Below the pieces are notes generated by a model, which was given only the letters and a program-made list of their open reading frames with translations, searched no databases and was not told the DNA's origin. The translations under genes were made by a program, and so were the position numbers. Source: Caulochytrium protostelioides (taxonomy: Eukaryota > Chytridiomycota > Caulochytriomycetes > Caulochytriales > Caulochytriaceae). From it: 64,000 nt of DNA. The stretch's first letter is position 1, and each line of letters starts with the position of its first letter. Shown here piece after piece: positions 1 to 64,000 of this stretch. The DNA is taken from the NCBI GenBank assembly GCA_003615045.1, contig ML014199.1, positions 1 to 64,000 on the forward strand. The letters are read 5' to 3'.

Positions 1-1371
1 CCCCCCGCCGTCCGCGCATCCCCCCGACAGTGGTGACCACGGCGGAGGGCACGACCGCCTTGACAAACCAGCATCCCCTAGCAACCAAGCGGAACGCGAC
101 GCGACGGGACGGGAGCTACCCCCTCCGTAGACGCCGTGGTCGCCTCGCCCTGTCATGCCCGACGACGGCGATCTCCCCCGACGCGCCTCGCAGCTTGGCG
201 CATCACTGCGTGACTGAGCATGGGGCGGACAGGAGGCCGCCGGTTGCTTCGCCTCCTATTCGCCGAGTCAGGTGGGTGATGATCATCGTGTGATGGAGGG
301 CGATGATGCCAATGCCGATGCCGATGCCGATGCCGATGCAACGGCGAGTGCGGATGCACTGTGACGCGTCGCAATCGAAACGCCGCCTGGGTGGATGACA
401 CCCGCCCCACGCCAAGGCCGCGAGCAGGGTCGCACGGCACAAACATACCACATCCGCACGCCGGCGGGTGGCCTTCTCTGCGGGCGACCGGGCGGAATCG
501 GAGGTCTTCCTTCGCCGAACCGAGCACGCGTCGATCCCCCTCCGAGACGCGGACCAACGGCGAGACGCAGCCCCACGCGGGATCTGATCAGATTGGGGAC
601 CTGATACACGTAAAGGAAGGCGGGGCTTCACCAGGGTGAGAGGCGGGGCCCGAGGCCTGGGGGCCTCCGCTGTCGCCGTCGACGGCAGCGCTGCCCACCA
701 AATGGGAGCAGGGAAGGCGCCTGCGTGTCATTCGCGTCGCACAAGCAAGCCGCCACCGTTCTGATGTCCGGCAGCCTTCGCCCGATGCGCTGCATGGCGT
801 CTCGTCGGCGAAAGCCCGTGCGGTCGGGACCGACCAGACGCGACCTTCCGGACGCTTGGATGCGACGGGAGTGGCAGAGTCGTGTGAGGGACTTCAAGCC
901 TCTGCAGGGCTGATCACGCCGAAGCCGCGACGCCCTGATGACGGCGCCGATGACTGGCGCGTCGCGCCATGCTGCAGGTCAGGCGTCGGCGTCGCCCGAC
1001 GCCATCAGCCGTCCAAGGCCATGGGCGCGGCGGCGGAAGAGGAGTGGGACGCGGCACGGTGGCAGAGCCAGAATGCGTCGACGCCTGGCAACGGCGCCAT
1101 GGGATCCTAACGACGGCCTCGGGTGAGAGTGAAGGTGAGGGCGCGATAGGAGGGCAAAGCGGGACATGGCGGCCCGACGCCGACCCCGACCAATGGCCCA
1201 ACGAGTCCGGCCGTCTTCGATGCACTTCCGATTCGTCATGCCCGTTGCGGCCAGGCAGTCGCACGTCATTTAAAGCGACAGAATCGTGACTAGGGATTGA
1301 TCGGGTTCATTCAGAAACTAAAGTGTATCAACGTATCGACGCACGGCCACCGCCGTTCGCCGTCAGCGATT
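1..1371. other. Intergenic, no supported gene
   Basis: I see no convincing coding region here. Several open frames exist on both strands but they are Arg/Ala/Pro-rich products of high GC and match no family. The stretch contains a short hexamer tract (GATGCC units, about 304-345). The DPM1 gene ends at its right edge, so part of the region downstream of that stop may be its 3' UTR. Confidence 0.6.
304..345. repeat. Hexamer microsatellite (GATGCC)n
   Basis: About six to seven tandem copies of a GATGCC-like hexamer, slightly degenerate at the left. Such hexamers recur across the window, in intergenic DNA and inside genes. Confidence 0.8.
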
Positions 1372-2396
1372 TTAAAGTGCCTGGAGCAGCATGTGCAGCA
1401 CAAACAGCGCGGCCAGCATTAGGAGGAGCAGAGCCAGATAGAAGCCGAGACCATACTGGTAGACGTAGAGCTCAAACAGCTGCTGCAGGTAGCGTAGGAT
1501 CACCTTGGAGCTGAGCTTGGACTCGCCCTCAGTGCGGAGGCCGAAGGAGAAGGCGTGTTCGCCGATCCCGGCGGCGGGAACGCCCGTCTTGACCAGCAGA
1601 TCCAGGGCGATTTTGAAGCCGTGCTGGTCCACGTTCTTGGCGCGGTCCAGCTGCCAGCCATCGGCACCCCAGAACAGCGTCATGGCCCATCACCGAAAAA
1701 TAATCAAAATGCATCAGGTGAGTCCAAGTCGATGATCGATTCCTCATCAATATCGAATGGAGCCGGCCATCAGGGGGGGAAGCCGCGATAGGTCGCTACG
1801 AGACTTACCAGGTCGCGGCTCAAGCCAAAGAACCCAGACATCGGGTCGCTGGCGACCGTGAGGGGCCGCGCAAGCATGCGCGCGCCGCTAGAGATGACGC
1901 GGCGGTGGAGCGGCCAGTCCTTGTCCATACTGACGCCCGGCGCATAGCGCGTCCCCAGCACGAAGGGCTTGCCGGCGGGGTTCTGCGCCGATCGGACTTT
2001 GGCGGCGAGCGCGGGCACGAACTCGGGCGGGTGCTGCAAGTCGGCGTCCATGCAGACGAGCACCTCGCCCTTCGCCTCGTGGAACCCGCGCATGACGGCG
2101 GAGCTGAGCCCGCGCTCGGTGGTGCGCACCACGATGCGGACCTGAAGACCCTCGCGCTGGAGCGCCGCGACGGTCTCAACGCTGCCGTCGCGCGAGTTGT
2201 CGTCGACCACGACGAGCTCGACGGTCGATGGCGCGATGGGCGACGCGGGATCCGCGAAGGCCTTGAAGAGCCGCGTCGCGAGGGGCCGCAGGTTCGCGTT
2301 CTCACGGAACGCCGGCACGATCACTGATGTCGTGATGTGGTTCTTGGCCGCGGCCGCCGCGGCGTCCGAGCCCGGCGCAGCGCGGCGCGACTCCAT
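1372..2396 (-). CDS. DPM1: Dolichol-phosphate mannosyltransferase (DPM1)
   Basis: A GT2-family glycosyltransferase that transfers mannose from GDP-mannose to dolichyl phosphate at the ER membrane, supplying N-glycosylation, O-mannosylation and GPI-anchor synthesis. Exon 1 (1809-2396) encodes 196 residues, exon 2 (1372-1650) the rest, total 288 aa. Exon 1 shows the nucleotide-binding start SVIVPAF (residues 24-30), VVVDDNSRDGS (62-72) and the metal-binding DADLQHPP (117-124). Exon 2 carries the conserved GFKIALDLL and FGLRTEGESKLS stretch and a final hydrophobic segment of about 25 residues. That is the single-protein, yeast-type architecture with its own C-terminal anchor, unlike human DPM1, which needs DPM3. 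The intron (1651-1808) has a GTAAGT donor, and both exons join in phase 0. The ATG at 2396 is the first in frame; upstream codons offer only GTG. Confidence 0.93.
1651..1808 (-). other. DPM1 intron
   Basis: Donor GTAAGT at 1808-1803 on the minus strand. The first AG after a pyrimidine/AT-rich stretch and a CTGAT-like branch site is at 1652-1651. Removing 158 bases joins two phase-0 exons into a continuous DPM1 protein. Confidence 0.85.
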
Positions 2397-3082
2397 TTGG
2401 ATCGGCACGAAAAAGAATTAAAAAAAAAATTCAGAGGAAAGTACCCAACGACCAGGGCTTGTGGGTCCACGTGGACGCACGTCGATCGGATCAGAGAAGC
2501 AGCAACGCGGGTGGGGAGGGACAGCGAGCGACCGAGCCACGACGCGCGATCACCCGCCTCCGTCGGGAAAGTCCGGCATCGCCGTTATCGCGTCGACGTC
2601 GTCATCTGATGCCGGCGGATGCCCTCCACTTTATGCGTCCGTCGCCGTAGCAGCCCAGGATTCGCGACGGGGTGCAACGATGGACCGGCGGCGCCGACGC
2701 CGGGATCAGCGCTCGTTCCTCCGGTCGTCGGGACCCGCTGCCGCCACGGGCGGCTCCGGCGGCACGGCTCTGATCTGCACGGTGCGCGCCTCACCGCGCT
2801 ATCTCCGGCGATGGGGTGGCGGCCGTGGCGCCCAGACCATGTAAATCGGGTGAGCGCGTGGCTTAGCGATGGCCGCCACGGTGAGACGCCCCCGTCGTTC
2901 TGATTCTGAGCGGTGCGGGTGAGCGGCGCGGGTAGCGCGAGGTCATGCGTGACCATGTCGGATGTGCGCCACTCAACAGAGTGATATCAAGGCACGCTTC
3001 TCCCATCTCTTGGCGGCTGGCGCCGCATCGAGCCATGAGCGCGGCCATGCTCGCCATCGCGCTCGCTGGTGGTATATTAAGA
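2397..3082. other. Intergenic between DPM1 and BAR gene
   Basis: No supported gene. An A-run (about 2419-2430) lies just upstream of the DPM1 start. Both neighbours are on the minus strand, so this holds the DPM1 promoter and the 3' end of the BAR gene. Confidence 0.6.
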
Positions 3083-3853
3083 TTACACATGGGCGCAGAT
3101 GGCGAGCCCCTTGATTTGATCGAGCACGCTCTCCACGGCGCCCTCCTGGCCCGCAGGACTCGCTTCGGGAAAGTAGCGCGCAATGTCGTTGACCTCGCGG
3201 AGCGCCGTCTCGGCATACAGTGCCTGGGACTTCACGAGGGCCTCGAAGCACGGCTCCATGTACCCGACGCGCATGTCGACGAGCTTGGGGATCTCGGTGA
3301 GCAGCTGCGCGTTGAGTCGCTCGTAGACGTCCTGCGCGGCACGGGCCTCGGCTTCCGCGCGCGGCAGCCGCGTCGGGTCGTCGCTCGGCTTCTCGATCAG
3401 CTTGCGGACCGTCGTGCGCGTCCGGTCGTAGTCGAGCTGCTTCTTGGACCGCTTCTTGAGCGCCTCGTTGAAGTGCGGAAACGTCGCGAGCAACTTGCCG
3501 ATCGGGTCCAGCACCGTCTCGCGGTAGGTGGGGTCGAGATTGAGCCGGATGTCGGCGTCGAGGCGCTCGACCGCCGTCTTGTAGGCGCGGCCTGACCGCG
3601 AGCCTTCTGAACCTTCTTCGTAGAACGCCTCGAGCGTCTCGGCGATGCGCTGCTGCGCAAGCGTCATGGCACGCACGGCGTCCAGGTAGCCGCGCGACTC
3701 GGTATACAGCTGCTCCGTCTGCTGCTCAAGCTTGTGAAACCGCGCCGACTCGGCATCGAACTGAGGATCCACCGTCTTGTCCACCTGGCCCGTCGACTGC
3801 ATCACCGTCGTCGTCGCCCGCGACACGGCTTTCTTGAACCCGTTCCAGCTCAT
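3083..3853 (-). CDS. BAR-domain protein, Rvs161/Hob3 (amphiphysin/BIN3) type
   Basis: Single-exon gene of 256 aa, close to the length of yeast Rvs161 and fission-yeast Hob3 (about 265 aa). The N-terminus MSWNGFKKAVSRATTTVMQ is the amphipathic start typical of N-BAR proteins. Further signatures are the VDKTVDPQFDAE stretch near residue 23, the YRETVLDPIGKL motif and the helical DYDRTRTTVRKL core. It lacks an SH3 domain, as Rvs161 does and Rvs167 does not. Family members dimerise, sense or make membrane curvature in endocytosis and organise actin at the cortex. The ATG at 3853 was chosen because homology starts there, although the frame stays open upstream. Function is assigned by family; partner proteins are not visible here. 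Confidence 0.92.
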   Translation of the reverse strand: MSWNGFKKAVSRATTTVMQSTGQVDKTVDPQFDAESARFHKLEQQTEQLYTESRGYLDAVRAMTLAQQRIAETLEAFYEEGSEGSRSGRAYKTAVERLDADIRLNLDPTYRETVLDPIGKLLATFPHFNEALKKRSKKQLDYDRTRTTVRKLIEKPSDDPTRLPRAEAEARAAQDVYERLNAQLLTEIPKLVDMRVGYMEPCFEALVKSQALYAETALREVNDIARYFPEASPAGQEGAVESVLDQIKGLAICAHV

Positions 3854-4600
3854 GGCGGCGAGCTCGAACGAGGGAGGCGGATGCACGGAACCACAGACGG
3901 ATGCCAGCGCGGGCGAGACGTAGAAAACAGACAACGGCACACAGGCGCGGGCGGACAGCGGAATGCAGGCGAGGTCGCCAACAGGAATCAGCGAGAGCAA
4001 TGGGATGGCTGATCGACGATGGAGCGGCCTAAAGTCGCCATGCGAGTCGACTGAGTGCGGTGCAATGTGATGTGAAGCAATGCGATCGAGCCCGTCGAGC
4101 CAATGACGGCGATCTTTTTCAGGGGAGGCGGAGGCCACTGCGCTGGCGGGAGGAACCGTCGAAGGGAGGATCCAGCGATCACGCGAACACCACCGCATCG
4201 CCTTGGCATGCTTGGCATGCGTGCTACGGTCTCGAGACGACGCCGCAGCGCGATCCCTACCGGATGGTATCGCATCGCCGCGATCGGCCGCGACAGGCGA
4301 CCTTCTCGGCGAGTAGCGACGTGCCAGCAGGCACGCCGCGACCGTCGGCGTTCACCGCTCCCTGCCTCCGCGCACGCCCCGGCCGCGGCTGGCGTAACAC
4401 ACCCGCCACCAAGGGCCAGGGCGGGCGATTGCTCGGGGTTTCGGGTCGGCGGCGATAGGGGGCGCGGCGTGGCCCTTGCGGCTGTGCGAAGCCGCCGCGG
4501 CCACCACCGCCACCGCTACAATGACGCGAGCCATAGGATGACCGCCTCGCCACGATCCACCACATTCATCGCCCGTCGAGTCCCATAAGCCAGCAAAGGC
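3854..4600. other. Intergenic upstream of BAR gene
   Basis: No supported gene. Contains the BAR-gene promoter side and ends where the decayed Fanzor-like element begins. Small open frames on both strands show no family resemblance. Confidence 0.55.
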
Positions 4601-6300
4601 TGATGCTTCGGTATCGAGGGTCTTGGTGGAGCCGCGCCGATCCGCAGTTGCATGGGTCGGGGGAACGAGACAACTATCAACAAATTAGTCAAAGCGCGGA
4701 TCAAGCAGTACCTGCGCGTCTTCTAAGCGGCCAACGGCCTGACGGACCCGCCGTTTGTCTCGGTGTTGTATGCGATATGCGGCTGGAAGCCGCGTCGGGA
4801 CTCGCCCGCCGTGAGCGGTCGCCCCTCATGGAGCATACGGTGGCTGCGCACTGCCGCGTGCTGGGCATCGCGGTGGACAAACAAGCGCCCAGTCGTTGGC
4901 TGAAGAGGAAGGGCACCTTGCCGCGCCTCGTGCGCCACGCCTTCCTCGTCTGGCGATACACTGAAGCCGCTGAGCAGCAGGCCGTCAACGTTGTGCCGGT
5001 GGTCCAGCGGGCTGTCCAATTCATCACGATCGACGCCTGCGTGATTTACGGTCTGCTGACGGAATTGAAGCGGGTGCCCTGCAACGAGAAGACCCTCCCG
5101 GCCATGATCCCGCCAGAGCAATGAGGGTTACCCTGGCGTTCCGCCAGCTGGAAGGCAAGGATCACACGTTCACGGGAACCGTCGACCCTGACGGGACGAG
5201 TATGTGCGTCCACTTTGTGCGCAAGAAGAAGGTGGCCGACGTCGTGCGGATTGTCACGGCGTTCTTTTGGACCCCCGGGGCCAAGGACCCCTTGGTAGGC
5301 AGCCCCGATCAGATGGAGCACCCCTTGGCAGCGTGGATCAGACCGAGAAACCCCTGGCAAAGAGCCTGGATGACTACTGCATCATCGGAAACGACCCGGA
5401 CCACACCAACATCTTCTCTATGGCCATGGTGGGGCCCAAAGGCCAGGTCGTCAGCTGGAAGTTGAGCCGAAGGCAATACTACGTGGAATCCGACATGAAA
5501 GCCGCCCAAAAGCAGTCAGAGACCTGGCAGCGCTGTCTCAAGGAGCCGCTGCAGCAGCTGCCGGAGGTCAGCATCAAAGGCACAGTGCCCCCCGCGCACC
5601 GCCGATTCCTGGAGGTATGGCTCGCCACGTATAAGCCGCTATGGGTCGAGTTCCTGAAGCTGGGCACGCCTGCGCCTGCGGTTGTATAGCGGCAAGCAGC
5701 GCGTGTTTGCCAAGTTCATTAAACCGCGTCGCCAAGGGGGCGGCCACGGCGAAGAAGCTCGTCGTCGCTGAAGTGGTGGTTGCCTATGGGGCCTCCAAGT
5801 TTGCCCCCGGCCGCAAGAACGAGATCTCGTTTCCAACCGCTCGCGCGTACCAGGCGTAAGCCCAGCGGTTCCGCACCATCCAGGTCGACGAGTTCCGGAC
5901 GACCCAAGTGCATGCCGAGTCGAATCAGGTCCTGACCAAGGCAAAAATCCGGGACGGTCGTGCCAACGTTTCGCGCGTCCCGGGCGCGCCTCCCCGGCCA
6001 AGCCGACGCCGGCCACCCCGGCCCGCACGATCCAGCATCTGGTTGTAGGTCCTGAAGCATGTGGTTCTGAAACCCGGTCAACGCCGGCGCCAGGGGACTA
6101 CGGTTTGTGGCTTGCTGTGGTATGAATCCACCAACGGCAAGTTGGTGAACCGCGACCTCAATGCCGCGTTGAACACGACGCCGACGCTGTCTGGCCTTAC
6201 CCGACGGCCCGAAGGCGCCGTGTCGCAAGCCATGTTGCAGCCCAAGATCGGCAAACTCATCCGCCACGGATCCAGGATGCGTACCGCGTCGGTCGGGGAC
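4600..6300 (+). pseudogene. Fanzor-like (TnpB-related) RuvC nuclease relic, copy 1
   Basis: Broken remains of a eukaryotic TnpB homologue. Segments in different plus-strand frames line up in family order. About 4900-5090 is the pre-nuclease region (VQFITIDACVIYGLL). About 5121-5260 has the 'F-G-x-DG' segment (FTGTVDPDGTSMCVHF). Around 5381-5470 is RuvC-I (IIGNDPDHTNIF with Asp at 5393-5395, then LSRRQYYVES). About 5670-5725 is a linker (LYSGKQRVFAKFIK). Around 5761-5930 is RuvC-II (VVVAYGASKFAPG, then QVDEFRT with Glu at 5890-5892). Around 6110-6270 is RuvC-III (NRDLNAALN with Asp at 6154-6156) and a KIGKLI tail. At least three frame changes and an in-frame TAA (5857-5859) break it. The zinc-ribbon cysteines expected before NRDLNAA are missing (GLLWYES). 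The catalytic residues themselves persist, so decay looks fairly recent. It could in part be intron-split, but the stops and lost cysteines argue for a pseudogene. Confidence 0.82.
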
Positions 6301-6768
6301 CTCTGGGGGGGCATGGTGTGCTTTCTGGGTCGCGGAGGGTGGGCCTCCTCCCTCCCCGCCACGAGGTCCGGCGACGGCGACGGCCGATCCTTGCGTGGAG
6401 CCACCTTTCGTCAAGCCAGCGTTTTCTACAGATGTTTATGTTTTATTTTATGTTATTTTATTTTACCGCCGCCGCCGCCGCCGCTCGCTGTCGTTGTCAT
6501 GGACGCGCGTCGCCGGCGTTGCCGCGGATACCGCGGATACCGAATGCGCGTCGGCTTCGGGAGGGACCCCTAGGGGGGCACCCCTGAAGATTGGGGTGCG
6601 CATTGGGTCCATTTATGGACGGCCGCGTTTCACTCAATATACAAATGTCTGCAGATGTCAGCAGCGGTGCCGGCCTATGGCCCGCGGCTGCCGTGCGGAC
6701 CAGACGGTTTAACGGGCGGGAGTGGGGATGCCAAGCGAGGGTCAGAACAGCACACTTTTCAAACGACA
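6301..6768. other. Intergenic; right flank of Fanzor relic
   Basis: No gene. Contains an AT-rich island (about 6421-6464) followed by a short CCG run, unlike surrounding GC-rich DNA. The 3' end of the PB1-like gene lies on the right. Possible element boundary, but no clear terminal repeat was seen. Confidence 0.5.
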
Positions 6769-9531
6769 TCACGCGTTCCAAACAATGTCGCACTCCACGC
6801 GCACGCGGAGGCTGCAGTCCGCGAGAAAGGCGGTCCATGCCGTGGGCTCCATGATACTGCGACCCTCGTGGCGGAGCGCGACCACCACGGCGTGCTCGCC
6901 AGGCGTGCCGGGCGCCCCCGCGACTTCGCCGTCGGCCGCGGCTTGCGTGAGTCGCACGCCCGCCGCGGCGCAGAACGCCGTGACATTCATTGCGCGCGAA
7001 CCGCGCAGCGCCACAATCGTCGTGCCGCAGATCAGCTTCACCCGCAAAGTCTCGCTCGTGGAGCTCGTCGGACTCGCGGGTGCGGTCGCTGGCGCGGACG
7101 CGGTCGTGCTCGTGCTCGTGCGTGCTGCCGCATGCGCCTGCGCGGCGGCGGGCACCGCGGCGGCACTGCCGCCGCAGATACAGGCACACCCTGCAGGATC
7201 GGCGCCGTGCTTGGATTGTTTCATAGAGACCGACTTGGATCTGGGTTTCGACGACGGCGACTTCGACGGGGTCGACATGGCTGATGCGGAGGTCGATGCT
7301 GACTCCGCCGACGCTGCCGCGGAGGCCGCTGAAGCCGCCGCGGCCGCTGCCGCCGCTTTCGCCGCACTCGATTTCGAACGGCTGCTCTCTTTGCTGCTGG
7401 ACGACTTGCTGCTCTTGACACGGGTCGAGCGGCGGCGCGGGGAGGCCGTCTCGGCGGCCGCAGTCGCGGTGGAGGTCGCATTCGAGGGGTTTCCTGCATG
7501 CGTCGCTGCGGGCGTGGCGACGAGCGCGGCGGCGGCGGGCGCGGTGGCGACGGCAGGGGGAGGCTTGGCAAGCGTGGGAGCTGCGGGTATGCTATGACGC
7601 GTCGACGTCCGCGCGGCCGGCAACGACTGGCGCACCGCGCCGCCATCCACCGCTTCCATGATCTGCTGGTGGCCCCGGCGCATCACGCGCAGCGGCAGGT
7701 GCCACACGAGTGGCGGCGTGGCGCTCGAGCCCTCGGACGCCGGCGGCGACGGCGAGTCGGCCGCGGCCGCCGGCGGCGATCTCGACGACGACGTCGAGTT
7801 TGCTGGAACATCCTCGGCAGCTGTGGCCTTGAGCTCAACCTTCGCATGACGCTGCGCATCGCGAGGCGCATCGCGTGGGGAAGCGGGCTTCGCGTCGAGC
7901 CTAGACGCCGGCTTGACTCCCGGCTTCGTCGCGTCGCGTCCGGCCTCGGCGGCAGGGTCTGGCCTGGTGCGAGACGTAGCATCGCGCGGGGGTCGTGCGG
8001 GCCGTGGGGTCCGCGGCGTGGCCAAGCGTCGGAGTTCCTCCAACATCGCTTCGGCCTCGGCCATCGCGTCGCGCTCCTCACACAGCGGCCGGTAGTCGTC
8101 GAAGCGGGACGCTGGCAGCGGCTGGTGCGGGCCATACGGGATCGCGAGCGTGGCGCCCACCATACTGCCGAATGACGAGCCGAGCGACAGATTCAACGAG
8201 GACCCCAGCGACGAGCCGAGCGACGAGCCGAGCGACGAGGTGAAGGAGGAGCTGCCGAACGCGCTATCCGGGGACCGCGGGAACAAGGTCTGCGCCGTGG
8301 CCAACGATACGTGGTTCGTCTGCGCGTCCGGCGCCGGCGCCGTGCCGCGGTCGGCCAGCGGCGCCGTCTTGGGCGCCGCGTCGGGGCTCGGCTGTGGGCT
8401 CGGCAGCGGGCCCTGCCCGGGACTCTGTGCGTCGCCGGAGAACGGACCCATCTCCTCCATCGCCGGGATCACCGGAAGCGGCGGCCGCAACCAAGCGCTG
8501 TGGCGCGAACGCAGGCGCGGGCCCTCGGCGGCGGCGCGCGAGAACCACGGCAAGCTTCCAGACGCGGATGCAGACGCGGCGCCGGGCTCCATTGCCGCGG
8601 CGATGGCCCCCGCGAGCGCCCGCGCCACGTGGCGGCTGGGCCGCGGACGGTCCCGCTCGCTCCTGCGGAGCGAGCTCTTGCGGCAGCCGACGGCGCCGAC
8701 AGCGCTGCGGCCCGTGGCGCCCGGCGGCACCGGGCGGCCGTGCCGCATTCGCGGCGTGCGCGGACTCGTCACCGGCTCCCCGTCCAGCCGGTCCTCGGAC
8801 TGAATCGGCTGTCGCGGCGCAGGGACGACGTATGCATCGATAAAGGATGTGTCGTCGAAGGCGATGTGCTGGTGGGCGCGGCCTTCGCGCTGCATGGCGG
8901 CGGCGTAGTCGAGGGCAATGTGGCCGCTGACGATCAGAGGGAGGTGACTGGCCTCGCTGCTGGCGTAGGCGCGGCGGGGCCCGCGGGCCGCCGGGGCCGG
9001 GCTCGGCCGGTCCGCGCGCGGCGCCGTGCGGCTCGTGCTGGCCCCGATCGTGGTCCTGCCGCCGTAGTCGCCGTAGCCGCTGCGGCTGCTGCGGCTGCTG
9101 CGGCTGCTGACGATCGAAGCACTTGTCAGGCTGGCGGCGCTGCTTACGCTGGCGGCGCTGCCGTAGCTGGTGCTGCTGCTGATACTGGTGGTGCTCGCGG
9201 ACGGCGTCTGGGGAACAAAGATGTCGCTCGTGAGGGGCAGATACGCGCCGTGGCGCTTCGAGCTGATCTCGGCGTGGGCCGCCGCGAGGCGGGGGCTCGG
9301 CGGCTGGGTCGAGCGATTCGTCTCGTACCACGCCTCGGCATCGGCGTCGGGCGAGCCCAGCATCGGGTTGTGCTGGTCGGCCGTGGGCGGCGGCGTCAGT
9401 GGCCGTTGCGACCGGTTTCGTGTGTAGAGATGGCGGAGCTGGTCAACGACGTGGCTGACACCGACGGTCGGGAAGCGGGCCGGCAAGCCGGGCTCGCTGG
9501 GCGATGCGGCGCTGCGCGCCGTGGCCACCAT
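6769..9531 (-). CDS. Large disordered protein with C-terminal PB1-like domain
   Basis: Single open frame of 920 aa from the first ATG (9531); upstream in-frame triplets offer only GTG. Most of it is low-complexity Ser/Pro/Ala/Arg sequence, with Ser-rich runs, a short SLGSS-type repeat (about 8190-8245) and an Ala-run near the C-terminal third. The last 90 or so residues look folded. They start SETLRVKLICGTTIVAL, with a basic residue where type-II PB1 domains carry their lysine, and end FLADCSLRVRVECDI. PB1 domains mediate head-to-tail heterodimers in polarity and signalling scaffolds (Bem1, Cdc24, NoxR). I do not recognise a specific ortholog. The PB1 call is by eye and the acidic OPCA half is weak. 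Confidence 0.6.
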   Translation of the reverse strand: MVATARSAASPSEPGLPARFPTVGVSHVVDQLRHLYTRNRSQRPLTPPPTADQHNPMLGSPDADAEAWYETNRSTQPPSPRLAAAHAEISSKRHGAYLPLTSDIFVPQTPSASTTSISSSTSYGSAASVSSAASLTSASIVSSRSSRSSRSGYGDYGGRTTIGASTSRTAPRADRPSPAPAARGPRRAYASSEASHLPLIVSGHIALDYAAAMQREGRAHQHIAFDDTSFIDAYVVPAPRQPIQSEDRLDGEPVTSPRTPRMRHGRPVPPGATGRSAVGAVGCRKSSLRRSERDRPRPSRHVARALAGAIAAAMEPGAASASASGSLPWFSRAAAEGPRLRSRHSAWLRPPLPVIPAMEEMGPFSGDAQSPGQGPLPSPQPSPDAAPKTAPLADRGTAPAPDAQTNHVSLATAQTLFPRSPDSAFGSSSFTSSLGSSLGSSLGSSLNLSLGSSFGSMVGATLAIPYGPHQPLPASRFDDYRPLCEERDAMAEAEAMLEELRRLATPRTPRPARPPRDATSRTRPDPAAEAGRDATKPGVKPASRLDAKPASPRDAPRDAQRHAKVELKATAAEDVPANSTSSSRSPPAAAADSPSPPASEGSSATPPLVWHLPLRVMRRGHQQIMEAVDGGAVRQSLPAARTSTRHSIPAAPTLAKPPPAVATAPAAAALVATPAATHAGNPSNATSTATAAAETASPRRRSTRVKSSKSSSSKESSRSKSSAAKAAAAAAAASAASAAASAESASTSASAMSTPSKSPSSKPRSKSVSMKQSKHGADPAGCACICGGSAAAVPAAAQAHAAARTSTSTTASAPATAPASPTSSTSETLRVKLICGTTIVALRGSRAMNVTAFCAAAGVRLTQAAADGEVAGAPGTPGEHAVVVALRHEGRSIMEPTAWTAFLADCSLRVRVECDIVWNA

Positions 9532-11500
9532 GGTGGTGTATGGAACGGGCTGGACAGGGAAGCTCAACGACCTGAGCGCCGCGTGAAGCGCGGCTGTTGG
9601 TTGAGAAACGTAATGTAGAAAAAAATTGGTAAACAATTTGCAGCGTCGGTGCACTCGAATTCAGGGTAGGCTAGTCGATCGGATAGGTCGAGGGGAGATG
9701 CTAATACACCAACTTGACCGTGTCGGAGAAGTGGATCTTTCGCTAAATGCTGGCTTAGCAGCGATGCTTATGCAAGTGTAGGAAAAGTCGACGATCGGGC
9801 AGGACAACAAGGAGTGTCGGATCAGACGGCGGTAGTACCCATGATGCAGCAAGAGACGATGCTGAGGAGGATGAGGCCACGATGGGAGAGGTCGAGCGGA
9901 TCTTTGCGTAAGATCGATGGCAGATGTGAGACGGCGTCGCTAATGTCGTACGAAGACTGAGCGATGGCGACGGTCTATCAAGAAATGGAGAGCTGTGTTC
10001 CGCGTGTGGCCGACCGCCATGCCATTGTCTTGTGCGCAGTCAGTCCTACCGTGCCCATCGACCGTCCGGTCCGCCGGCCGACGGCGCAACATCGAGGGCG
10101 GCGATGGTCACGGGGTTTAAGTAAGGCGTCAGCGATCGCCGACGAGGGTCCGATGGTAACCGTAATTCATCCATACTGCCCAAATGGCGTGACGGCTCTG
10201 CGCAATTTCCCGCGGATGCGAGGAGGCGATGCGGCCGATCCCCAGTGCAAGCCTGTTGACGCTAATTCCAAGCCGTCCGCGCCTTAGGAACGGTCTTGGG
10301 CACTGGGCACTGGACATGAGGTATAGGACATCGGACACCAGCGACCAGAGGAGACCGGCCATGGTCGCTCCAAAAAACCGCGCTGCCAGCTCGATCGACC
10401 TCCGGCCGCCGCTGCCGACAGGTCGACCAGCAGATCCTCGGATGGGCCAGGCCAGCCGCCGAACATCGCCCGACCCGCGGTGTGCGGGATCGCTGTGGCG
10501 TGGCCATTCTGTGTCCCGGGAATGGCGCAGAAGCTCGCGCGCTTGCTCGCGGACGCTGTCGGCGGCGGCGGCCTGGGTCCAATCCCCGTCAGTCTCCTCT
10601 CGGCGCTCATGCTCAGTGGGACCCCGCCGTCGCACCGCCGCATCGACGCGCCACACGCCGGGCGGTGCGGCTGCAGCGAGTATGAGCCCAAATTTATTGC
10701 CGGACACTCTCTTATTTTTTTTCGGATGACCACGGGAAAACGCCTAAGGGGAGGCGCACCAGTGGCGCGATTGGCCTCACTAACGGGGGGCGCCCGTCCC
10801 CCTCCCAAGAGCATCTGGTATGCTATTTGGGAAGCGGGATATGATTGGGGGGCTGAGCCTCTGGAAACGGTTCGCGTCAGCAGAGCATATCGGCGTCAAA
10901 TGACGAAGGATACATCCCCGTCGATAGCAGGATGGCTTGACGGTCCTCGATTGTCTCCGCCGACGGTGACCTCGTCACTGTCAGTCGATGGCGGCGCCGT
11001 CTGACCTGGTTGATCATAGCCGTCCTCATATGAGGATCTCTGCCATGATGTCGTTCTCGTACCTCAACACCCCTCGATATCGGGTGAATCTGAGGAGACT
11101 CTGCACCATGCGCTCTGCATGGTCGAGACAAGGCATAAGCAATCGTGACGGCCTCGCGCACGAAAGCCGCATGGACGCGGTCCTGACGCGTGCGCGTATG
11201 GCTTGTGCCTGTCCGCGATTATGGGGGGCTGGCGGTCAAAGGCTGATGCGAATGCAGGCTCCCCCAACTCCGACGATCCTGCGCCATTCAAGCAACATCT
11301 ATCTAAAACATCGTTCCGCTACCGCGGACGGAGCGGTGGGTACGGAGCCGATGGAAACAAGACGCGAGCCCCTGTCCGCGCAGATAGCGCCATGGGAGCC
11401 ATACCAGAGCCACGCGAGAGACATGGAAGACGGCGTGGAAACATGCTGCCGCAGGCTGCCGTGCCACGCACGCCCCTCGCTCCCTGACCGCACGGCGCCT
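9532..11500. other. Intergenic, no supported gene
   Basis: Nearly 2 kb with no coding region I can support. Overlapping open frames between 10129 and 10814 on both strands match nothing and have no consistent start. Base composition is a little more AT-rich than the genes either side, in keeping with noncoding DNA. Confidence 0.55.
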
Positions 11501-11679
11501 ACGCCGTCGGCATCGGCCCGCATCTCTGCGCGTGCGCGTGGTATGACCCCATCTTCAATTGTGTTCGCCGCGCCGTGACCCGCCTCCGGCTCCCGCAGCT
11601 TCCTCGTCGGCGCCCGGGGCTCGCGTGGCTTCCGTCGACGGCGGCCCACCGACCGGTGCGTGCCGCCGCTTTTCAGAAC

Positions 11680-12198
11680 ATGCGTGCCGTGTCGATGCCG
11701 TCGTGGGGGCTTCACGGGGCAGCCGCGGCACGCGCGGCCATCGCGGCCGCCCGCACGACGGTGTCGTTGGCTTCGACGTCGTTGGCTTCGGCTTCGGCTT
11801 CGGCTTCGGCGGCGTCGGCATCGGCGACGGCCTGCACGCCGCTTTTCCCCTTGCGGTCACGCGCGCCGCGCGCCGCGCCCCGGCTGTTCGAGCCGCGCCC
11901 AGGGTCTTTCGCCCGCGCCACGGGCGCCTCGGCCACCGTCGCGGCACGGCGCGTAGGCACGTCCTCAAGACCGTGGCCGAGAACAGCCGCCCTGATCCCG
12001 TCGATCTCGCCGCGTCTAGATACCCATGGCCGGTGGGAACTGATGCAGGGGCGCGCCGCGCTACGGCGGTTGGTCCACACCTCGTCGCCGAGCGGATCCC
12101 ACCTTCCCTGCCGCGCTCATCGCCCCTGCGACCCCGATCTCCCCCTCCTCACGGCCGATCCCTCTCCCTCGACATCCACGTCGTCCCGCGCTGCCACG
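11680..12198 (+). other. Open N-terminal extension of P5C reductase
   Basis: This stretch is in the same frame as the reductase with no stop. In-frame ATGs at 11680 and 12043 begin stretches rich in Arg, Ala and Ser and poor in acidic residues (for example MQGRAALRRLVHTSSPS), resembling mitochondrial presequences. A TTTTCAG directly before the 11680 ATG resembles a splice acceptor. It may be an alternative leader or simply an open 5' UTR. Confidence 0.4.
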
Positions 12199-13146
12199 AT
12201 GGCCAGTCTCACCCCCGAACAGATCTCGAGCATGCTCAAGGAAAAGACGATCGCCTTTATCGGCGGCGGCAACATGGCGACGGCCATCATCGGCGGCCTG
12301 GTCGCCAGTGGCGTGCCCGCGTCCGCCCTGCGCGTCTCGGAGCCCGTCGCCGTGCTCGCCGAGAAGCTCGCCTCCAAGTATGCCGTGCATATTGCGCCAT
12401 CGAACGCGGAGGCCGTCGCCGGCGTTGATGCCGTACTGCTCGCCGTCAAGCCGCAGGTGATGCACGATGTGGTCACCGAGATCGCGCCTGCGCTCGAGGC
12501 CCACGGGCGCCCCGTCATCATCTCGATCGCCGCCGGCATCAGTGCCGCTCGCATCGAGGAATGGTACGTGGCCGGCGTTCAGGCCGCCCACGCCGGTGAG
12601 AAGGGTGCCGCAGCCACCGCCACGACCGCGGCCACGACGGTCACGGCGCCGCCCGTCGTGCGCGTGATGCCCAACACGCCCTGCATGGTCCGCCAGGGTG
12701 CCGTCGGCATGTTCGCGTCCGCAGAGGTCGCCGCCGCCGGTCGCGACCTCGCGTGCGCCATCATGGCGAGCACCGCGCCGCGCACCTACTGGCTGACGGA
12801 GGAGGCCCTGATGGACGCGGTGACCGCCGTCTCCGGGTCCGGGCCGGCGTACTTCTTCCTGTTCGTGGAGGCCATGACCGAGGTCGGCATCGCGCTTGGC
12901 CTGCCCGAGGATGTCGCGGCTGGGCTCGCCAGTCAGACGTGCCGCGGCGCGGGTGAGATGCTGGTCGCGCCGGGCGCCGACAACGCCGCCACGCTGCGCA
13001 AGAACGTCACTTCGCCAAATGGCACGACGCAGGCTGCCATCGAGACCTTTGAAAAACTCGATTTCCGCGCCATCGTCGCGAAGGCACTCACGGCCGCCCG
13101 CGACCGCGGTGTCGAGCTGGACCAGGAATCTGCCAAGAAGGCCTAA
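12199..13146 (+). CDS. PRO3: Pyrroline-5-carboxylate reductase
   Basis: Last step of proline synthesis: NAD(P)H-dependent reduction of pyrroline-5-carboxylate to proline. The ATG at 12199 gives 315 aa. The Rossmann motif IAFIGGGNMATAIIGGL sits at residues 18-34, followed by VLLAVKPQVMHDVV, IISIAAGI, VRVMPNTPCMVRQG and the family signature region AVSGSGPAYFFLFVEAMTEV. The C-terminal part has ATLRKNVTSPNGTTQAAIE, which contributes to the dimeric active site. Between ISIAAGI and the MPNTP motif there is a roughly 20-residue Ala/Thr-rich insert (AATATTAATTVTA). The frame is open far upstream, so longer N-terminal forms starting at 12043 or 11680 are possible and could target mitochondria. The cytosolic form is the default for fungal Pro3. 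Confidence 0.95.
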   Translation: MASLTPEQISSMLKEKTIAFIGGGNMATAIIGGLVASGVPASALRVSEPVAVLAEKLASKYAVHIAPSNAEAVAGVDAVLLAVKPQVMHDVVTEIAPALEAHGRPVIISIAAGISAARIEEWYVAGVQAAHAGEKGAAATATTAATTVTAPPVVRVMPNTPCMVRQGAVGMFASAEVAAAGRDLACAIMASTAPRTYWLTEEALMDAVTAVSGSGPAYFFLFVEAMTEVGIALGLPEDVAAGLASQTCRGAGEMLVAPGADNAATLRKNVTSPNGTTQAAIETFEKLDFRAIVAKALTAARDRGVELDQESAKKA

Positions 13147-13713
13147 TCTGTCTCTATAATTTTAAAGCACAACAACAATCCTTTGTGGATTCTATTTCGA
13201 TTCTATCTCGTTCTTACATGGCTATCGTGATTGCCGATTTGCGGAGAGCCCACGGACAGCTATCCTTGCAGGTGCTGGGCCCCAGAAGATGCAGGTGATT
13301 GGTCCAGGCGCTCCCGCTATCTATTATCGCCCCAGGTCCCCCCGCTTCGGCACCCGAAAAATAGGGACCGCTCGAGGCCGTCGCAGCCAAACGAGGCTTT
13401 CGCGTTTGGGGGGCCATGCCACGTGAGAAGCGAGTGGTGACCCTTCGGGCAACGGCCATGGCTCACCGTCGACCGGGCCGCAACCAATGGAAACCGCCAC
13501 GGGCACCACGGTCGCCATCGCTCTCGGCCTCCGTATTCCCGTCGCCATCGACCATCGACCATCGCTCTCGATACAACGTTGATCCCCTCGCCGAGGCGGG
13601 AGATGCTTCAGACCCGCTAGGTCGCTTCCACGTTCTTATCGAGCGCATCGTGACATTCACGCAGCGAACGGCTGTCGCTGCCGTCGTCGATCTCCCGCCG
13701 ACGCACGGATGGT
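13147..13713. other. Intergenic between P5C reductase and CtIP-like gene
   Basis: No supported gene. It starts with an AT-rich stretch just after the reductase stop (about 13150-13215), probably its 3' UTR, and then becomes GC-rich up to the next start. Confidence 0.6.
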
Positions 13714-15288
13714 ATGCCGCGGCTGCAGGCGGCCGATGCCGGGACAGCGGCCACCGCGAGCGACTCCGCCGGCGCTAGGCGGCATCCTGTCGCACAGCAT
13801 CGACTGTCGCACAGCCACCACGAGGCCGCGCTGAGCCTCGCGACGGCGCAGCTCGCCGCCGCGCATGCCGAGGCCCTCGCCGCCCTGGCCGCGCGCGAGG
13901 CAGACATCGCTGCGCTGCAGGCTCAGCTGCGACAGGTGACCGCCGAGCGAGACGCGCTGCGCGCCGCCGCCTCTCGGCACCCGTCGGGCGCCGATGCTGC
14001 TGTTGACCCCGCCGTCGAGGCCAGCGGTCTGTCCGAGGACGGCGGGAAGGTCCCGCTGAGCCACGCGGACTCGGCGCCGTGGACGGCCCGGGATCGATGC
14101 CGCGACGCTACGGTTCGCGTATCACCGGTCGCCTTGGCTCCGAAGCGGCGACGTGCCGGTGGCCCCGTGGAGCGCGATCCTGGTCTGGGTCCTGATCCTG
14201 AAGATCAGAAACGGCTGCGGCTATCGCAAGCGGCTACGCAAGCTTGCCCCCTGGGATGGCCGAGTTATGCCAACGATGCGAGGGATGATGAGCGCGGCGG
14301 CCGCGGCGACGATGGCGGCGGTCTGATCGACCGCAACAGCAAGGACATGCCTGAGGATGTGCCGCCCGGGTCGCCGGAGTCGCCCGAGAGGTCGCCAGAG
14401 GAGCCGAGGCCACCGGCAGCATCGATCGAGCTGCCCGAGGCGCGCAAGGCGCCGCCAGCCCGTTCCCGTCGAGTCGCGCGCTCGCCGCCATCGCCGCAGA
14501 TGGCCATGGCGGCGGCGGACCCGCCTCCCTCGGCGCCGCAGCCGGTGCCGGCGACGCCGCCGCCGCGGCGCGCTCCACCGATGTCGGGCCCGCCGTCGTC
14601 GCCGCATTCAGGTAGCAGCCCTGAGCTCGCCTCCGCGACGGCCCATCGCCGTAGTCGGCTGCCCCGCGGAGGGAACGCCGCGTCGGGCCCATGGCGGCCC
14701 GCCGATCCTCCGTTGCGCGAGGGCTTCGCGAGGGCGCGACCGGCGCCCACGGCGCGTGCACTCGCCGCATCGGCGGCTGTGGCATCGGCGGCCGCGGGAT
14801 CGACGGCCGCGGGATCGACGACCGCCGGATCGACGGCCGCGACCGCATCGATGCCGCGGCGTTCGTCAGGAAGCGTGGCTCCGAGCTCCGTCGACGCCGC
14901 CCCCGACCGCCCGCTTGACCGGGCGCCGAGCGGACGCCGCGGCGGCGCGGCGTCAACGGGCGGGGTGCCGCCGCAGCCGGAGCCGGCGGTGGTGTACGAC
15001 ACGGTCGTGCGGAACCGCGCGGCGCGCGCTCGCATGCACGCGGTCGACTGCCCGTGCTGCCGGGACTACTACACCGCGGTGGGCCCTCTGCCGCGGCCGG
15101 CGGGGGCCGTGGCGAGCGCCGCCGCCGACCGGCTCCAGCTCGTCTCCCGCCACCGGCACGTGGCGCCGCCCCCGCAAACGCCGAGTGGGTTCTGGGAGCT
15201 GGATTTTCCGCCGACGGCGCCTCAAGGCAATGACTCGCCGCCTTCCCGGGCAATGGCCGGGGACGGCCTGCCGCGCCGCGGGCCTTGA
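13714..15288 (+). CDS. CtIP/Ctp1/Sae2-family DNA end-resection factor
   Basis: 524-aa protein whose last 100 residues carry the conserved Sae2/Ctp1/CtIP C-terminal domain: VVYDTVVRNRAARARMH, then DCPCCRDYYTAVG (CxxC-type knuckle, about residue 445), SRHRHVAPPPQTPSGF (about 479) and the closing FWELDFP. In the family, the RHR motif binds DNA and the domain activates Mre11-Rad50 to open blocked double-strand-break ends. Residues about 34-92 form an Ala/Glu-rich helix (AHAEALAALAAREADIAAL) that looks like the N-terminal coiled coil through which CtIP oligomerises. The middle is disordered, Pro/Ser/Ala-rich, with many potential SP sites that CDKs phosphorylate in relatives. The ATG at 13714 is in good position just before the coiled coil; an upstream exon cannot be excluded. 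Confidence 0.85.
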   Translation: MPRLQAADAGTAATASDSAGARRHPVAQHRLSHSHHEAALSLATAQLAAAHAEALAALAAREADIAALQAQLRQVTAERDALRAAASRHPSGADAAVDPAVEASGLSEDGGKVPLSHADSAPWTARDRCRDATVRVSPVALAPKRRRAGGPVERDPGLGPDPEDQKRLRLSQAATQACPLGWPSYANDARDDERGGRGDDGGGLIDRNSKDMPEDVPPGSPESPERSPEEPRPPAASIELPEARKAPPARSRRVARSPPSPQMAMAAADPPPSAPQPVPATPPPRRAPPMSGPPSSPHSGSSPELASATAHRRSRLPRGGNAASGPWRPADPPLREGFARARPAPTARALAASAAVASAAAGSTAAGSTTAGSTAATASMPRRSSGSVAPSSVDAAPDRPLDRAPSGRRGGAASTGGVPPQPEPAVVYDTVVRNRAARARMHAVDCPCCRDYYTAVGPLPRPAGAVASAAADRLQLVSRHRHVAPPPQTPSGFWELDFPPTAPQGNDSPPSRAMAGDGLPRRGP

Positions 15289-16136
15289 GGCCGCGTGGAC
15301 GAACGGTCGTCGACCGTCGCTCGGCATCGCCTCTGACGCGGTCGAACGGGAGTCCGAGTCGATCCCGTCTTATGGGAACGACGGAGCGATGCAGACGACG
15401 CCGCTGCCTCATTGTCGTGGCATCTCGTGGTGCGTGTGCCATGGCTTTGTGCCATGGCGATGGTGAAACGCGCCGCAGGCCTCGGCGCGGCCTCGCACTG
15501 CGGCAGGAGAGGTTCGCAACGGCGCGGCGCCTCGGCGAAAAATCAACAAAGGGGGCCGTCTAGCCCTATCCGCACCCTCCTGCCGGGGCCGCGCTGATGC
15601 TTGCGGGTCGCCGCCTTCAGGCTCCTGGCCTTCAGCCCAGGGCCGCGAGGGAGTCTGTCCGTGCACACCCGCGGGCCGGGCTCCGGCCGCCTCACCCACT
15701 GCCTCTCCGATCAGATCGCATCCATACGAACTGAATTGATACCGCAATCACTGGCATCAATAACGGGTATCAATAACTCACATCCGTCGTTGTCTTTGTA
15801 GAGCATCGCATCGTGGCGCGACGATCATACTCGGCGGCTGTCCATCTTCGCAAACCAACTGGATCATCGGGGACATGCTATCGCCCACCGGCCTCATACC
15901 ACGATGGTGCTTCGTTCTCTCCCGCATCTGATTGAGATCTGAACGGTATTTCGGTCGATCTGTCCTCATTCGTCGGCACGACGTCTCCCATGGCCGCAGC
16001 GTGACCCCATCCCTACCCCCTCGTTCTCGCTCTGCTTTCGCCGTGACCGAGCCCATCGCATCGCATCTCTCCGTCGCCCACCGCTGTCATCGCTTCCCCT
16101 TGGCCAGCTCGCGCCATCGCCGTTGCCGTCGCCGCC
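15289..16136. other. Intergenic upstream of DNAAF4
   Basis: No supported gene. The right half (15720-15960) is less GC-rich with short AT stretches and probably holds the DNAAF4 promoter. Confidence 0.55.
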
Positions 16137-17907
16137 ATGGCGATCATTACGACCAGCTACACGTGGACTCAGACGCCCGATGCGGTCGAGCTCGTCGTGC
16201 CCATGCGCGGCGTCCAGGCCAAGCGCGTGGATATCGTGTGTAAGTGAACAGCGATGCGCCATCGTTGGTGTCGCCTCGGCCAGGTCAGAATGCTGAATCA
16301 CTCACGTCACCGCTGCTCCGCCTTGCTGCAACCGGCGGACCACCATCATGATCGACGCCAGGCCACGACGTCTATGTCAAGCTGCATTTCCCACCGTTTT
16401 TCTTTGAGCTGGATCTGCATGCCGCGGTCGAGCCGGCGCAGGCCAGCGCCACCATCGGCGCCGGCCAAGTCGTCCTCGTGCTGCCCAAAGCCGAGAAGGG
16501 CGTGCTCTGGCCGCAGGCCGCTTATGAGCCGGACGCCGCCGTGGGCGAGGGCGCCGTGGACGCCGCGACGGAGCGCCGCGCCCGCCGTGCCGCCGCCAGC
16601 GAGCGCACGCTCCAGCGCGAGCAGGCCAAGCGCGACGCCGAGGACGCCGCGGCGTCGCAGGCCAAGCGCGACGCTGTCGCGCAGCAGATCGCCGTTGAGA
16701 ACGCCCATCGCGCCGCGGACGCCGCCGCACGCGAGGCCGAGCGCCGCACCGTCGCCGCCGAGCTCGACGCCTTCCAAGCCAGCACCGTCACGCCGGTTGC
16801 CATCACGGCCACTCCCGCCCTGCTCACCGGGAACGACGCGGAGCGGGCGGCGGCGGCGGCGGTCGACGATCGGGAAGCGGAAGACGCATCGATCGATATG
16901 GCGGCGATCCGGGCGAAGGTCGCGGCGCAGCTGGCGGCCGCGACCGTGGGGCCGGACGGGCGGCCGCGACGGCCGCCGCCGCCGGTGCGGCCCCGCGGCA
17001 CGATCGCCGTGCAGTTCACGTCGCGCGGCCTGCTGCCGACCAAGACGGCGCGCGCCAGCGAGGACGCGAAGTGGCGGGCCCGCATCGAGCAGGCACAGCA
17101 GCAGCATGCCGCCAAGCAGCAGCGCGAGGCAGATCCGCTGCAGCAACAGCAGCAGGCGGCGACCGGCGCGTCGCGAGCAGGGCAGGACGCGCCTGCCGCG
17201 TCGGCATCCGAATCCGAACCCGTGCTCCGCCAGAAAGCCGCGGCGTTCTATGCGCTCAAGGACTACCGCTCGGCCCTGCATGCCTTTGAAGCGATTCTCG
17301 CCCGCGATGCAGGCCACGTCATGTAAGTCATTTTGCCCGCCCGGCTCCTGCTCGGCGCCTGTTCGCCTTGGTGGGACCTTTCGTGTCACTCACCCGTTCT
17401 GATCTGATGTTGTTTGATGGGGGATCCCGCTCTTGGCCCCACCGACACAGCGCGCTGAGCAACATGGCTGTCTGCGCGCTGCAACTGCACGACTGGCCCG
17501 CGTGCTTGGACTTTGCCCACCGCGGCATCGCCCTGCTTGATGCCCATGCCCGAGAGGCCGCCCGCCTCGCCGATCCGGCCGATGCCGCCGCTGCCGACGC
17601 CGACGCAACGGCAACGGCAACGGCAACGGCATCGCCCGCCGTCCCCGCGCTGTCGCCCGCGCTCAGCGATGCTGAACGTCATCCGGACGCGCTGGCGCGC
17701 TTGCGCGCGAAGCTGGTGGCCCGCGTAGCCCATGCGCAGCAGCAGCAGCTGCTGCTGGTGGCTCCTGCGCCATCGCCATCGGCGCCAGCCTCGGCCGCGA
17801 AGGCCGCACCAGGACCCTCGACGGCGTCCTCCGCCGCCGCGGTGCCGGGGGCATCCGTCGCGGCGCAGGCGCCGGTCCTGGACCATGCGGCCGCGACCGC
17901 ATGCTGA
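16137..17907 (+). CDS. DNAAF4: Dynein axonemal assembly factor 4 (DYX1C1-like)
   Basis: Three exons (16137-16239, 16362-17322, 17451-17907) encode about 506 aa. The N-terminus MAIITTSYTWTQTPDAVEL, then MRGVQAKRVDIVC, matches the p23-like CS domain start of DYX1C1. The first junction creates the codon for Cys and continues as HDVYVKLHFPPFFFELDL, as in the animal protein. A charged Ala/Arg/Glu helical middle follows (about residues 90-270). Then comes a TPR-like region beginning at the QKAAAFYALKDYRSALHAFEAI stretch and continuing across intron 2 (LSNMAVCALQLHDWPACLDF). The family acts with Hsp90/Hsp70 to preassemble axonemal dynein arms in the cytoplasm, so this organism should build motile flagella. 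The C-terminus after the TPRs is a long Ala/Pro-rich tail. The acceptor of exon 3 is the least certain boundary. Confidence 0.9.
16240..16361 (+). other. DNAAF4 intron 1
   Basis: Donor GTAAGT at 16240; acceptor AG at 16360-16361. The join completes a TGC codon and reads straight into the conserved CS-domain sequence. Confidence 0.88.
17323..17450 (+). other. DNAAF4 intron 2
   Basis: Donor GTAAGT at 17323; acceptor ACACAG ending at 17450. Phase is preserved (AT plus C gives Ile) and the TPR-like region continues. Confidence 0.8.
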
Positions 17908-18468
17908 CCCGTCGTCGACAGCCGAGCCGCGAGAAGCATGGATGTTGATTTAAATAGAGGAAGGTCGCGTCCGCGCCATCATCGGGGCACCGCGTGCCCC
18001 GCAAAAGAAAAAAAAAGCAGAGGAGCGAAACGACCGATCGCCACGAAAAGGGTGGCGGGCAAGCGTCGGCGATGCAGAAACGCGTTCGACACTCGTGACC
18101 TCAGCGTCATGGCCACACTTCATGCCGCGCCAGTCTTGGGATCGATAGGCGCGTGAGCACGTCGAGGGCCAGCGACGGCGGCGACGGCGGCGACGGCGGC
18201 AGCGGCAGTCCTCACCACGACAACGGGGGCCCGAGCGTCGTGCAGGCCGCGCTTCCCACCCAGGGTCGCCTGGCACGGCAGCCGGCCCCGGCAGGTATGA
18301 TGCGAGGGCGACGGCGACGGCGCCCGTGTCGCGCTCATGCACCGCGGCAGGCCGCACCGGCCACGGAAGGAGGATCGCACGCCGCGTCGCATCGTCACGT
18401 GGCGTGACGCGTGGGTCACGGCTCGCGGCTCATACGGCGAATCGTCCGCGGGGTGGGGCCGACGCCCG
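17908..18468. other. Convergent intergenic region
   Basis: Lies between the 3' ends of DNAAF4 (plus) and ORMDL (minus). No gene seen. An A-rich run (about 18002-18015) and a short GGCGAC repeat (about 18175-18200) are present. Confidence 0.6.
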
Positions 18469-19050
18469 CTAGCGATCCCGACTCGCTTGTCGGGAGCGGC
18501 GTGTTAACGGCACGCTGTGGGGCCCGGTCCGGGAGCCGAGGCCCTGGGCCGACGGGGACGAGAGGGCGGCGGCGGCGCTGCCGCGGGTGCTGCTGCGGCG
18601 GGCGGCGCCGGAGGGTGCCGCGGCGGCCGCGGCGGCCGAGGGCATCTTGGGGATGACGACCGTGGACAGCGAGATGACGTTGACGACGAAGGCCTGGATG
18701 TTGTAGTGGGTGTAGTGGGTGCTGATGAGAAAGAGGAGGATGGGCACGGTGGTCAGGAACTTCTTGTTTTGGGTGAACTGCTGGCCCTCGTCGATCTGCT
18801 CCCAGAGCGTGAGGTCGTCATACTCGTCCTGGTTGACATCGAAGGGCGCGCCGGTCAGCCAGTGGAAGATGACGAAGCAGGCGCCATTGTAGATGAGGTT
18901 CGTCCACAGCCACGAGGCCTCGACCGAGATCCCGGGCAGCGCCGTGAGCAGGAGCTTGAGCAGCACGAGCAGGCTCAGGTTGATCGCCCATGACCCGCGG
19001 ACGTTCATCCACGAGCTGTTGGGATTCCGGCAGACGGCGACGGGCTCCAT
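18469..19050 (-). CDS. ORMDL-family ER membrane protein
   Basis: 193 aa with the typical ORMDL core from the ATG at 19050: NPNSSWMNVRGSW, two hydrophobic helices, the conserved WTNLIYNGACFVIFHWLTG, the LTLWEQIDEGQQFT motif, and a final helix pair ending VNVISLSTVVIPKMP. ORM/ORMDL proteins sit in the ER membrane and restrain serine palmitoyltransferase, the first enzyme of sphingolipid synthesis. Yeast Orm proteins have N-terminal phosphosites that relieve inhibition. Here the N-terminus before the core is very short, more like animal ORMDLs, while a roughly 50-residue Ala/Ser/Arg-rich tail follows the usual end of the protein. That tail may be genuine or may mark an unrecognised intron near the 3' end. 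Confidence 0.93.
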   Translation of the reverse strand: MEPVAVCRNPNSSWMNVRGSWAINLSLLVLLKLLLTALPGISVEASWLWTNLIYNGACFVIFHWLTGAPFDVNQDEYDDLTLWEQIDEGQQFTQNKKFLTTVPILLFLISTHYTHYNIQAFVVNVISLSTVVIPKMPSAAAAAAAPSGAARRSSTRGSAAAALSSPSAQGLGSRTGPHSVPLTRRSRQASRDR

Positions 19051-20555
19051 AGTGGTCCAGATCAGTCGGGAGGCGGGTGACGGGAAGCCCGGCGCAAGAA
19101 GGGCGGTTGAGGAGACGGCGCTGGGGACACCGGCGTGACTTCGGGAACGTCGCGCAAAGGGTATGCGTGCCAAGCGCAGGAACGCGAGAAACGAAACAAA
19201 CAAACAACCAACAAGCGAGACCGTCACACGAACAAGAACAAGCAAGGCGAGAGCGTGCGCAGGAATCCACGGCAGGCGCGTCGGCACCTCAACGCGATGT
19301 ACGGGAGATGGGATACGCGCAGCGGCCTATGAACTGCGGGATGCAGAATGTGGAAGACGGGAGACGGACGAAACAAGATGGGAGACGCACAGGGCGCCAC
19401 GGGCGTGTCATGCGCGGGCGACCGACCACGATCCAGGGATCACCGAGAACCGACAAAAGAACGAAGCTGTCGGCCGCCGGCGCGTTCCGCAGCCACGCCA
19501 GCGGATGAGGACCAGCCCGCCGGGCACTGCCCACCAGGACCGGGCTTCCACGTGGCCGTGCCTCAGGGCCGTCTGGCCGTCTGGAAAGGCGAGAAAGGGA
19601 GGCGCGGCGCGGCCAAAGAACGCAAGGGCGCCGGCGCAACGATGGCGGCCACCGCGACGCGGATCGTACGACAGCACGACGGGCAGCGATGCGATCTGAC
19701 GACAAAAGAAGGCGATGCAGCAGTCACAGTAGCCGCGCGTGACAACCCCTCACGTGACCGAGGTATACAACCCCGCGCTCTCTCTCTTTCTCTCACTCTC
19801 TCTCTCGTGATATCGTGATACCCTGATATCAGTGGCGCCATCCCGCACGATGGTCATGTCAGGACGATGTCGATGGCCCCGACGGCGTCTGAGTTTTATA
19901 CTCATAGGACTGGATCTGTCCCGAGTAGCCGAAGGGGCTGGCCGAGCGAGGTCAAGAGCGAGCGGTGCGCCTCCCCGCCACGTGCAGGCGGACGCTTCCG
20001 AAGCCTCCAGGCGCGAGTCCGAGCCCGAGCCCAAGGATCGGACACGCGCACCCTCGGATCCGGCTGCTGCCGCCGCGGTGGCCACGCCGGTATGCCAGCG
20101 GCGGGCGTCCGCGACGACAGCGGCGATGGCGGGCAGCCGCTCTCTCGCGAGAGCGCGAGAGGCGGCGTGGTCCGGCCGCGGGGTTCGGAGGGCGGCATCC
20201 GAGGTGTGGCGGGGCCCCTTCGCAGTCTTGCAGGGCGGTCGCAGCGTCGCGCTACGCGCTCTTCCTGGCAGGGAAGAAGCGTGGCCTGCGCGACCGATGC
20301 CACCACGGCCACTGATGCCGCCGCTACGGTGGTATGCACCTGTGGACCCCTGCCGTCGGCCAACACGCTCCACGGTCGTCTCTTCCGCTGCTTGCCGCCT
20401 ATTTTTCTTTTTCAGACGCCGCCGTCCACGCGGTGCCCGCTCGCCAGCTTGCCGCCCGTTGTCTTGCCGCGCCCGCGCGCCCCTTCAACCCTCGACGAAG
20501 CCGGCGTTTGCACAGAAGCGTGGCGCTCATTGCGCATTCCGACGTTTGCGGCCGG
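19051..20555. other. Divergent intergenic region with CT-rich tract
   Basis: Separates ORMDL (minus) from the Tim17-like gene (plus), so both promoters lie here. A CT-dinucleotide-rich tract runs about 19778-19808. A pyrimidine-rich stretch with CAG at about 20400-20416 looks like a splice acceptor and may belong to a 5' UTR intron of the right-hand gene. Open frames here match nothing. Confidence 0.55.
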
Positions 20556-21260
20556 ATGCCTGATCCGACGTCCACGACGCCGTCGGCGCCAGCGGCGCCC
20601 GCGGCACGACGGCCGTGGCTGGCGCCGTGGAGCGCCTGCGCGTCGTCGCCGGTGCTCGCGTTCTGGCTGCCGTACATCCCGCCCGTCGCCGGCGTCGGCT
20701 TCCTCTCGGGCTTCGCCGTCGGGAGCCGTGCCCGCGGCAAGCGCTTCCTCGCCGAGAACGCGCACCGGCTGCCCACGACCCAGGGCGGGTGGTACGTGTA
20801 CCACCAGGAGAAGAAGTCGGCGATGATTCGGAGCGGCGCGCGGAGCGGCGTCCGCATGGGCCTGCGCTTCGGCGCGGCGCTCGGCGGGTGGATAGCGGCG
20901 CTGCAGCTGGTCGCGCAAGTGTCGCACGGCGGCGGCCACTGGGGCGAGGCCGGGGCCGCGGGCACGCTGACGGGCCTGGGCTGGGCCCTGCTCCAGCGCC
21001 TGCCGTGGCGCCTGGCGCGGCGCGCCGTCGGCTACGGCGGCGCCTTCGGCCTCACCACCGGCCTCCTGCTCGATACGGCCTCCTATGTCCACGGCATCTC
21101 GGTCAAGGACGGCGTCACGCCGGTGGACGCCATCTGGTGTCCGATCGACGTGGCTGCATGGGCGCCGTCCCTGTCCGCCTGGCTGCTTCCCGCCGCGGTG
21201 ACCCCGTCGACCAATCACGGCCCCGGCGACGTCGACCACGTGCCACGGTCACCGCGGTGA
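20556..21260 (+). CDS. Tim17/Tim22/Tim23-family membrane protein (TIMMDC1-like)
   Basis: 234 aa from the ATG at 20556. After a short Pro/Ala-rich start there is a hydrophobic segment (VLAFWLPYIPPVAGVGFLSGF). A basic stretch (MIRSGARSGVRMGLRF) is followed by three further Gly/Ala-rich hydrophobic stretches (GAALGGWIAALQLV, AGAAGTLTGLGWALL, VGYGGAFGLTTGLLL). The GxxxG-rich helices after R-S-G-x-R-x-G are the hallmark of the Tim17 family of inner-membrane proteins, which includes protein-import channel subunits and the complex I assembly factor TIMMDC1. It does not look like canonical Tim17, Tim22 or Tim23. The frame is open back to another ATG at 20334, which would add 74 residues; I prefer 20556 because the extension is compositionally unlike the rest. 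Confidence 0.7.
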   Translation: MPDPTSTTPSAPAAPAARRPWLAPWSACASSPVLAFWLPYIPPVAGVGFLSGFAVGSRARGKRFLAENAHRLPTTQGGWYVYHQEKKSAMIRSGARSGVRMGLRFGAALGGWIAALQLVAQVSHGGGHWGEAGAAGTLTGLGWALLQRLPWRLARRAVGYGGAFGLTTGLLLDTASYVHGISVKDGVTPVDAIWCPIDVAAWAPSLSAWLLPAAVTPSTNHGPGDVDHVPRSPR

Positions 21261-21646
21261 CGCTCTTGACGCCACACGGATGAGTCGCATCGGAAGAGAC
21301 ATAGCGGTAGGGGCCGCGCCGGCGACTCACTCAACCATGACGTGGCGCTAGACCAGGGCGTTCCGACCCAGACGCCCTCGTCCATAAAATACCCCGATGT
21401 AAATAGATAGGTAGATATAACTATTAAGTAAAACGCGTGCGTTCCATCGTTCGAAATTGAGAGGAATGAAGCGATAAAGAAGGATCATCGACGCAGCGCT
21501 TGTCACGGAGGAGAGTGCCGGGATGCCGAGAATGCGGGGAATCGCCGCTGATGCGGCGATCGGCCACGGTGCAACGCAGCGGTAGGGAGGTGCCGTGTGA
21601 ATAGGACCACAGGCAACACGGGGCTACCGAGCCCCTTTTTCTTATT
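21261..21646. other. Convergent intergenic region
   Basis: Between the 3' ends of the Tim17-like (plus) and SFP1-like (minus) genes. An AT-rich patch (about 21385-21435) may hold the polyadenylation signals. No gene. Confidence 0.65.
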
Positions 21647-22494
21647 CTAGCTGTGGTTGAGATTGATTCCCTTGCCCTCACCGGCCTTGAAACCCTTGAT
21701 GGCCAGGGAGAAATCTTCGTTCGGGTGCGCGACTTTGGCATGATACTTCAGGCCATTCAAGTTTTTGTAAGTTCGACCGCAGCCGGCCAGGCGACACCAG
21801 TACGGCCGGCGGGCGAGCTTCAAGTCGGGCACGACGGCGCCCTCGCCGTGCTGGCCCTGTCCCCGGGCAATCCACGCTTCCAGCTGCCGCTGTTTCGTGG
21901 GGAGATCGCCGCTCAGGCCGGGCGGCAGGCAAGCCGCATCGAGCTCACAGTTGCCGTGATCCAGGTGGTAGCGCAGACCGTTGAGGTTGCGGTAGACTTT
22001 CGAGCAGAACGGTTTCGGGCAGGTGAACTTGTTCTTGAGCTTGGGGTTGGTATACGTGCCCGTGTCGGAGGCGGGTGCGACGGGCATCGACACCGACAGC
22101 AGCGCCGACTGCATTTCGAGCTTCCCGGAGGGCGGCAGCGGCAGCGGCGACGCCGCGACGCCCGTTGCGTCGTGATGGGACTGCAGCCGGCCGTGGCGGC
22201 CGCTGTCGCGGCCCTTCCCGTCCAGTCGCCCGTGGGACGGCTGCGGGAGGGCGCGGACCTGTTGATGCGGATACGGCTGCGCGTATGAATACGAAGTCAC
22301 ATGCGACTGCGACTGCGACTGCCCCTGCGACGACTGCGGCATCATGTGCATCAGATCGCCAATCCCGCCGAGACCTGCGTGTGACGACGAGTGGTCCTGC
22401 AAGGCGTAGGCGTCAAACTCCCGTTGGGCATGTGGCCCCCGCATGTCGTGGGCATGTCGGGACCCGCGAGTCATACCCATCGAACCCGCGTACG

Positions 22495-22529
<35 letters not shown>

Positions 22530-23962
22530 ACGGGTGACGACGACGATAACTGCTGCGAGGACGACGTCTGCTGCTGCTGTTGTTGTTGCTGCTGCTGAAT
22601 TGCCTGCATCTGCTGGTGATGCTGCATTTGCATTTGCAGCTGCTGATTCGTCTGCTGCTGGTGTGCGTGCTGCAGCTGCTGCTGATGCGCATGCGGATGC
22701 TGGAGGCCTGAGGCCGGCCCGAAGTTCATATGGCCACTGTGGCCGGCGGCAAGATACTGGAGGCCCATGTTCTGCAGCGACGGGTACAGTGCCGACGAGG
22801 CCATGTACGGTGGGACCCCAGCCGGCGGCGTCGGCGCCGATCCACGCATCCCATCCTGCTCCGCCCGGGATTGCGCTGTGCCCTGCGGCGTGATGGGCAT
22901 CGGCACGCCGGGAGACGCGCCACCAAAGAACGGACTTGCCGTCGGCGATGCGTGCGCGGACACCGACGCCGCCGTCTGACCCCATCCCCGCGCCGGCGAG
23001 GTGGCCGGCGTCGTCGTCGCCGTTCCTTGCAAGGATTCCAGGAACGACATGCCCGCCACGGCAGCGGCGGCGGCGGCGGCAGCCGCTGCGGCCGCCGAGC
23101 TGGCCGTGACGGCACTACCCCTCTGCATGGCGATGGCCGAGGCCGCGCCATGGACGTCGGGTGTCGGCAGCAGCATATCTGACGCGACGGGCGTCGCCGG
23201 CGTCGGCGTGCAAGCGCCACTCCGGGCGATCTCACCGGCCGGCGTCGACGCGCCGTCCGTATCCTGCGTGACGGCGCTCAGCAGCTGCGTAAATGAGGCG
23301 ACCGCGTCCTGAGAGGGCCCCGAGGGCGTTGAAACGGACGGACGCTTGACGGGATGCGGAGACATGTCGTGGCCACGCCCTCGTTTGCCCAGAGCCGTAG
23401 GCAGCGATGGTGAGGTGCTGCGCCGCCCGCTGCTCGGCGCCATCAGGTCCGCCACGTGGAACCCGTTGATGGTGGCTTGTGGGGACAGCTGGGACGCGTC
23501 ACTGGAAGGGGCCGCGCCGGGCGTCGACGCCGTGTAGGCGGACAGCAGGGATCGCGGCGGCAGGAGGCCAAAGTCCGACACGGGGGGCACCTCCGGCGCG
23601 CCCGGCAAGGGCGTGGCCTGCGGGGTGGGATACCGTCCCGTGTGCTGCGGAGAGAGGGTGTCCGGCGCCGGCGCCGCGATTGGGTTCATGGCTGGCGACT
23701 GCGACGGCGTCACCGGGCGGGCGTTCTTGCCTGCCGATCCCTCGCCCGGCCCGGCCTGAGTGAACTTGCCGTCTAGTGGCTCGAGGAGAGCGGCCCCGGG
23801 TGCAGCGGGTGATGCCGCCGACATTACGGCAGGCGCGAGTGGGAGACGGCCGTCCGAGGCGGGCTTCATCAAGTCTGACGGCGCCAGAACCAACTCATCA
23901 TAGGTGGCGCGGATAGCCGAAGTCGGTTCGGCAGTCTGTTGGGAACCAATATCGGTACCCAT
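21647..23962 (-). CDS. SFP1-like C2H2 transcription factor with polyglutamine tracts
   Basis: 771-aa single-exon protein. The C-terminal 135 residues hold two widely spaced zinc fingers of the SFP1/JAZF1 type: FTCPKPFCSKVYRNLNGLRYH (about residue 643) and YWCRLAGCGRTYKNLNGLKYH (about 716), both with the K-x-Y-[KR]-N-L-N-G-L-[RK]-Y-H signature and a short tail. SFP1 regulates ribosome-biogenesis genes and growth in yeast; the precise targets here are unknown. The N-terminal 630 residues are disordered, rich in Ser/Pro/Ala. They include a run of Ala (about 23058-23100) and several Gln runs, the longest encoded by pure CTG/CAG repeats at about 22496-22530 and again around 22567-22600. The start ATG at 23962 is clear. 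Confidence 0.88.
22496..22528. repeat. (CTG/CAG)n tract coding for polyglutamine
   Basis: About ten uninterrupted CTG triplets on the plus strand, read as Gln codons (CAG) by the SFP1-like gene on the minus strand. A second mixed CTG/TTG tract follows around 22567-22597. Pure CAG runs of this kind are length-unstable in other genomes. Confidence 0.9.
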
Positions 23963-25918
23963 GATGCTGTCGCTGCCGAATGTCTACCCTACGACGCAGA
24001 TCGGAGTGAAACAGTCTGGACAAAGAGCGTTGAAACACGATCGGCGACTGTGCTGCCGGTGTCGGTATATAATCTTTTTTGTGGCGCCGCTCTAGGTCTT
24101 ACAGCAGCGGATCACCCAAAGCGCTGGAGCGATGATGGGTTGATAGGATCACGATGATGAAGATGGCGGTCAACGAAAGTGCGGGTCGATCCGAAGAAGA
24201 AGGTTTCGGTAATAGGGTCCAATGAAGAAGGATGGCCGGCTCCAGCGCTAGCTCAAGTCGTCAGCGCCCGGAACAAGCTTGAAGTCGTCGACAAGAGAAC
24301 GTGTCCCGCGTCGGCTGGTTGGGTGATGATCCCGGTCGTCTACGAGAGAAGGCTAAAACTGAAAGACAGGTTTGACTGATGGCGTGCTTGCATACGAGGG
24401 AGCTATTCTGGCGGGGCTCCTGACGGAGACCGCTTTTCCCGCTCGGCAAAGGTCAAATCCATCAAATCCGTCAAATCAACCCAATGGTGCGAGATCAAAA
24501 AATGCATGTCGTCGTCTGAGCGAGGCTGAACCAATGGACACCGTCGTGCCCATGCCGGACCCCGTTCGTGCTGCTGGCCCACGTCACGCGAGGAGGCGGG
24601 CGTTCAGGCGCCATTCATAAACTGTCTCACCCCGGTCGGGATCGACATCGCCGGCCTTCCGGCGTGGTAGCGGTCGCTTCACCCAGGATGGCCCTCTCTG
24701 GGCGTCAGCTAGTCCCGAGGCGACGCCTTTTCGTCTGGGTGCAACCTTCGGCACCTCCGATGCGGTTCGCGGTGAGGTGCCTCGCACCCGTAGAAAAAAT
24801 TGAGGGTGCCCGATCACCGACAGCACCTGAATGTATTTATATCTCCAGTGAAAAAAAGGCCAAATCCGGGTTGGCGCCGCGAGGGACCGTGATCGGCAAC
24901 CCGTCGCGCCGTCTCGTCGCGGCGCCCCCCAGTCTCGTCGCGCCGTTTTCCAAGATCGGGCTCCGCCACGACGTCTCAGCGTCTTGCCGCCTCGCTGTCT
25001 CGCTGTCTCACCGTCTCACCGTCTCACCGTCTCGCCGTCTCGCCGTCTCACCGTCTCACCGTCTCACCGTCTCACCGTCTCACCGGTGCTCGCCTCCATC
25101 CGCGCGTCACGTTGGCACGGCCCACGTCAACAAAAACAAGCAAAACAACACAGATGGCTGGCATGAAGGGGGATGGGGGCAGGTGACACCGTCGATCGAG
25201 CTCACCCAGAGCCCCCGCCCAGCCTCTCCTAGCCATCGGTGTTCAAGACCCCAGCCACCGGTGTTCGAACCCAGCGCCGCGGCGAGTCTCCGTCGTTCTT
25301 CGGCCGAGCCCTGACGGGTCCAGGATCGACATGGCACACGCCAGCCGACGCTTGACGCAATGAAGGCGTCAGCATCACTTCCTTCCATCGTCCCAATTCC
25401 CGTCCAAGTGAGAGATGCTGGACACGCCGGATCTCTCTCAAGCCACCACCCACGCGGAGTTCGCACGGATGACACGGCGAGACATGGATCGATTCTGCCC
25501 CGCCACACACCTATGACCTATGCGTCAGGCAAGAGAAAGTCGCGGCCTTTTCGATGGTTTACTGGGCCGATTGAACGAGAAAAACGTTGATGGCGGTATG
25601 GCAGGGGGCGGAGGGAGTTGACTTCAAGCTCGGGATGAAAAGAGGCAAAATGAATAAATACGTCGATGCATTAAAGGACAGAGATCTCGCAGAGTCTCGG
25701 ACCTCGGCCATCGGTGGCTAAGTCCGCAACCAGGCGATCAACGCGCATCAGCAAAATCGCTTCCTTTGCATGGTATGGGAATTTTCAAAGTTTCGAGGCA
25801 GCTCGCATTTACGCATCGACGTTAGGAACATACAGGCACTCTCTCGTGAGACGACCTAACAGGAACACCATGCCCTCCTTGGTGCCGCCCAACTGGCCCC
25901 CCACAGCGGCAGCCCGCA
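23963..25918. other. Intergenic, upstream of SFP1-like gene
   Basis: No supported gene over about 2 kb. It contains the SFP1-like promoter on the left, A-rich patches, and an 8-bp minisatellite (24986-25084). Open frames across the minisatellite arise because the unit lacks stop codons, not because they code. Confidence 0.55.
24986..25084. repeat. 8-bp minisatellite (CCGTCTCA/G)n
   Basis: Roughly twelve tandem copies of an 8-base unit CCGTCTCA, with A/G variation at the last base and CTGTCTC variants at the left edge. Because 8 is not a multiple of 3, translated frames repeat every eight residues (for example SPSHRLTV), giving spurious open frames. Confidence 0.92.
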
Positions 25919-26700
25919 TCAGGTTTCTCGCCGGATGGGCTTGCCGATCACGGGCTGCAGTGGCGCTTGCCTGGGGATGCGGCACAGCGCCGCAGGCCTG
26001 ACCCGTGAGGCCAGGCAGTGTCGGATGTTCAATGCGGCATTAAGGTCGTGATTCATGAACTCGCTGTGGCGGAGTCGCATCACAGCAAACCTCGGACCAC
26101 GGTCCCCTTGCGCCCAAAGTGGCCTGTTTTCAGACCCCGATACACCCGGGACCTTGTCGACCGGCGTCGGGTCGGTCGGGTGGGCGCCCCGTCTGAGACG
26201 CGCGAGACGTCGGAACGTCCATCGTGTCCCAGATGTGCACTTTCGCCAGGACCCAATTCGTCTCGGCATGCACCCGGGTCGTCCGAAACTCGTCCGAAAC
26301 TCGGGCAGACGCCTTGTACGCTCGAACTGCTGGGACGGCGATCTCGCCCTCGCCCTCTCGGCCTCCGGGGGCAAACTTGGTGCGCCAGAGGCGACCTCCA
26401 CGGGCTTCTTCTCCGCGGTTGTCACGTCGGCAATGCGGTTGAAGAACTTGACAAACACGCGCCGGCATACGCATACCGATACCGCCATCGCATGTGAATG
26501 CGATGTGAATGTGAAGCCCTGCATGTAGACGCAACGACGGATCAGGGCCCCACTCCATGTAGACTGCCCACCGGGCACCGTGCCATGCTCGTATCTGCAA
26601 AGCCCAGTGAGCATGCGACTTGATAGTTCCTGCTTCCGACCGGGGTGTATATGGTCGCTCGGCACATCCGGAGCCCAGAAGCAAATTGTCCCATCAGGTG
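25919..26700 (-). pseudogene. Fanzor-like RuvC nuclease relic, copy 2
   Basis: Second decayed member of the family seen at 4.6-6.3 kb, on the opposite strand. Family segments appear in minus-strand order. CRRVFVKFFNRIAD (about 26440) matches the QRVFAKFIK linker. KFAPGGREGEGEIAVP, then VRAYKASARVSDEFRTTRV, is RuvC-II, with the Glu codon at 26289-26291. The last stretch, FMNHDLNAALNIRHC, is RuvC-III with the Asp codon at 26045-26047, followed by VIGKPIRRET and a stop at 25919. RuvC-II and RuvC-III lie in different frames, so at least one frameshift separates them. The cysteine pairs of the zinc ribbon are absent, and I could not find a convincing RuvC-I upstream. Sequence differs clearly from copy 1, so this is an older or independent insertion, not a recent duplicate. 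Confidence 0.75.
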
Positions 26701-26962
26701 GAACGCATGGCTTACGAAGGAACGGGATGGTATGGCTCGAGGCCGCGAAACAAGCCGTGCCACAAAAGGCCCGGCCACTCACCGCGTCCTTACTGCAGCA
26801 CGACAATGCCCAAACAATGATCCGACGATGCATGTGTGCGTGATATGCAACAAGGCTTTGATAAGAGGAAGCGATAGACTTCCCGTGATCATGATCGTTT
26901 CGGTCATCTCGGTCATCTCGGTCGATGGTGATGTGGTCTCCTTCCACGATGGCTGGAAGCAA

Positions 26963-29000
26963 CCCATGGGGTGGCCCAATCGGGGACTCCCCATGCCGCT
27001 CCTTCGTTTGCCCCTGCGCCCTTCTCCTCTGACCCTGGCTTCGCGAGAAAGCCCGGCTTTAGCGCGGATGGCCCAGCGTGATGCAGCCTCTCCCGTGTGG
27101 TACCTGTGCGCCCCATTCGATCGGGTCCATCGCGACAAAAAAGAAAAACGAATTCTGCGCGACGTCGCCGCCCCACCTCCGCTTGTTGACCCATCCAGCC
27201 TGGGGCTGCCCCGACCGTGGCGAGTCGATGTTGTCTTTCCGCTGTTGGCTTTGCGGCTCTCCTTCCGGTACCCCTTCCGGACGACGGCTTTACTCGGTGC
27301 TGGGCAGTCGCGGTCGGCGGCGCTCGCTTCGCATCGCGTTCTTTTTCCGGCCTTCATTCCGCGAGCCGCAGAGCGGAAAGGCGATGGAAAGACTTCGAGA
27401 GCGGTCAGGCGCGTTTCGCTTCGCTTCGCAGGGTCAGGGCCTCGCCGCACCGCAGGGTGAGGAGGCTTCTCGCTGGTGGTTCCTCCGCATGCACGACGGT
27501 CCCCCACGAGGAACGACCCCGTGGTGGAATGCCTGCCGCGGCACGGCGGCTGCTCAATCAGCGAGGGCGCCCATCCATCGTTGCAGGCATGAGGATGCGC
27601 ATGCGGTCGCCCTCACACTTGCAGATGCAGATGCACACGGAGCAGGAGGATCACACATCCATGCAGACAGGTTCGATCGTCATCGTTCGTCCGGTCCAAC
27701 TCGGCGACATTCATGACGGACCAACCGATGGGCGAATCGAGCGACCTGCGCCGTGGTCGCATGCATGGCCCGAACGATCGCGAACAACCGATGCAGCGCT
27801 ATTTGACGTCATGCCCCATGGATGTGTTGACATCTTGGTGGAGTCATCAGGGTCCTGGCTGTCGCCATCATCCGCGGGAAGGCCTCCTAACCGAGCTCGC
27901 GCGTCTTCAAAGCCCGCCTAGCCCCCTCATCGGACCCCGTGCCGCCGGGGCTCATGCTTTTCGGACTTGCCACCGACACGCCGCGACCGCCTGCATGCGG
28001 TCGCCGCCGCCGCCGCGGGACGGAGCCGGACGCCGCCACGCCCACCTTACCAGTGTTGTGGCGTTGACAACGAGGCCAGGGCGACGACGGCGAAACGCCG
28101 TCCTCACGCCCCCATGGCGTCTTCTGCCGATGCTGGCCGACCGTGGCCTTGGAGCGGAGACTGTCGTCACCCGCCGAGAGAGCCTTCGCGACCTTCTTTG
28201 AAATTCATCATGCCGGTCATCCGGCAGGCCGCCTTCACGTCTCGCCTCCGACCCTGACGCAGTGTCCGGGGTCATGATACGGCGCAGCACCGAAGACGTC
28301 GCGATGGTTTGACGAGGCCTTGCATGCCAGAGATTCCGCATGCATGCTCCTCATGCTGACTGATGATCCGAGTGGTCGAAATACGGCGGGACGCTTCCTA
28401 TGTCGGCTGCAAGTGAATATATGAATATCCTCGTCGGGGTCTTGTTTCGTGCGATTCGATTTAGCCTGGCTGGGCGAGTCGTTGCCCTCGGTCCTAAGTC
28501 GCACGGCGCTCTCTCGTCCCCCCTGCCTCAGCTCGTCTCTCCCAGTCCCACGGTCGGGCACGCGATGTCGGGCGCACAGACCGACCTGATGAGACCTGAT
28601 GGGCGCGACGAACCTACCACCAGCCAAAAAATAAATGTCCCGATCACCGATGGAGTGGCATCGAGGGATAGGAGGACGAGACGACGCGGCGACCCCGCAG
28701 GCACGCCAGCAGGCGATCGGAAGGAGGCGTGTTGCGCACGCGGGCCTGTGGGGCGGGCCTCGCCCTGTCTCATGCCCCCGGCGCCTCCTGCCGCCCGACC
28801 CTAGTCCGATGCCGCTCCCGAGACCGCTGGGGAGTCGCATCGGCCCCTCGCATGGCCGTCGCGCAGCGTTCCCTCTTGCGCCGGCCTCCGCGCGGGCGCT
28901 CCTTCAGAGCGCCTCGCGGCAGCACGCGCTAGACGGGGCCATGTGCCATCCGGCATGGGACAGCGGACGCGGCACGTGTCGTCACCGCGCGGCCTCGCGG
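26963..29000. other. Gene-poor region, no supported gene
   Basis: Open frames on both strands overlap freely, with no family resemblance, no plausible splice-joined domain and no consistent codon bias. I see nothing coding. AT-rich islands (for example 28405-28440, 28622-28640) occur. Confidence 0.5.
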
Positions 29001-29577
29001 CTATGGCTAAGCCGTGGGGGAAGCCTGATGGGTGGCGGGTGCCTGCCGCCCGGCCATCCTGCCGAGACCCGCTTTGACGAGGCCCGACGCGTTCGCTGCG
29101 CACAGCACGGGCACGGGCACGGGCACGGACACGCCGCCTCCGTCGTCGACGGGAGAGGGGGAGGGTCCGCGTGCCGCCGGAAGGACGCGGCGCCGGTGGT
29201 CGTGCCGCAGCCATCACAGCTCGTGCGCTCGTTCTTTTCCGGCTCCTCGTGTGCCGGCCCGGCCGCCACGGCACAAGGCGCGCGCGACGGATCATCGCTG
29301 GAGCAGGCCCATCCACGGCGTCTCGGCGGCGGCGGCGGCGGCGTCCCCCTCGTTCCAACCCTCGCCCCCTTCCCATCCTGTTTTCTCAGCCGCCGGCCCA
29401 ACCCCGCCGCACTCCACCCTGAGCTGCCCCTGGCTTCTCGGGGCCTGGGGCTCGTGATGTTGGTGGATCACCGGCGTGCCGGCGCGCCGGTCCATCCTCC
29501 TTCGATTGCGACGCGGCTTGGAGGCGGCCCCTGCACGCCCAACGCGTGCGCCCGTCCCCGGCCTGGCGTGAATAGGA

Positions 29578-29622
29578 GGGCGAGGGCGAGGGCGAGGGCG
29601 AGGGCGATGGCGATGGCGATGG
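29578..29622. repeat. Hexamer tract (GAGGGC/GATGGC)n
   Basis: Tandem GAGGGC units turning into GATGGC units. On the minus strand it produces an artificial Ala/Leu/Ile hydrophobic run that mimics a membrane helix. Confidence 0.85.
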
Positions 29623-30780
29623 AAAGGAGAGCGAGGGCCAACGTCGCCTCAAGTATTCTGTCGTCCGACGTCTCCATGAATCTCATTGAGGCCAGCGCTT
29701 GTTGTGGTGGGGGTCGGCGCCGTGGGGCTGCCGGCGGCGCCCCCGTGAACGCCGCTGATGAGACGGCTCGCGCATGAACCCAGCTGCCGTCCCAGATGCC
29801 GGTGGGCTCGGCCGCGTCGCCCGTGAACTCGCCGTTCGTTGCTGCGCGTCGCCGGCATCCCAGCGTTGATCTTCCGCTCGTGGGCCCGCAGTGTGGGCGC
29901 GGCCACTGGGGGCGCGGGGCAACGGTCTGAGCCATCGGATTCTCTGTTGTCTTTTGCGGTTCTTTCGCCGGTCGTCTCACCTTCCTGACGCATGGCCCTC
30001 CCTTCCTCGTCGCAGGCCCCACTCTCCTGCAGAAGACCTCGCACACCCATACACATGCCGAGACCCATCCATGCCCAAACATACAAACATCCCTCCATTC
30101 ACACGGACACGGAGACCCGGGCACACCAACACACGCGCACTCATCCTTCTCGCATCGTCTCGCATCGCATCGTCTCGCCCTCTTCCCTTCTCTCGCTCCG
30201 TATCTCGCGCTGACGAGCCGTTGGTTTCTTTGTTGGGTGCTGTGGCGGGCAGGTGACGCGCGGCGCTGCGGGCCGCATCGTGCCCTCCACCCCCTTTGGG
30301 CTCGGCGCGCGAGTGCACGCGACGGCCCCTGTCGCGCCGATCCACGGCGGATGCGGCGTGACCGAAGCGCAACGCACGCACACGGCGCCGCCGCACCATC
30401 GCCCGCACCTCCGATTCACGGCGGCTCCCGGCTGCCCACGTCCACGCCGCCGCCGCCGCCGCCGCCACCGCCGCCTCCCGCCTCCGCGGCTCCGGAAGAC
30501 CGCCCCACGCCATCCATCGCCACCGGGTCGCCTTCCCTTCGCGGCGTCGTACACTCCACGGACCGATCGTCCTTTGGCGGCGCCGGTGTGTGCCTCGGCG
30601 CGTCCGCGGCCCGCCCCTCGGCCCGTCGCGACCCCGCCGTCGCGGCGGTGGGCCCCCCGCCATCGCGGCGGGTAAGCTTCCTCCACGCTCGCCCCTGACG
30701 CCCCTGCTCGCTCGGCCCCTGCCGGGCCTGCCGCGCCCCTTTCCTGGTCGCTGACGCGGGGGGCCTCGCGCCGTCGTTGT

Positions 30781-30784
30781 CTCC

Positions 30785-30824
<40 letters not shown>
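30781..30824. repeat. (CCG)n trinucleotide tract
   Basis: About fourteen consecutive CCG units, noncoding as far as can be judged. A shorter interrupted CCG stretch lies at 30445-30480. Confidence 0.9.
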
Positions 30825-31145
30825 GACCTGTCGCGACCCACGCGCCATACCGCGAGCGCTTTCGACCTCCGTTCGGCATCTGCCGTTCGGCGTCCGCCGC
30901 GCGGCACCTGATCACGAGGCGAGGACCGACCGCCGTTCGAGGCCGCTGTCGCGCCTGAGCGGCCCTGCCTGCCGCTGGTCGTCGACGCGCCGCGTCACGG
31001 TCCTCGTCGGCGTCATCGGCGCCGTCGCGCATCCCAGGCCTGTGGTTGGTTCCGCGTCGAGGCCTTCCGTTGTGGTCGGCCCGTTGAAGGCCATTGGCGC
31101 GCGCCGCCGCTCGCGCCGCCGCGTCGATCCCGCGATCTGATTTCG

Positions 31146-31164
31146 GTGTGTGTGTGTGTGTGTT
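31146..31164. repeat. (TG)n dinucleotide tract
   Basis: About nine TG units directly followed by TTTCAG, giving the appearance of a 3' splice site. Confidence 0.85.
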
Positions 31165-33957
31165 TCAGGCCGCTGCTCGCCCCGCGGTCCTTTCTGCCTG
31201 GGTTGGCACCGACCCATCGACGGCCCCCTGGCCCCCGGCCCACCGCCCCGTCCCGCACCCCCAGGGGCTCGCCCGGTCCGTGCGGTCCAATTCCCCGCCC
31301 TCGACGCGACGATCGCGTCATTGGCTGGCATCAGCCTTCCCGTGGACGCCCCTCCGTCCGACGCCTGCTCTCGGTTCCACGCCCACGCTTGCGCACACTC
31401 GGACGCCTGCGTGGCGCTGCCGACCGTCTCGGCCTCAGTCGTCCCTCTCGGCGGCGAGGCACGGGCAGCGGGCTTCCCGCGGCAGCTTCGACGCCGCGGC
31501 CCGCGGACGCGCGGGGATCGTGGGTGCCAGAGCCGGCGGGGCGGGCCCAGGGCCGTGAGGCACGGGTGCTCACGCGCCCTCCTCGCCTCCGTCGCCGTCC
31601 GTCCTCCTCGCGGGGACCGCGAGGACAAGGATTCCGGACCAACGCGGTCCACCGGCGCTTGACGAGGTGACACGAGCCTCTCTGCCCGGGCTCGTCGCGT
31701 CGCGTCGCGTCGCGTCTCGTCTCGTCCCCTCGTTTTGGGTGCTCGGATTCTTGGGATCGGCCGTTGGCTGGACTTCGCTGAGCGGAGCGTGGGCTGGTGG
31801 GCGGCGGCCAGGTTGTTGTTGCTGTTGTCGCTCGCGTTGCCGCCCTCGATTGGCGCCCGCGCGGTCGATCGCGCGTGGGAGGCCCTCAGGGCGCGTGTTG
31901 GATCTCGCTGCGCCCTGCGCCCTGCGCCCTGTGCCGCGAGACGCCGTCCGACGCTCAAGTGACTCGTCGGCCCCGCCGTCGTCGGGCTCGTCGCCGCCGC
32001 CAGCGCTCGCCCGGCCGTCGCCGCGAATCCTCACGCGGTGGGCGCGCCGCCGTGACCCGCCGTCCACGCGACGTAACGTGGCTCGTCGTGCTCCGACGTG
32101 CTCCGGCCTGACCCGGTCCGACACGAGACGGACGTGCGTCACGCGCCGAGCGCGGAGCAAGCACGCGACCACTGACCCTTCTGCACTTCGCGTGCACGCG
32201 GGTGGGTGGCGTGTTCAGCGGGGGCTGGCCCATCAACGCATCGTTCCCCGGCAAAACTCGGCTCGTCCAGCGACGCCGTGATTCGCTGAGAGACGGGCGT
32301 GCTCGCCTTCACCTTCTCGGCATCGTTGCTTCCTGCTCGCGCATCGACGCGGTAGGAAGGATCAGGGATCAGCCATTTGTTTCCTCCCCTTTCTTTTTTT
32401 TTTCGTTGCGTTCGCTGACGCGCATTGAACACCCTCGGGTGACTGACATTGATACGCGTCGCTCGGTGGCGCTGATACTGACGACGCGAGCTTGCGGGAC
32501 GCTTATTCGCGTCATTGCTTGCTGGACATCTCTTGCATTTTCTGTTACCGCCGCGCCCTCGGAACCGGGCCGTCCTCGGCATTGTTGCCGGCCCTTTGTT
32601 ATTCTTGTTTGATGTTATCCTTTAGTTGCTTTGTCTCGCCCGCCTCGGCCCCCTGGCCCCTTCCCCCTCGCCCCTTCCCCCCGCGTCCCCTCGGCCCTTC
32701 GACTCCGCCGGCCTCTCGCTGCTGGTCGCCGACGCCGCATCAACTCCGCCGTGCCCACGGCCGCGCCGGGCTACCTGTGGCGGCGATCACGGGGCTACCA
32801 CGGTCGCCGACGCGCCTCGCTGCGCCGCGCTGCGACCTCCTTCCCGCTTTCCTTTCGCCCTTTCTCCCGCTTCCCTCGCTCGCCTTCGCCGCTCGCGCAC
32901 TCGGCACGGCGGAGGCGGGCGGGACACCGTTGCTTCGGGCGCCGCCGCCGCGCCGCTGATCCCTGCCGGCCGCCTCGCCTCCGATCCGGTCGCGTCGCCG
33001 GCCACGTGGGTGGCGCGTCGCGTCCCATCGGTATCCATCGCGTGCTCTTCTCGCGTGCTCTTCTCGCGTTCGGGCTCGTCCCCCACCGACGGTCCGACGA
33101 CGGTCCGACGACGGTCCGACGGCGACGGCGGTTTCCGCGTGCCGTACAGGGTTCGGGGACATTGCCGTCTTGCCGCTTCCGCTTCTGTCACTCCCTGAAC
33201 CTCACGCTTCTGCGCGTCGCCCTCCGCTCTCGGCTCGGGCCGGTGATCCTTTGGCGGGCTAGCGCCTGAGTGTGGTGGTGGCCGTTCCCGCATCGCAGGG
33301 TCGTCACGTCGTCATATGGCCCCATCGTATCCTATCGTACCACATTGCATCACATCGCATCGTCTTGCATTGGATTGCGCGATCCGCCGAGACTGGGGTG
33401 CCTCGCTTCACGTTAACGCCTTTCGGCGGCGTCCTCTTTCTGCTGCTTCTTTCCGCCTCCTTTCCGCCTCCCTTTCCGAGGGCGACTGCGCCACCGGCCG
33501 CCACGGGGGCGCCACGGGGCCCTCCGCCACGCGACGCGCCCTGCCACGCGGCCCGCGACGCGCCGTCCCTGCGTCCTGAAAGAAACGACCCTGAACCGGG
33601 GCTTGAACACCAGGGTCGCTGACAACACAGCGGCCTGCGCCAGGCCGCGGCTCGGGCCACGAGTCAGCGAAGCCTGCCGACTCCTCTCCCCGGGCTCCGG
33701 CCGACGGCGCCGCGCGGCGCCGCTCGGAAGATCCCGCGTCGTTGCGGCACCCGCATCGGCGTCCTAGCGCGGCCGTCTGCTCGACACGCAGCAGCAGCAG
33801 TCGTCGCAGCAGCAGCAGCGCCGTCTGGCCGCCGGGTCCGACGGGCGGCGCTGCTGGGCTTTGGGTGGCCGGCCTTCGCGGCGCAGACGTCGTCGGGTCG
33901 GCCGGTCCCTCGGCTTCCGCGTGCAAGGGCCCGCCACCGCGGCCGCCCTAGGAAACT

Positions 33958-36900
33958 ATGATCCGTCCGTCCTCCGGTGACGCCCACGGCTCTCCCCTCG
34001 CTGGCCGCCCCTACGCCGCATCACACCCATCTGTTGCCCCGCTGCTGCTGCCGTCGTCGTCGTCGTCGTCGTCGTCGTCATCGTCGTCTTCCGCATCGCC
34101 GCGAACGCCGCCGGACGGCGCTCTCGCTCCCGTGCCCTCGGCCGCCACCATGATGGCGACATCCTCCGGCGGTCCGATTGGATCCACACCCCTCCTCGAT
34201 GCACTGCCCGATCACCGCAGTACGAACGCCGGTAACGGCGCGAGCACTAGCACCAGCCACGGCAACAGCCACAGCCACAACAACAACAACAACGGCGGCA
34301 GCGTTCCGCCGCCCAGTCACCACCACCTGGCACCGCGTCCCGGCCACACCGCCGCCGCAGCCCATGAGCGCCATCCCGGGTCTTCCTTAGAGCCGCGGCC
34401 GCACGCCGAGCATCTCCCCGCCTCATCCCGCCTCCCTCAGGGCCCCCCTGGCCATTCGCAGCAGTCCCTGCCCCCGCACGCCCGCGTGCATGCGCACCAT
34501 CACGCTTCCCATCCGCTGCCGCCTTCGATTCCGTCCATTGAACACTCTTACACTCACGAGAAGTCTACGGCGACCGGGAGCACGGCGACGCGGCAGCACC
34601 ACGCGCACCAGCCGGAGACGAAGATGGAAATGGTGCCCGCCGCCGGCTTCCATGGCGACGGGCGGTCGTCCTATGTCCCACCTCACGCTTATACCCATGC
34701 CGAGCCGGCCTTGAACGGCGAAGTGGCCGTCAAGCATCGCTCGCTATCGCCGCCGTCCCCGAATTCTCAGGCCTACTCGTCCTCGCGCTTTTCCGACCGC
34801 TTGCCCCCGCCGCATCCAGGGTATCCCGCCAGCGATCATGCGGTAACGCACCCGCACGCTCCTGTCCATGCTTCCTATGCCCAACGCGAGTTCTCGCAGG
34901 CCCCTGCGCAACCCCATCCCCATGTGCAGGGCCGAGCGGCTCAGCCGTCGCCCGCACAGCGGCCTGGCTCCGCGTCGCCGTACGGCCCGCCCCCGCCGGC
35001 GTCGCCTTACGACGCCCCATACCCCCCGTCGGCGTCCCACCATGCCGCTGTGCGCCACCATGCCGCCGCAGGCAGCGGCTACCCCGACTCTGCGCATGCC
35101 CGTGCGGCACACGCCGCGTACACCCACGGTTCGGCCGCCACGCTGAGCCGCCACGCCGGCGGAACGCGCATGAGCCAGACGCCCCCGCCTCCTCCGGCGG
35201 CATCCGGCTCAGGCGCCCTCGGCGGCGCCGGACTGGGGTTTAGCGGCGCGCCGTCGGCGACGGCGGCCTCGTTGTCGTCGTCGTCCTCGGCCACGGTCTC
35301 CGCTGGCCCCCGTGCCTTGCCGTCTGGCTCCATGCCTCCCGCTCAGGCGCCCGAGACGGCCCCCACCGTGGCTCATCCGCCACCCTCGCCCGAGTGCAAA
35401 ACTCTCGATGGTCCCAGGTCGGACCGTGAATCCCATCGCGACATGGTGAGGCCAATGGATGGCCGCGCGGGGGCGTCTGGGAACAGTGGTCCTGATCCTG
35501 GGGCCGATCAAAGCGCCGATTCGGCAGCTAGCCAGTCCGCACCCCATGCCGGCCACACGGGCGGCGTGCCCGCGCAGTTTACCGCTAGCGGCATCATCAA
35601 GAAGCACGCATGTGCGACGTGTGGCAAGGCCTTCTCGACCTCGGGCCATCTGTCGCGCCACGAACGGACGCATACCAACATCAGGCCGTTCAAGTGTCCC
35701 GTGTCCGGGTGCTCATCCCGCTTTTCGCGGCACGACAACATGATTCAGCACTATCGCTCGCACATGCGCAAAATCAACTTGCAGGAAGCGCGGAACCTCT
35801 CGATGGCGTCGCACAACCACGTGTCGCACATGATGGCTCAACCCCATGCGCATCTGCCGGCCGACCGGCTCATGCACTACGAATACGCCCGCGGGCCCTA
35901 CGCCATGGCGGGCACCGCGCCCGCGGCGCCCTACGGGCCTGGGAGCTCCTCTCGCTCCGAGGGATACTATGCCCCCACATCCTACTCGGCGCCCGCCATC
36001 CACTCCCGTGTCGCTTATGGCCCTGCTCCGAGCATGTCGCCCTCCGAGTCCGACCTCGCCATGCACCATGTCGCTCGGATGGGGGCGCCCCCGGAGGACC
36101 CCTACTACAGCGGCCCCCTCTCGCCTCCCTCGGGCGCATCGGGTCTCGGGGGCAGCGGCGGTAGCGGCAGCGGAAGTCTTGCGAGCGTCCATGGCTACCC
36201 GGACGACGCCGGGCGACACTACAGCAGCGGTCCCCATCGCTACCGCCGGCATCACCACCACCACCACCATGCTGGCAGCACCGTCTCCGAACCGTACGGC
36301 TACTACCGAACCACGTACCCGGGGAGTATGGGCGGCGGTGGCGACATGGCGCCTCGCGGTGCCCCCATTTACGGCCCTTACGGTTCTTCCAGTCCGATGC
36401 CGCTCTCCGCGCCCCATCTAGCGCATCGGAGCGGCCACCCCCACGCCGCGGTAGACGCTGCGGGCGGCGTTCGGTCGCGATATGGCGCCGGTAGCATGAT
36501 GTACGACAGTGCGAGTGGCGAGCCCATGCATGCCTCGGCCTCGCCGCCGCCGACGGCGCCGTCAGCGCCCCATGGCCCCCTGATGAGTCGGGACCCGATG
36601 CCGCCTGGGCTCGGGTTCAATGATCCGCCTACCATGCGTTCGGGCTCATGGCGCCACGATGGCCGTCTCAACTACGGCCCGGGACCTTATTTGCCCGCCG
36701 CGGGTATGGGTGCGGAGATGCCAGGTTCGCGCGGCCTCGGCGCCAGTCATGGCCACAGCCAGAGCCATAATCTCGGCCCTAGCCATGCCTCTAGCCACGC
36801 TCTTAGTCATAGCCAGAGTCAGCGTCATAGCCTCAGCCCCGGCCAGGGTCCGTCCATGTCTCCGGCGCCACCGCCCATGGGGCCGTCGGCGTCCATAGGA

Positions 36901-37188
36901 CCGCGGTCAGGCCCCGGACGCGAATCGCATGGCCCGCCGACAGCCCACGTCATGGGTCTGCCTACCATGCCGTCGCGGTCTTCCGTGATGCCCGGCGGCG
37001 GCGCGCGGTCCGCTTCTCCTTCTGGCGCCGGTCACGCGGACAGCCGTCTCGCGACCTCAAACTCCGATGCCGGCGGCAACTACAGCAACCGCGGCGGCGC
37101 CACTGGCGCATCCAACGGCAGCCACCGAGGCAGCAGTGCGGGCCTGAATGGACATGGCGAGCCGGGCTCAGGCCCGGGAGGTTACTAA
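33958..37188 (+). CDS. Giant NRG1-type C2H2 zinc-finger regulator (main frame)
   Basis: 1076 codons from ATG 33958 to an in-frame TAA at 37186-37188. Two adjacent C2H2 fingers at about residues 550-606 read ACATCGKAFSTSGHLSRHER and KCPVSGCSSRFSRHDNMIQH, joined by a TH-TNIRPF linker. This GHLSRH/RFSR-DN-QHYRSH pattern is typical of fungal NRG1/2-like repressors that control carbon, pH and filamentation genes. All else is disordered: a Ser run from (TCG)n at about 34050-34090, His-rich tracts (RYRRHHHHHHHAGS near residue 757), Pro/Ser/Gly stretches, and SHSQSHN-like repeats near the end. After the TAA the same frame stays open for 318 more codons with the same composition, so the stop may be read through or be a recent nonsense change or sequence error. 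Targets are unknown. Confidence 0.85.
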   Translation: MIRPSSGDAHGSPLAGRPYAASHPSVAPLLLPSSSSSSSSSSSSSASPRTPPDGALAPVPSAATMMATSSGGPIGSTPLLDALPDHRSTNAGNGASTSTSHGNSHSHNNNNNGGSVPPPSHHHLAPRPGHTAAAAHERHPGSSLEPRPHAEHLPASSRLPQGPPGHSQQSLPPHARVHAHHHASHPLPPSIPSIEHSYTHEKSTATGSTATRQHHAHQPETKMEMVPAAGFHGDGRSSYVPPHAYTHAEPALNGEVAVKHRSLSPPSPNSQAYSSSRFSDRLPPPHPGYPASDHAVTHPHAPVHASYAQREFSQAPAQPHPHVQGRAAQPSPAQRPGSASPYGPPPPASPYDAPYPPSASHHAAVRHHAAAGSGYPDSAHARAAHAAYTHGSAATLSRHAGGTRMSQTPPPPPAASGSGALGGAGLGFSGAPSATAASLSSSSSATVSAGPRALPSGSMPPAQAPETAPTVAHPPPSPECKTLDGPRSDRESHRDMVRPMDGRAGASGNSGPDPGADQSADSAASQSAPHAGHTGGVPAQFTASGIIKKHACATCGKAFSTSGHLSRHERTHTNIRPFKCPVSGCSSRFSRHDNMIQHYRSHMRKINLQEARNLSMASHNHVSHMMAQPHAHLPADRLMHYEYARGPYAMAGTAPAAPYGPGSSSRSEGYYAPTSYSAPAIHSRVAYGPAPSMSPSESDLAMHHVARMGAPPEDPYYSGPLSPPSGASGLGGSGGSGSGSLASVHGYPDDAGRHYSSGPHRYRRHHHHHHHAGSTVSEPYGYYRTTYPGSMGGGGDMAPRGAPIYGPYGSSSPMPLSAPHLAHRSGHPHAAVDAAGGVRSRYGAGSMMYDSASGEPMHASASPPPTAPSAPHGPLMSRDPMPPGLGFNDPPTMRSGSWRHDGRLNYGPGPYLPAAGMGAEMPGSRGLGASHGHSQSHNLGPSHASSHALSHSQSQRHSLSPGQGPSMSPAPPPMGPSASIGPRSGPGRESHGPPTAHVMGLPTMPSRSSVMPGGGARSASPSGAGHADSRLATSNSDAGGNYSNRGGATGASNGSHRGSSAGLNGHGEPGSGPGGY

Positions 37189-38145
37189 GTGGAGGCCGCC
37201 ACCGACCGTCACGACCATCAGTCGTCGGCCCCGCGCCACCCCAGCGGCCCCCCGATGGGTCATCTGGGCCTGCATCGCTCGAGTCCCCACGACCCGTTCG
37301 CCCACCCCGACTCTGCCGTCCATTTGACGCGGCCGCGCCCGCCCATGGCCATGCATCGCCCCGCGGCGTATGCCGGCAACCCGCACGGTGTCAGCGACGT
37401 CCATGCTCATGCTCATGCTCATGCTCATGCTCATGCTCATGTTCATGCTCATGCTCATGGCCAAGCCCATGGCGAGAGGCGCAGCGATCCGCATCGTGAC
37501 CCGGAGTACGGCCGTCAGGGCCCTTCGCGGGACGGTGCGTGGCATCCGGTCGCGTATGTGCCCCCGCCGCTGCACACGGGCCGGTCCGCGCCGCGGTCCC
37601 ACGGCCCGGGCTCGCACAGCAGCAGCCGCGCCAACAGCGATGGCCAGCCGCTGTCCGCGACTGCCACGAGCATGATGGCCGCGGACGCGCCGCCGCCGCC
37701 CGGCACCGTATGGAGCAGCAACAGCGGCCGCGGCGCCTCGGCGCATCCGTCGATGGACGGTCCGCTGTCGGAGCCGCCGTCCAGCGCGACATCGGGCCCG
37801 CCGTCGGCCGGCTCTGCGGGCCGACCCGGTCCATTGGGATTGTCCTCGGTCGCTGGGCGCTCGAGCGCTGCGTCGCGGCCGCACCACGAGGACCGTCGTA
37901 TGTCGGCGTCGCCGGCCCCCGCGATGGAGAGCTTACTGCTGCCGTCGCGACCGAATCACGCCCCGACGGCGGCTACCGGCCAGGTCACGCCGACCGATTC
38001 GGCGGGATCGCTGCTCGAACCCGCGGCGAAGGCCGGGCTGCAAGCGCCGCCGCCACAGTTGTCTTCGGCAGCTCCGCCATCGTCGTCGTCGTCATCGAAC
38101 ACCCCGCTCGCCTGGGCTGGCGCCGATCGCCTCGTGGCCTCGTGA
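37189..38145 (+). CDS. In-frame continuation of the C2H2 regulator after a TAA codon
   Basis: Same frame as the preceding gene, starting immediately after its TAA and running to a TGA at 38143-38145 (318 codons). Composition continues seamlessly: His/Pro/Ser-rich, including a striking HAHAHAHA stretch encoded by (CATGCT)n at about 37400-37458, and SPAPAMESLL and PSSSSSSNTPLAW towards the end. No ATG stands at its beginning; the first in-frame ATG is at 37255. No small intron that would remove the stop and keep frame was found: the nearest GT..AG pair (37181-37221) breaks phase. Best explained as the C-terminal part of one about 1,395-codon protein, reached by readthrough, or cut off by a nonsense mutation or sequencing error. 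Confidence 0.65.
   Translation: MEAATDRHDHQSSAPRHPSGPPMGHLGLHRSSPHDPFAHPDSAVHLTRPRPPMAMHRPAAYAGNPHGVSDVHAHAHAHAHAHAHVHAHAHGQAHGERRSDPHRDPEYGRQGPSRDGAWHPVAYVPPPLHTGRSAPRSHGPGSHSSSRANSDGQPLSATATSMMAADAPPPPGTVWSSNSGRGASAHPSMDGPLSEPPSSATSGPPSAGSAGRPGPLGLSSVAGRSSAASRPHHEDRRMSASPAPAMESLLLPSRPNHAPTAATGQVTPTDSAGSLLEPAAKAGLQAPPPQLSSAAPPSSSSSSNTPLAWAGADRLVAS
37400..37458. repeat. Hexamer tract (CATGCT)n encoding His-Ala repeats
   Basis: About nine CATGCT units (one GTT variant) coding alternating His and Ala in the regulator frame. Confidence 0.9.
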
Positions 38146-38385
38146 CCGGTCTCGCCATCGGCGCCTCCGTGATTCGGCCACCCCGCGTTCCCTCGCCTCG
38201 CCGCTGTTTGGACGCTTCCTTCACCCCTTTCTTGCTCTTCCTGGTCTCCTCCCTCCCCGCTCTCACTCGATCGCGCTCGCTCTTTCCCGCTGCTTTTGCC
38301 CTGCTTGCAAGCGCTATAGGACGCTGCCACTGTGCCTTTTGTATTTGAATCGTTTTTACACGTCTTCCTGTCGTGATGTCGATCG

Positions 38386-38423
38386 TCACAGGCCCCGTGC
38401 CGCTGGTCTGACATCAGTCGCTT

Positions 38424-38454
<31 letters not shown>

Positions 38455-39825
38455 ATTATCGGCGTCGTCGAGACCAAGCGCCGCGGCCGTCACGGTCGGC
38501 GCATGCCGCGGCCCCGCATCCATCCGAAGAAACGCGATGACGAGCTGCGCGTCCACGACGGCAACGGTCCGCGCGGCCCCCCGGCACGGGCGCCCGCCGA
38601 ACGCGGCCGCCGCCGCGACGCCGATCCCATCCGCAGCGCGCACCACGACCACCTGCACGTCCGGCGGCGGCGGCGACCGATGCGTGAACACGGTCGACGG
38701 GCGGTACACGTCGAACACGACGAGCGGGCACCGCGCCGCGTCCTGGGGAGGGGCGGCCGCGGCGGTCGCACAAGCGTCCGAAGCGTCCGCCGTCGGCTCG
38801 ACGCCCGTCGTCGCCGGGGCCGCGGCGGGCCTGTGGGCATCGAGGGCAAAGGGCGCGCGGGACAGGGCCACGCGGGGCAGCCGCCGGCGCGCCGCGGCGC
38901 TCGTCGCCGCGTGGGCGGCCGGGCTCGGCGCGAGGGGCGCGTCTGGCGCGCCTGCGCGCAGCTCCGCGGACCCCGTGGACGGCGGCGACGGCGGCGACGG
39001 CGACGCGGGGGGCAGCAGCCGGCGGAACGCCTCGCGCCACGGCGCGCCGAGCAGCGCCGCGCCGCGGATGGCGCCGTGCTGGGCCCACGTCCAGGCGTCG
39101 TGCAGCGGACGCACGAGCCACGCGAGGCCGCGGCGCAGGACGGCGAGGGGCGTGGCCGGCCAGGACGGCGGCCGCGGCGGCGGCCGCGGCGGCCGCGGCC
39201 GCGGCGGAAACCGGCCGGCGCGGTGCACCGTGTAGCCGATCCGCCGCAGATGGGCGTAGACGCGGTAGGCTTCGAACGGCAGCTGGCGGTCGACGGCGGG
39301 CAGCAGCAGGGCCATGGCCTCGGGTAGCGCGAGGTCGTCCGCGGGAAGCGCCGCGTCGGCCGTTGCGCGGCGGACCACCAGACTCCGCCGCTCCATAAGG
39401 TACAGCGCTTCCTCGGGAGCGAGGCGGAGCGTGTTGCCCGGCAGCGGCTGGCCCATCGTCTGCAGCAGGGGCCCGCGGCGGGTCGTGACGGTGACGGCGC
39501 GCGTCGCGGCGTCGTACGCCGCCTCGGACAGCCGTCGCGGCGCGACCGCGTCCTGCTGCGCCAGTACGGCAAACAGCGCGGCGCGCGCCGCCTGGGCCGG
39601 GTCGCGCGCGCCGTCGCCCTCGCCATCGCTGTCGCCGTCGCGGATGGCTGGATCGGGGGCTGCCAGCGCGGCGGTGGGCGTCGCCGTGGGGGGATGCCGC
39701 GGCGCGACACGCCGGTGCTTCGCTTGACCGCCGTCCCGCGGCGGCGGGAGGCCGGCGCCCGCGCCGGGACGAGCGCCCGACGGCACGCGCCGCGGCTCCA
39801 GCAGCGCTGCATACGCGCCAAACAA

Positions 39826-39862
<37 letters not shown>

Positions 39863-40131
39863 ACGGCGCGGAGCACCGTGAGCTCGGCTTCTGCCACGCT
39901 GCCGCGGTCGTCCGCTGGGCGCCGCCGGGCACCGCGGAGGCGTCCCTTCAGAGTTGCCAGCGATGGCGACGCTGATCGCTGTGGCGAGGGCGATGGCGGC
40001 GACGGGGCTCTGCCGTCGGTCTGATCCGTGGCGGACGTCGTCGACGTCGCGGCTGGCGTTGTCTCTGCCGCGGCTGCCCGCGTCGTGCCTTCCGTCGCCG
40101 CGGGTGGCAGGAGCATCGCGGCGGGTTCCAT
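38386..40131 (-). CDS. SEN54: tRNA-splicing endonuclease subunit Sen54
   Basis: 581 aa from the ATG at 40131. The conserved Sen54 N-terminal domain appears around residue 235: LRLAPEEALYLMERRSLVV, then LALPEAMALLLPAV and the YRVYAHLRRIGYTVHR motif. The C-terminal domain has LVVFDVYRPSTVFTHRSPPP (about residue 465), VQVVVVRA and VVDAQLVIAFLRMD, as in fungal and animal Sen54. Sen54 is a structural subunit of the heterotetrameric endonuclease that cuts introns from pre-tRNAs; it pairs with Sen2. Odd features are a run of Asp (about 39828-39864 on the plus strand as GTC repeats) near the N-terminus and a long Pro/Ala-rich insert between the two domains. A last acidic Asp/Gly repeat precedes the stop. 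It is divergently placed with respect to the next gene, about 920 bp away. Confidence 0.9.
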
Positions 40132-41053
40132 GGCGGCCGCGACCGTGATCGCTGCGGTGGGGTGGGACGACCGATGGGAGAAGCCGCGGGACTCGCTGCG
40201 CGTTGGCGGGACGTCCGGGACGTCCTGGCGGCGTCGGAGCGGTGGGTCCCGCGGTCGATGCCGGTCGGCCAGCGGCTTCGGGGACGGCGGCGACGATCGC
40301 TGAAGGCGCCGCGCGGATCGTGGCGCGTGTGGCGCAGTCGGGGCCCTGCGGGAGCATGAGCGGAGTTTCGGCCGGCGGCGGTGGCCTCCCGTCACGTCGC
40401 GTCGCGTCGCTCGTGCACGTGGTCCGTGGCGTCAGGACCGATGCCGCGGGCGTGGCCGACGCTGAGACGGCGTGATGCGCACGGCGTGCTGCTGCCGCGC
40501 AAGGCGGCCGAGGCGCCCACCACGAGGCGGTCGCGCCGCGCCGCCACATGAGGCCGATGCTGTTGCCTTCGCCACCGTCACCACCGCCGCCATCGGGGGT
40601 GGCATGGGGGACTGTGGCGCGCAGCCGACGCCACCGCCGCGCCCTCCGCTTTCGTGCCGCACCCAGAACGCCGCCGTGCACACGCCCATCACGGGCGTCC
40701 ATGACGACGGCGCGCGGCGCTGCCGACGCTGATGCCAATGTCGACGTCGACGTCGACGGCGACGTCGATGACGGTGCGGCGATCGGCTGCGGCGGGCGGC
40801 TCGCGATGCGCGACGGCGGCACGTAGCCCGCGCCAGCTGACCCCCCGCACACCCCCGCCGTGGCGTCGCCTTCGACGCGGCCATCTTTCCCGGCGTCCGA
40901 AGGTCATTACGGGCACGACGGCCGATCGCTCCCGCCCGTGCCATCGGTTCGAACCCGCGCTCATCCTCGCTTTTTCTTGTTCCATGCCCGCATCGTCGGC
41001 GTCGCCGAGACCCTGACTATCCGAGGGTGGCCGCGGATCGGCCAGCGCCGACG
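40132..41053. other. Divergent promoter region Sen54 / unknown gene
   Basis: No gene supported. Both flanking genes start here and read outward, so it probably contains a shared or back-to-back promoter. Open frames in it are compositional. Confidence 0.55.
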
Positions 41054-43888
41054 ATGGTGAACCGCCAAGAGGAAGACGCGCTGCTGGCGCTGCTTGACGA
41101 CGACACGTCCGACGCCGAGGGCCGCGCGTGCGAGGACAGCCGCCGTGGCGACCGGTCCGTCGACACGGGAGCCGTCGATGCCACTGCTGCTGCCGATGGC
41201 GCCCCCACGTCGCCCCGACGACGGTCGCCCACGCCCACACGGGCCGCTGCACAACGGCTGCCGCCATCGCTACCGTCGCCACCGCCACCCCTGCGGCGTG
41301 CCAAGGGGCTGCGCAGCGCCATGCGCGCGCCACGTGGCGCAGGCGCCGACGCGAAACCCGCCGGCCGCGGCGTCACGATCACGACGGCCGCGCCGGAGAT
41401 GACGCCCGACGACCGGCTGGACGCCATCGTGCGCTCCCGGCAGCTCGCGGCGTCGCGCGAGGCGCTGTACGCGTCGCTGGCGAAGCGCGCGCGGCTCGAC
41501 CCGGACGGCGACGCCACATCGGACGTGGCCCTCGCGGGTGATCAGGACGGCGACGGCGACGGTGACGACGACAGCGGCGACAGCGGCGACATCGACGGCG
41601 TCGATGCCGATCCCGCCGCCCGTCTGCTGGTGCCGCGGGCCCCTGGCGACGGCGGGGTCACGGAGACCTCCCGCACTGTGGGCCAGTGGATCGCGGAGGG
41701 CTGGACTCAGTCGGGCTGGCGGCACCAGACGGTCCAGCGCGACCCGAGCACGGTGCCGCTGCCGCTGCCGTTATGGCAGTGGCTCCCTGACGAGCTGCTC
41801 GCGCCGTCGCCGCCGCCGCCGTCGCCGTCCTCCCGCGCCACGGGGCTTCCACATGCGGCCTCAGCGGATGCGATGGAAACGTGTGATGAAACCGAGGATG
41901 GCGATGGCATCGCTGAGGCCGGCGAGACCGGCAGTAGCAGCAGTAGCAGCGGCGATGCGAGCGACGACGATCGCGAGCCGGGGCGAGGACCGCAGTATCG
42001 GCGGTCGCGGCCGGATCCGAATCCGATGCGACAGCTGCTGCTGGAGGCGCTGCGGGCCAGCGGCATGCCGATGCGCGTGGGCCCGCACGACCCGCTCGCG
42101 GACCGGCTGACGACGGCGGCGTGGCAGAACGCATGGGCGATGGCGCTCAGCGGGGACCTCCTGCAGCCCGTGCTCATGGGTGCGCGGCCCCCGCCCGGCC
42201 GGCTACTCGATGCGCTGTGGCAGACGCTCCTCACGCTGCGGGCGCGACTCGAGCCGCTGCGCCGCCGCGCCGCCGACCTCCTCATCCGGGGGCTCGGCCG
42301 CGCCCGTGCCGCCGACCTGCCTGCCTGGCTGCCCTCCGACGCGGCGCGGCCGACAACAGCGGCGCCCCTGCTCGTGAGCCTGCTCGCGTGGGTGCTGCGT
42401 CACACGGCGGTCGTCCCCATCGACACGCCCGCGGCGCGGGCGGCACGGCATGCCCGCGAGGGGTGCGGTGCGGCGTGGCGCGAGGCGTGGCGGACGCCCG
42501 CGCAGTCCGCAGCCGTCCGGGGTCTCGTCGCGCTGCTGGACGTCGTCGCACAGGCCATGGCCGTCGTCGCCGCCAAGCGCGACGTCCTCGCCGGCGCCGT
42601 CCCGCTCGTCCTCGACGATCCGATCCTTGGCGGCCTGCCGCTCGACGCGGCGGTCCCCTTTCTCCGGTGGCTCGCGCCGCTCGTCATTGACGACGCCCTC
42701 GCTGGCCACCGCGAGGGGCTCGAGAGTCTGCTGCGCCACATCCCGCTGCTGCTCACCGAGCCCTTTGAAGACTTCCGCGCCATCCGGCCGTGGCTCCTCC
42801 CCGACCTGGCTATGGCCGACATCGAAGCCGACGCCGACATGGAAGCCGGCCAGGCCATCAAGGATCCAGATGTCCGCCTCATCCGGTATCATGCCGGCCT
42901 GGCGCACAGCGAGCGCTGTGCCATGATCTCGGAGCAGTGGGCCGTGGTCATGCAGGACCAAGCGTGCGCACTGCTGACGGCGATTCTCGCCGATCTGCCG
43001 GTCCCGCCCGGGTCGCCCGCGGCGCCGTCGCTGGTGCGGGTCGCGGGCCCGCGGACGTGGCGGACATTCCTCCCCACGGTGACGCGCCACCTGACGCTGG
43101 CGCGGTCCACGTGCCGCGGCGATGCCGCCGACACACCTCGCAAACGGCGCTTTTTCCTTCGCATGGCGCTCGCCGTGGATGCGCTCGTCGCCGCCATGGG
43201 TGGGTTCACCCTACTCTTTCAGGGCGTCACGGTGATCAAGCATGCCATGAACCTCTACGACACGCCGCACGATGTGGGTGCCGCGCGGCATCCCGACGAC
43301 AGCGCCAGCGGCGATAGCGACGACGGCAGCGATGGCAGCGACGGCGGCGAGGATGAAGACGAGGATGAGACGGCGACGAGGACGGCGAGGAGGCGGTTGG
43401 CAGACGCGGAGACGGCGAGGGAGATGTCCGCGCAACGACGGCGGGATGCCGACGAGATGCCGCCGCCCGTGCCGCTGGCGTGGCCGCTGCCGCCGTCGGC
43501 GTCCGCGGTGACGTCGGGGTTCCACACGCCGGCGGCAGTCTTCGACGTCGTGGCGACGCTGCCGCCCGTGGCGCAGCGGCTCGGTGAGCACGAGACGCTC
43601 GTGGGCACGCTGAAGGCGTGGCAGCACGCGGCGCTCGCCCTGCAGAACCTGCTCTCGGACCCGGGCATGGTGCTCGAGCAGATGGCCATCAAGGAGCAGC
43701 TGGCATGGATCCACCAGGGCGTGACGGCGTTCCGCGGGTTCCTGATGGCGCGCAAGCATGCGCCGATGCCGGCGCTGCCGCGGTCCGTCGTGCACAGCCG
43801 CTCGGGGCGGCCCGCTTCGAACCTAGTTCAGATGCCGCTCAACTTTGCCCGCGCCTCGTCGTCGCCGTCGTCGCCATCGCCGCCATGA
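41054..43888 (+). CDS. Large helical protein of unknown function (944 aa)
   Basis: I do not recognise this protein. From ATG 41054 (start MVNRQEEDALLALLDDDTSD) the first 330 or so residues are acidic and disordered with Asp/Ser runs. A possible short motif follows: RTVGQWIAEGWTQSGWRHQT. From about residue 325 to 740 the sequence becomes Leu/Ala/Trp-rich and looks folded and all-helical (for example LLDALWQTLLTLRARLEPL, FLRWLAPLVIDDAL, EPFEDFRAIRPWLLPDLAM). After another acidic Asp/Glu insert (about 43300-43370) a shorter folded end follows (HETLVGTLKAWQHAALALQN). Absence of introns and a strong G/C third-position bias support real coding. The N-terminal acidic segment plus helical repeats suggest a nuclear scaffold, but this is inference only. 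Confidence 0.75.
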   Translation: MVNRQEEDALLALLDDDTSDAEGRACEDSRRGDRSVDTGAVDATAAADGAPTSPRRRSPTPTRAAAQRLPPSLPSPPPPLRRAKGLRSAMRAPRGAGADAKPAGRGVTITTAAPEMTPDDRLDAIVRSRQLAASREALYASLAKRARLDPDGDATSDVALAGDQDGDGDGDDDSGDSGDIDGVDADPAARLLVPRAPGDGGVTETSRTVGQWIAEGWTQSGWRHQTVQRDPSTVPLPLPLWQWLPDELLAPSPPPPSPSSRATGLPHAASADAMETCDETEDGDGIAEAGETGSSSSSSGDASDDDREPGRGPQYRRSRPDPNPMRQLLLEALRASGMPMRVGPHDPLADRLTTAAWQNAWAMALSGDLLQPVLMGARPPPGRLLDALWQTLLTLRARLEPLRRRAADLLIRGLGRARAADLPAWLPSDAARPTTAAPLLVSLLAWVLRHTAVVPIDTPAARAARHAREGCGAAWREAWRTPAQSAAVRGLVALLDVVAQAMAVVAAKRDVLAGAVPLVLDDPILGGLPLDAAVPFLRWLAPLVIDDALAGHREGLESLLRHIPLLLTEPFEDFRAIRPWLLPDLAMADIEADADMEAGQAIKDPDVRLIRYHAGLAHSERCAMISEQWAVVMQDQACALLTAILADLPVPPGSPAAPSLVRVAGPRTWRTFLPTVTRHLTLARSTCRGDAADTPRKRRFFLRMALAVDALVAAMGGFTLLFQGVTVIKHAMNLYDTPHDVGAARHPDDSASGDSDDGSDGSDGGEDEDEDETATRTARRRLADAETAREMSAQRRRDADEMPPPVPLAWPLPPSASAVTSGFHTPAAVFDVVATLPPVAQRLGEHETLVGTLKAWQHAALALQNLLSDPGMVLEQMAIKEQLAWIHQGVTAFRGFLMARKHAPMPALPRSVVHSRSGRPASNLVQMPLNFARASSSPSSPSPP

Positions 43889-44076
43889 CCACGGCGACGG
43901 GGCATCTGAGGCTACGGCGGTCGATCATCATAGACATCTAATTGATACCGATCGATACGGAGACGGATACGGATCCCGCGCCTCTCGCGACATATCGCAG
44001 GGGTGCGGCCGCGAGGGCAGAGTCGGAGGAGGGCCCCATGAGGGCCCCGGAGCTGGGGGAGCTGGAAGGAACCGCA

Positions 44077-44894
44077 TCATGCATGCGGTCGTGTGGGGTC
44101 GTGCAGGCGCACAGTCGACGCCGTGGTCGAGACGTCGCCCGCCGTCGTCTCGTCCATCGCGTCCATCACGTGCAGCGCCGCGCCGGGGTGCCACGCGCCG
44201 TCCAGGTCGCCGTCGCCGTCGCCGTCGCCGTCGGCCTCCATGTCGACCTCGATGCCGTCGTCGCTCAGAGCGTGGCCGTCGCCGTAGGCAGCCGAAGACG
44301 GCGACGGCGACGGCGACGGGACGTTTGCCCCCGCACCGACGTTGGCGATGCCATGGTCGCCGTCGTCGCCGTGGTCATGGTCATGGTCATGGTCACGGTG
44401 GGCTTCGGGGGAGTCGAGTGCGTCGTCGGGATGCGGGCCGTCGGCCAGATTGAGTCGCACGCCCAGCGGGACGGTCGCACGGCCCTGGCTTTGCTTTGAC
44501 TGCACCAAGCGGTCGCCATATCCAGACGCGGCACGATCCGGCATCATCGGGAATCATCAGGAATCATCAGGAATCATCAGGAATCACCAGGGATCACCAG
44601 GGATCGTTCCATGCAACACTCCAAACACGTCGTGAGTGATCACCGAGCACAGGCGTACGGGGTCATGGCCCGCCATGAACTGGTACCGCGGCGACGATCC
44701 CAGCGCCAAGGCGGACTTACCTGAATCAGCAGCGCGGCCTCGCGACGCCGCGTGGCGCGGAGTTCCGTCGAGAACGTCCGCTCCTGGTAGAACAGCGGTA
44801 GTCCGGAGAACATCTTGGGCCGATGTTGATTCAGCAGTGGCAGCGGGGAGGAGCGCAGATGCACATGTTGAGGAGAGGGCGCCATCCGTTCCAT
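44077..44894 (-). CDS. Small acidic protein, two exons; possibly APC15-like
   Basis: Exon 1 44721-44894, exon 2 44077-44499, about 198 aa, phase 0. The donor GTAAGT at 44720 and acceptor TGGTGCAG at 44500 join REAALLIQ to SKQSQGRATVPLGVRLNL, a smooth helical-then-conserved-looking segment. The N-terminus is short with MFSGLPLFYQERTF; the second half is very acidic and His/Asp-rich (DHDHDHDHGDDGD, IEVDMEADGDGDGDGD). The overall plan is a short Pro-Leu-Phe start, one helix, a VPLG motif and a long acidic tail. It resembles the anaphase-promoting complex subunit APC15/Mnd2, but the similarity is weak and by eye only. The tail is encoded partly by GTCGCC hexamers. The gene is divergent from the LIM gene. 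Confidence 0.5.
44500..44720 (-). other. Intron with 10-bp tandem repeat
   Basis: Inferred intron of the small acidic protein gene. It contains four to six copies of a GGAATCATCA-like decamer (about 44547-44604) near its acceptor side on the minus strand. Confidence 0.55.
44547..44604. repeat. Decamer tandem repeat (GGAATCATCA)n
   Basis: About six tandem 10-base units; the last two are diverged to GGGATCACCA. AT-richer than the surroundings. Confidence 0.88.
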
Positions 44895-45930
44895 TCGCCC
44901 AGGACCCTCTCGATGCCCGTCGCCTCGCATGCTCCGACGGAGACCCTCGCGTGACTCGAGCAGCCGGCGTGGGACTCCGGCGTGGAATTCCAGAGGCGGC
45001 CGCGCGGGCGGCGTTCCGATGGCGAGATGGCCACCGCCACGCGGCATCCCATCGCACCACCGCACCAGGCGCCGCTGCCCCCCCATACCGCAGTCGCCGA
45101 CGCCGCCGACGCCACGGCCCTGCCCGCCTCACGAGGCGCAGGCGCCTCCGGCTCCGTCATCGCCGATCCTTCGAAAGACGCCGAGGTCTCCTAGCCAACG
45201 TGGATCCGGAAGGCCCACATGCGACCGCTGACGCCTGCTTCGCACGCATGCACGGATGGCGGTATCACGGTAGTCGGTATCACGGGATAGAGATAGCTTG
45301 GCGCCGCCCGCACGGCACGGCGTCCGCGGCGAGCCGCGCCTTCCGTCATGCATTCCGGCATCGTCGCTGCCGCGGTCGCCGGCCGCGGCGCCGATCGAGA
45401 GGCGAGGCGTGCGGGTGCCGCGTTTCCCCGCGGTCGCGTTTCCCCAGCGGCCAGCTTCCGCGCCTGCGCTGCGCCCCCCACCGCAGATCGCCACGAGACG
45501 ACGGCCAGGTGTGTCATGCTTCAATCTCCGACGCCGGCGCCGGCGCGCCAATGGATACAGCGGACGTCGCCGCTACGGCGGGCATGGCGGCGAGCAACGA
45601 GAAACGCGAGACCTACAACCACATCATCGTGGCCGAGGTCACGTGGCGAGCGAACGAGCGTCTCTTGGGCGTGGCGGCCGCATGGCACGCACGCCGTCGG
45701 CGAGCGCTGGGATGAGCGAGACGGTTCGTGGACGTTTCGATCGCCGAGACCGCCTGGTAGACGGGCTATCCGCCGCTGCCGCCCGTCGCACAACCCCAGC
45801 TGCCTCATGTCATTATCGTAGCCTGGCCCGCCATCCTTCAACGAGTGATCGCCGTCGCCTGGACGACGGAACCGCCGACAAATCGGAGTCACTCGCGTCC
45901 CGCTGCCACACGCGCGTTCTCCGCCCGAGG
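44895..45930. other. Divergent region upstream of LIM gene
   Basis: No supported gene. Long open frames on both strands have no recognisable features. The LIM-gene promoter should lie here. Confidence 0.5.
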
Positions 45931-47264
45931 ATGAGCCCTAACGCGGCCGAAGCCAGTACGACGGCGCTGGCCAACGTGCCGTGCGAGATCTGCAAAGAAC
46001 CGATCCCCGACGCGCACGCCGTCCATGCAGGCGACCACTCGCTGCACCGCGACTGCTTTCTGTGCCACCACTGTCTCCTGCCCTTCCCGGAAGACTCCTT
46101 TATCGCGTTCGATGGCGGCCTTTACTGCGAGCAGGACTACGCGCTCCTCTACGGGTAACGTGATGAGACGCTCATTCGTCGGGCGTGCCCGACGCGCCAT
46201 TGGGGTTGAGGACTTCGTCTCACACAGGTCGGTTTCATTTTTTTTTCGATGACGGCAAAACACACCCGATGGCAATGATCGTTGCAGAGAGCGCTGTGCG
46301 CGCTGTGCGGATTTGATTACCGGCCGGTGCGTCAATGCGATGGACGCGAAATGGCATCCTGAGCACTTTACTTGCGACGTCTGCGGCAAGGTCCTCTCGG
46401 GCGGCAACTTCACCAAGCGCAAGGGCATGCCCCATTGTCGCGGGTGCTTCCCGATCGAGCCGTCCGCGCTGCAGATGGAGGAGTGTGGCCGGTGTAAACA
46501 ACCCATCGACGTCGATGAGCCGACGCTGACTCTGGCTGATGGCATCAAGTACCACGCGCGCCACTTCACGTGCACGCTGTGCAAGACGATGCTGACGCAG
46601 AACTGCAAAGGCCAGGGCGGCAAGCTCTACTGCGCGGGGTGCTTTGAGCAACTCGGTTTGCGGATCTGCGTGGCATGCCACCGTCCCATCGGCGGCCGCG
46701 TCATCACTGCCCTGGGCAAACAGTATCATCCCGAACACTTCGTGTGCACCAAGTGCGAGCGGCCCTTCCAGGGCTCCCGTTACTGGGAATACCAGGAGAA
46801 ACCTTATTGCGAGCTGCACTACAACGAGATGATTGGTGCCATGTGTGGCTACTGCTACGAACCCGTGGAGGGCGCCGGTAAGTGATCGAGAAGGATCGAA
46901 CCCCCTCTAGAAAGATGAGCGGTATCTCGTTATTCGGCGCATGATGGGGGATTCCCGAACTCATCCAGGTATACTCCTTTTTTTTGCATGACTGTATATA
47001 GTGGTCACTGCTTTGAATCGCAAGTGGTGTTGCCGACACTTCATGTGCGTGGTCTGCAACAGCCCGCTGCTCAGCGAGTCTAAGAGCCGCTACTTTGAGT
47101 GGGACCTCAAGCCCATGTGCGGCGGGTGCTTCGACGGCTTGCCCCTCAACGAGCGCAAACAGCTGCACAGCTTCATTTCGCTTCAAAAGAAGTGCCAGCA
47201 GGCGATTGCGGCCGCTGCGGCCAAGCGTCTCACCAAAGCCCGAAAAGCCGAAGCGAAGCGCTAG
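45931..47264 (+). CDS. PINCH/LIMS-like protein with five LIM domains
   Basis: Three exons (45931-46154, 46288-46877, 47002-47264) give 358 aa, near PINCH-1 (325 aa). The five LIM domains start at CEICKEPIPD, CARCADLITGRCVNAMDAKW, CGRCKQPIDVDEP, CVACHRPIGGRVITALGKQ and CGYCYEPVEG-AVVTALN, each with the paired Cys/His zinc knuckles (for example WHPEHFTCDVC, YHARHFTCTLC, YHPEHFVCTKC). The order and the LIM2-LIM5 internal sequences follow PINCH closely. The protein ends in a Lys/Ala-rich helix as in PINCH (KKCQQAIAAAAAKRLTKARK). In animals PINCH binds ILK and parvin at integrin adhesions and links to actin. Both introns fall in phase and split conserved LIM domains cleanly (GGTAACG and GTAAGT donors). 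In a walled fungus the role would be novel; a paxillin-like or other LIM-only protein is the alternative. Confidence 0.88.
46155..46287 (+). other. LIM gene intron 1
   Basis: Donor GTAACG at 46155, acceptor TTGCAG ending at 46287. The join restores Gly-Glu-Arg-Cys and starts LIM domain 2 in frame. Confidence 0.82.
46878..47001 (+). other. LIM gene intron 2
   Basis: Donor GTAAGT at 46878, acceptor TATATAG ending at 47001, after a T-run. The join gives VEGAVVTALN, matching PINCH LIM5. Confidence 0.85.
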
Positions 47265-47490
47265 GAGAATTTCCCCCTGGCTTGCTTGTGGCACGCGGCG
47301 GCTTCCGCACACTTTCGCGATCGTTCCTCCCCGTGATACAACGTATGGAATGAGGAGATTCGCACGTCATGTACAAAAAAAAAGAGAAAAACCAACCAAG
47401 CAAGCGATGGGGCGTGGAGCGAGCACCAAGAGAGCAGAAGGGTGGGAACGATGGCGGCCATGCCCCTGGAGGTCGCGTGCTGCTGCGGTT

Positions 47491-48700
47491 TTATCGCGAA
47501 TTCAGCTCGCTGCCGATGCGGTAGCCGCCAAGACTGCCCCACTCGATCTTCATCTTGGTGACGGGGAGCGCGCGGCGCAGGTGCTTGAAGACGGTGTCCG
47601 AGAGCTCGGTGTAGCTCGCGTTGATGGCGTTCTGGTAGGCGTTCTCGGCGTTGCGCACGCCGGCCATCGTCGGCGCCAGCGCGCCGGGCGCCGACCACGA
47701 CCCCCCGAGCGACGGCAGCAAGACCTCCTTCGTGTTCGTCAGCTGCACGTTGCCGTCCTCGTAGTAGTGCACGGCCACCTCGAACGTGCCCTGGACCTTC
47801 TCCGCCCCGGCGGCCGCGGCCTCGCCGCCCACCGAGCTGCCCGGCGACTCCGGGGTGGCGCCGGCGAGAGGAAAGACCCAGGTCACGCGCCAGCGGCCCG
47901 TCCAGAAGGAGGAGGGGTTATACTTGGAGCCGACGATGGTGGCGACGAACGCGGGCCCGGCGGGCAGGACGGCGCCGGGCGTCTCGTGGCGGTCGCGGGC
48001 CTGCGGATCGACATACACGACGGCCACGTGGCCGTCCGAGGGATAGAACTCCGACACGTGGGCCTCCATGGCGCTCTCGAGCTGCGCGCGCAGCGCCTCG
48101 ATCTCCGCCGGAAGCGCGGGCGCCGGGTGCGTCGCGACGACGGCGAGGCGCAGCACGTCGACGTCGACATAGCGGCTCGTTTTGGGGTCGAGGAAGCGCG
48201 CGTGGGCGCTGCTGTCGGCGGCCGGCGCGACGCGATTGTACGGGGAGAGCACGAGCTTGCGCGACTCGGTGGCGAGCGAACCGGACGAGCTGTGGACGGA
48301 AGCGGCCGCGGCCGCGGACGCCGCGCCGGGGTCGAGCAGCACGGCGCCATAGTTGGTCGTGTGGTAGTCGGCGAACGTGTGAGGGATGTGGTCTCTCAAC
48401 AGCGCGTCGTTGCCGACCAGCACGCGGAGATCTAAGCCATGAATGCGCGCATCGCCCCGAGAAATCGATCAAGCAATCACCCGTGAGTGACGGTGTTTCG
48501 GTGATGGGAAGCGGGTCCGGCGGGCCGGTCGTCGCCGCGGCGGGGACGCGACGCGACGCGACGCGACGCGACGGGCGGAGCGGTGCAAGGGACGACTTAC
48601 CGTTGAAGACATCTTGGACCTCGCCCGGCGGCGCCCGGCTGAGGAAATCGCTGACGATCTGGAGCTGCCGCTCCTCGTCAGGCGAGTCGGACGGCGGCAT
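47491..48700 (-). CDS. CAP1: F-actin capping protein alpha subunit (CapZ alpha)
   Basis: Two exons (48601-48700 and 47491-48431), 346 aa. Exon 1 has EERQLQIVSDFLSRAPPGEV, matching the conserved 'APPGEFNEVFND' N-terminus; the splice continues as DLRVLVGNDALLRDHIPHTFADY. The late signatures are all present: FWTGRWRVTWVFPL, VAVHYYEDGNVQL, EVLLPS, NAENAYQNAINASY, HLRRALPVTKMKIEW and the final GYRIGSELNSR. CapZ alpha pairs with the beta subunit to cap actin barbed ends at cortical patches. The extra length over the usual about 280 residues comes from Ala/Gly-rich inserts around residues 60-75 and 210-225. The intron 48432-48600 carries a GCGAC tandem repeat. The gene is convergent with the LIM gene, about 226 bp apart. 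Confidence 0.93.
48432..48600 (-). other. CapZ alpha intron with pentamer repeat
   Basis: Donor GTAAGT at 48600, acceptor GGCTTAG at 48432 on the minus strand. A run of ACGCG pentamers lies at about 48544-48574. Confidence 0.87.
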
Positions 48701-49806
48701 GGCGAGCAGGCAGACTGACGGATGACAGACGAGTGCGGCGTCGGCAGGCGGGCGGGAGCGTCGGTGGCGCAGCGAGACGGCCCTGAACACGGATATGCCC
48801 ACAGCGAGAATGACGGTCGACGGCGAGCAAACGAAGAGACCCACGGGCCGATGCACGAAGAGCGGTACGATGGGAGTGGACGCCGCGGACGCCTTCGACC
48901 TGCCATATATCCCTTCCCATCCCCTGGTGGTGCGATCATCCCCTTTCCGTGACGAGGATCTCGCGTCAGCGCTGCCGCGCGGCGATGCCCCGCCGTCGCG
49001 CCTGGCCTCGCATCACCACGCACCGCACCGTTTCGCAGCGTCGCAGGTGAGTCGAGCGCCGCGGCCAAGCGACGCCGGTGGCGCGGCGTCCCTGCCCATC
49101 GCACGTGGTGGCCGTCCTCGGGCTGCGATCTCGGGCATTCGCGCGGCGCAGGGAGGGCGACGGGCGGCCGATCGCGTCGCGCCGGTGCCATGGCGCGTTC
49201 CGCTCGCCGCCGCGGCCGCGAGCGGCGCCACGCGTTTTGGGCAGGAGGCCGCCGCCGTCGCCGCCGTCGCCGCCGCCGCCGCCGCCGCCGCCGCCATCAG
49301 CGCAGCGCGGCGCGGCCCATGCGCGTTGGCTGCTGCCGCGGCGCTGCGCCGCCGCCCCAATCGACCCAAGCCGATCGGCTGAGCGCCGAGCGCTTAGAGC
49401 TCGAGGGGTCCAGCGCCGCCCGCGGCCGCCGGCGATGCGCCAGACATCACGCCATCACGTGGCACGTCACGTGCCTTCGGTTCCACAGCGCTAGCTCACC
49501 GAGGACACTATCATACGATACCGTAAGCGTTGATGCCATCGGCGAGGGCCGTTCAGAGGACGATGCGCGCTGACGGTCGGGTGACCCCAAGCTGTTGGCA
49601 TTCGCATCCGTGGCCCGACCCTGCGCCGCATCGCTGCCGGTGACCTCCCCTTCCAGCTGCCGTACCACGCTGCCGCCGGACCCCAAGTCGCGGCCTTGCT
49701 CGCTCTGCCGCGGCCGTGGCTTCCATCGAACAGGAGTGAGGCAACCAGGAGGCGGGGCTCCTGAGCGCATCGTCGGGAGCGCGACGGGTCCGGCCACACC
49801 AGCAGG
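48701..49806. other. Divergent region CapZ alpha / PMS2
   Basis: No supported gene. Both neighbours start outward from it. It contains a CCG/GCC-rich stretch at about 49248-49300. Open frames are compositional. Confidence 0.55.
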
Positions 49807-52800
49807 ATGGCCGACCCGCCGATCGCCTTCCCGTTTTCGCTGGCCGCGTTCAAGGCAACCCCTGTTGAGCGCGATGCTCCACGGCGTGCACCCTCGGCGC
49901 CGTTAGCGGCGGCCGCTCGGTCGCCGTATGAGCGCCGCGCTCCGTCGGGGTTATCTTCGGCGTCCACTCACAGCGGAGCAACGACTCGCTCCGCCAACGG
50001 CAACGCCGACAACGGCAACGCCGACAACGGCAACGCCGACAACGGCCACTCGGAGGACGATGGCGACGGTGGCGGCGATGAGGCGACGTCGTCCAAGATC
50101 CAGGCGATCGATACGCGGTTTGTGCAGCAGCTGGCGTCGGCGCAGGTGCTGCTGGACATGAAGGCATGTGTGAAGGAGCTCGTCGAGAACGCGCTGGACG
50201 CGGGCGCGACGCGCATCGATTTGACGTTTGTCGACTACGGCCTCACCGCGATCACGGTCGCCGACAACGGCAAGGGTGTCCCGCCCGCGTCCTATGCACA
50301 CCTCGGCAAGCGCCACCACACCTCCAAACTCCGACGCTTCGAGGACCTGGCGGGCGTCACGACGCTCGGTTTTCGCGGCGAGGCGCTCCATGCGTTGTGC
50401 AGCATCGCTGACGTGACCCTCACCACCTGCACTGCCGAGCAGCGGCCGCTCGGCCGCGAGCTCGTTTTCAAGAGGGGAGGCATCGACCCACTCGCGCTGG
50501 ACGCGCCGTCCCTGCCGGCCAGCGACGGCGTCCCGCTGCAGATGGTGTCCATCACGCCGGTGGCGCGCGATGTCGGCGTCACCGTCACGGCACGCGGGCT
50601 CTTCTCGACCCTGCCGGTGCGCCGCGCCGAGTTCCGCCGCCACGTGCGCCGCGAGTATGCCAAGTGCCTGGAGCTGATCTATGCTTACGGCGTGCTCCGG
50701 TACGACTGCCGGTTCACATGTACGCTCGTCACCTATCCTGGCCATCGCGGGAGCAGCAACAGCAGCCACGAACGTATTCCTCGTGGGCTGTCTGGCGGCG
50801 GCGGCGGCGTGGTCGCGGCACCCGCGGGCCGCGAGAAGCGCACGACCGTCCTGGCCACGCGTGGCGGCGCCCTAAGTCAGCTTCACGTGCTCGCTCAGAT
50901 CTATGGCCGCAAGGTCACCGACACGCTGCTTGCGTTCCATGCTTACGGCCGGCTCGTGGAGGGCCCTAACGGGCTCGTCAGCGATGTCGAAGATGTGCCG
51001 GGGCCTCCGGGGGTGGCAGCCCCGTCGGAGCCGCCGCACCCTCCGGAAGCGTGGCCGCCAGCCCCGCCAGAACAGGCGTCCAGCGGCGTCTCGGATGGCG
51101 GATCGGATCGGCTCGCATCCGTGACCGGCTTCATCTCGAAACCGACGCCCAGCGCGTGCGGCCGCGGGTCGCCGTTCGCGGCGCTGGTCTACCTGAACGG
51201 CCGCCCGATCGATTTCCCGCGGCTCAGCCAGCGCCTCAACGCGCTGTACCGCACCTTCAACCCGGCGCGGCCGTATCCGTTCCTCGTGGCGCAGCTCGCG
51301 CTGCCTGCAGGCGTCTGGGACATCAACGTCACGCCCGACAAGCGCCACGTCATCTTCCAAGCCGAAGCGAAGCTCGTCGCGTGGATCGAGACCGTGGTCG
51401 CGCGGGTCCTCGACGAGGCCGGCGGCCGCGTCGCCGAGCGCGTCGGCGGGACCCAGTCCCAGCTCGGGATGGGCGTGCGGTCCCAGACATGGCTCCTCCA
51501 GCAAGCGGCCGCTACGGACGATACCTTGATTGCGAATGGCGGCGTCGACCAAGCCAACGACAACGGCAACGACAACGACAACCCTGATGGCAGCGACAAC
51601 GATGCGAGGATGGCAGCGCCGGAGCTCCTGGCGACGCCACGGGATGCGACCCTTCCTCCGAGTCGCAGCCCGACCCCCTCAAGCGCGACTGCTGCGGACG
51701 TGGCCGCCGCGCCGTTGGACGATGCGTCGCCGCGAATGGCCCCCGTCGCGTGGCCGCCGCGCCGGCCCCGACGCCATCCGCGGGCCTCAGACGACGACGA
51801 CGACGCCGGGCTGGGCGGCGAGACGGAGGATTCGCCGACTGCTGCGACGGACGACCTGCAGATGACCGAGATGGAGGACCAGCCGCTCGTTAAGCGGTTC
51901 CGTGCCACTGTTGTGGACGCGATCGACCAGCCGACGAACGCGATTCAGATCGACGCGGCGCGATGGCGGTATGACCCGGCGGCCGCCGCGGCGACGGGCG
52001 CCCGTGCGAGCGACGCGCCGCCGCCGCCGCCGCCGCTGTCGACCACCACCACCTCCCGGAGCACCGAGGAAGAGCCGTCCTTCACGCTCGAGGACGCATC
52101 GGCGGTGGCGCCCGAGTCGTCGCCGGCGCACCCCTTGCTCGACGCCGACGGCCCGGTCGTCGCATCGCCGGTCCGTCTCGATGCCGGCCGGTCTCCGCCC
52201 TCCGCTATGGCGAGCAGCGAGCCGGGTCGGACCGAGAGCGCTTCGCTGAGCGCGACGGAGCCGGCGGCCAGCCCCGTTTCCCGGCCACCGGCGCCCGTCA
52301 CCATCGTCGTCGCCCACCATGACGGCGCGCTTGTGTCCCCCGAGTCGCGGTCGCACTCCGCTCCCGTGGTGCCCGCGGCTTCGGCGCCCTGGCCCGCGCC
52401 ACACGCATGTCACGATGCCTCTGCGGCATGCTCGCATACCTACGGCGACTCCCATGCGCCGACGCCGTTGCGGCGGACGGCAACGACAGCATCGGCCGTC
52501 GCGCCAGGGGCATCGCAGCCCGCCCGGCGTCCGTCCCACCCCTCGATCCAGCCCTACCTGCTGCCGCGGTGCACGTGGCATGCCTCGGCCATCGAAGCCG
52601 CTTGGATGCGCAACCACGCGGCTCGGATGAGCCGGTGGTCCTGGGCGCGATCGACGACAGACCACGGCGGCGAGACGGCGGCTGCCACCTTGTCCCGGCT
52701 TCTGGCGACGGCGGACGCAGCAGACCCCGCGGTCGCGATGCTGGTCCGTCCCTTAACGACGGCAAGCACCGCGCTCTATCAGTGCGACGTGGCGCACGCT

Positions 52801-53808
52801 TCCGTCGACTCCACCGTCAAGCCCGACCCAGACGCGACGCCCACGCCGCCGCTGCCGTCTGCACCGTCTGTGAAGCCGGATTCGGACGCGGACTCGGCCG
52901 AGAATGAAGCGGCCCCACGGCCAAGTCCTGGCCCGGGTGCTTCCAGTGCAGTGTCGGCCACCGCCCGGCGCCGATCGCAGCGTCGCGCCGTGAAAGACTA
53001 TCGCGCGCTGCAGCAGTCACTGGCCGACGCGAGCACCGAGCAAGCCGAAGCGCAGCTCGTGCACCACCTCTCCCAAACCGCATTCGCGTCCATGCACGTG
53101 CTGGGCCAGTTCAATCTCGGGTTTATCCTGGCGCGCCACGGGGACCATCTCTACATCATCGACCAGCACGCGAGCGACGAGAAGCATCAGTTTGAGAAAC
53201 TCCGACACGGCACGGCGCCCGATCGCCAGGTCCTGATTCAGCCGATTCGGATGCAGCTCACCGCCGAGCAGGAATGCCTCGTCATGGCGCATCAGCCGAC
53301 CTTCAACCGTAACGGCTTCGACGTCCGCATCGACCACGATGCGCCCCCGGGGCACCGAACCGCGCTCTACTCGGTCCCGCAAAGCCGCGCCGTCTCCCTT
53401 GATGGTTCAGGTAAGCGTCTTATTTCTTCAGGCGCGCCACCGAATGCATGGTCTGTTTGTGTGCCTCACCTTCTTGGAATTGCTCTTGTTTCTGCGTGAT
53501 GGTCCATGACAACGCCGCGCCACCCATTCCATCCCATTCCCACCACAGATTTTGAGGATCTGCTGCATCAGATCGGCGAGCACGGCGACTACCACGGCAT
53601 TGTCTGCAAGCGACTGCTCGCTATCTACGCGTCGCGAGCCTGCCGCAAGGCCATCATGATCGGAACGCCGCTGAGCCAGGCCACCATGGTCCGCGTCGTC
53701 CGGCAGCTGGCCGAACTGCGGCAGCCCTGGTCCTGCCCGCACGGCCGGCCGACGGTGCGCCACCTGCTCCAGATCGAGCAGCCCGCCTCGCGGGCATCGC
53801 TCGCCTAA
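49807..53808 (+). CDS. PMS2: DNA mismatch repair protein PMS2 (yeast Pms1 type)
   Basis: MutL-alpha subunit that pairs with MLH1 and nicks the error-containing strand. Two exons (49807-53410, 53549-53808) encode about 1287 aa, longer than human PMS2 (862). The N-terminal GHKL ATPase has KELVENALDAGATRIDL (about residue 122), VADNGKGV and TLGFRGEALHALCSI, then ARGLFSTLPVRRAEF and the transducer INVTPDKRHVIFQAE. The C-terminal endonuclease has GQFNLGFILAR, the metal-binding DQHASDEKHQFEKL (about residue 1118), ACRKAIMIGTPL and CPHGRPTVRHLL, so it should be nuclease-competent. The extra length is disordered sequence: an N-terminal leader of about 95 residues with a NGNAD repeat, and a roughly 550-residue central linker. 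The intron falls just before DFEDLL and keeps phase. The MLH1 gene is not in the window. Confidence 0.95.
50001..50046. repeat. 15-bp in-gene repeat encoding NGNAD
   Basis: Three tandem copies of a 15-base unit at the PMS2 N-terminus, translated as Asn-Gly-Asn-Ala-Asp repeats just before an acidic run. Confidence 0.85.
53411..53548 (+). other. PMS2 intron
   Basis: Donor GTAAGC at 53411, pyrimidine-rich acceptor CCACCACAG ending at 53548. The join restores an Asp codon and the endonuclease domain. Confidence 0.88.
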
Positions 53809-53981
53809 GAGCCCCCCCATTGGGAGGACCCGCGATGGCCCTTCCTCCGCGAAAGAAACGGGTGTGTGGTCCGCGGGTGATGCGGACCCATCTATATAAG
53901 TTAAGAGAGATCAGGAACCCATGAAGAAAACGAAGGAGCAACGGCAAGGCACCTGCTGGTCGCCCCTCGGTGTCGCAAGAC

Positions 53982-54863
53982 TCAAGCGGTGGCAAAGAGC
54001 CGCACGACCTCCGCATCGCCCGCGAGATCGCCCGGCTTGGCGCCGTCGCGGTCTTCCGCCAGCGGGTCCGCGCCGTGGCTCAGCAGCACGAGACAGCAGG
54101 ACGCGCTGTCGAGGGTCGCGGCATAGTGCAACGGCGTCTGCCCGTTGGCGTCCGCAGCGTTGGCGTTCGCCCCCGTCTTGAGCAGCAACTTGGCCATCTC
54201 GGCGTCGGCGCGGTCGCACGCCCAGTGCAGCGGCGTCATGGCCTGCGGGTCGTCGCCGGGCGCCTCGAGCATCCGCGTGCGCGCCAGCGCGTTCGTCGTC
54301 GCCGCCAGCAGCGCCTCGGTCGCCGCCCGGTCGCCCGCCTGCACGCACGCCGTCAGCGTGCTGCGGTCCGTGGGCGTCGCCGCGCCGTGGCCGCCGGTGG
54401 CGGGACGGGCGCCCGCGTCGGTCTCGCGCATCGTGCTGACGCTGATACTGAACCCATGCGCGCCGCCGCTGCCGCCGCCGCTGCCGCCGTCGCTGCCGCC
54501 GCCGTCGCCGTCGCCGCCGCTGAGTTCCGAGGCATCGACCGGCGGCGGCGCATCGGCTGGCGGCAGCAAATCGTGGCTGGCGGCCAGCGAGGCCTCCGCC
54601 GTCGCGCCAGGGAGCCGCGCCTCGACCAAGTCGATGTAGTACTGCTTGGCCTCGTCCATGTCCATGGCACCGAGGGCGTCCCACGCGTCCCACTTGGCGC
54701 GGCCGGCGCCATCGAACCACCCGGGCCGGTCGGTATGGCACTCGCCGACGGTCGCCTGCTTGTACCACGCGTACAGCTTCAGCAAATCGGGCGTCGGCAG
54801 CTTGCCCAGCCGCTGGTTCGACACGCACGCGACCGCGCGCGAAAACTGGCGGTCGAGCGACAT
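53982..54863 (-). CDS. Acyl-CoA-binding protein with ankyrin repeats (ACBD6-like)
   Basis: 293 aa, single exon. The N-terminal acyl-CoA-binding domain (about residues 4-92) shows LLKLYAWYKQATVGEC, then RPGWFDGAGRAKWDAWDALG and AKQYYIDLVEARLP, the YKQAT/KWDAW pattern of ACBP. A Ser/Gly-rich acidic linker follows. The C-terminal ankyrin repeats carry MTPLHWACDRADAEMAKLLL and GQTPLHYAATLDSASCCLVL. This ACBP-ankyrin architecture matches ACBD6, which binds long-chain acyl-CoAs and, in animals, assists protein N-myristoylation. Lipid binding is inferred from the domain. The gene is convergent with PMS2, 173 bp away. Confidence 0.92.
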   Translation of the reverse strand: MSLDRQFSRAVACVSNQRLGKLPTPDLLKLYAWYKQATVGECHTDRPGWFDGAGRAKWDAWDALGAMDMDEAKQYYIDLVEARLPGATAEASLAASHDLLPPADAPPPVDASELSGGDGDGGGSDGGSGGGSGGAHGFSISVSTMRETDAGARPATGGHGAATPTDRSTLTACVQAGDRAATEALLAATTNALARTRMLEAPGDDPQAMTPLHWACDRADAEMAKLLLKTGANANAADANGQTPLHYAATLDSASCCLVLLSHGADPLAEDRDGAKPGDLAGDAEVVRLFATA

Positions 54864-55457
54864 GGTGGAATGACGTGGGCTCGGAACGCGGGGTCAACAG
54901 AATCCGTCAATCGAAGCGTAGGAAGAAGAGAGGCCGCGCTCGGATATCGCGGACAGCGCGCGGCAGATCACCGATGCGGGAAGCGAAGGCGATGCGCCAG
55001 GAAGGCGCCTCCAGGCGGAGCTTCCAGCCGATGTCGTGGGTGTTGCGGCTGCCACCGTGGAGAGACAACGAGGCGGCCGCTGTGGACAAGACCCCTTCTT
55101 CAGCGAGGGGAATGGGATGGGCCGTAGCGGATCAGCGGCGCTTCCGCAACAACCAACGGCCCGCGAGGCCGTCAAGCACGCTTGACGTGGGGTGGGGTGG
55201 GGGCTGACGTGGCGTGGCCCTTTTCCAGCGCCACGAAATAGACGCGATCCTCGCTCCCCGCGCATCTTCGGATGCCAGGACCACGCGCAGATGATGGACA
55301 CGCCTCCCGCGTCGGCGACCTCGCGACCGTCGATGTCTAAACGTTCATTTCTTGATCAATAATTGCAGCGAGAAAATTCATGGGCAGGGGGGAAGGAGAC
55401 AGGCGAGGCGGACGGCGCCTTCGGCATCGCCTTTCCGCGAGGGTCGTCCATGAGCCC
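54864..55457. other. Intergenic between ACBD6-like and E2 genes
   Basis: Holds the promoter of the ACBP gene (minus) and the 3' end of the E2 gene (minus). No coding region seen. Confidence 0.6.
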
Positions 55458-56003
55458 TCAGAGCTCCATGCCGTGGGCCTCCTCATCCGAGAAGTCGCCC
55501 GCCGAGCTCATCTCCTCTTCCGAGCTCTCGTGGTCGGTCGCGGCGTCGGCGGCCTCCTTGGTGGCGTATTTGGAAACATACTCCTTGACCTTCGCGTTGT
55601 ACGTCTCCGGGTCGCGCAGCAGGATGGCGGCCGCCTCGCCGTTCAGGGGGTCCGTCGGGTTCGGGTAGCGCAGCAGCTGCGGCAAGAAGGTCTCAAAGAT
55701 GTTGATCATGTCGTACATGGGGCTCCATGTTTGGTTGATGACGTCGAGGCAGACGGACCCGGAGAGCTCGTCGATGTTGGGGTGGAAGATCTTGTTCATG
55801 AAGCCGATCGACGGCGACTTGTACGGATACTGGTCGGGCAGCTCCACGTGGATCTTCCACAACCCGGACTTGAAGGGGGTGTCCTCGGGGCCGTGGAAGC
55901 GGACATAGAACTCCTGCATGTTGTCGTTCACGAGCGTCACCTCGTAGTCGCTCATGAGGAGCTTCATGACATCCGTCTCGATGCGCCGCCGTGGGGACGA
56001 CAT
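55458..56003 (-). CDS. UBC8: Ubiquitin-conjugating enzyme E2, UBE2H/Ubc8 type
   Basis: 181 aa, one exon, same length as human UBE2H (183). Starts [19 protein letters not shown] and continues through [36 protein letters not shown] and the catalytic stretch [15 protein letters not shown] with the active Cys at about residue 85. Then come [19 protein letters not shown] and [13 protein letters not shown]. The short acidic Ser/Glu-rich tail (ESSEEEMSS) is characteristic of UBE2H and yeast Ubc8. Ubc8 works with the GID/CTLH ligase to degrade gluconeogenic enzymes. The ATG at 56003 coincides with the family start; the open frame further upstream is not needed. Confidence 0.95.
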
Positions 56004-57519
56004 GGTGGGCGGCGGTCGGATGCGCTGAAGACGGTATCCCGTGGGGGTATCCGGTCCCTGAAGCGGTCCCTGACCGGGTCCGAGGCGATCTCCCTCGCGA
56101 TCTCGGAGCGCGAGCGGGCAGCCACGTGGGATGGCCGTCAAGGGCGGCGGCGGTCGGCGTGGATCCGTGAGGAGCCTCGGTCACACGGACACACGCAGCG
56201 TGAGTCACGACAACGAGCCTATGACGTCAGCACGTCGGTCGGCCACGTGGTGGATGCGGAGACGGGTAAACAACGGGCCGCGCCGATCGTCCGCGAACCA
56301 AGAGCGAGTGAGCGCGAGCGACGGTCGCGTGGTGCTCCGGCGAGGGGGGTCGTCTGGCGCGTCTGGCGTCTGGCGATCGATGGCGCGTGCTGCGGGCTTG
56401 AGCCGGAGTCAGCGTACGACAGCCGCGTGAACGATCCAGCAGCGATGCCAAAGAAGACGACATCACGTTCATCCTGCGTTCGGTATCATTGTGCTTCCAC
56501 CCGTTCAGCATCATCGTGTTTCCACCCGTGCGGCAACAACTCATCGCGAGCGCTCGTCGCTGGCCGTCGTGCCACGACCACGCCCGACGCCCCCACGTCA
56601 AGGCTTGCGTTGTCTTTGTCGAGCCGGCGTCCGCACGAGTCGTGCCTACGGGACCGACGCGGCCACGACGCCAGCCGCAGGTCGCCCACCTGGCCGCCAC
56701 CTGCGGCGGTCGCCGGCGCGCTCGATCTCGCACGGCTCTCCGGCTCTCGAGCGGTCGTGGGGCGAAGGGAAAGGGCGGCCCGGACACCGACAGCAGCGGC
56801 CACGACGGCGGCGGCCGCGTCCTCATGCGGCTGGCATCGGAGCCGTTGCCCCGGGTCCTGCGGATGGACGGCACCCCCATCACCGTGAAGCCACGGCCAC
56901 GCCGTCGGCGGAGCCACGCCGCCCGTCGAGCGACGCCCACGCCATCCGCATCTCCTCACCCTCCCGTGGGGTCCGCTCCGCTGGCGGCCGCTGGCACGAC
57001 CGCGGGCGGCCATGGCGTGCGCTGGAGAGACGCTCACGCGCCGGCGCCGGCGGACGCTGCGGACGCGACGCGTGGCCGGGACCGCGGTGTTCAGCGGCCA
57101 ATCCGGACCCGGCGGGGTGCTGAGGGGGTGGCCATGGTCGCCCTGGCGGGTCGATGCCCACCTGCCCACCAGGGGCCGAACGCCGATCGGCAGCGTCGCG
57201 TGGCATGACGGTGGCCCCGGCCGCCCGGATCCGGACCCGGACCCGGACCCGGACCCGGACCCGGACGGCGCGACCATCGCTGGGGCCGCGGCCACAGAAG
57301 AGAACCCGCCCGGGTGCGCAGGCCAGGCGGCCATCGGCGCGAACGCGTCCGGGCTCGTGCAGCAGCAGCAGCAGCACATGAGAAGGCGATCCGACCGGGA
57401 CGTCGCGCGGCGCATCCGGCCCCAACGAGGACACGCGGCGTTCCTGATCCCTCGTCGGCGAGGAGGGTCGCGCCGCGACGTCCGTGTGCTGCCCGCCTGT
57501 CCGGCCGCGTCGTGTCGCC
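56004..57519. other. Divergent intergenic region
   Basis: About 1.5 kb between the E2 gene and the next plus-strand gene. Several overlapping open frames on both strands show no recognised domain. A (CGGACC)n hexamer tract lies at about 57231-57270. No supported gene. Confidence 0.5.
57231..57270. repeat. Hexamer tract (CGGACC)n
   Basis: Six to seven tandem CGGACC units; no stop codon arises in the frames used, so it makes spurious Asp-Pro repeats. Confidence 0.88.
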
Positions 57520-58587
57520 ATGGCGCTGCCGCTGGCGCCCCTCGCGCGGCTCGCCCACGGCGCTCAGTTCCTCCACTGCGTGCGCCTCACGCCCGCGCTG
57601 CCGCTGCCGCTGCCAGCGCTGAACACGGACCCCCCGACGTCGGCGGCGACCACCACCACCGCGGTGGCCGCCGCGGACGCCGTCGCGCCGGGGCCGACAA
57701 CGACCCCGCGAGCGGCACGGCCCCGCCCCGTGCCAGCGCCGGAGGCCGCACGCCGCGCCGCGATCCGCGCCGCCACCGTCACCCCGGCCCTCGAGCTCGC
57801 CGTCGCGATCGTCCGCGCCGACCAGCAGGCCGCGTGTCGCGCTGACCCGCTCGCGCGCGACGCGGCGCTCGATCCGTCCGACGGGCTCGGTGCCGAGGAC
57901 GCCGCCGCCGCCGCCGCCGCCGCCGTCGCCGCCGCTCCGCCTGCGCGGCAGGTGCTCGTGCTGGTGCACGCGCCGGACCTGGCGGACGCCGGTGATCCTG
58001 CCACCGCCACCGCCGACGCCGCCGACGCCGTCGCAGCACCGAGCACCGCCGCCGTGGTGCGCCGCTGGATCGCGCGGGAAACGGTCACCATCGCGCAGGC
58101 CGCGGCGATCCGCCTGATGCCTGTCGCGGACGGCGACGCCGTGCTGCGGCTGGCGGTCGAGGTGCTCGCGGATGCGATGGCCCCGAGCGCTTCCGTGAGG
58201 GCCGCGCCGTGGTGCCGCGGCTGCCTTGTGTCCGAAAGCGCGATGCGGTGCCTCACGGCGGCTCAGCAGAGCAACCTCGATGCCCTGCTGGCGCAGATTC
58301 GATGGCTCTATACCCACACGTAAGTCGCTCTCTCGCTCATGGGCCCAGGCGGCTGAAGAAACCCTAACCACCGCGCCAACTTTCTGGATGTCTGATGCAA
58401 TATGGAAGGGATGGAACGATGTCTCTCACACAATGAGCCCCCTTGCTCTAAATCGATGGCCCATGGCACCAGAAAACCCCGCAGTCATCAGCCATTTCTG
58501 GCGGCGTGCTTTCTCAGCGATACCGTCGAGATGACGCGCCGCCAGCCCGCGAATCTCCTCGTGGACCAGGTCCTGATCCATGTCTGA
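57520..58587 (+). CDS. Unrecognised protein, probably two exons
   Basis: I do not recognise the product. From ATG 57520 (MALPLAPLARLAHGAQFLHC) the frame runs to a TAA that sits inside a perfect donor GTAAGT at 58320, so the true exon likely ends at 58319 and splices on. An acceptor at 58484 (CCCGCAG), preceded by a CCCTAAC branch-like site, gives an in-phase exon 58485-58587 (start HQPFLAACFLSDTVEM), for about 300 aa. Exon 1 has an Ala/Pro-rich N-half and a more ordered second part: RQVLVLVHAPDLADAG, then AVVRRWIARETVTIAQ and a Cys-x-x-Cys (APWCRGCLVSESAMRC). The pattern suggests a small folded domain with a zinc knuckle, but no family can be named. If unspliced, it ends 279 bases earlier. 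Confidence 0.55.
58320..58484 (+). other. Possible intron of unrecognised gene
   Basis: GTAAGT donor at 58320, CTAAC at about 58366-58370, acceptor CAG at 58482-58484. The polypyrimidine stretch is weak, so this is moderate evidence only. Confidence 0.5.
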
Positions 58588-58652
58588 TTCGTCTCGAACG
58601 ATGCACGTGGAGCCCCGTCGCGCCCCTCGCGTCGACCCGCTAGGCCGCTGGC

Positions 58653-60311
58653 CTATTCGTCCCTCGGCGTCGCTGGCGACGGCGGGGACGCCGGCTCGGT
58701 CGTCTCGGTCGCCGCCGCCGCCGGCGGCCGCGGCGTCGGCAGCACGGGCGGCCACGCCATCTGCCGGGCGAGCTGCTCGATCTGCGGCACGTGATCTGGC
58801 GTATTGGAGAGCGCGGCGGCGGTCATGTGCTGCTCGATGGCGCGGCACATCTTGCCGATCTGCGGCCCGGTGAGCTGCGGATGGTACTGGCGCACCAGGT
58901 CGCCAACGGCGATGGCGCCGCGGGGCGGGCGCCGTGCCCCGCGCTGTGCCTGAGCGGTCGAGCGCGCCGCGCTGGGGTCGACGCCGCGCAGCCACGTGAC
59001 CGTGACGTCCGCCTCGATCACGAGCGGCGACGCGAGCGCTTCCCAGGACCAGACTTTGTCCGACTGCACGCGCTTCGCGCGCACGTCGCGGTAGACGACG
59101 AGGTCGAAGAGGGCGTCGGCGTCGGGCGGCGAGGACGGCGGCCGCTGGTTCGGTGGGAGCGGCAGCACCCGGATACACTGCAGCCGGCGGGGCCAGAAGC
59201 CGACCTGGTACACGGCGAAGCTGACCCGCCGCGCGGTCATGGAGGTCGCCGTCGCCGTCTCGGTGACCGTGTCCGTGGACACCTGTGTTTCAGGGTCTGT
59301 CGCGGCCGTCGCGGCTCCCGCGGTGGTGGCCGTTGTCGTGGTCGTGGTCGTCGTCAGGAGTGTTTCCGACGCAGCAGGCGTCGTGCCGGAGGCGCCCATG
59401 CTGCACAGCTGTGTCGCGACAGCGGCCATGGTGGGCAGATCGCCGTGGAGTTCGAGCGTCGTGGCATCCCACAGCGCGGTCGGCCACGGGTCGGGCAGCG
59501 TGCTCTGCAACAGCATACCGCTTTCCTCGTCCAGCGCCAGCTTCACCATCGGGATGTCGACGACGCGCGGCGGCCGGTAGTTCCGCGCGCTGGCCGGCGG
59601 CTTGCCCGAGCTCGCCGTGTGCCGCATGACGTGTGTCGGGTACGACACCAGCAGCCGCTCGCCCTCGCGGCTCTCCACGTGGCGCTCGATGAACTTGGCC
59701 TTCAGGGGCTCGTCGTCCACAAAGCACACTTCGTACCCGTCGAGCCGCCCCTGCGCTTGCAGCTGCCCGAGGAACGCGGTGAACTCGTTGACATGGAAGA
59801 GCCGGTCGTCCCACATCGTAATGTGGCGCAGCGACGGCAATGCCGCGAGGATGCGGGTGAGCACGGCGCACTTGAACAGTAGCGTGTTGGCAATGTAGCC
59901 GGGCCGCTGGGCGTCTTGGCCCTCGCGGAAGATGTACAGGTCGAACGCGAGGCCGGCTTGTTCGCAGAGGGTGCGGATGCGGTCGGCGAAGCGGTCGCGC
60001 CGCCGTCCCGTCATCATGACGACGAGCGGTCGCGTGGCCGCAGGCTGGGCCAGCGCGGCGCGCGCCGCATCGGCCACATGGTCGATCCACCACGAGGCGT
60101 CGACGGCCGGCGCAATGCCCGGTGGGCCCAGGGTCCACGGCGTGGCGAACCACCCGCCGAAGTGGATGAGGTCGCGGGCAGCGTCCGCCGTCCAGACCGC
60201 CGGATTCGGCTGCGGCGACCGGAACAAGGTCGAGTCAAAGTCGAACACGATCAGCTCCGTGGGCAGCCGCGCGCCCTCGGCCGCCTGGCGCTCTTGCACC
60301 CACGCTATCAT
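58653..60311 (-). CDS. HAD-superfamily 'Swiss-army-knife RNA repair-like' protein
   Basis: 552 aa. The first domain is a HAD-like phosphohydrolase fold: LIVFDFDSTLFRSPQPNP (about residue 20, with DFD in place of the classic DxD), then the second motif PLVVMMTGRRRDRFADRI (about 95) and MWDDRLFHVNEFTAFL further on. This combination is characteristic of the fungal HAD_SAK family, named for its likeness to HAD domains attached to RNA-repair enzymes; the substrate is unknown. A second half (after about residue 240) has ARNYRPPRVVDIPMVKL and YQVGFWPRRLQCIRVLPLP, then a helical end with REP-like QYHPQLTGPQIGKMCRAIEQ. A Thr-rich run (about 59335-59360) lies in the middle. The ATG at 60311 is the first in frame near the homology start. 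Confidence 0.8.
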   Translation of the reverse strand: MIAWVQERQAAEGARLPTELIVFDFDSTLFRSPQPNPAVWTADAARDLIHFGGWFATPWTLGPPGIAPAVDASWWIDHVADAARAALAQPAATRPLVVMMTGRRRDRFADRIRTLCEQAGLAFDLYIFREGQDAQRPGYIANTLLFKCAVLTRILAALPSLRHITMWDDRLFHVNEFTAFLGQLQAQGRLDGYEVCFVDDEPLKAKFIERHVESREGERLLVSYPTHVMRHTASSGKPPASARNYRPPRVVDIPMVKLALDEESGMLLQSTLPDPWPTALWDATTLELHGDLPTMAAVATQLCSMGASGTTPAASETLLTTTTTTTTATTAGAATAATDPETQVSTDTVTETATATSMTARRVSFAVYQVGFWPRRLQCIRVLPLPPNQRPPSSPPDADALFDLVVYRDVRAKRVQSDKVWSWEALASPLVIEADVTVTWLRGVDPSAARSTAQAQRGARRPPRGAIAVGDLVRQYHPQLTGPQIGKMCRAIEQHMTAAALSNTPDHVPQIEQLARQMAWPPVLPTPRPPAAAATETTEPASPPSPATPRDE

Positions 60312-61017
60312 CCATGAGACGATGTAAATCGATGTTCGATGTAAATCGGTGGCGTGAGTTCATTGATGGGGCCCCTCTGACCTTCGCCTTGTCTTTGCCG
60401 TCCAGCACGCTTCGGATCTTACCATTCAGTTCGTGCTCATAGTCATAGACATGGGCGGGGCTCCGGGCGGGGCCTTCTCGCTGCCGGCGTGTGCGGGGTG
60501 GGCCCATGGCGTCCCGATACGACGAGGCCCAAGCTGACGGCGTGGTTGCAATGATAATTGATGCACGTTTACGTTTACGTTTACGTTCACGTTCACGTTG
60601 ACTTGGCCGTCGACGAGAACGGATGCGCGGACGAAGGATGCAAGTGCAGGCAAAGGGAGCAGAGATCGTTGTCAGAAAAGTGACCCCCGATCAGAGGCTT
60701 AGCTTACGCTATCGAGAAGGATCCGGGGTATGCTCGCCCATGAGTGGCATCTCGGGGTGGTTCTCGCCCATCTCTGACCATGCAATGACTCGTCAAGTCG
60801 CCAGGCAGCCAAAGAGTAGCGGCGTGGCCTACATGTGCTGACATCGCCGCCGCCGCCGACGCCGCCACCGACGCCGCCGACGCTGCTAACGCCGCCGGCA
60901 AGGCAAAGCGAGACAACACAAGACAACGTGTGCACTCGTACGCCCCAGCGTCCCCCGGCTCCTACAGCGCTTTCGACGGCGCGTGGCCCGGCGATGGAGC
61001 ACGCCTCGTCGTCGTCC
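60312..61017. other. Intergenic with short hexamer tract
   Basis: No gene supported. Contains a (GTTTAC/GTTCAC)n hexamer tract and separates the HAD gene promoter from the 3' end of the folate gene. Confidence 0.6.
60565..60600. repeat. Hexamer tract (GTTTAC/GTTCAC)n
   Basis: About six tandem hexamers, GTTTAC passing into GTTCAC. It is telomere-like in period only; it does not match TTAGGG. Confidence 0.85.
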
Positions 61018-62643
61018 TTACGCCGACCCGGGGCGGGGTCCCGGGCGGGCGGCGGTCATCGCGCCGGGCGACACGTGCAAGCCGCGGAAGAGCGCGCCAA
61101 TCAGATAGATGGACCCGCAGACCACGACGCGCGGCACTTCCGACGACGACGACGACAACGACGACGACAACGACGACGACGACGACGATGATAATGGCTC
61201 AGGATCAGCATACGCGGTGCGGTAGGCACGATCAAACGCCGCGACGGGGTCCGGCTCGACCACCACCGAGGGCGTTGGCAGCGCCGCGTCGTCGTGCGAT
61301 GTGCTGGGCGGGGGCATCAGCGCCGCCAGGGTCTCCGGGTCCGCGGCACGGATCCACGGCATCCCCTCCGGCGCATCAAACCGGGTCAGGACGACGGCGT
61401 CGCCCGGATGGATCCACGGCGCGAGCATCGACGCGACGTTCTTGCCCGCCGTGAAGGCGAGCACCCAGCAGAGGCGAGGGTGCGTGGGGCGCAGCGACTG
61501 CGCCACGTAGGCCGCGAGCACGGCCGCGGCGTCCGGGTTGTGGGCGGCATCAAAGAGGACCGGGTGGCGCCGGAGCCATCGGGTATCGAGGCGGCCGGGC
61601 CACCGGACATGGCGCAGGGCCCAGCGCACGGCAGCGCGCGGCGCGACGGGCGGTGCGGCCGGCAGCGTGGGCAGCAGTGCGGCGATCGCCGTCGCGGCGA
61701 CCTCCAGATTCGCATGCTGGAACGCGCCCTGCAGCGCCAGTCGGGCGACGAGCGGCGCGTCGCCGTCGCGGCTCGACGTGGTGCTGCCCGCTCCATCGGC
61801 GGGCCACGCCGTGATGACGACGCGCTGCGCATCCCCCATCGCGCGCGCCTCGTCCGGCTCCCGCGCGGCGTGGGGGTTCCGGTCGCTCTCGCCACCCTGG
61901 ACATCGGCGTCGGCGCCATTCGCCGGAGAAGCGACGACACGCCGTCGCGGCAGCAGGCGGGCGCCCGTCTCGGCGGCCACGGCCCGCAAGACGGCGTCGA
62001 CGTCGTCGTGGGGCTGCTGCGCCACGACGACAGCACATCCCGGCGACAGGATGCCGCCCTTCTCGCGCGCGATGGCCGCAGACGTCGTGCCGAGGAATTC
62101 GGTGTGGTCGAGCCCGATCGCCGTGACGAGGCACGTCCGCGGCACGTGCGGCGGAAAGATGTTGGTGGCGTCGCGGCGCCCGCCGAGGCCGACCTCGACG
62201 ACCGCATACTGCACGCCGGCGGCGCGGAACACGAGCAGCATCGTGGCGCAGCTCAGCTCGAAGGACGTCGGGCGCAGCTGCTGGCGGTCGGCGGCGGCAG
62301 CGGCCTGCGACGCGCACGTGCGGTACGTGCCGACGTCGCACGGGCGCCCGTCCACCAGCACCGCGTCGTGCGGCGCCACGAGGTGCGGCGACGTGAAGGT
62401 GCCCACGGGGCCGAGGCCGAGGCCGATCAGCATCGCCGTCGTCATGGCGCACACCGAGCCTTTGCCGTTGGTGCCGGCGACATGGAACACGTGCCGGAAC
62501 GTCGTCTGCGGCGCATCGAGGGCCGCGAGCAAGCGGGTGATGCGGTCGAGGCCCAGATCGATGCCCGCGGCGGCGGCACCGGCAGTAACACCGGCACCGG
62601 CGACGGCACCGGCACCGGCGGCGGTAGGCGACGGCGCTGACAT
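61018..62643 (-). CDS. FOL3: Dihydrofolate synthase / folylpolyglutamate synthase
   Basis: 541-aa Mur-ligase-family enzyme. After an Ala/Gly-rich start, the core opens with DLGLDRITRLLAALDAPQ and the P-loop HVAGTNGKGSVCAM (about residues 53-66). Then come TFTSPHLVAPHDAVLVDGRP, VEVGLGGRRDATNIF and VTAIGLDHTEFLGTTSAAIA with the KGGILSPG loop. The C-terminal domain has GRLDTRWLRRHPVLFDAAHNPD and a final VVVCGSIYLIGALFRGL. It adds glutamate to dihydropteroate (or to folates), an ATP-dependent step of folate synthesis. The short linker and overall plan look closer to yeast FOL3 (dihydrofolate synthase) than to the polyglutamylase MET7, but the two are hard to separate by eye. A Ser-run (ACG/GAC repeats at about 61139-61190) sits near the C-terminus, and Ala-rich inserts lengthen the protein. 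Confidence 0.9.
   Translation of the reverse strand: MSAPSPTAAGAGAVAGAGVTAGAAAAGIDLGLDRITRLLAALDAPQTTFRHVFHVAGTNGKGSVCAMTTAMLIGLGLGPVGTFTSPHLVAPHDAVLVDGRPCDVGTYRTCASQAAAAADRQQLRPTSFELSCATMLLVFRAAGVQYAVVEVGLGGRRDATNIFPPHVPRTCLVTAIGLDHTEFLGTTSAAIAREKGGILSPGCAVVVAQQPHDDVDAVLRAVAAETGARLLPRRRVVASPANGADADVQGGESDRNPHAAREPDEARAMGDAQRVVITAWPADGAGSTTSSRDGDAPLVARLALQGAFQHANLEVAATAIAALLPTLPAAPPVAPRAAVRWALRHVRWPGRLDTRWLRRHPVLFDAAHNPDAAAVLAAYVAQSLRPTHPRLCWVLAFTAGKNVASMLAPWIHPGDAVVLTRFDAPEGMPWIRAADPETLAALMPPPSTSHDDAALPTPSVVVEPDPVAAFDRAYRTAYADPEPLSSSSSSSLSSSLSSSSSEVPRVVVCGSIYLIGALFRGLHVSPGAMTAARPGPRPGSA
61139..61190. repeat. (CGA)n tract encoding a serine run
   Basis: Imperfect ACG triplet tract inside the folate gene, read on the minus strand as a run of Ser with a few Leu, just before the last conserved strand. 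Confidence 0.85.
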
Positions 62644-64000
62644 CGTCTCGCTGTCAAGCTCAGGAAGGGGACGTCACGGAAGACGGAGAGGAAGCGACGC
62701 GCCAACAGCCGTCGGCGGTCGGGTCGTCCGCACGAGCCATCTGATCGGCGTCTGGTATGGTTTCGTCCGCGCTAGGACGCCAGCTCGGCCCCGTTTTGGG
62801 CTTTTCGTTCCGTCCATGCCACCAAGAGGGTTTCCGTGGGTGCGCCGGCCGCTCACGGCTCTGCAGGTGGCGCAGCGGCACGCAAGCGCGGCCTGTGGCG
62901 CACGCGGACCCCGTGGCCCTCCCGCCGCTGATCGGCCGCGATCCACCACGTGCGACACGGAAACCCCGTGCGATGAGACGACCACGTGCTGCATAGTCGC
63001 GCATATCCATCACTCCACGTGCTGCATATTCGCGCATATCCATCACTCCACGTGGCTCTCGCTATCGTGGCCCATCAGTCCCAGCCAGCCGACGGCCTTG
63101 CGGGTCTTCTGGCCGGCGCCGGCAGCGTCGCGCATGGGTCCGGCGCCGTCTTGCGCGGCAGGAGCGTGGTACGGGATTGAAACTCCGACGACCCGCGCGA
63201 AGCGCTTCCCGTGCAAGGGGCGCGCGCGTGCGGGGGTCGCTGCGCTCTCGCTCGCCGCCGCCAGCGCGTCCGCCAACCGCCTGCGCGATCTCCGCTGCCG
63301 CCGGCGGGCGTTGCCAACCGCCCGCTGGGCACCGCCGCAGGCCGCCATCGCCATCGCCATCCCAGCGTAGCTGTACGGCGGGCCATGCGGACCGGGCCAC
63401 GCGCATGGCTCTCCCAAGTTCCCATCCGATCGATGCGGCCATTCGTACAGATCCATGAAGGCCGTCGGACCCCAGTTGCGCACGCTTTGTTTGCAGGATT
63501 GACATGGATTGGTAGGGACCTGGCGCCTGCGTGGCCGCGCGATCGGCGCCGATCGACGCGGTTCCGGCCAGCCCTGTATGTGTCGCGCTGATGCTTGAAC
63601 CCGATTGAACCGGTCCCTGAACCCCATTGCGCCCATCCCTGCGCTGTCCCTGATCACACCCGGCCGGTCTCTGCAGGGCCGCGCGGCACGTGGGCATCTC
63701 CTCGCGGCCGGCGTCGGGCATCAAGCATTGGGCGTCGGGATTGCGGCCGCCGCGCGCGCCATGACGGCCGCCGGCCGGCACTCGCCCGCCCGCGGCGCTG
63801 CCGGCCACCACGACGCTGCCGTCGCCCGGCCCGCCTCCCACCGGCACGGCCCGTCCCCGCGGCTCGCGGCGCCGACCACCGCCGCGCGGCGGAGCGCCGT
63901 CCAGGTGCCCAACGAGCCGCCAACGAGCAGCGCCGCGCTGCCCTCGCTGTACCCTGCCCAGCATGCGCATCCGCGGGGGATCGGCGATGCGGGCGCGCCC
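62644..64000. other. Right-end region, no supported gene
   Basis: Open frames on both strands overlap (for example the minus-strand stretch 63043-63970), but none shows a recognised domain or consistent start. A gene entering from beyond the right edge on either strand cannot be excluded. A near-duplicated 30-base segment occurs at about 62990-63060. Confidence 0.45.
62982..63054. repeat. Short direct duplication
   Basis: Two near-identical adjacent segments of about 33 bases, each with CACGTGCTGCATA, then CGCGCATATCCATCACTC. A tandem duplication with one to two mismatches. Confidence 0.75.

Follow-up and report, generated by a model that had tools for sequence, protein, structure and literature searches.

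The window analysed here, a stretch of 64,000 nt, is a portion of contig C89 of the Caulochytrium protostelioides genome assembly (20.9 Mb in 337 contigs). Near its beginning lies a decayed coding region related to Fanzor1 nucleases, in which the three RuvC motifs are still legible, and this is accompanied by noncoding tails of the same element family and by a second relic on the opposite strand. The features are as follows (motif numbering refers to A1, an alignment of 57 homologues).

4664–6264, plus strand: decayed Fanzor1-related coding region, 5′-truncated and in changing frames, corresponding to residues ~154–617 of the homologue P0005 (identified by tblastn and by membership of a DNA family)
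5169–5195, plus strand: FTGTVDPDG, frame 3, the F-G-x-DG segment of the preliminary description
5387–5416, plus strand: RuvC-I motif GNDPDHTNIF, frame 2; catalytic aspartate codon at 5393–5395, equivalent to the invariant D371
5462–5482, plus strand: LSRRQYY segment 3′ of RuvC-I, frame 2; L394, R396 and Y400 are each conserved in 90% or more of the A1 sequences
5857–5859, plus strand: in-frame TAA directly 5′ of RuvC-II, read from the sequence
5881–5901, plus strand: RuvC-II motif QVDEFRT, frame 1; alternative glutamate codon at 5890–5892, equivalent to the invariant E535
5902–6147, plus strand: place of the zinc ribbon, without CxxC (as in the scored clade members), occupied by an insert of variable, low-complexity sequence and interrupted by a TAG at 6046–6048
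6148–6174, plus strand: RuvC-III motif NRDLNAALN, frame 1; catalytic aspartate codon at 6154–6156, equivalent to D579 (at least 90% of A1 rows)
6277–6340, plus strand: degenerate 3′ tail of this copy, a candidate guide-RNA scaffold region (tail model R1, 22.8 bits, E = 3.6e-6)
6539–6640, plus strand: second tail (R1 match at 6539–6617, 57.3 bits) with the family 3′ terminus at 6620–6640 (3 mismatches)
25928–26464, minus strand: second, more decayed relic of the family, P0005 residues ~474–617 (tblastn E = 7e-16)
25853–25916, minus strand: tail directly 3′ of the second relic (R1, 36 bits, E = 2.7e-10), outside the training set of the model

Comparison of the window with P0005, an uninterrupted homologue of 618 aa, by tblastn returned six collinear pieces in three frames over 4664–6264 (E = 9e-53), which match residues 154–192, 205–299, 307–363, 339–459, 462–482 and 479–617 and of which the best scores 112 bits. 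This result stands far above chance: 300 dinucleotide shuffles of 4600–6300 gave an HSP at E ≤ 10 in seven cases, with a top score of 26.2 bits, and the reversed segment reached 17.3 bits. The segments named in the preliminary description (F-G-x-DG, RuvC-I, LSRRQYY, RuvC-II and RuvC-III) are thus all present on the plus strand, in order and in changing frames. That description had counted a single TAA, but there are three in-frame stops within the aligned pieces (TAA at 4724–4726 and 5857–5859, and TAG at 6046–6048). The piece is a relic because of these stops, the frame changes, the substitution of DPD for the DPG of homologues in RuvC-I, and the absence of the N-terminal ~150 residues. Similarity to other copies at the DNA level begins at about 4695 and continues past the end of the coding region into the noncoding tail at 6277–6340. 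Taken by itself, this dead copy has little remarkable about it; it is the clade behind it that is of real interest.

Two published descriptions of Fanzors bear on the identity of this family. The 2013 Fanzor1 motif reads D-x(125,275)-[TS][TS]xx-[C4 zinc finger]-x(5,50)-RD (PMC3627910, excerpt), and the 2023 fingerprint consists of DPG in RuvC1 together with an alternative glutamate (PMC10711439, excerpt). In A1, both D371 and E535 are invariant and the third aspartate, D579, is retained in at least 90% of rows. E535 is the alternative glutamate beside the ribbon position and aligns with E541 of SpuFz1 (counted by hand in the alignment), while 122 of the 135 homologues scored have D[PA]G[RKC], the counterpart of the 2023 DPG, upstream. 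The window and its homologues also show the catalytic D, [TS][TS] and RD of the 2013 motif in order. The C4 finger was looked for and is absent, so that by the 2013 motif the family is not a Fanzor; the 2023 fingerprint, together with fold and profile, makes it a Fanzor1 derivative. Structural comparison places it nearer to Fanzor1, whose fold it shares, than to Fanzor2 or TnpB. The intact gene behind the window relic probably encoded an RNA-guided DNA-cutting enzyme.

Uninterrupted relatives are present in other data sets, and the predicted viral protein A0A6G6XPP9 (BFVD) matches in fold (TM 0.84/0.90) with 30% identity over 617 columns. A scan of viral and prokaryotic contigs with short patterns, which is a weak test, found no relative. 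The Pfam model PF07282 (Cas12f1-like_TNB) had no match over its cut-off in the Caulochytrium genome (its control was detected in 6 of 14 genomes) and none in ten homologues, but at E ≤ 0.1 it is found in 21 of 57 homologues (best 0.00024), and a precomputed Pfam column assigns it to P0124, P0184 and P0185, contrary to the cut-off result. The same kind of column lists PF26935 for 18 of the 70 homologues P0001–P0070, and this model may be the family's own. The genome gave no match to an IS607-type resolvase (TnpA), the control being detected in 10 of 14, and a 74-aa frame that matched DUF1067 (25.5 bits against a cut-off of 25) was taken as a chance hit. The gene model P0007 (CXG81DRAFT_23488, contig C6) appears to fuse a Fanzor fragment to unrelated sequence, perhaps as an annotation artefact.

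All three solved Fanzor1 proteins, the family's nearest relatives with a known structure, show a C4 ribbon in alignments. In the interval from the RuvC-II glutamate to the RuvC-III aspartate, CxxC is found in none of 135 homologues (a further 28 of the 163 were unmatched by the search expression and left out). With a looser expression it is found in 2 of 162, P0184 and P0185, and is absent from the other 160, uninterrupted proteins included; 25 of 187 were unscored by this expression, and the two positives are among the more distant homologues, outside the clade. P0186 and P0187, both unscored, have ribbon-like cysteines by eye. The zinc-bearing P0184, P0185 and P0187 share the RuvC motifs of the family (query A3 aligned over 95, 92 and 47% of its length, respectively) but keep CxxC...Cx4C and fall outside the zinc-less clade. 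In a 40-protein tree with the ribbon columns kept and rooted on P0187, a branch supported at 100/98 sets apart the 37 zinc-less rows, which include three Caulochytrium copies. When the ribbon columns were removed, and with them four rows lacking the cut motif, the position of zinc-bearing P0184 was unresolved.

The preliminary description correctly saw a Fanzor-like relic and correctly saw that its zinc-ribbon cysteines are missing, but took the latter for damage to this copy. Such a reading, in which an ordinary zinc-ribbon Fanzor1 lost its cysteines by decay after insertion, can draw on the fact that the window copy is a relic and that many homologues keep one cysteine as LLWC. It is nevertheless very improbable: the 36 Caulochytrium copies listed all lack the C4 finger and have other residues, usually HAET or HAES, where the first cysteine pair would be; CxxC is wanting in 160 of the 162 homologues scored; and in the tree rooted on P0187 the loss falls on a single branch (100/98). 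We therefore regard the loss as old and shared and not as decay of the window copy. At the ribbon's place L003, L054 and other copies carry a variable, partly tandem-repeated insert rich in Pro, Arg, Ala and Thr, which match lengths indicate to be absent from L061, L062 and P0005.

Loss of a conserved part might also mean that the zinc-less proteins were repurposed as DNA-binding proteins that hold a guide RNA and no longer cut. Some TnpB derivatives have indeed turned into RNA-guided repressors. We consider this improbable for the present clade given that one aspartate and the glutamate are invariant, and the third catalytic residue at least 90% conserved, across 57 homologues. Among the papers searched, none joins Fanzor with Caulochytrium or with 'zinc ribbon', although an earlier notice of a ribbon-less clade may exist, for instance in a 2023 survey of Fanzors in Science Advances.

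The family is abundant. Searched with 118 aa from around RuvC-I, the genome gave 151 matches, and the 150 of these that were listed merge to at least 147 places on 109 contigs. Dispersal over at least 147 places, together with a fixed 3′ terminus (see below), marks the gene as carried by a transposable element, as is usual for Fanzor1. That the sequence contaminates the assembly is conceivable in principle, C. protostelioides having been sequenced by single-cell methods (PMC6784888, excerpt), but this has a negligible chance of being correct: the family is spread over those 109 contigs, it is decayed in the manner of a resident repeat, and its local GC content of 0.64–0.68 lies inside the range of the window (0.59–0.75).

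Among 44 loci, the 826 pairs sharing at least 400 bp are 70–84% identical (5th to 95th percentile; median 77%), the highest value being 93.6% over 960 bp for two copies on one contig; the longest near match of the window copy is 88.6% over 1660 bp. The preliminary description had hoped for an intact relative in this genome, but of the 71 candidates scored from 1241 with P0005 as query, none is open over the full length of the protein. The longest pieces that stay in a single frame are a 527-aa frame on C276 (matched at P0005 residues 80–231 and 351–434), a 526-aa frame on C37 (residues 352–617, with all three RuvC motif regions) and a 395-aa frame on C326 (residues 366–618). The further suggestion that survival of the catalytic residues betrays recent activity fares no better. 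Up to 42 copies could be scored, and the catalytic columns keep their residue in 33 of 39, 26 of 38 and 30 of 36; this is about equal to the mean retention of 0.82 over the 19 invariant or nearly invariant columns that were scored, the catalytic columns among them. Since the catalytic residues are retained no better than other conserved ones, their retention is no sign of recent activity, and the median pair identity of 77% likewise speaks against it. The copies do preserve a trace of past selection. Over 413 codon columns in 42 copies, variants shared by at least 20% of copies per column number 87, 73 and 114 at codon positions 1, 2 and 3, compared with 356, 357 and 322 for singletons (p = 0.0015). 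This bias in shared variants but not in singletons implies that the source elements were under selection as protein genes, whereas their copies then decayed freely.

Downstream of the coding end the copies have in common a noncoding tail of ~120 nt. The sequence-only model R1, built from 26 tails (of the 27 listed, L022 was left out of the tail alignment A2), matches 39 of the 44 loci found by coding, and 13 of these 39 were outside the training set. In the window it matches at three places, 6277–6340 (plus), 6539–6617 (plus) and 25853–25916 (minus). Positions 6543–6619 of the second of these belonged to the training set; this tail is either an extremely 5′-truncated copy or a duplicated 3′ end. 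In one subfamily the element ends ...CTCAATAT, and the tail finishes in CGACCGCGTTAAACTCAATAT, or within five edits of it, in 34 of 59 distinct loci. Fifteen of these 34 had been chosen by their tail; among the coding-found loci, 19 of 44 have the terminus. At up to three mismatches the terminus occurs at 64 places in the genome, and the same pattern written backward at none.

We considered whether the tail RNA is structured. A stem of eight pairs is paired in 82% of cells, against 34–56% for slid versions, and five of its pairs show changes on both sides, one being C-G in 22 tails and U-A in 20. This count used 52 matches at E ≤ 1e-8 in 50 loci, from a run confined to loci with a match beforehand, and so provides no success rate, and sliding the stem by +2 gives a higher covariation score than the stem itself. 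RNAalifold predicted no structure for the tail alignment, and four tails folded singly had no clear advantage over shuffles (z = −1.86, −1.07, +1.94 and −1.23). A second hairpin (columns 64–68 with 79–83) pairs in 85% of cells with zero compensatory change and was dropped. Rfam gave one match at E ≤ 1, to a miRNA family, far under threshold and on the opposite strand. We regard a structured tail as no more than possible. In Spizellomyces the guide RNA comprises ~80 nt between the stop codon and the right end plus 14–15 nt of flank (PMC10432273, excerpt), and the conserved Caulochytrium tail, weak as its structural signals are, sits in the same place, 3′ of the ORF where Fanzor1 guide RNAs are encoded, and is of similar size.

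Five tail hits without listed coding were at first candidates for tail-only elements, but all five have C-terminal Fanzor coding just upstream and are therefore 5′-truncated copies. Ten further tail hits, measured by DNA alone, are as short as 138 nt. At three loci a second tail lies inverted on the 5′ side of truncated coding (L012:1332–1407, L018:1328–1408 and L045:333–404, all minus strand). In L045 and L049 the matched coding stops at residue ~454 and is followed by the tail, a layout that suggests amplified deletion derivatives.

The two ends of the element behave quite differently. In 30 of the 34 loci with the terminus, upstream similarity ends between ~138 and 2464 nt before it; the other four (L001, L009, L018 and L066) were left out of this length list and of the test for target-site duplications (TSDs). 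These ragged ends are the points at which DNA similarity stops, and later deletion or divergence may explain some of them. Flank repeats were found at L007 (14 bp with one mismatch; none of 870 mispaired controls scored as high) and at L064 (8 bp; five of 870 as high, which is weak alone given 30 tests). None of the other 28 copies has a TSD above chance, which would not be surprising if they are old. Comparison of the left region of L003/L050 with the right end of L050/L001 revealed no terminal inverted repeats.

A fixed terminus with ragged 5′ ends, and TSDs of 14 and 8 bp beside the truncation point, are what LINE machinery acting in trans would leave: reverse transcription primed at the tail would fix the 3′ end, truncate the 5′ end and generate TSDs of variable length. 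The genome also has LINEs with endonuclease and reverse transcriptase, one of them in an open frame of 1165 aa. Against this, the two LINE stretches read (L078 and L079) lack the tail on both strands and a close match to the terminus on the plus strand, which was the strand searched; TSDs are seen in 2 of 30 copies only; and in L003 and L050, two 5′-complete copies, similarity starts just upstream of a TATA-like word that a retrocopy should lack. The left end of the element is poorly fixed. We hold the LINE explanation tentatively, at a little under even odds, and place it somewhat ahead of its main competitor, one-ended replication of the kind attributed to Helitron2 activity in the CRe-1/2/3 Fanzor1 elements of Chlamydomonas reinhardtii (PMC3627910, excerpt). 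As described there, the CRe elements have the same anatomy as ours, with 5′-truncated copies, internal deletions, an intact and overabundant 3′ end and TSDs of about 7–19 bp, but their ends match known Helitrons. In Caulochytrium no match to Helitron_like_N was found, a result that shows little because the control matched nowhere, and the likeness noted is one of anatomy. A Helitron2-like process is accordingly the more doubtful of the two.

Two other retroelements deserve mention. L078:65–3562 (plus) is the LINE with the 1165-aa frame; it is possibly young and has a stretch of ATCC repeats ~0.7 kb downstream. At L010:3211–3501 (minus) a fragment of a Ty3/Gypsy-like reverse transcriptase lies, by eye, ~0.8 kb upstream of a Fanzor copy.

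Our preferred reading, to which we assign a probability of about 0.75, is that 4664–6340 of the window is a dead, 5′-truncated copy of a multi-copy mobile element that comprised a ribbon-less, Fanzor1-derived nuclease gene and a ~120-nt tail, with the tail RNA presumably acting as guide and the copies presumably made from one end. The element would have carried one gene, for a nuclease of ~620 aa or more descended from Fanzor1, in a large clade that has lost the C4 ribbon while keeping the fold and the rearranged D-E(alternative)-D RuvC site. In a source element, tail RNA read through into the flank may have supplied both scaffold and guide, and the RuvC site, without a ribbon, may then have cut DNA matching the flank. 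Such cutting could have kept the element in place or spread it into empty alleles, and new copies would have been laid down by the one-ended process, whether LINE machinery in trans or a Helitron2-like mechanism. A bolder version, in which a large eukaryotic clade of catalytically intact, Fanzor1-derived RNA-guided nucleases functions without the ribbon usually taken to belong to the enzyme, the guide-RNA tail in this chytrid also served a copy-and-paste element as its fixed 3′ end, and RNA-guided cutting of the target could have primed one-ended insertion, strikes us as a long shot.

SpuFz1, the Fanzor1 of the SPu-1 element, comes from another chytrid, Spizellomyces punctatus, and differs in several respects. 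It has a zinc ribbon (CPRC...CTNPNC in the alignment) where the Caulochytrium family has none; SPu-1 has 30-nt inverted repeats, whereas none were found in two copies of our element; and there are 19 full-length SpuFz1 genes, as against no complete copy among the 71 scored Caulochytrium candidates. In the small eukaryote genome of Auxenochlorella the most abundant repeat encodes a Fanzor (PMC12633428, excerpt), which, judged by description, parallels the present family.

The 2013 motif includes the C4 ribbon and the three solved Fanzor1s possess it, yet 160 scored protein clusters are without it. Because the 57 aligned proteins keep the catalytic residues all the same, the comparison suggests that the ribbon is dispensable in evolution. 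It also suggests that surveys built on PF07282 or on a CxxC pattern are prone to overlook ribbon-less proteins, since PF07282 matched nothing in a genome with at least 147 places of the family, although many of these are so decayed that nothing would match them. The clade's natural proteins, of about 580–720 aa, are suitable objects in which to test the ribbon's role. Finally, copies with fixed 3′ and ragged 5′ ends, like those of Chlamydomonas, raise the question of how a Fanzor comes to travel with one-ended mobilisation.
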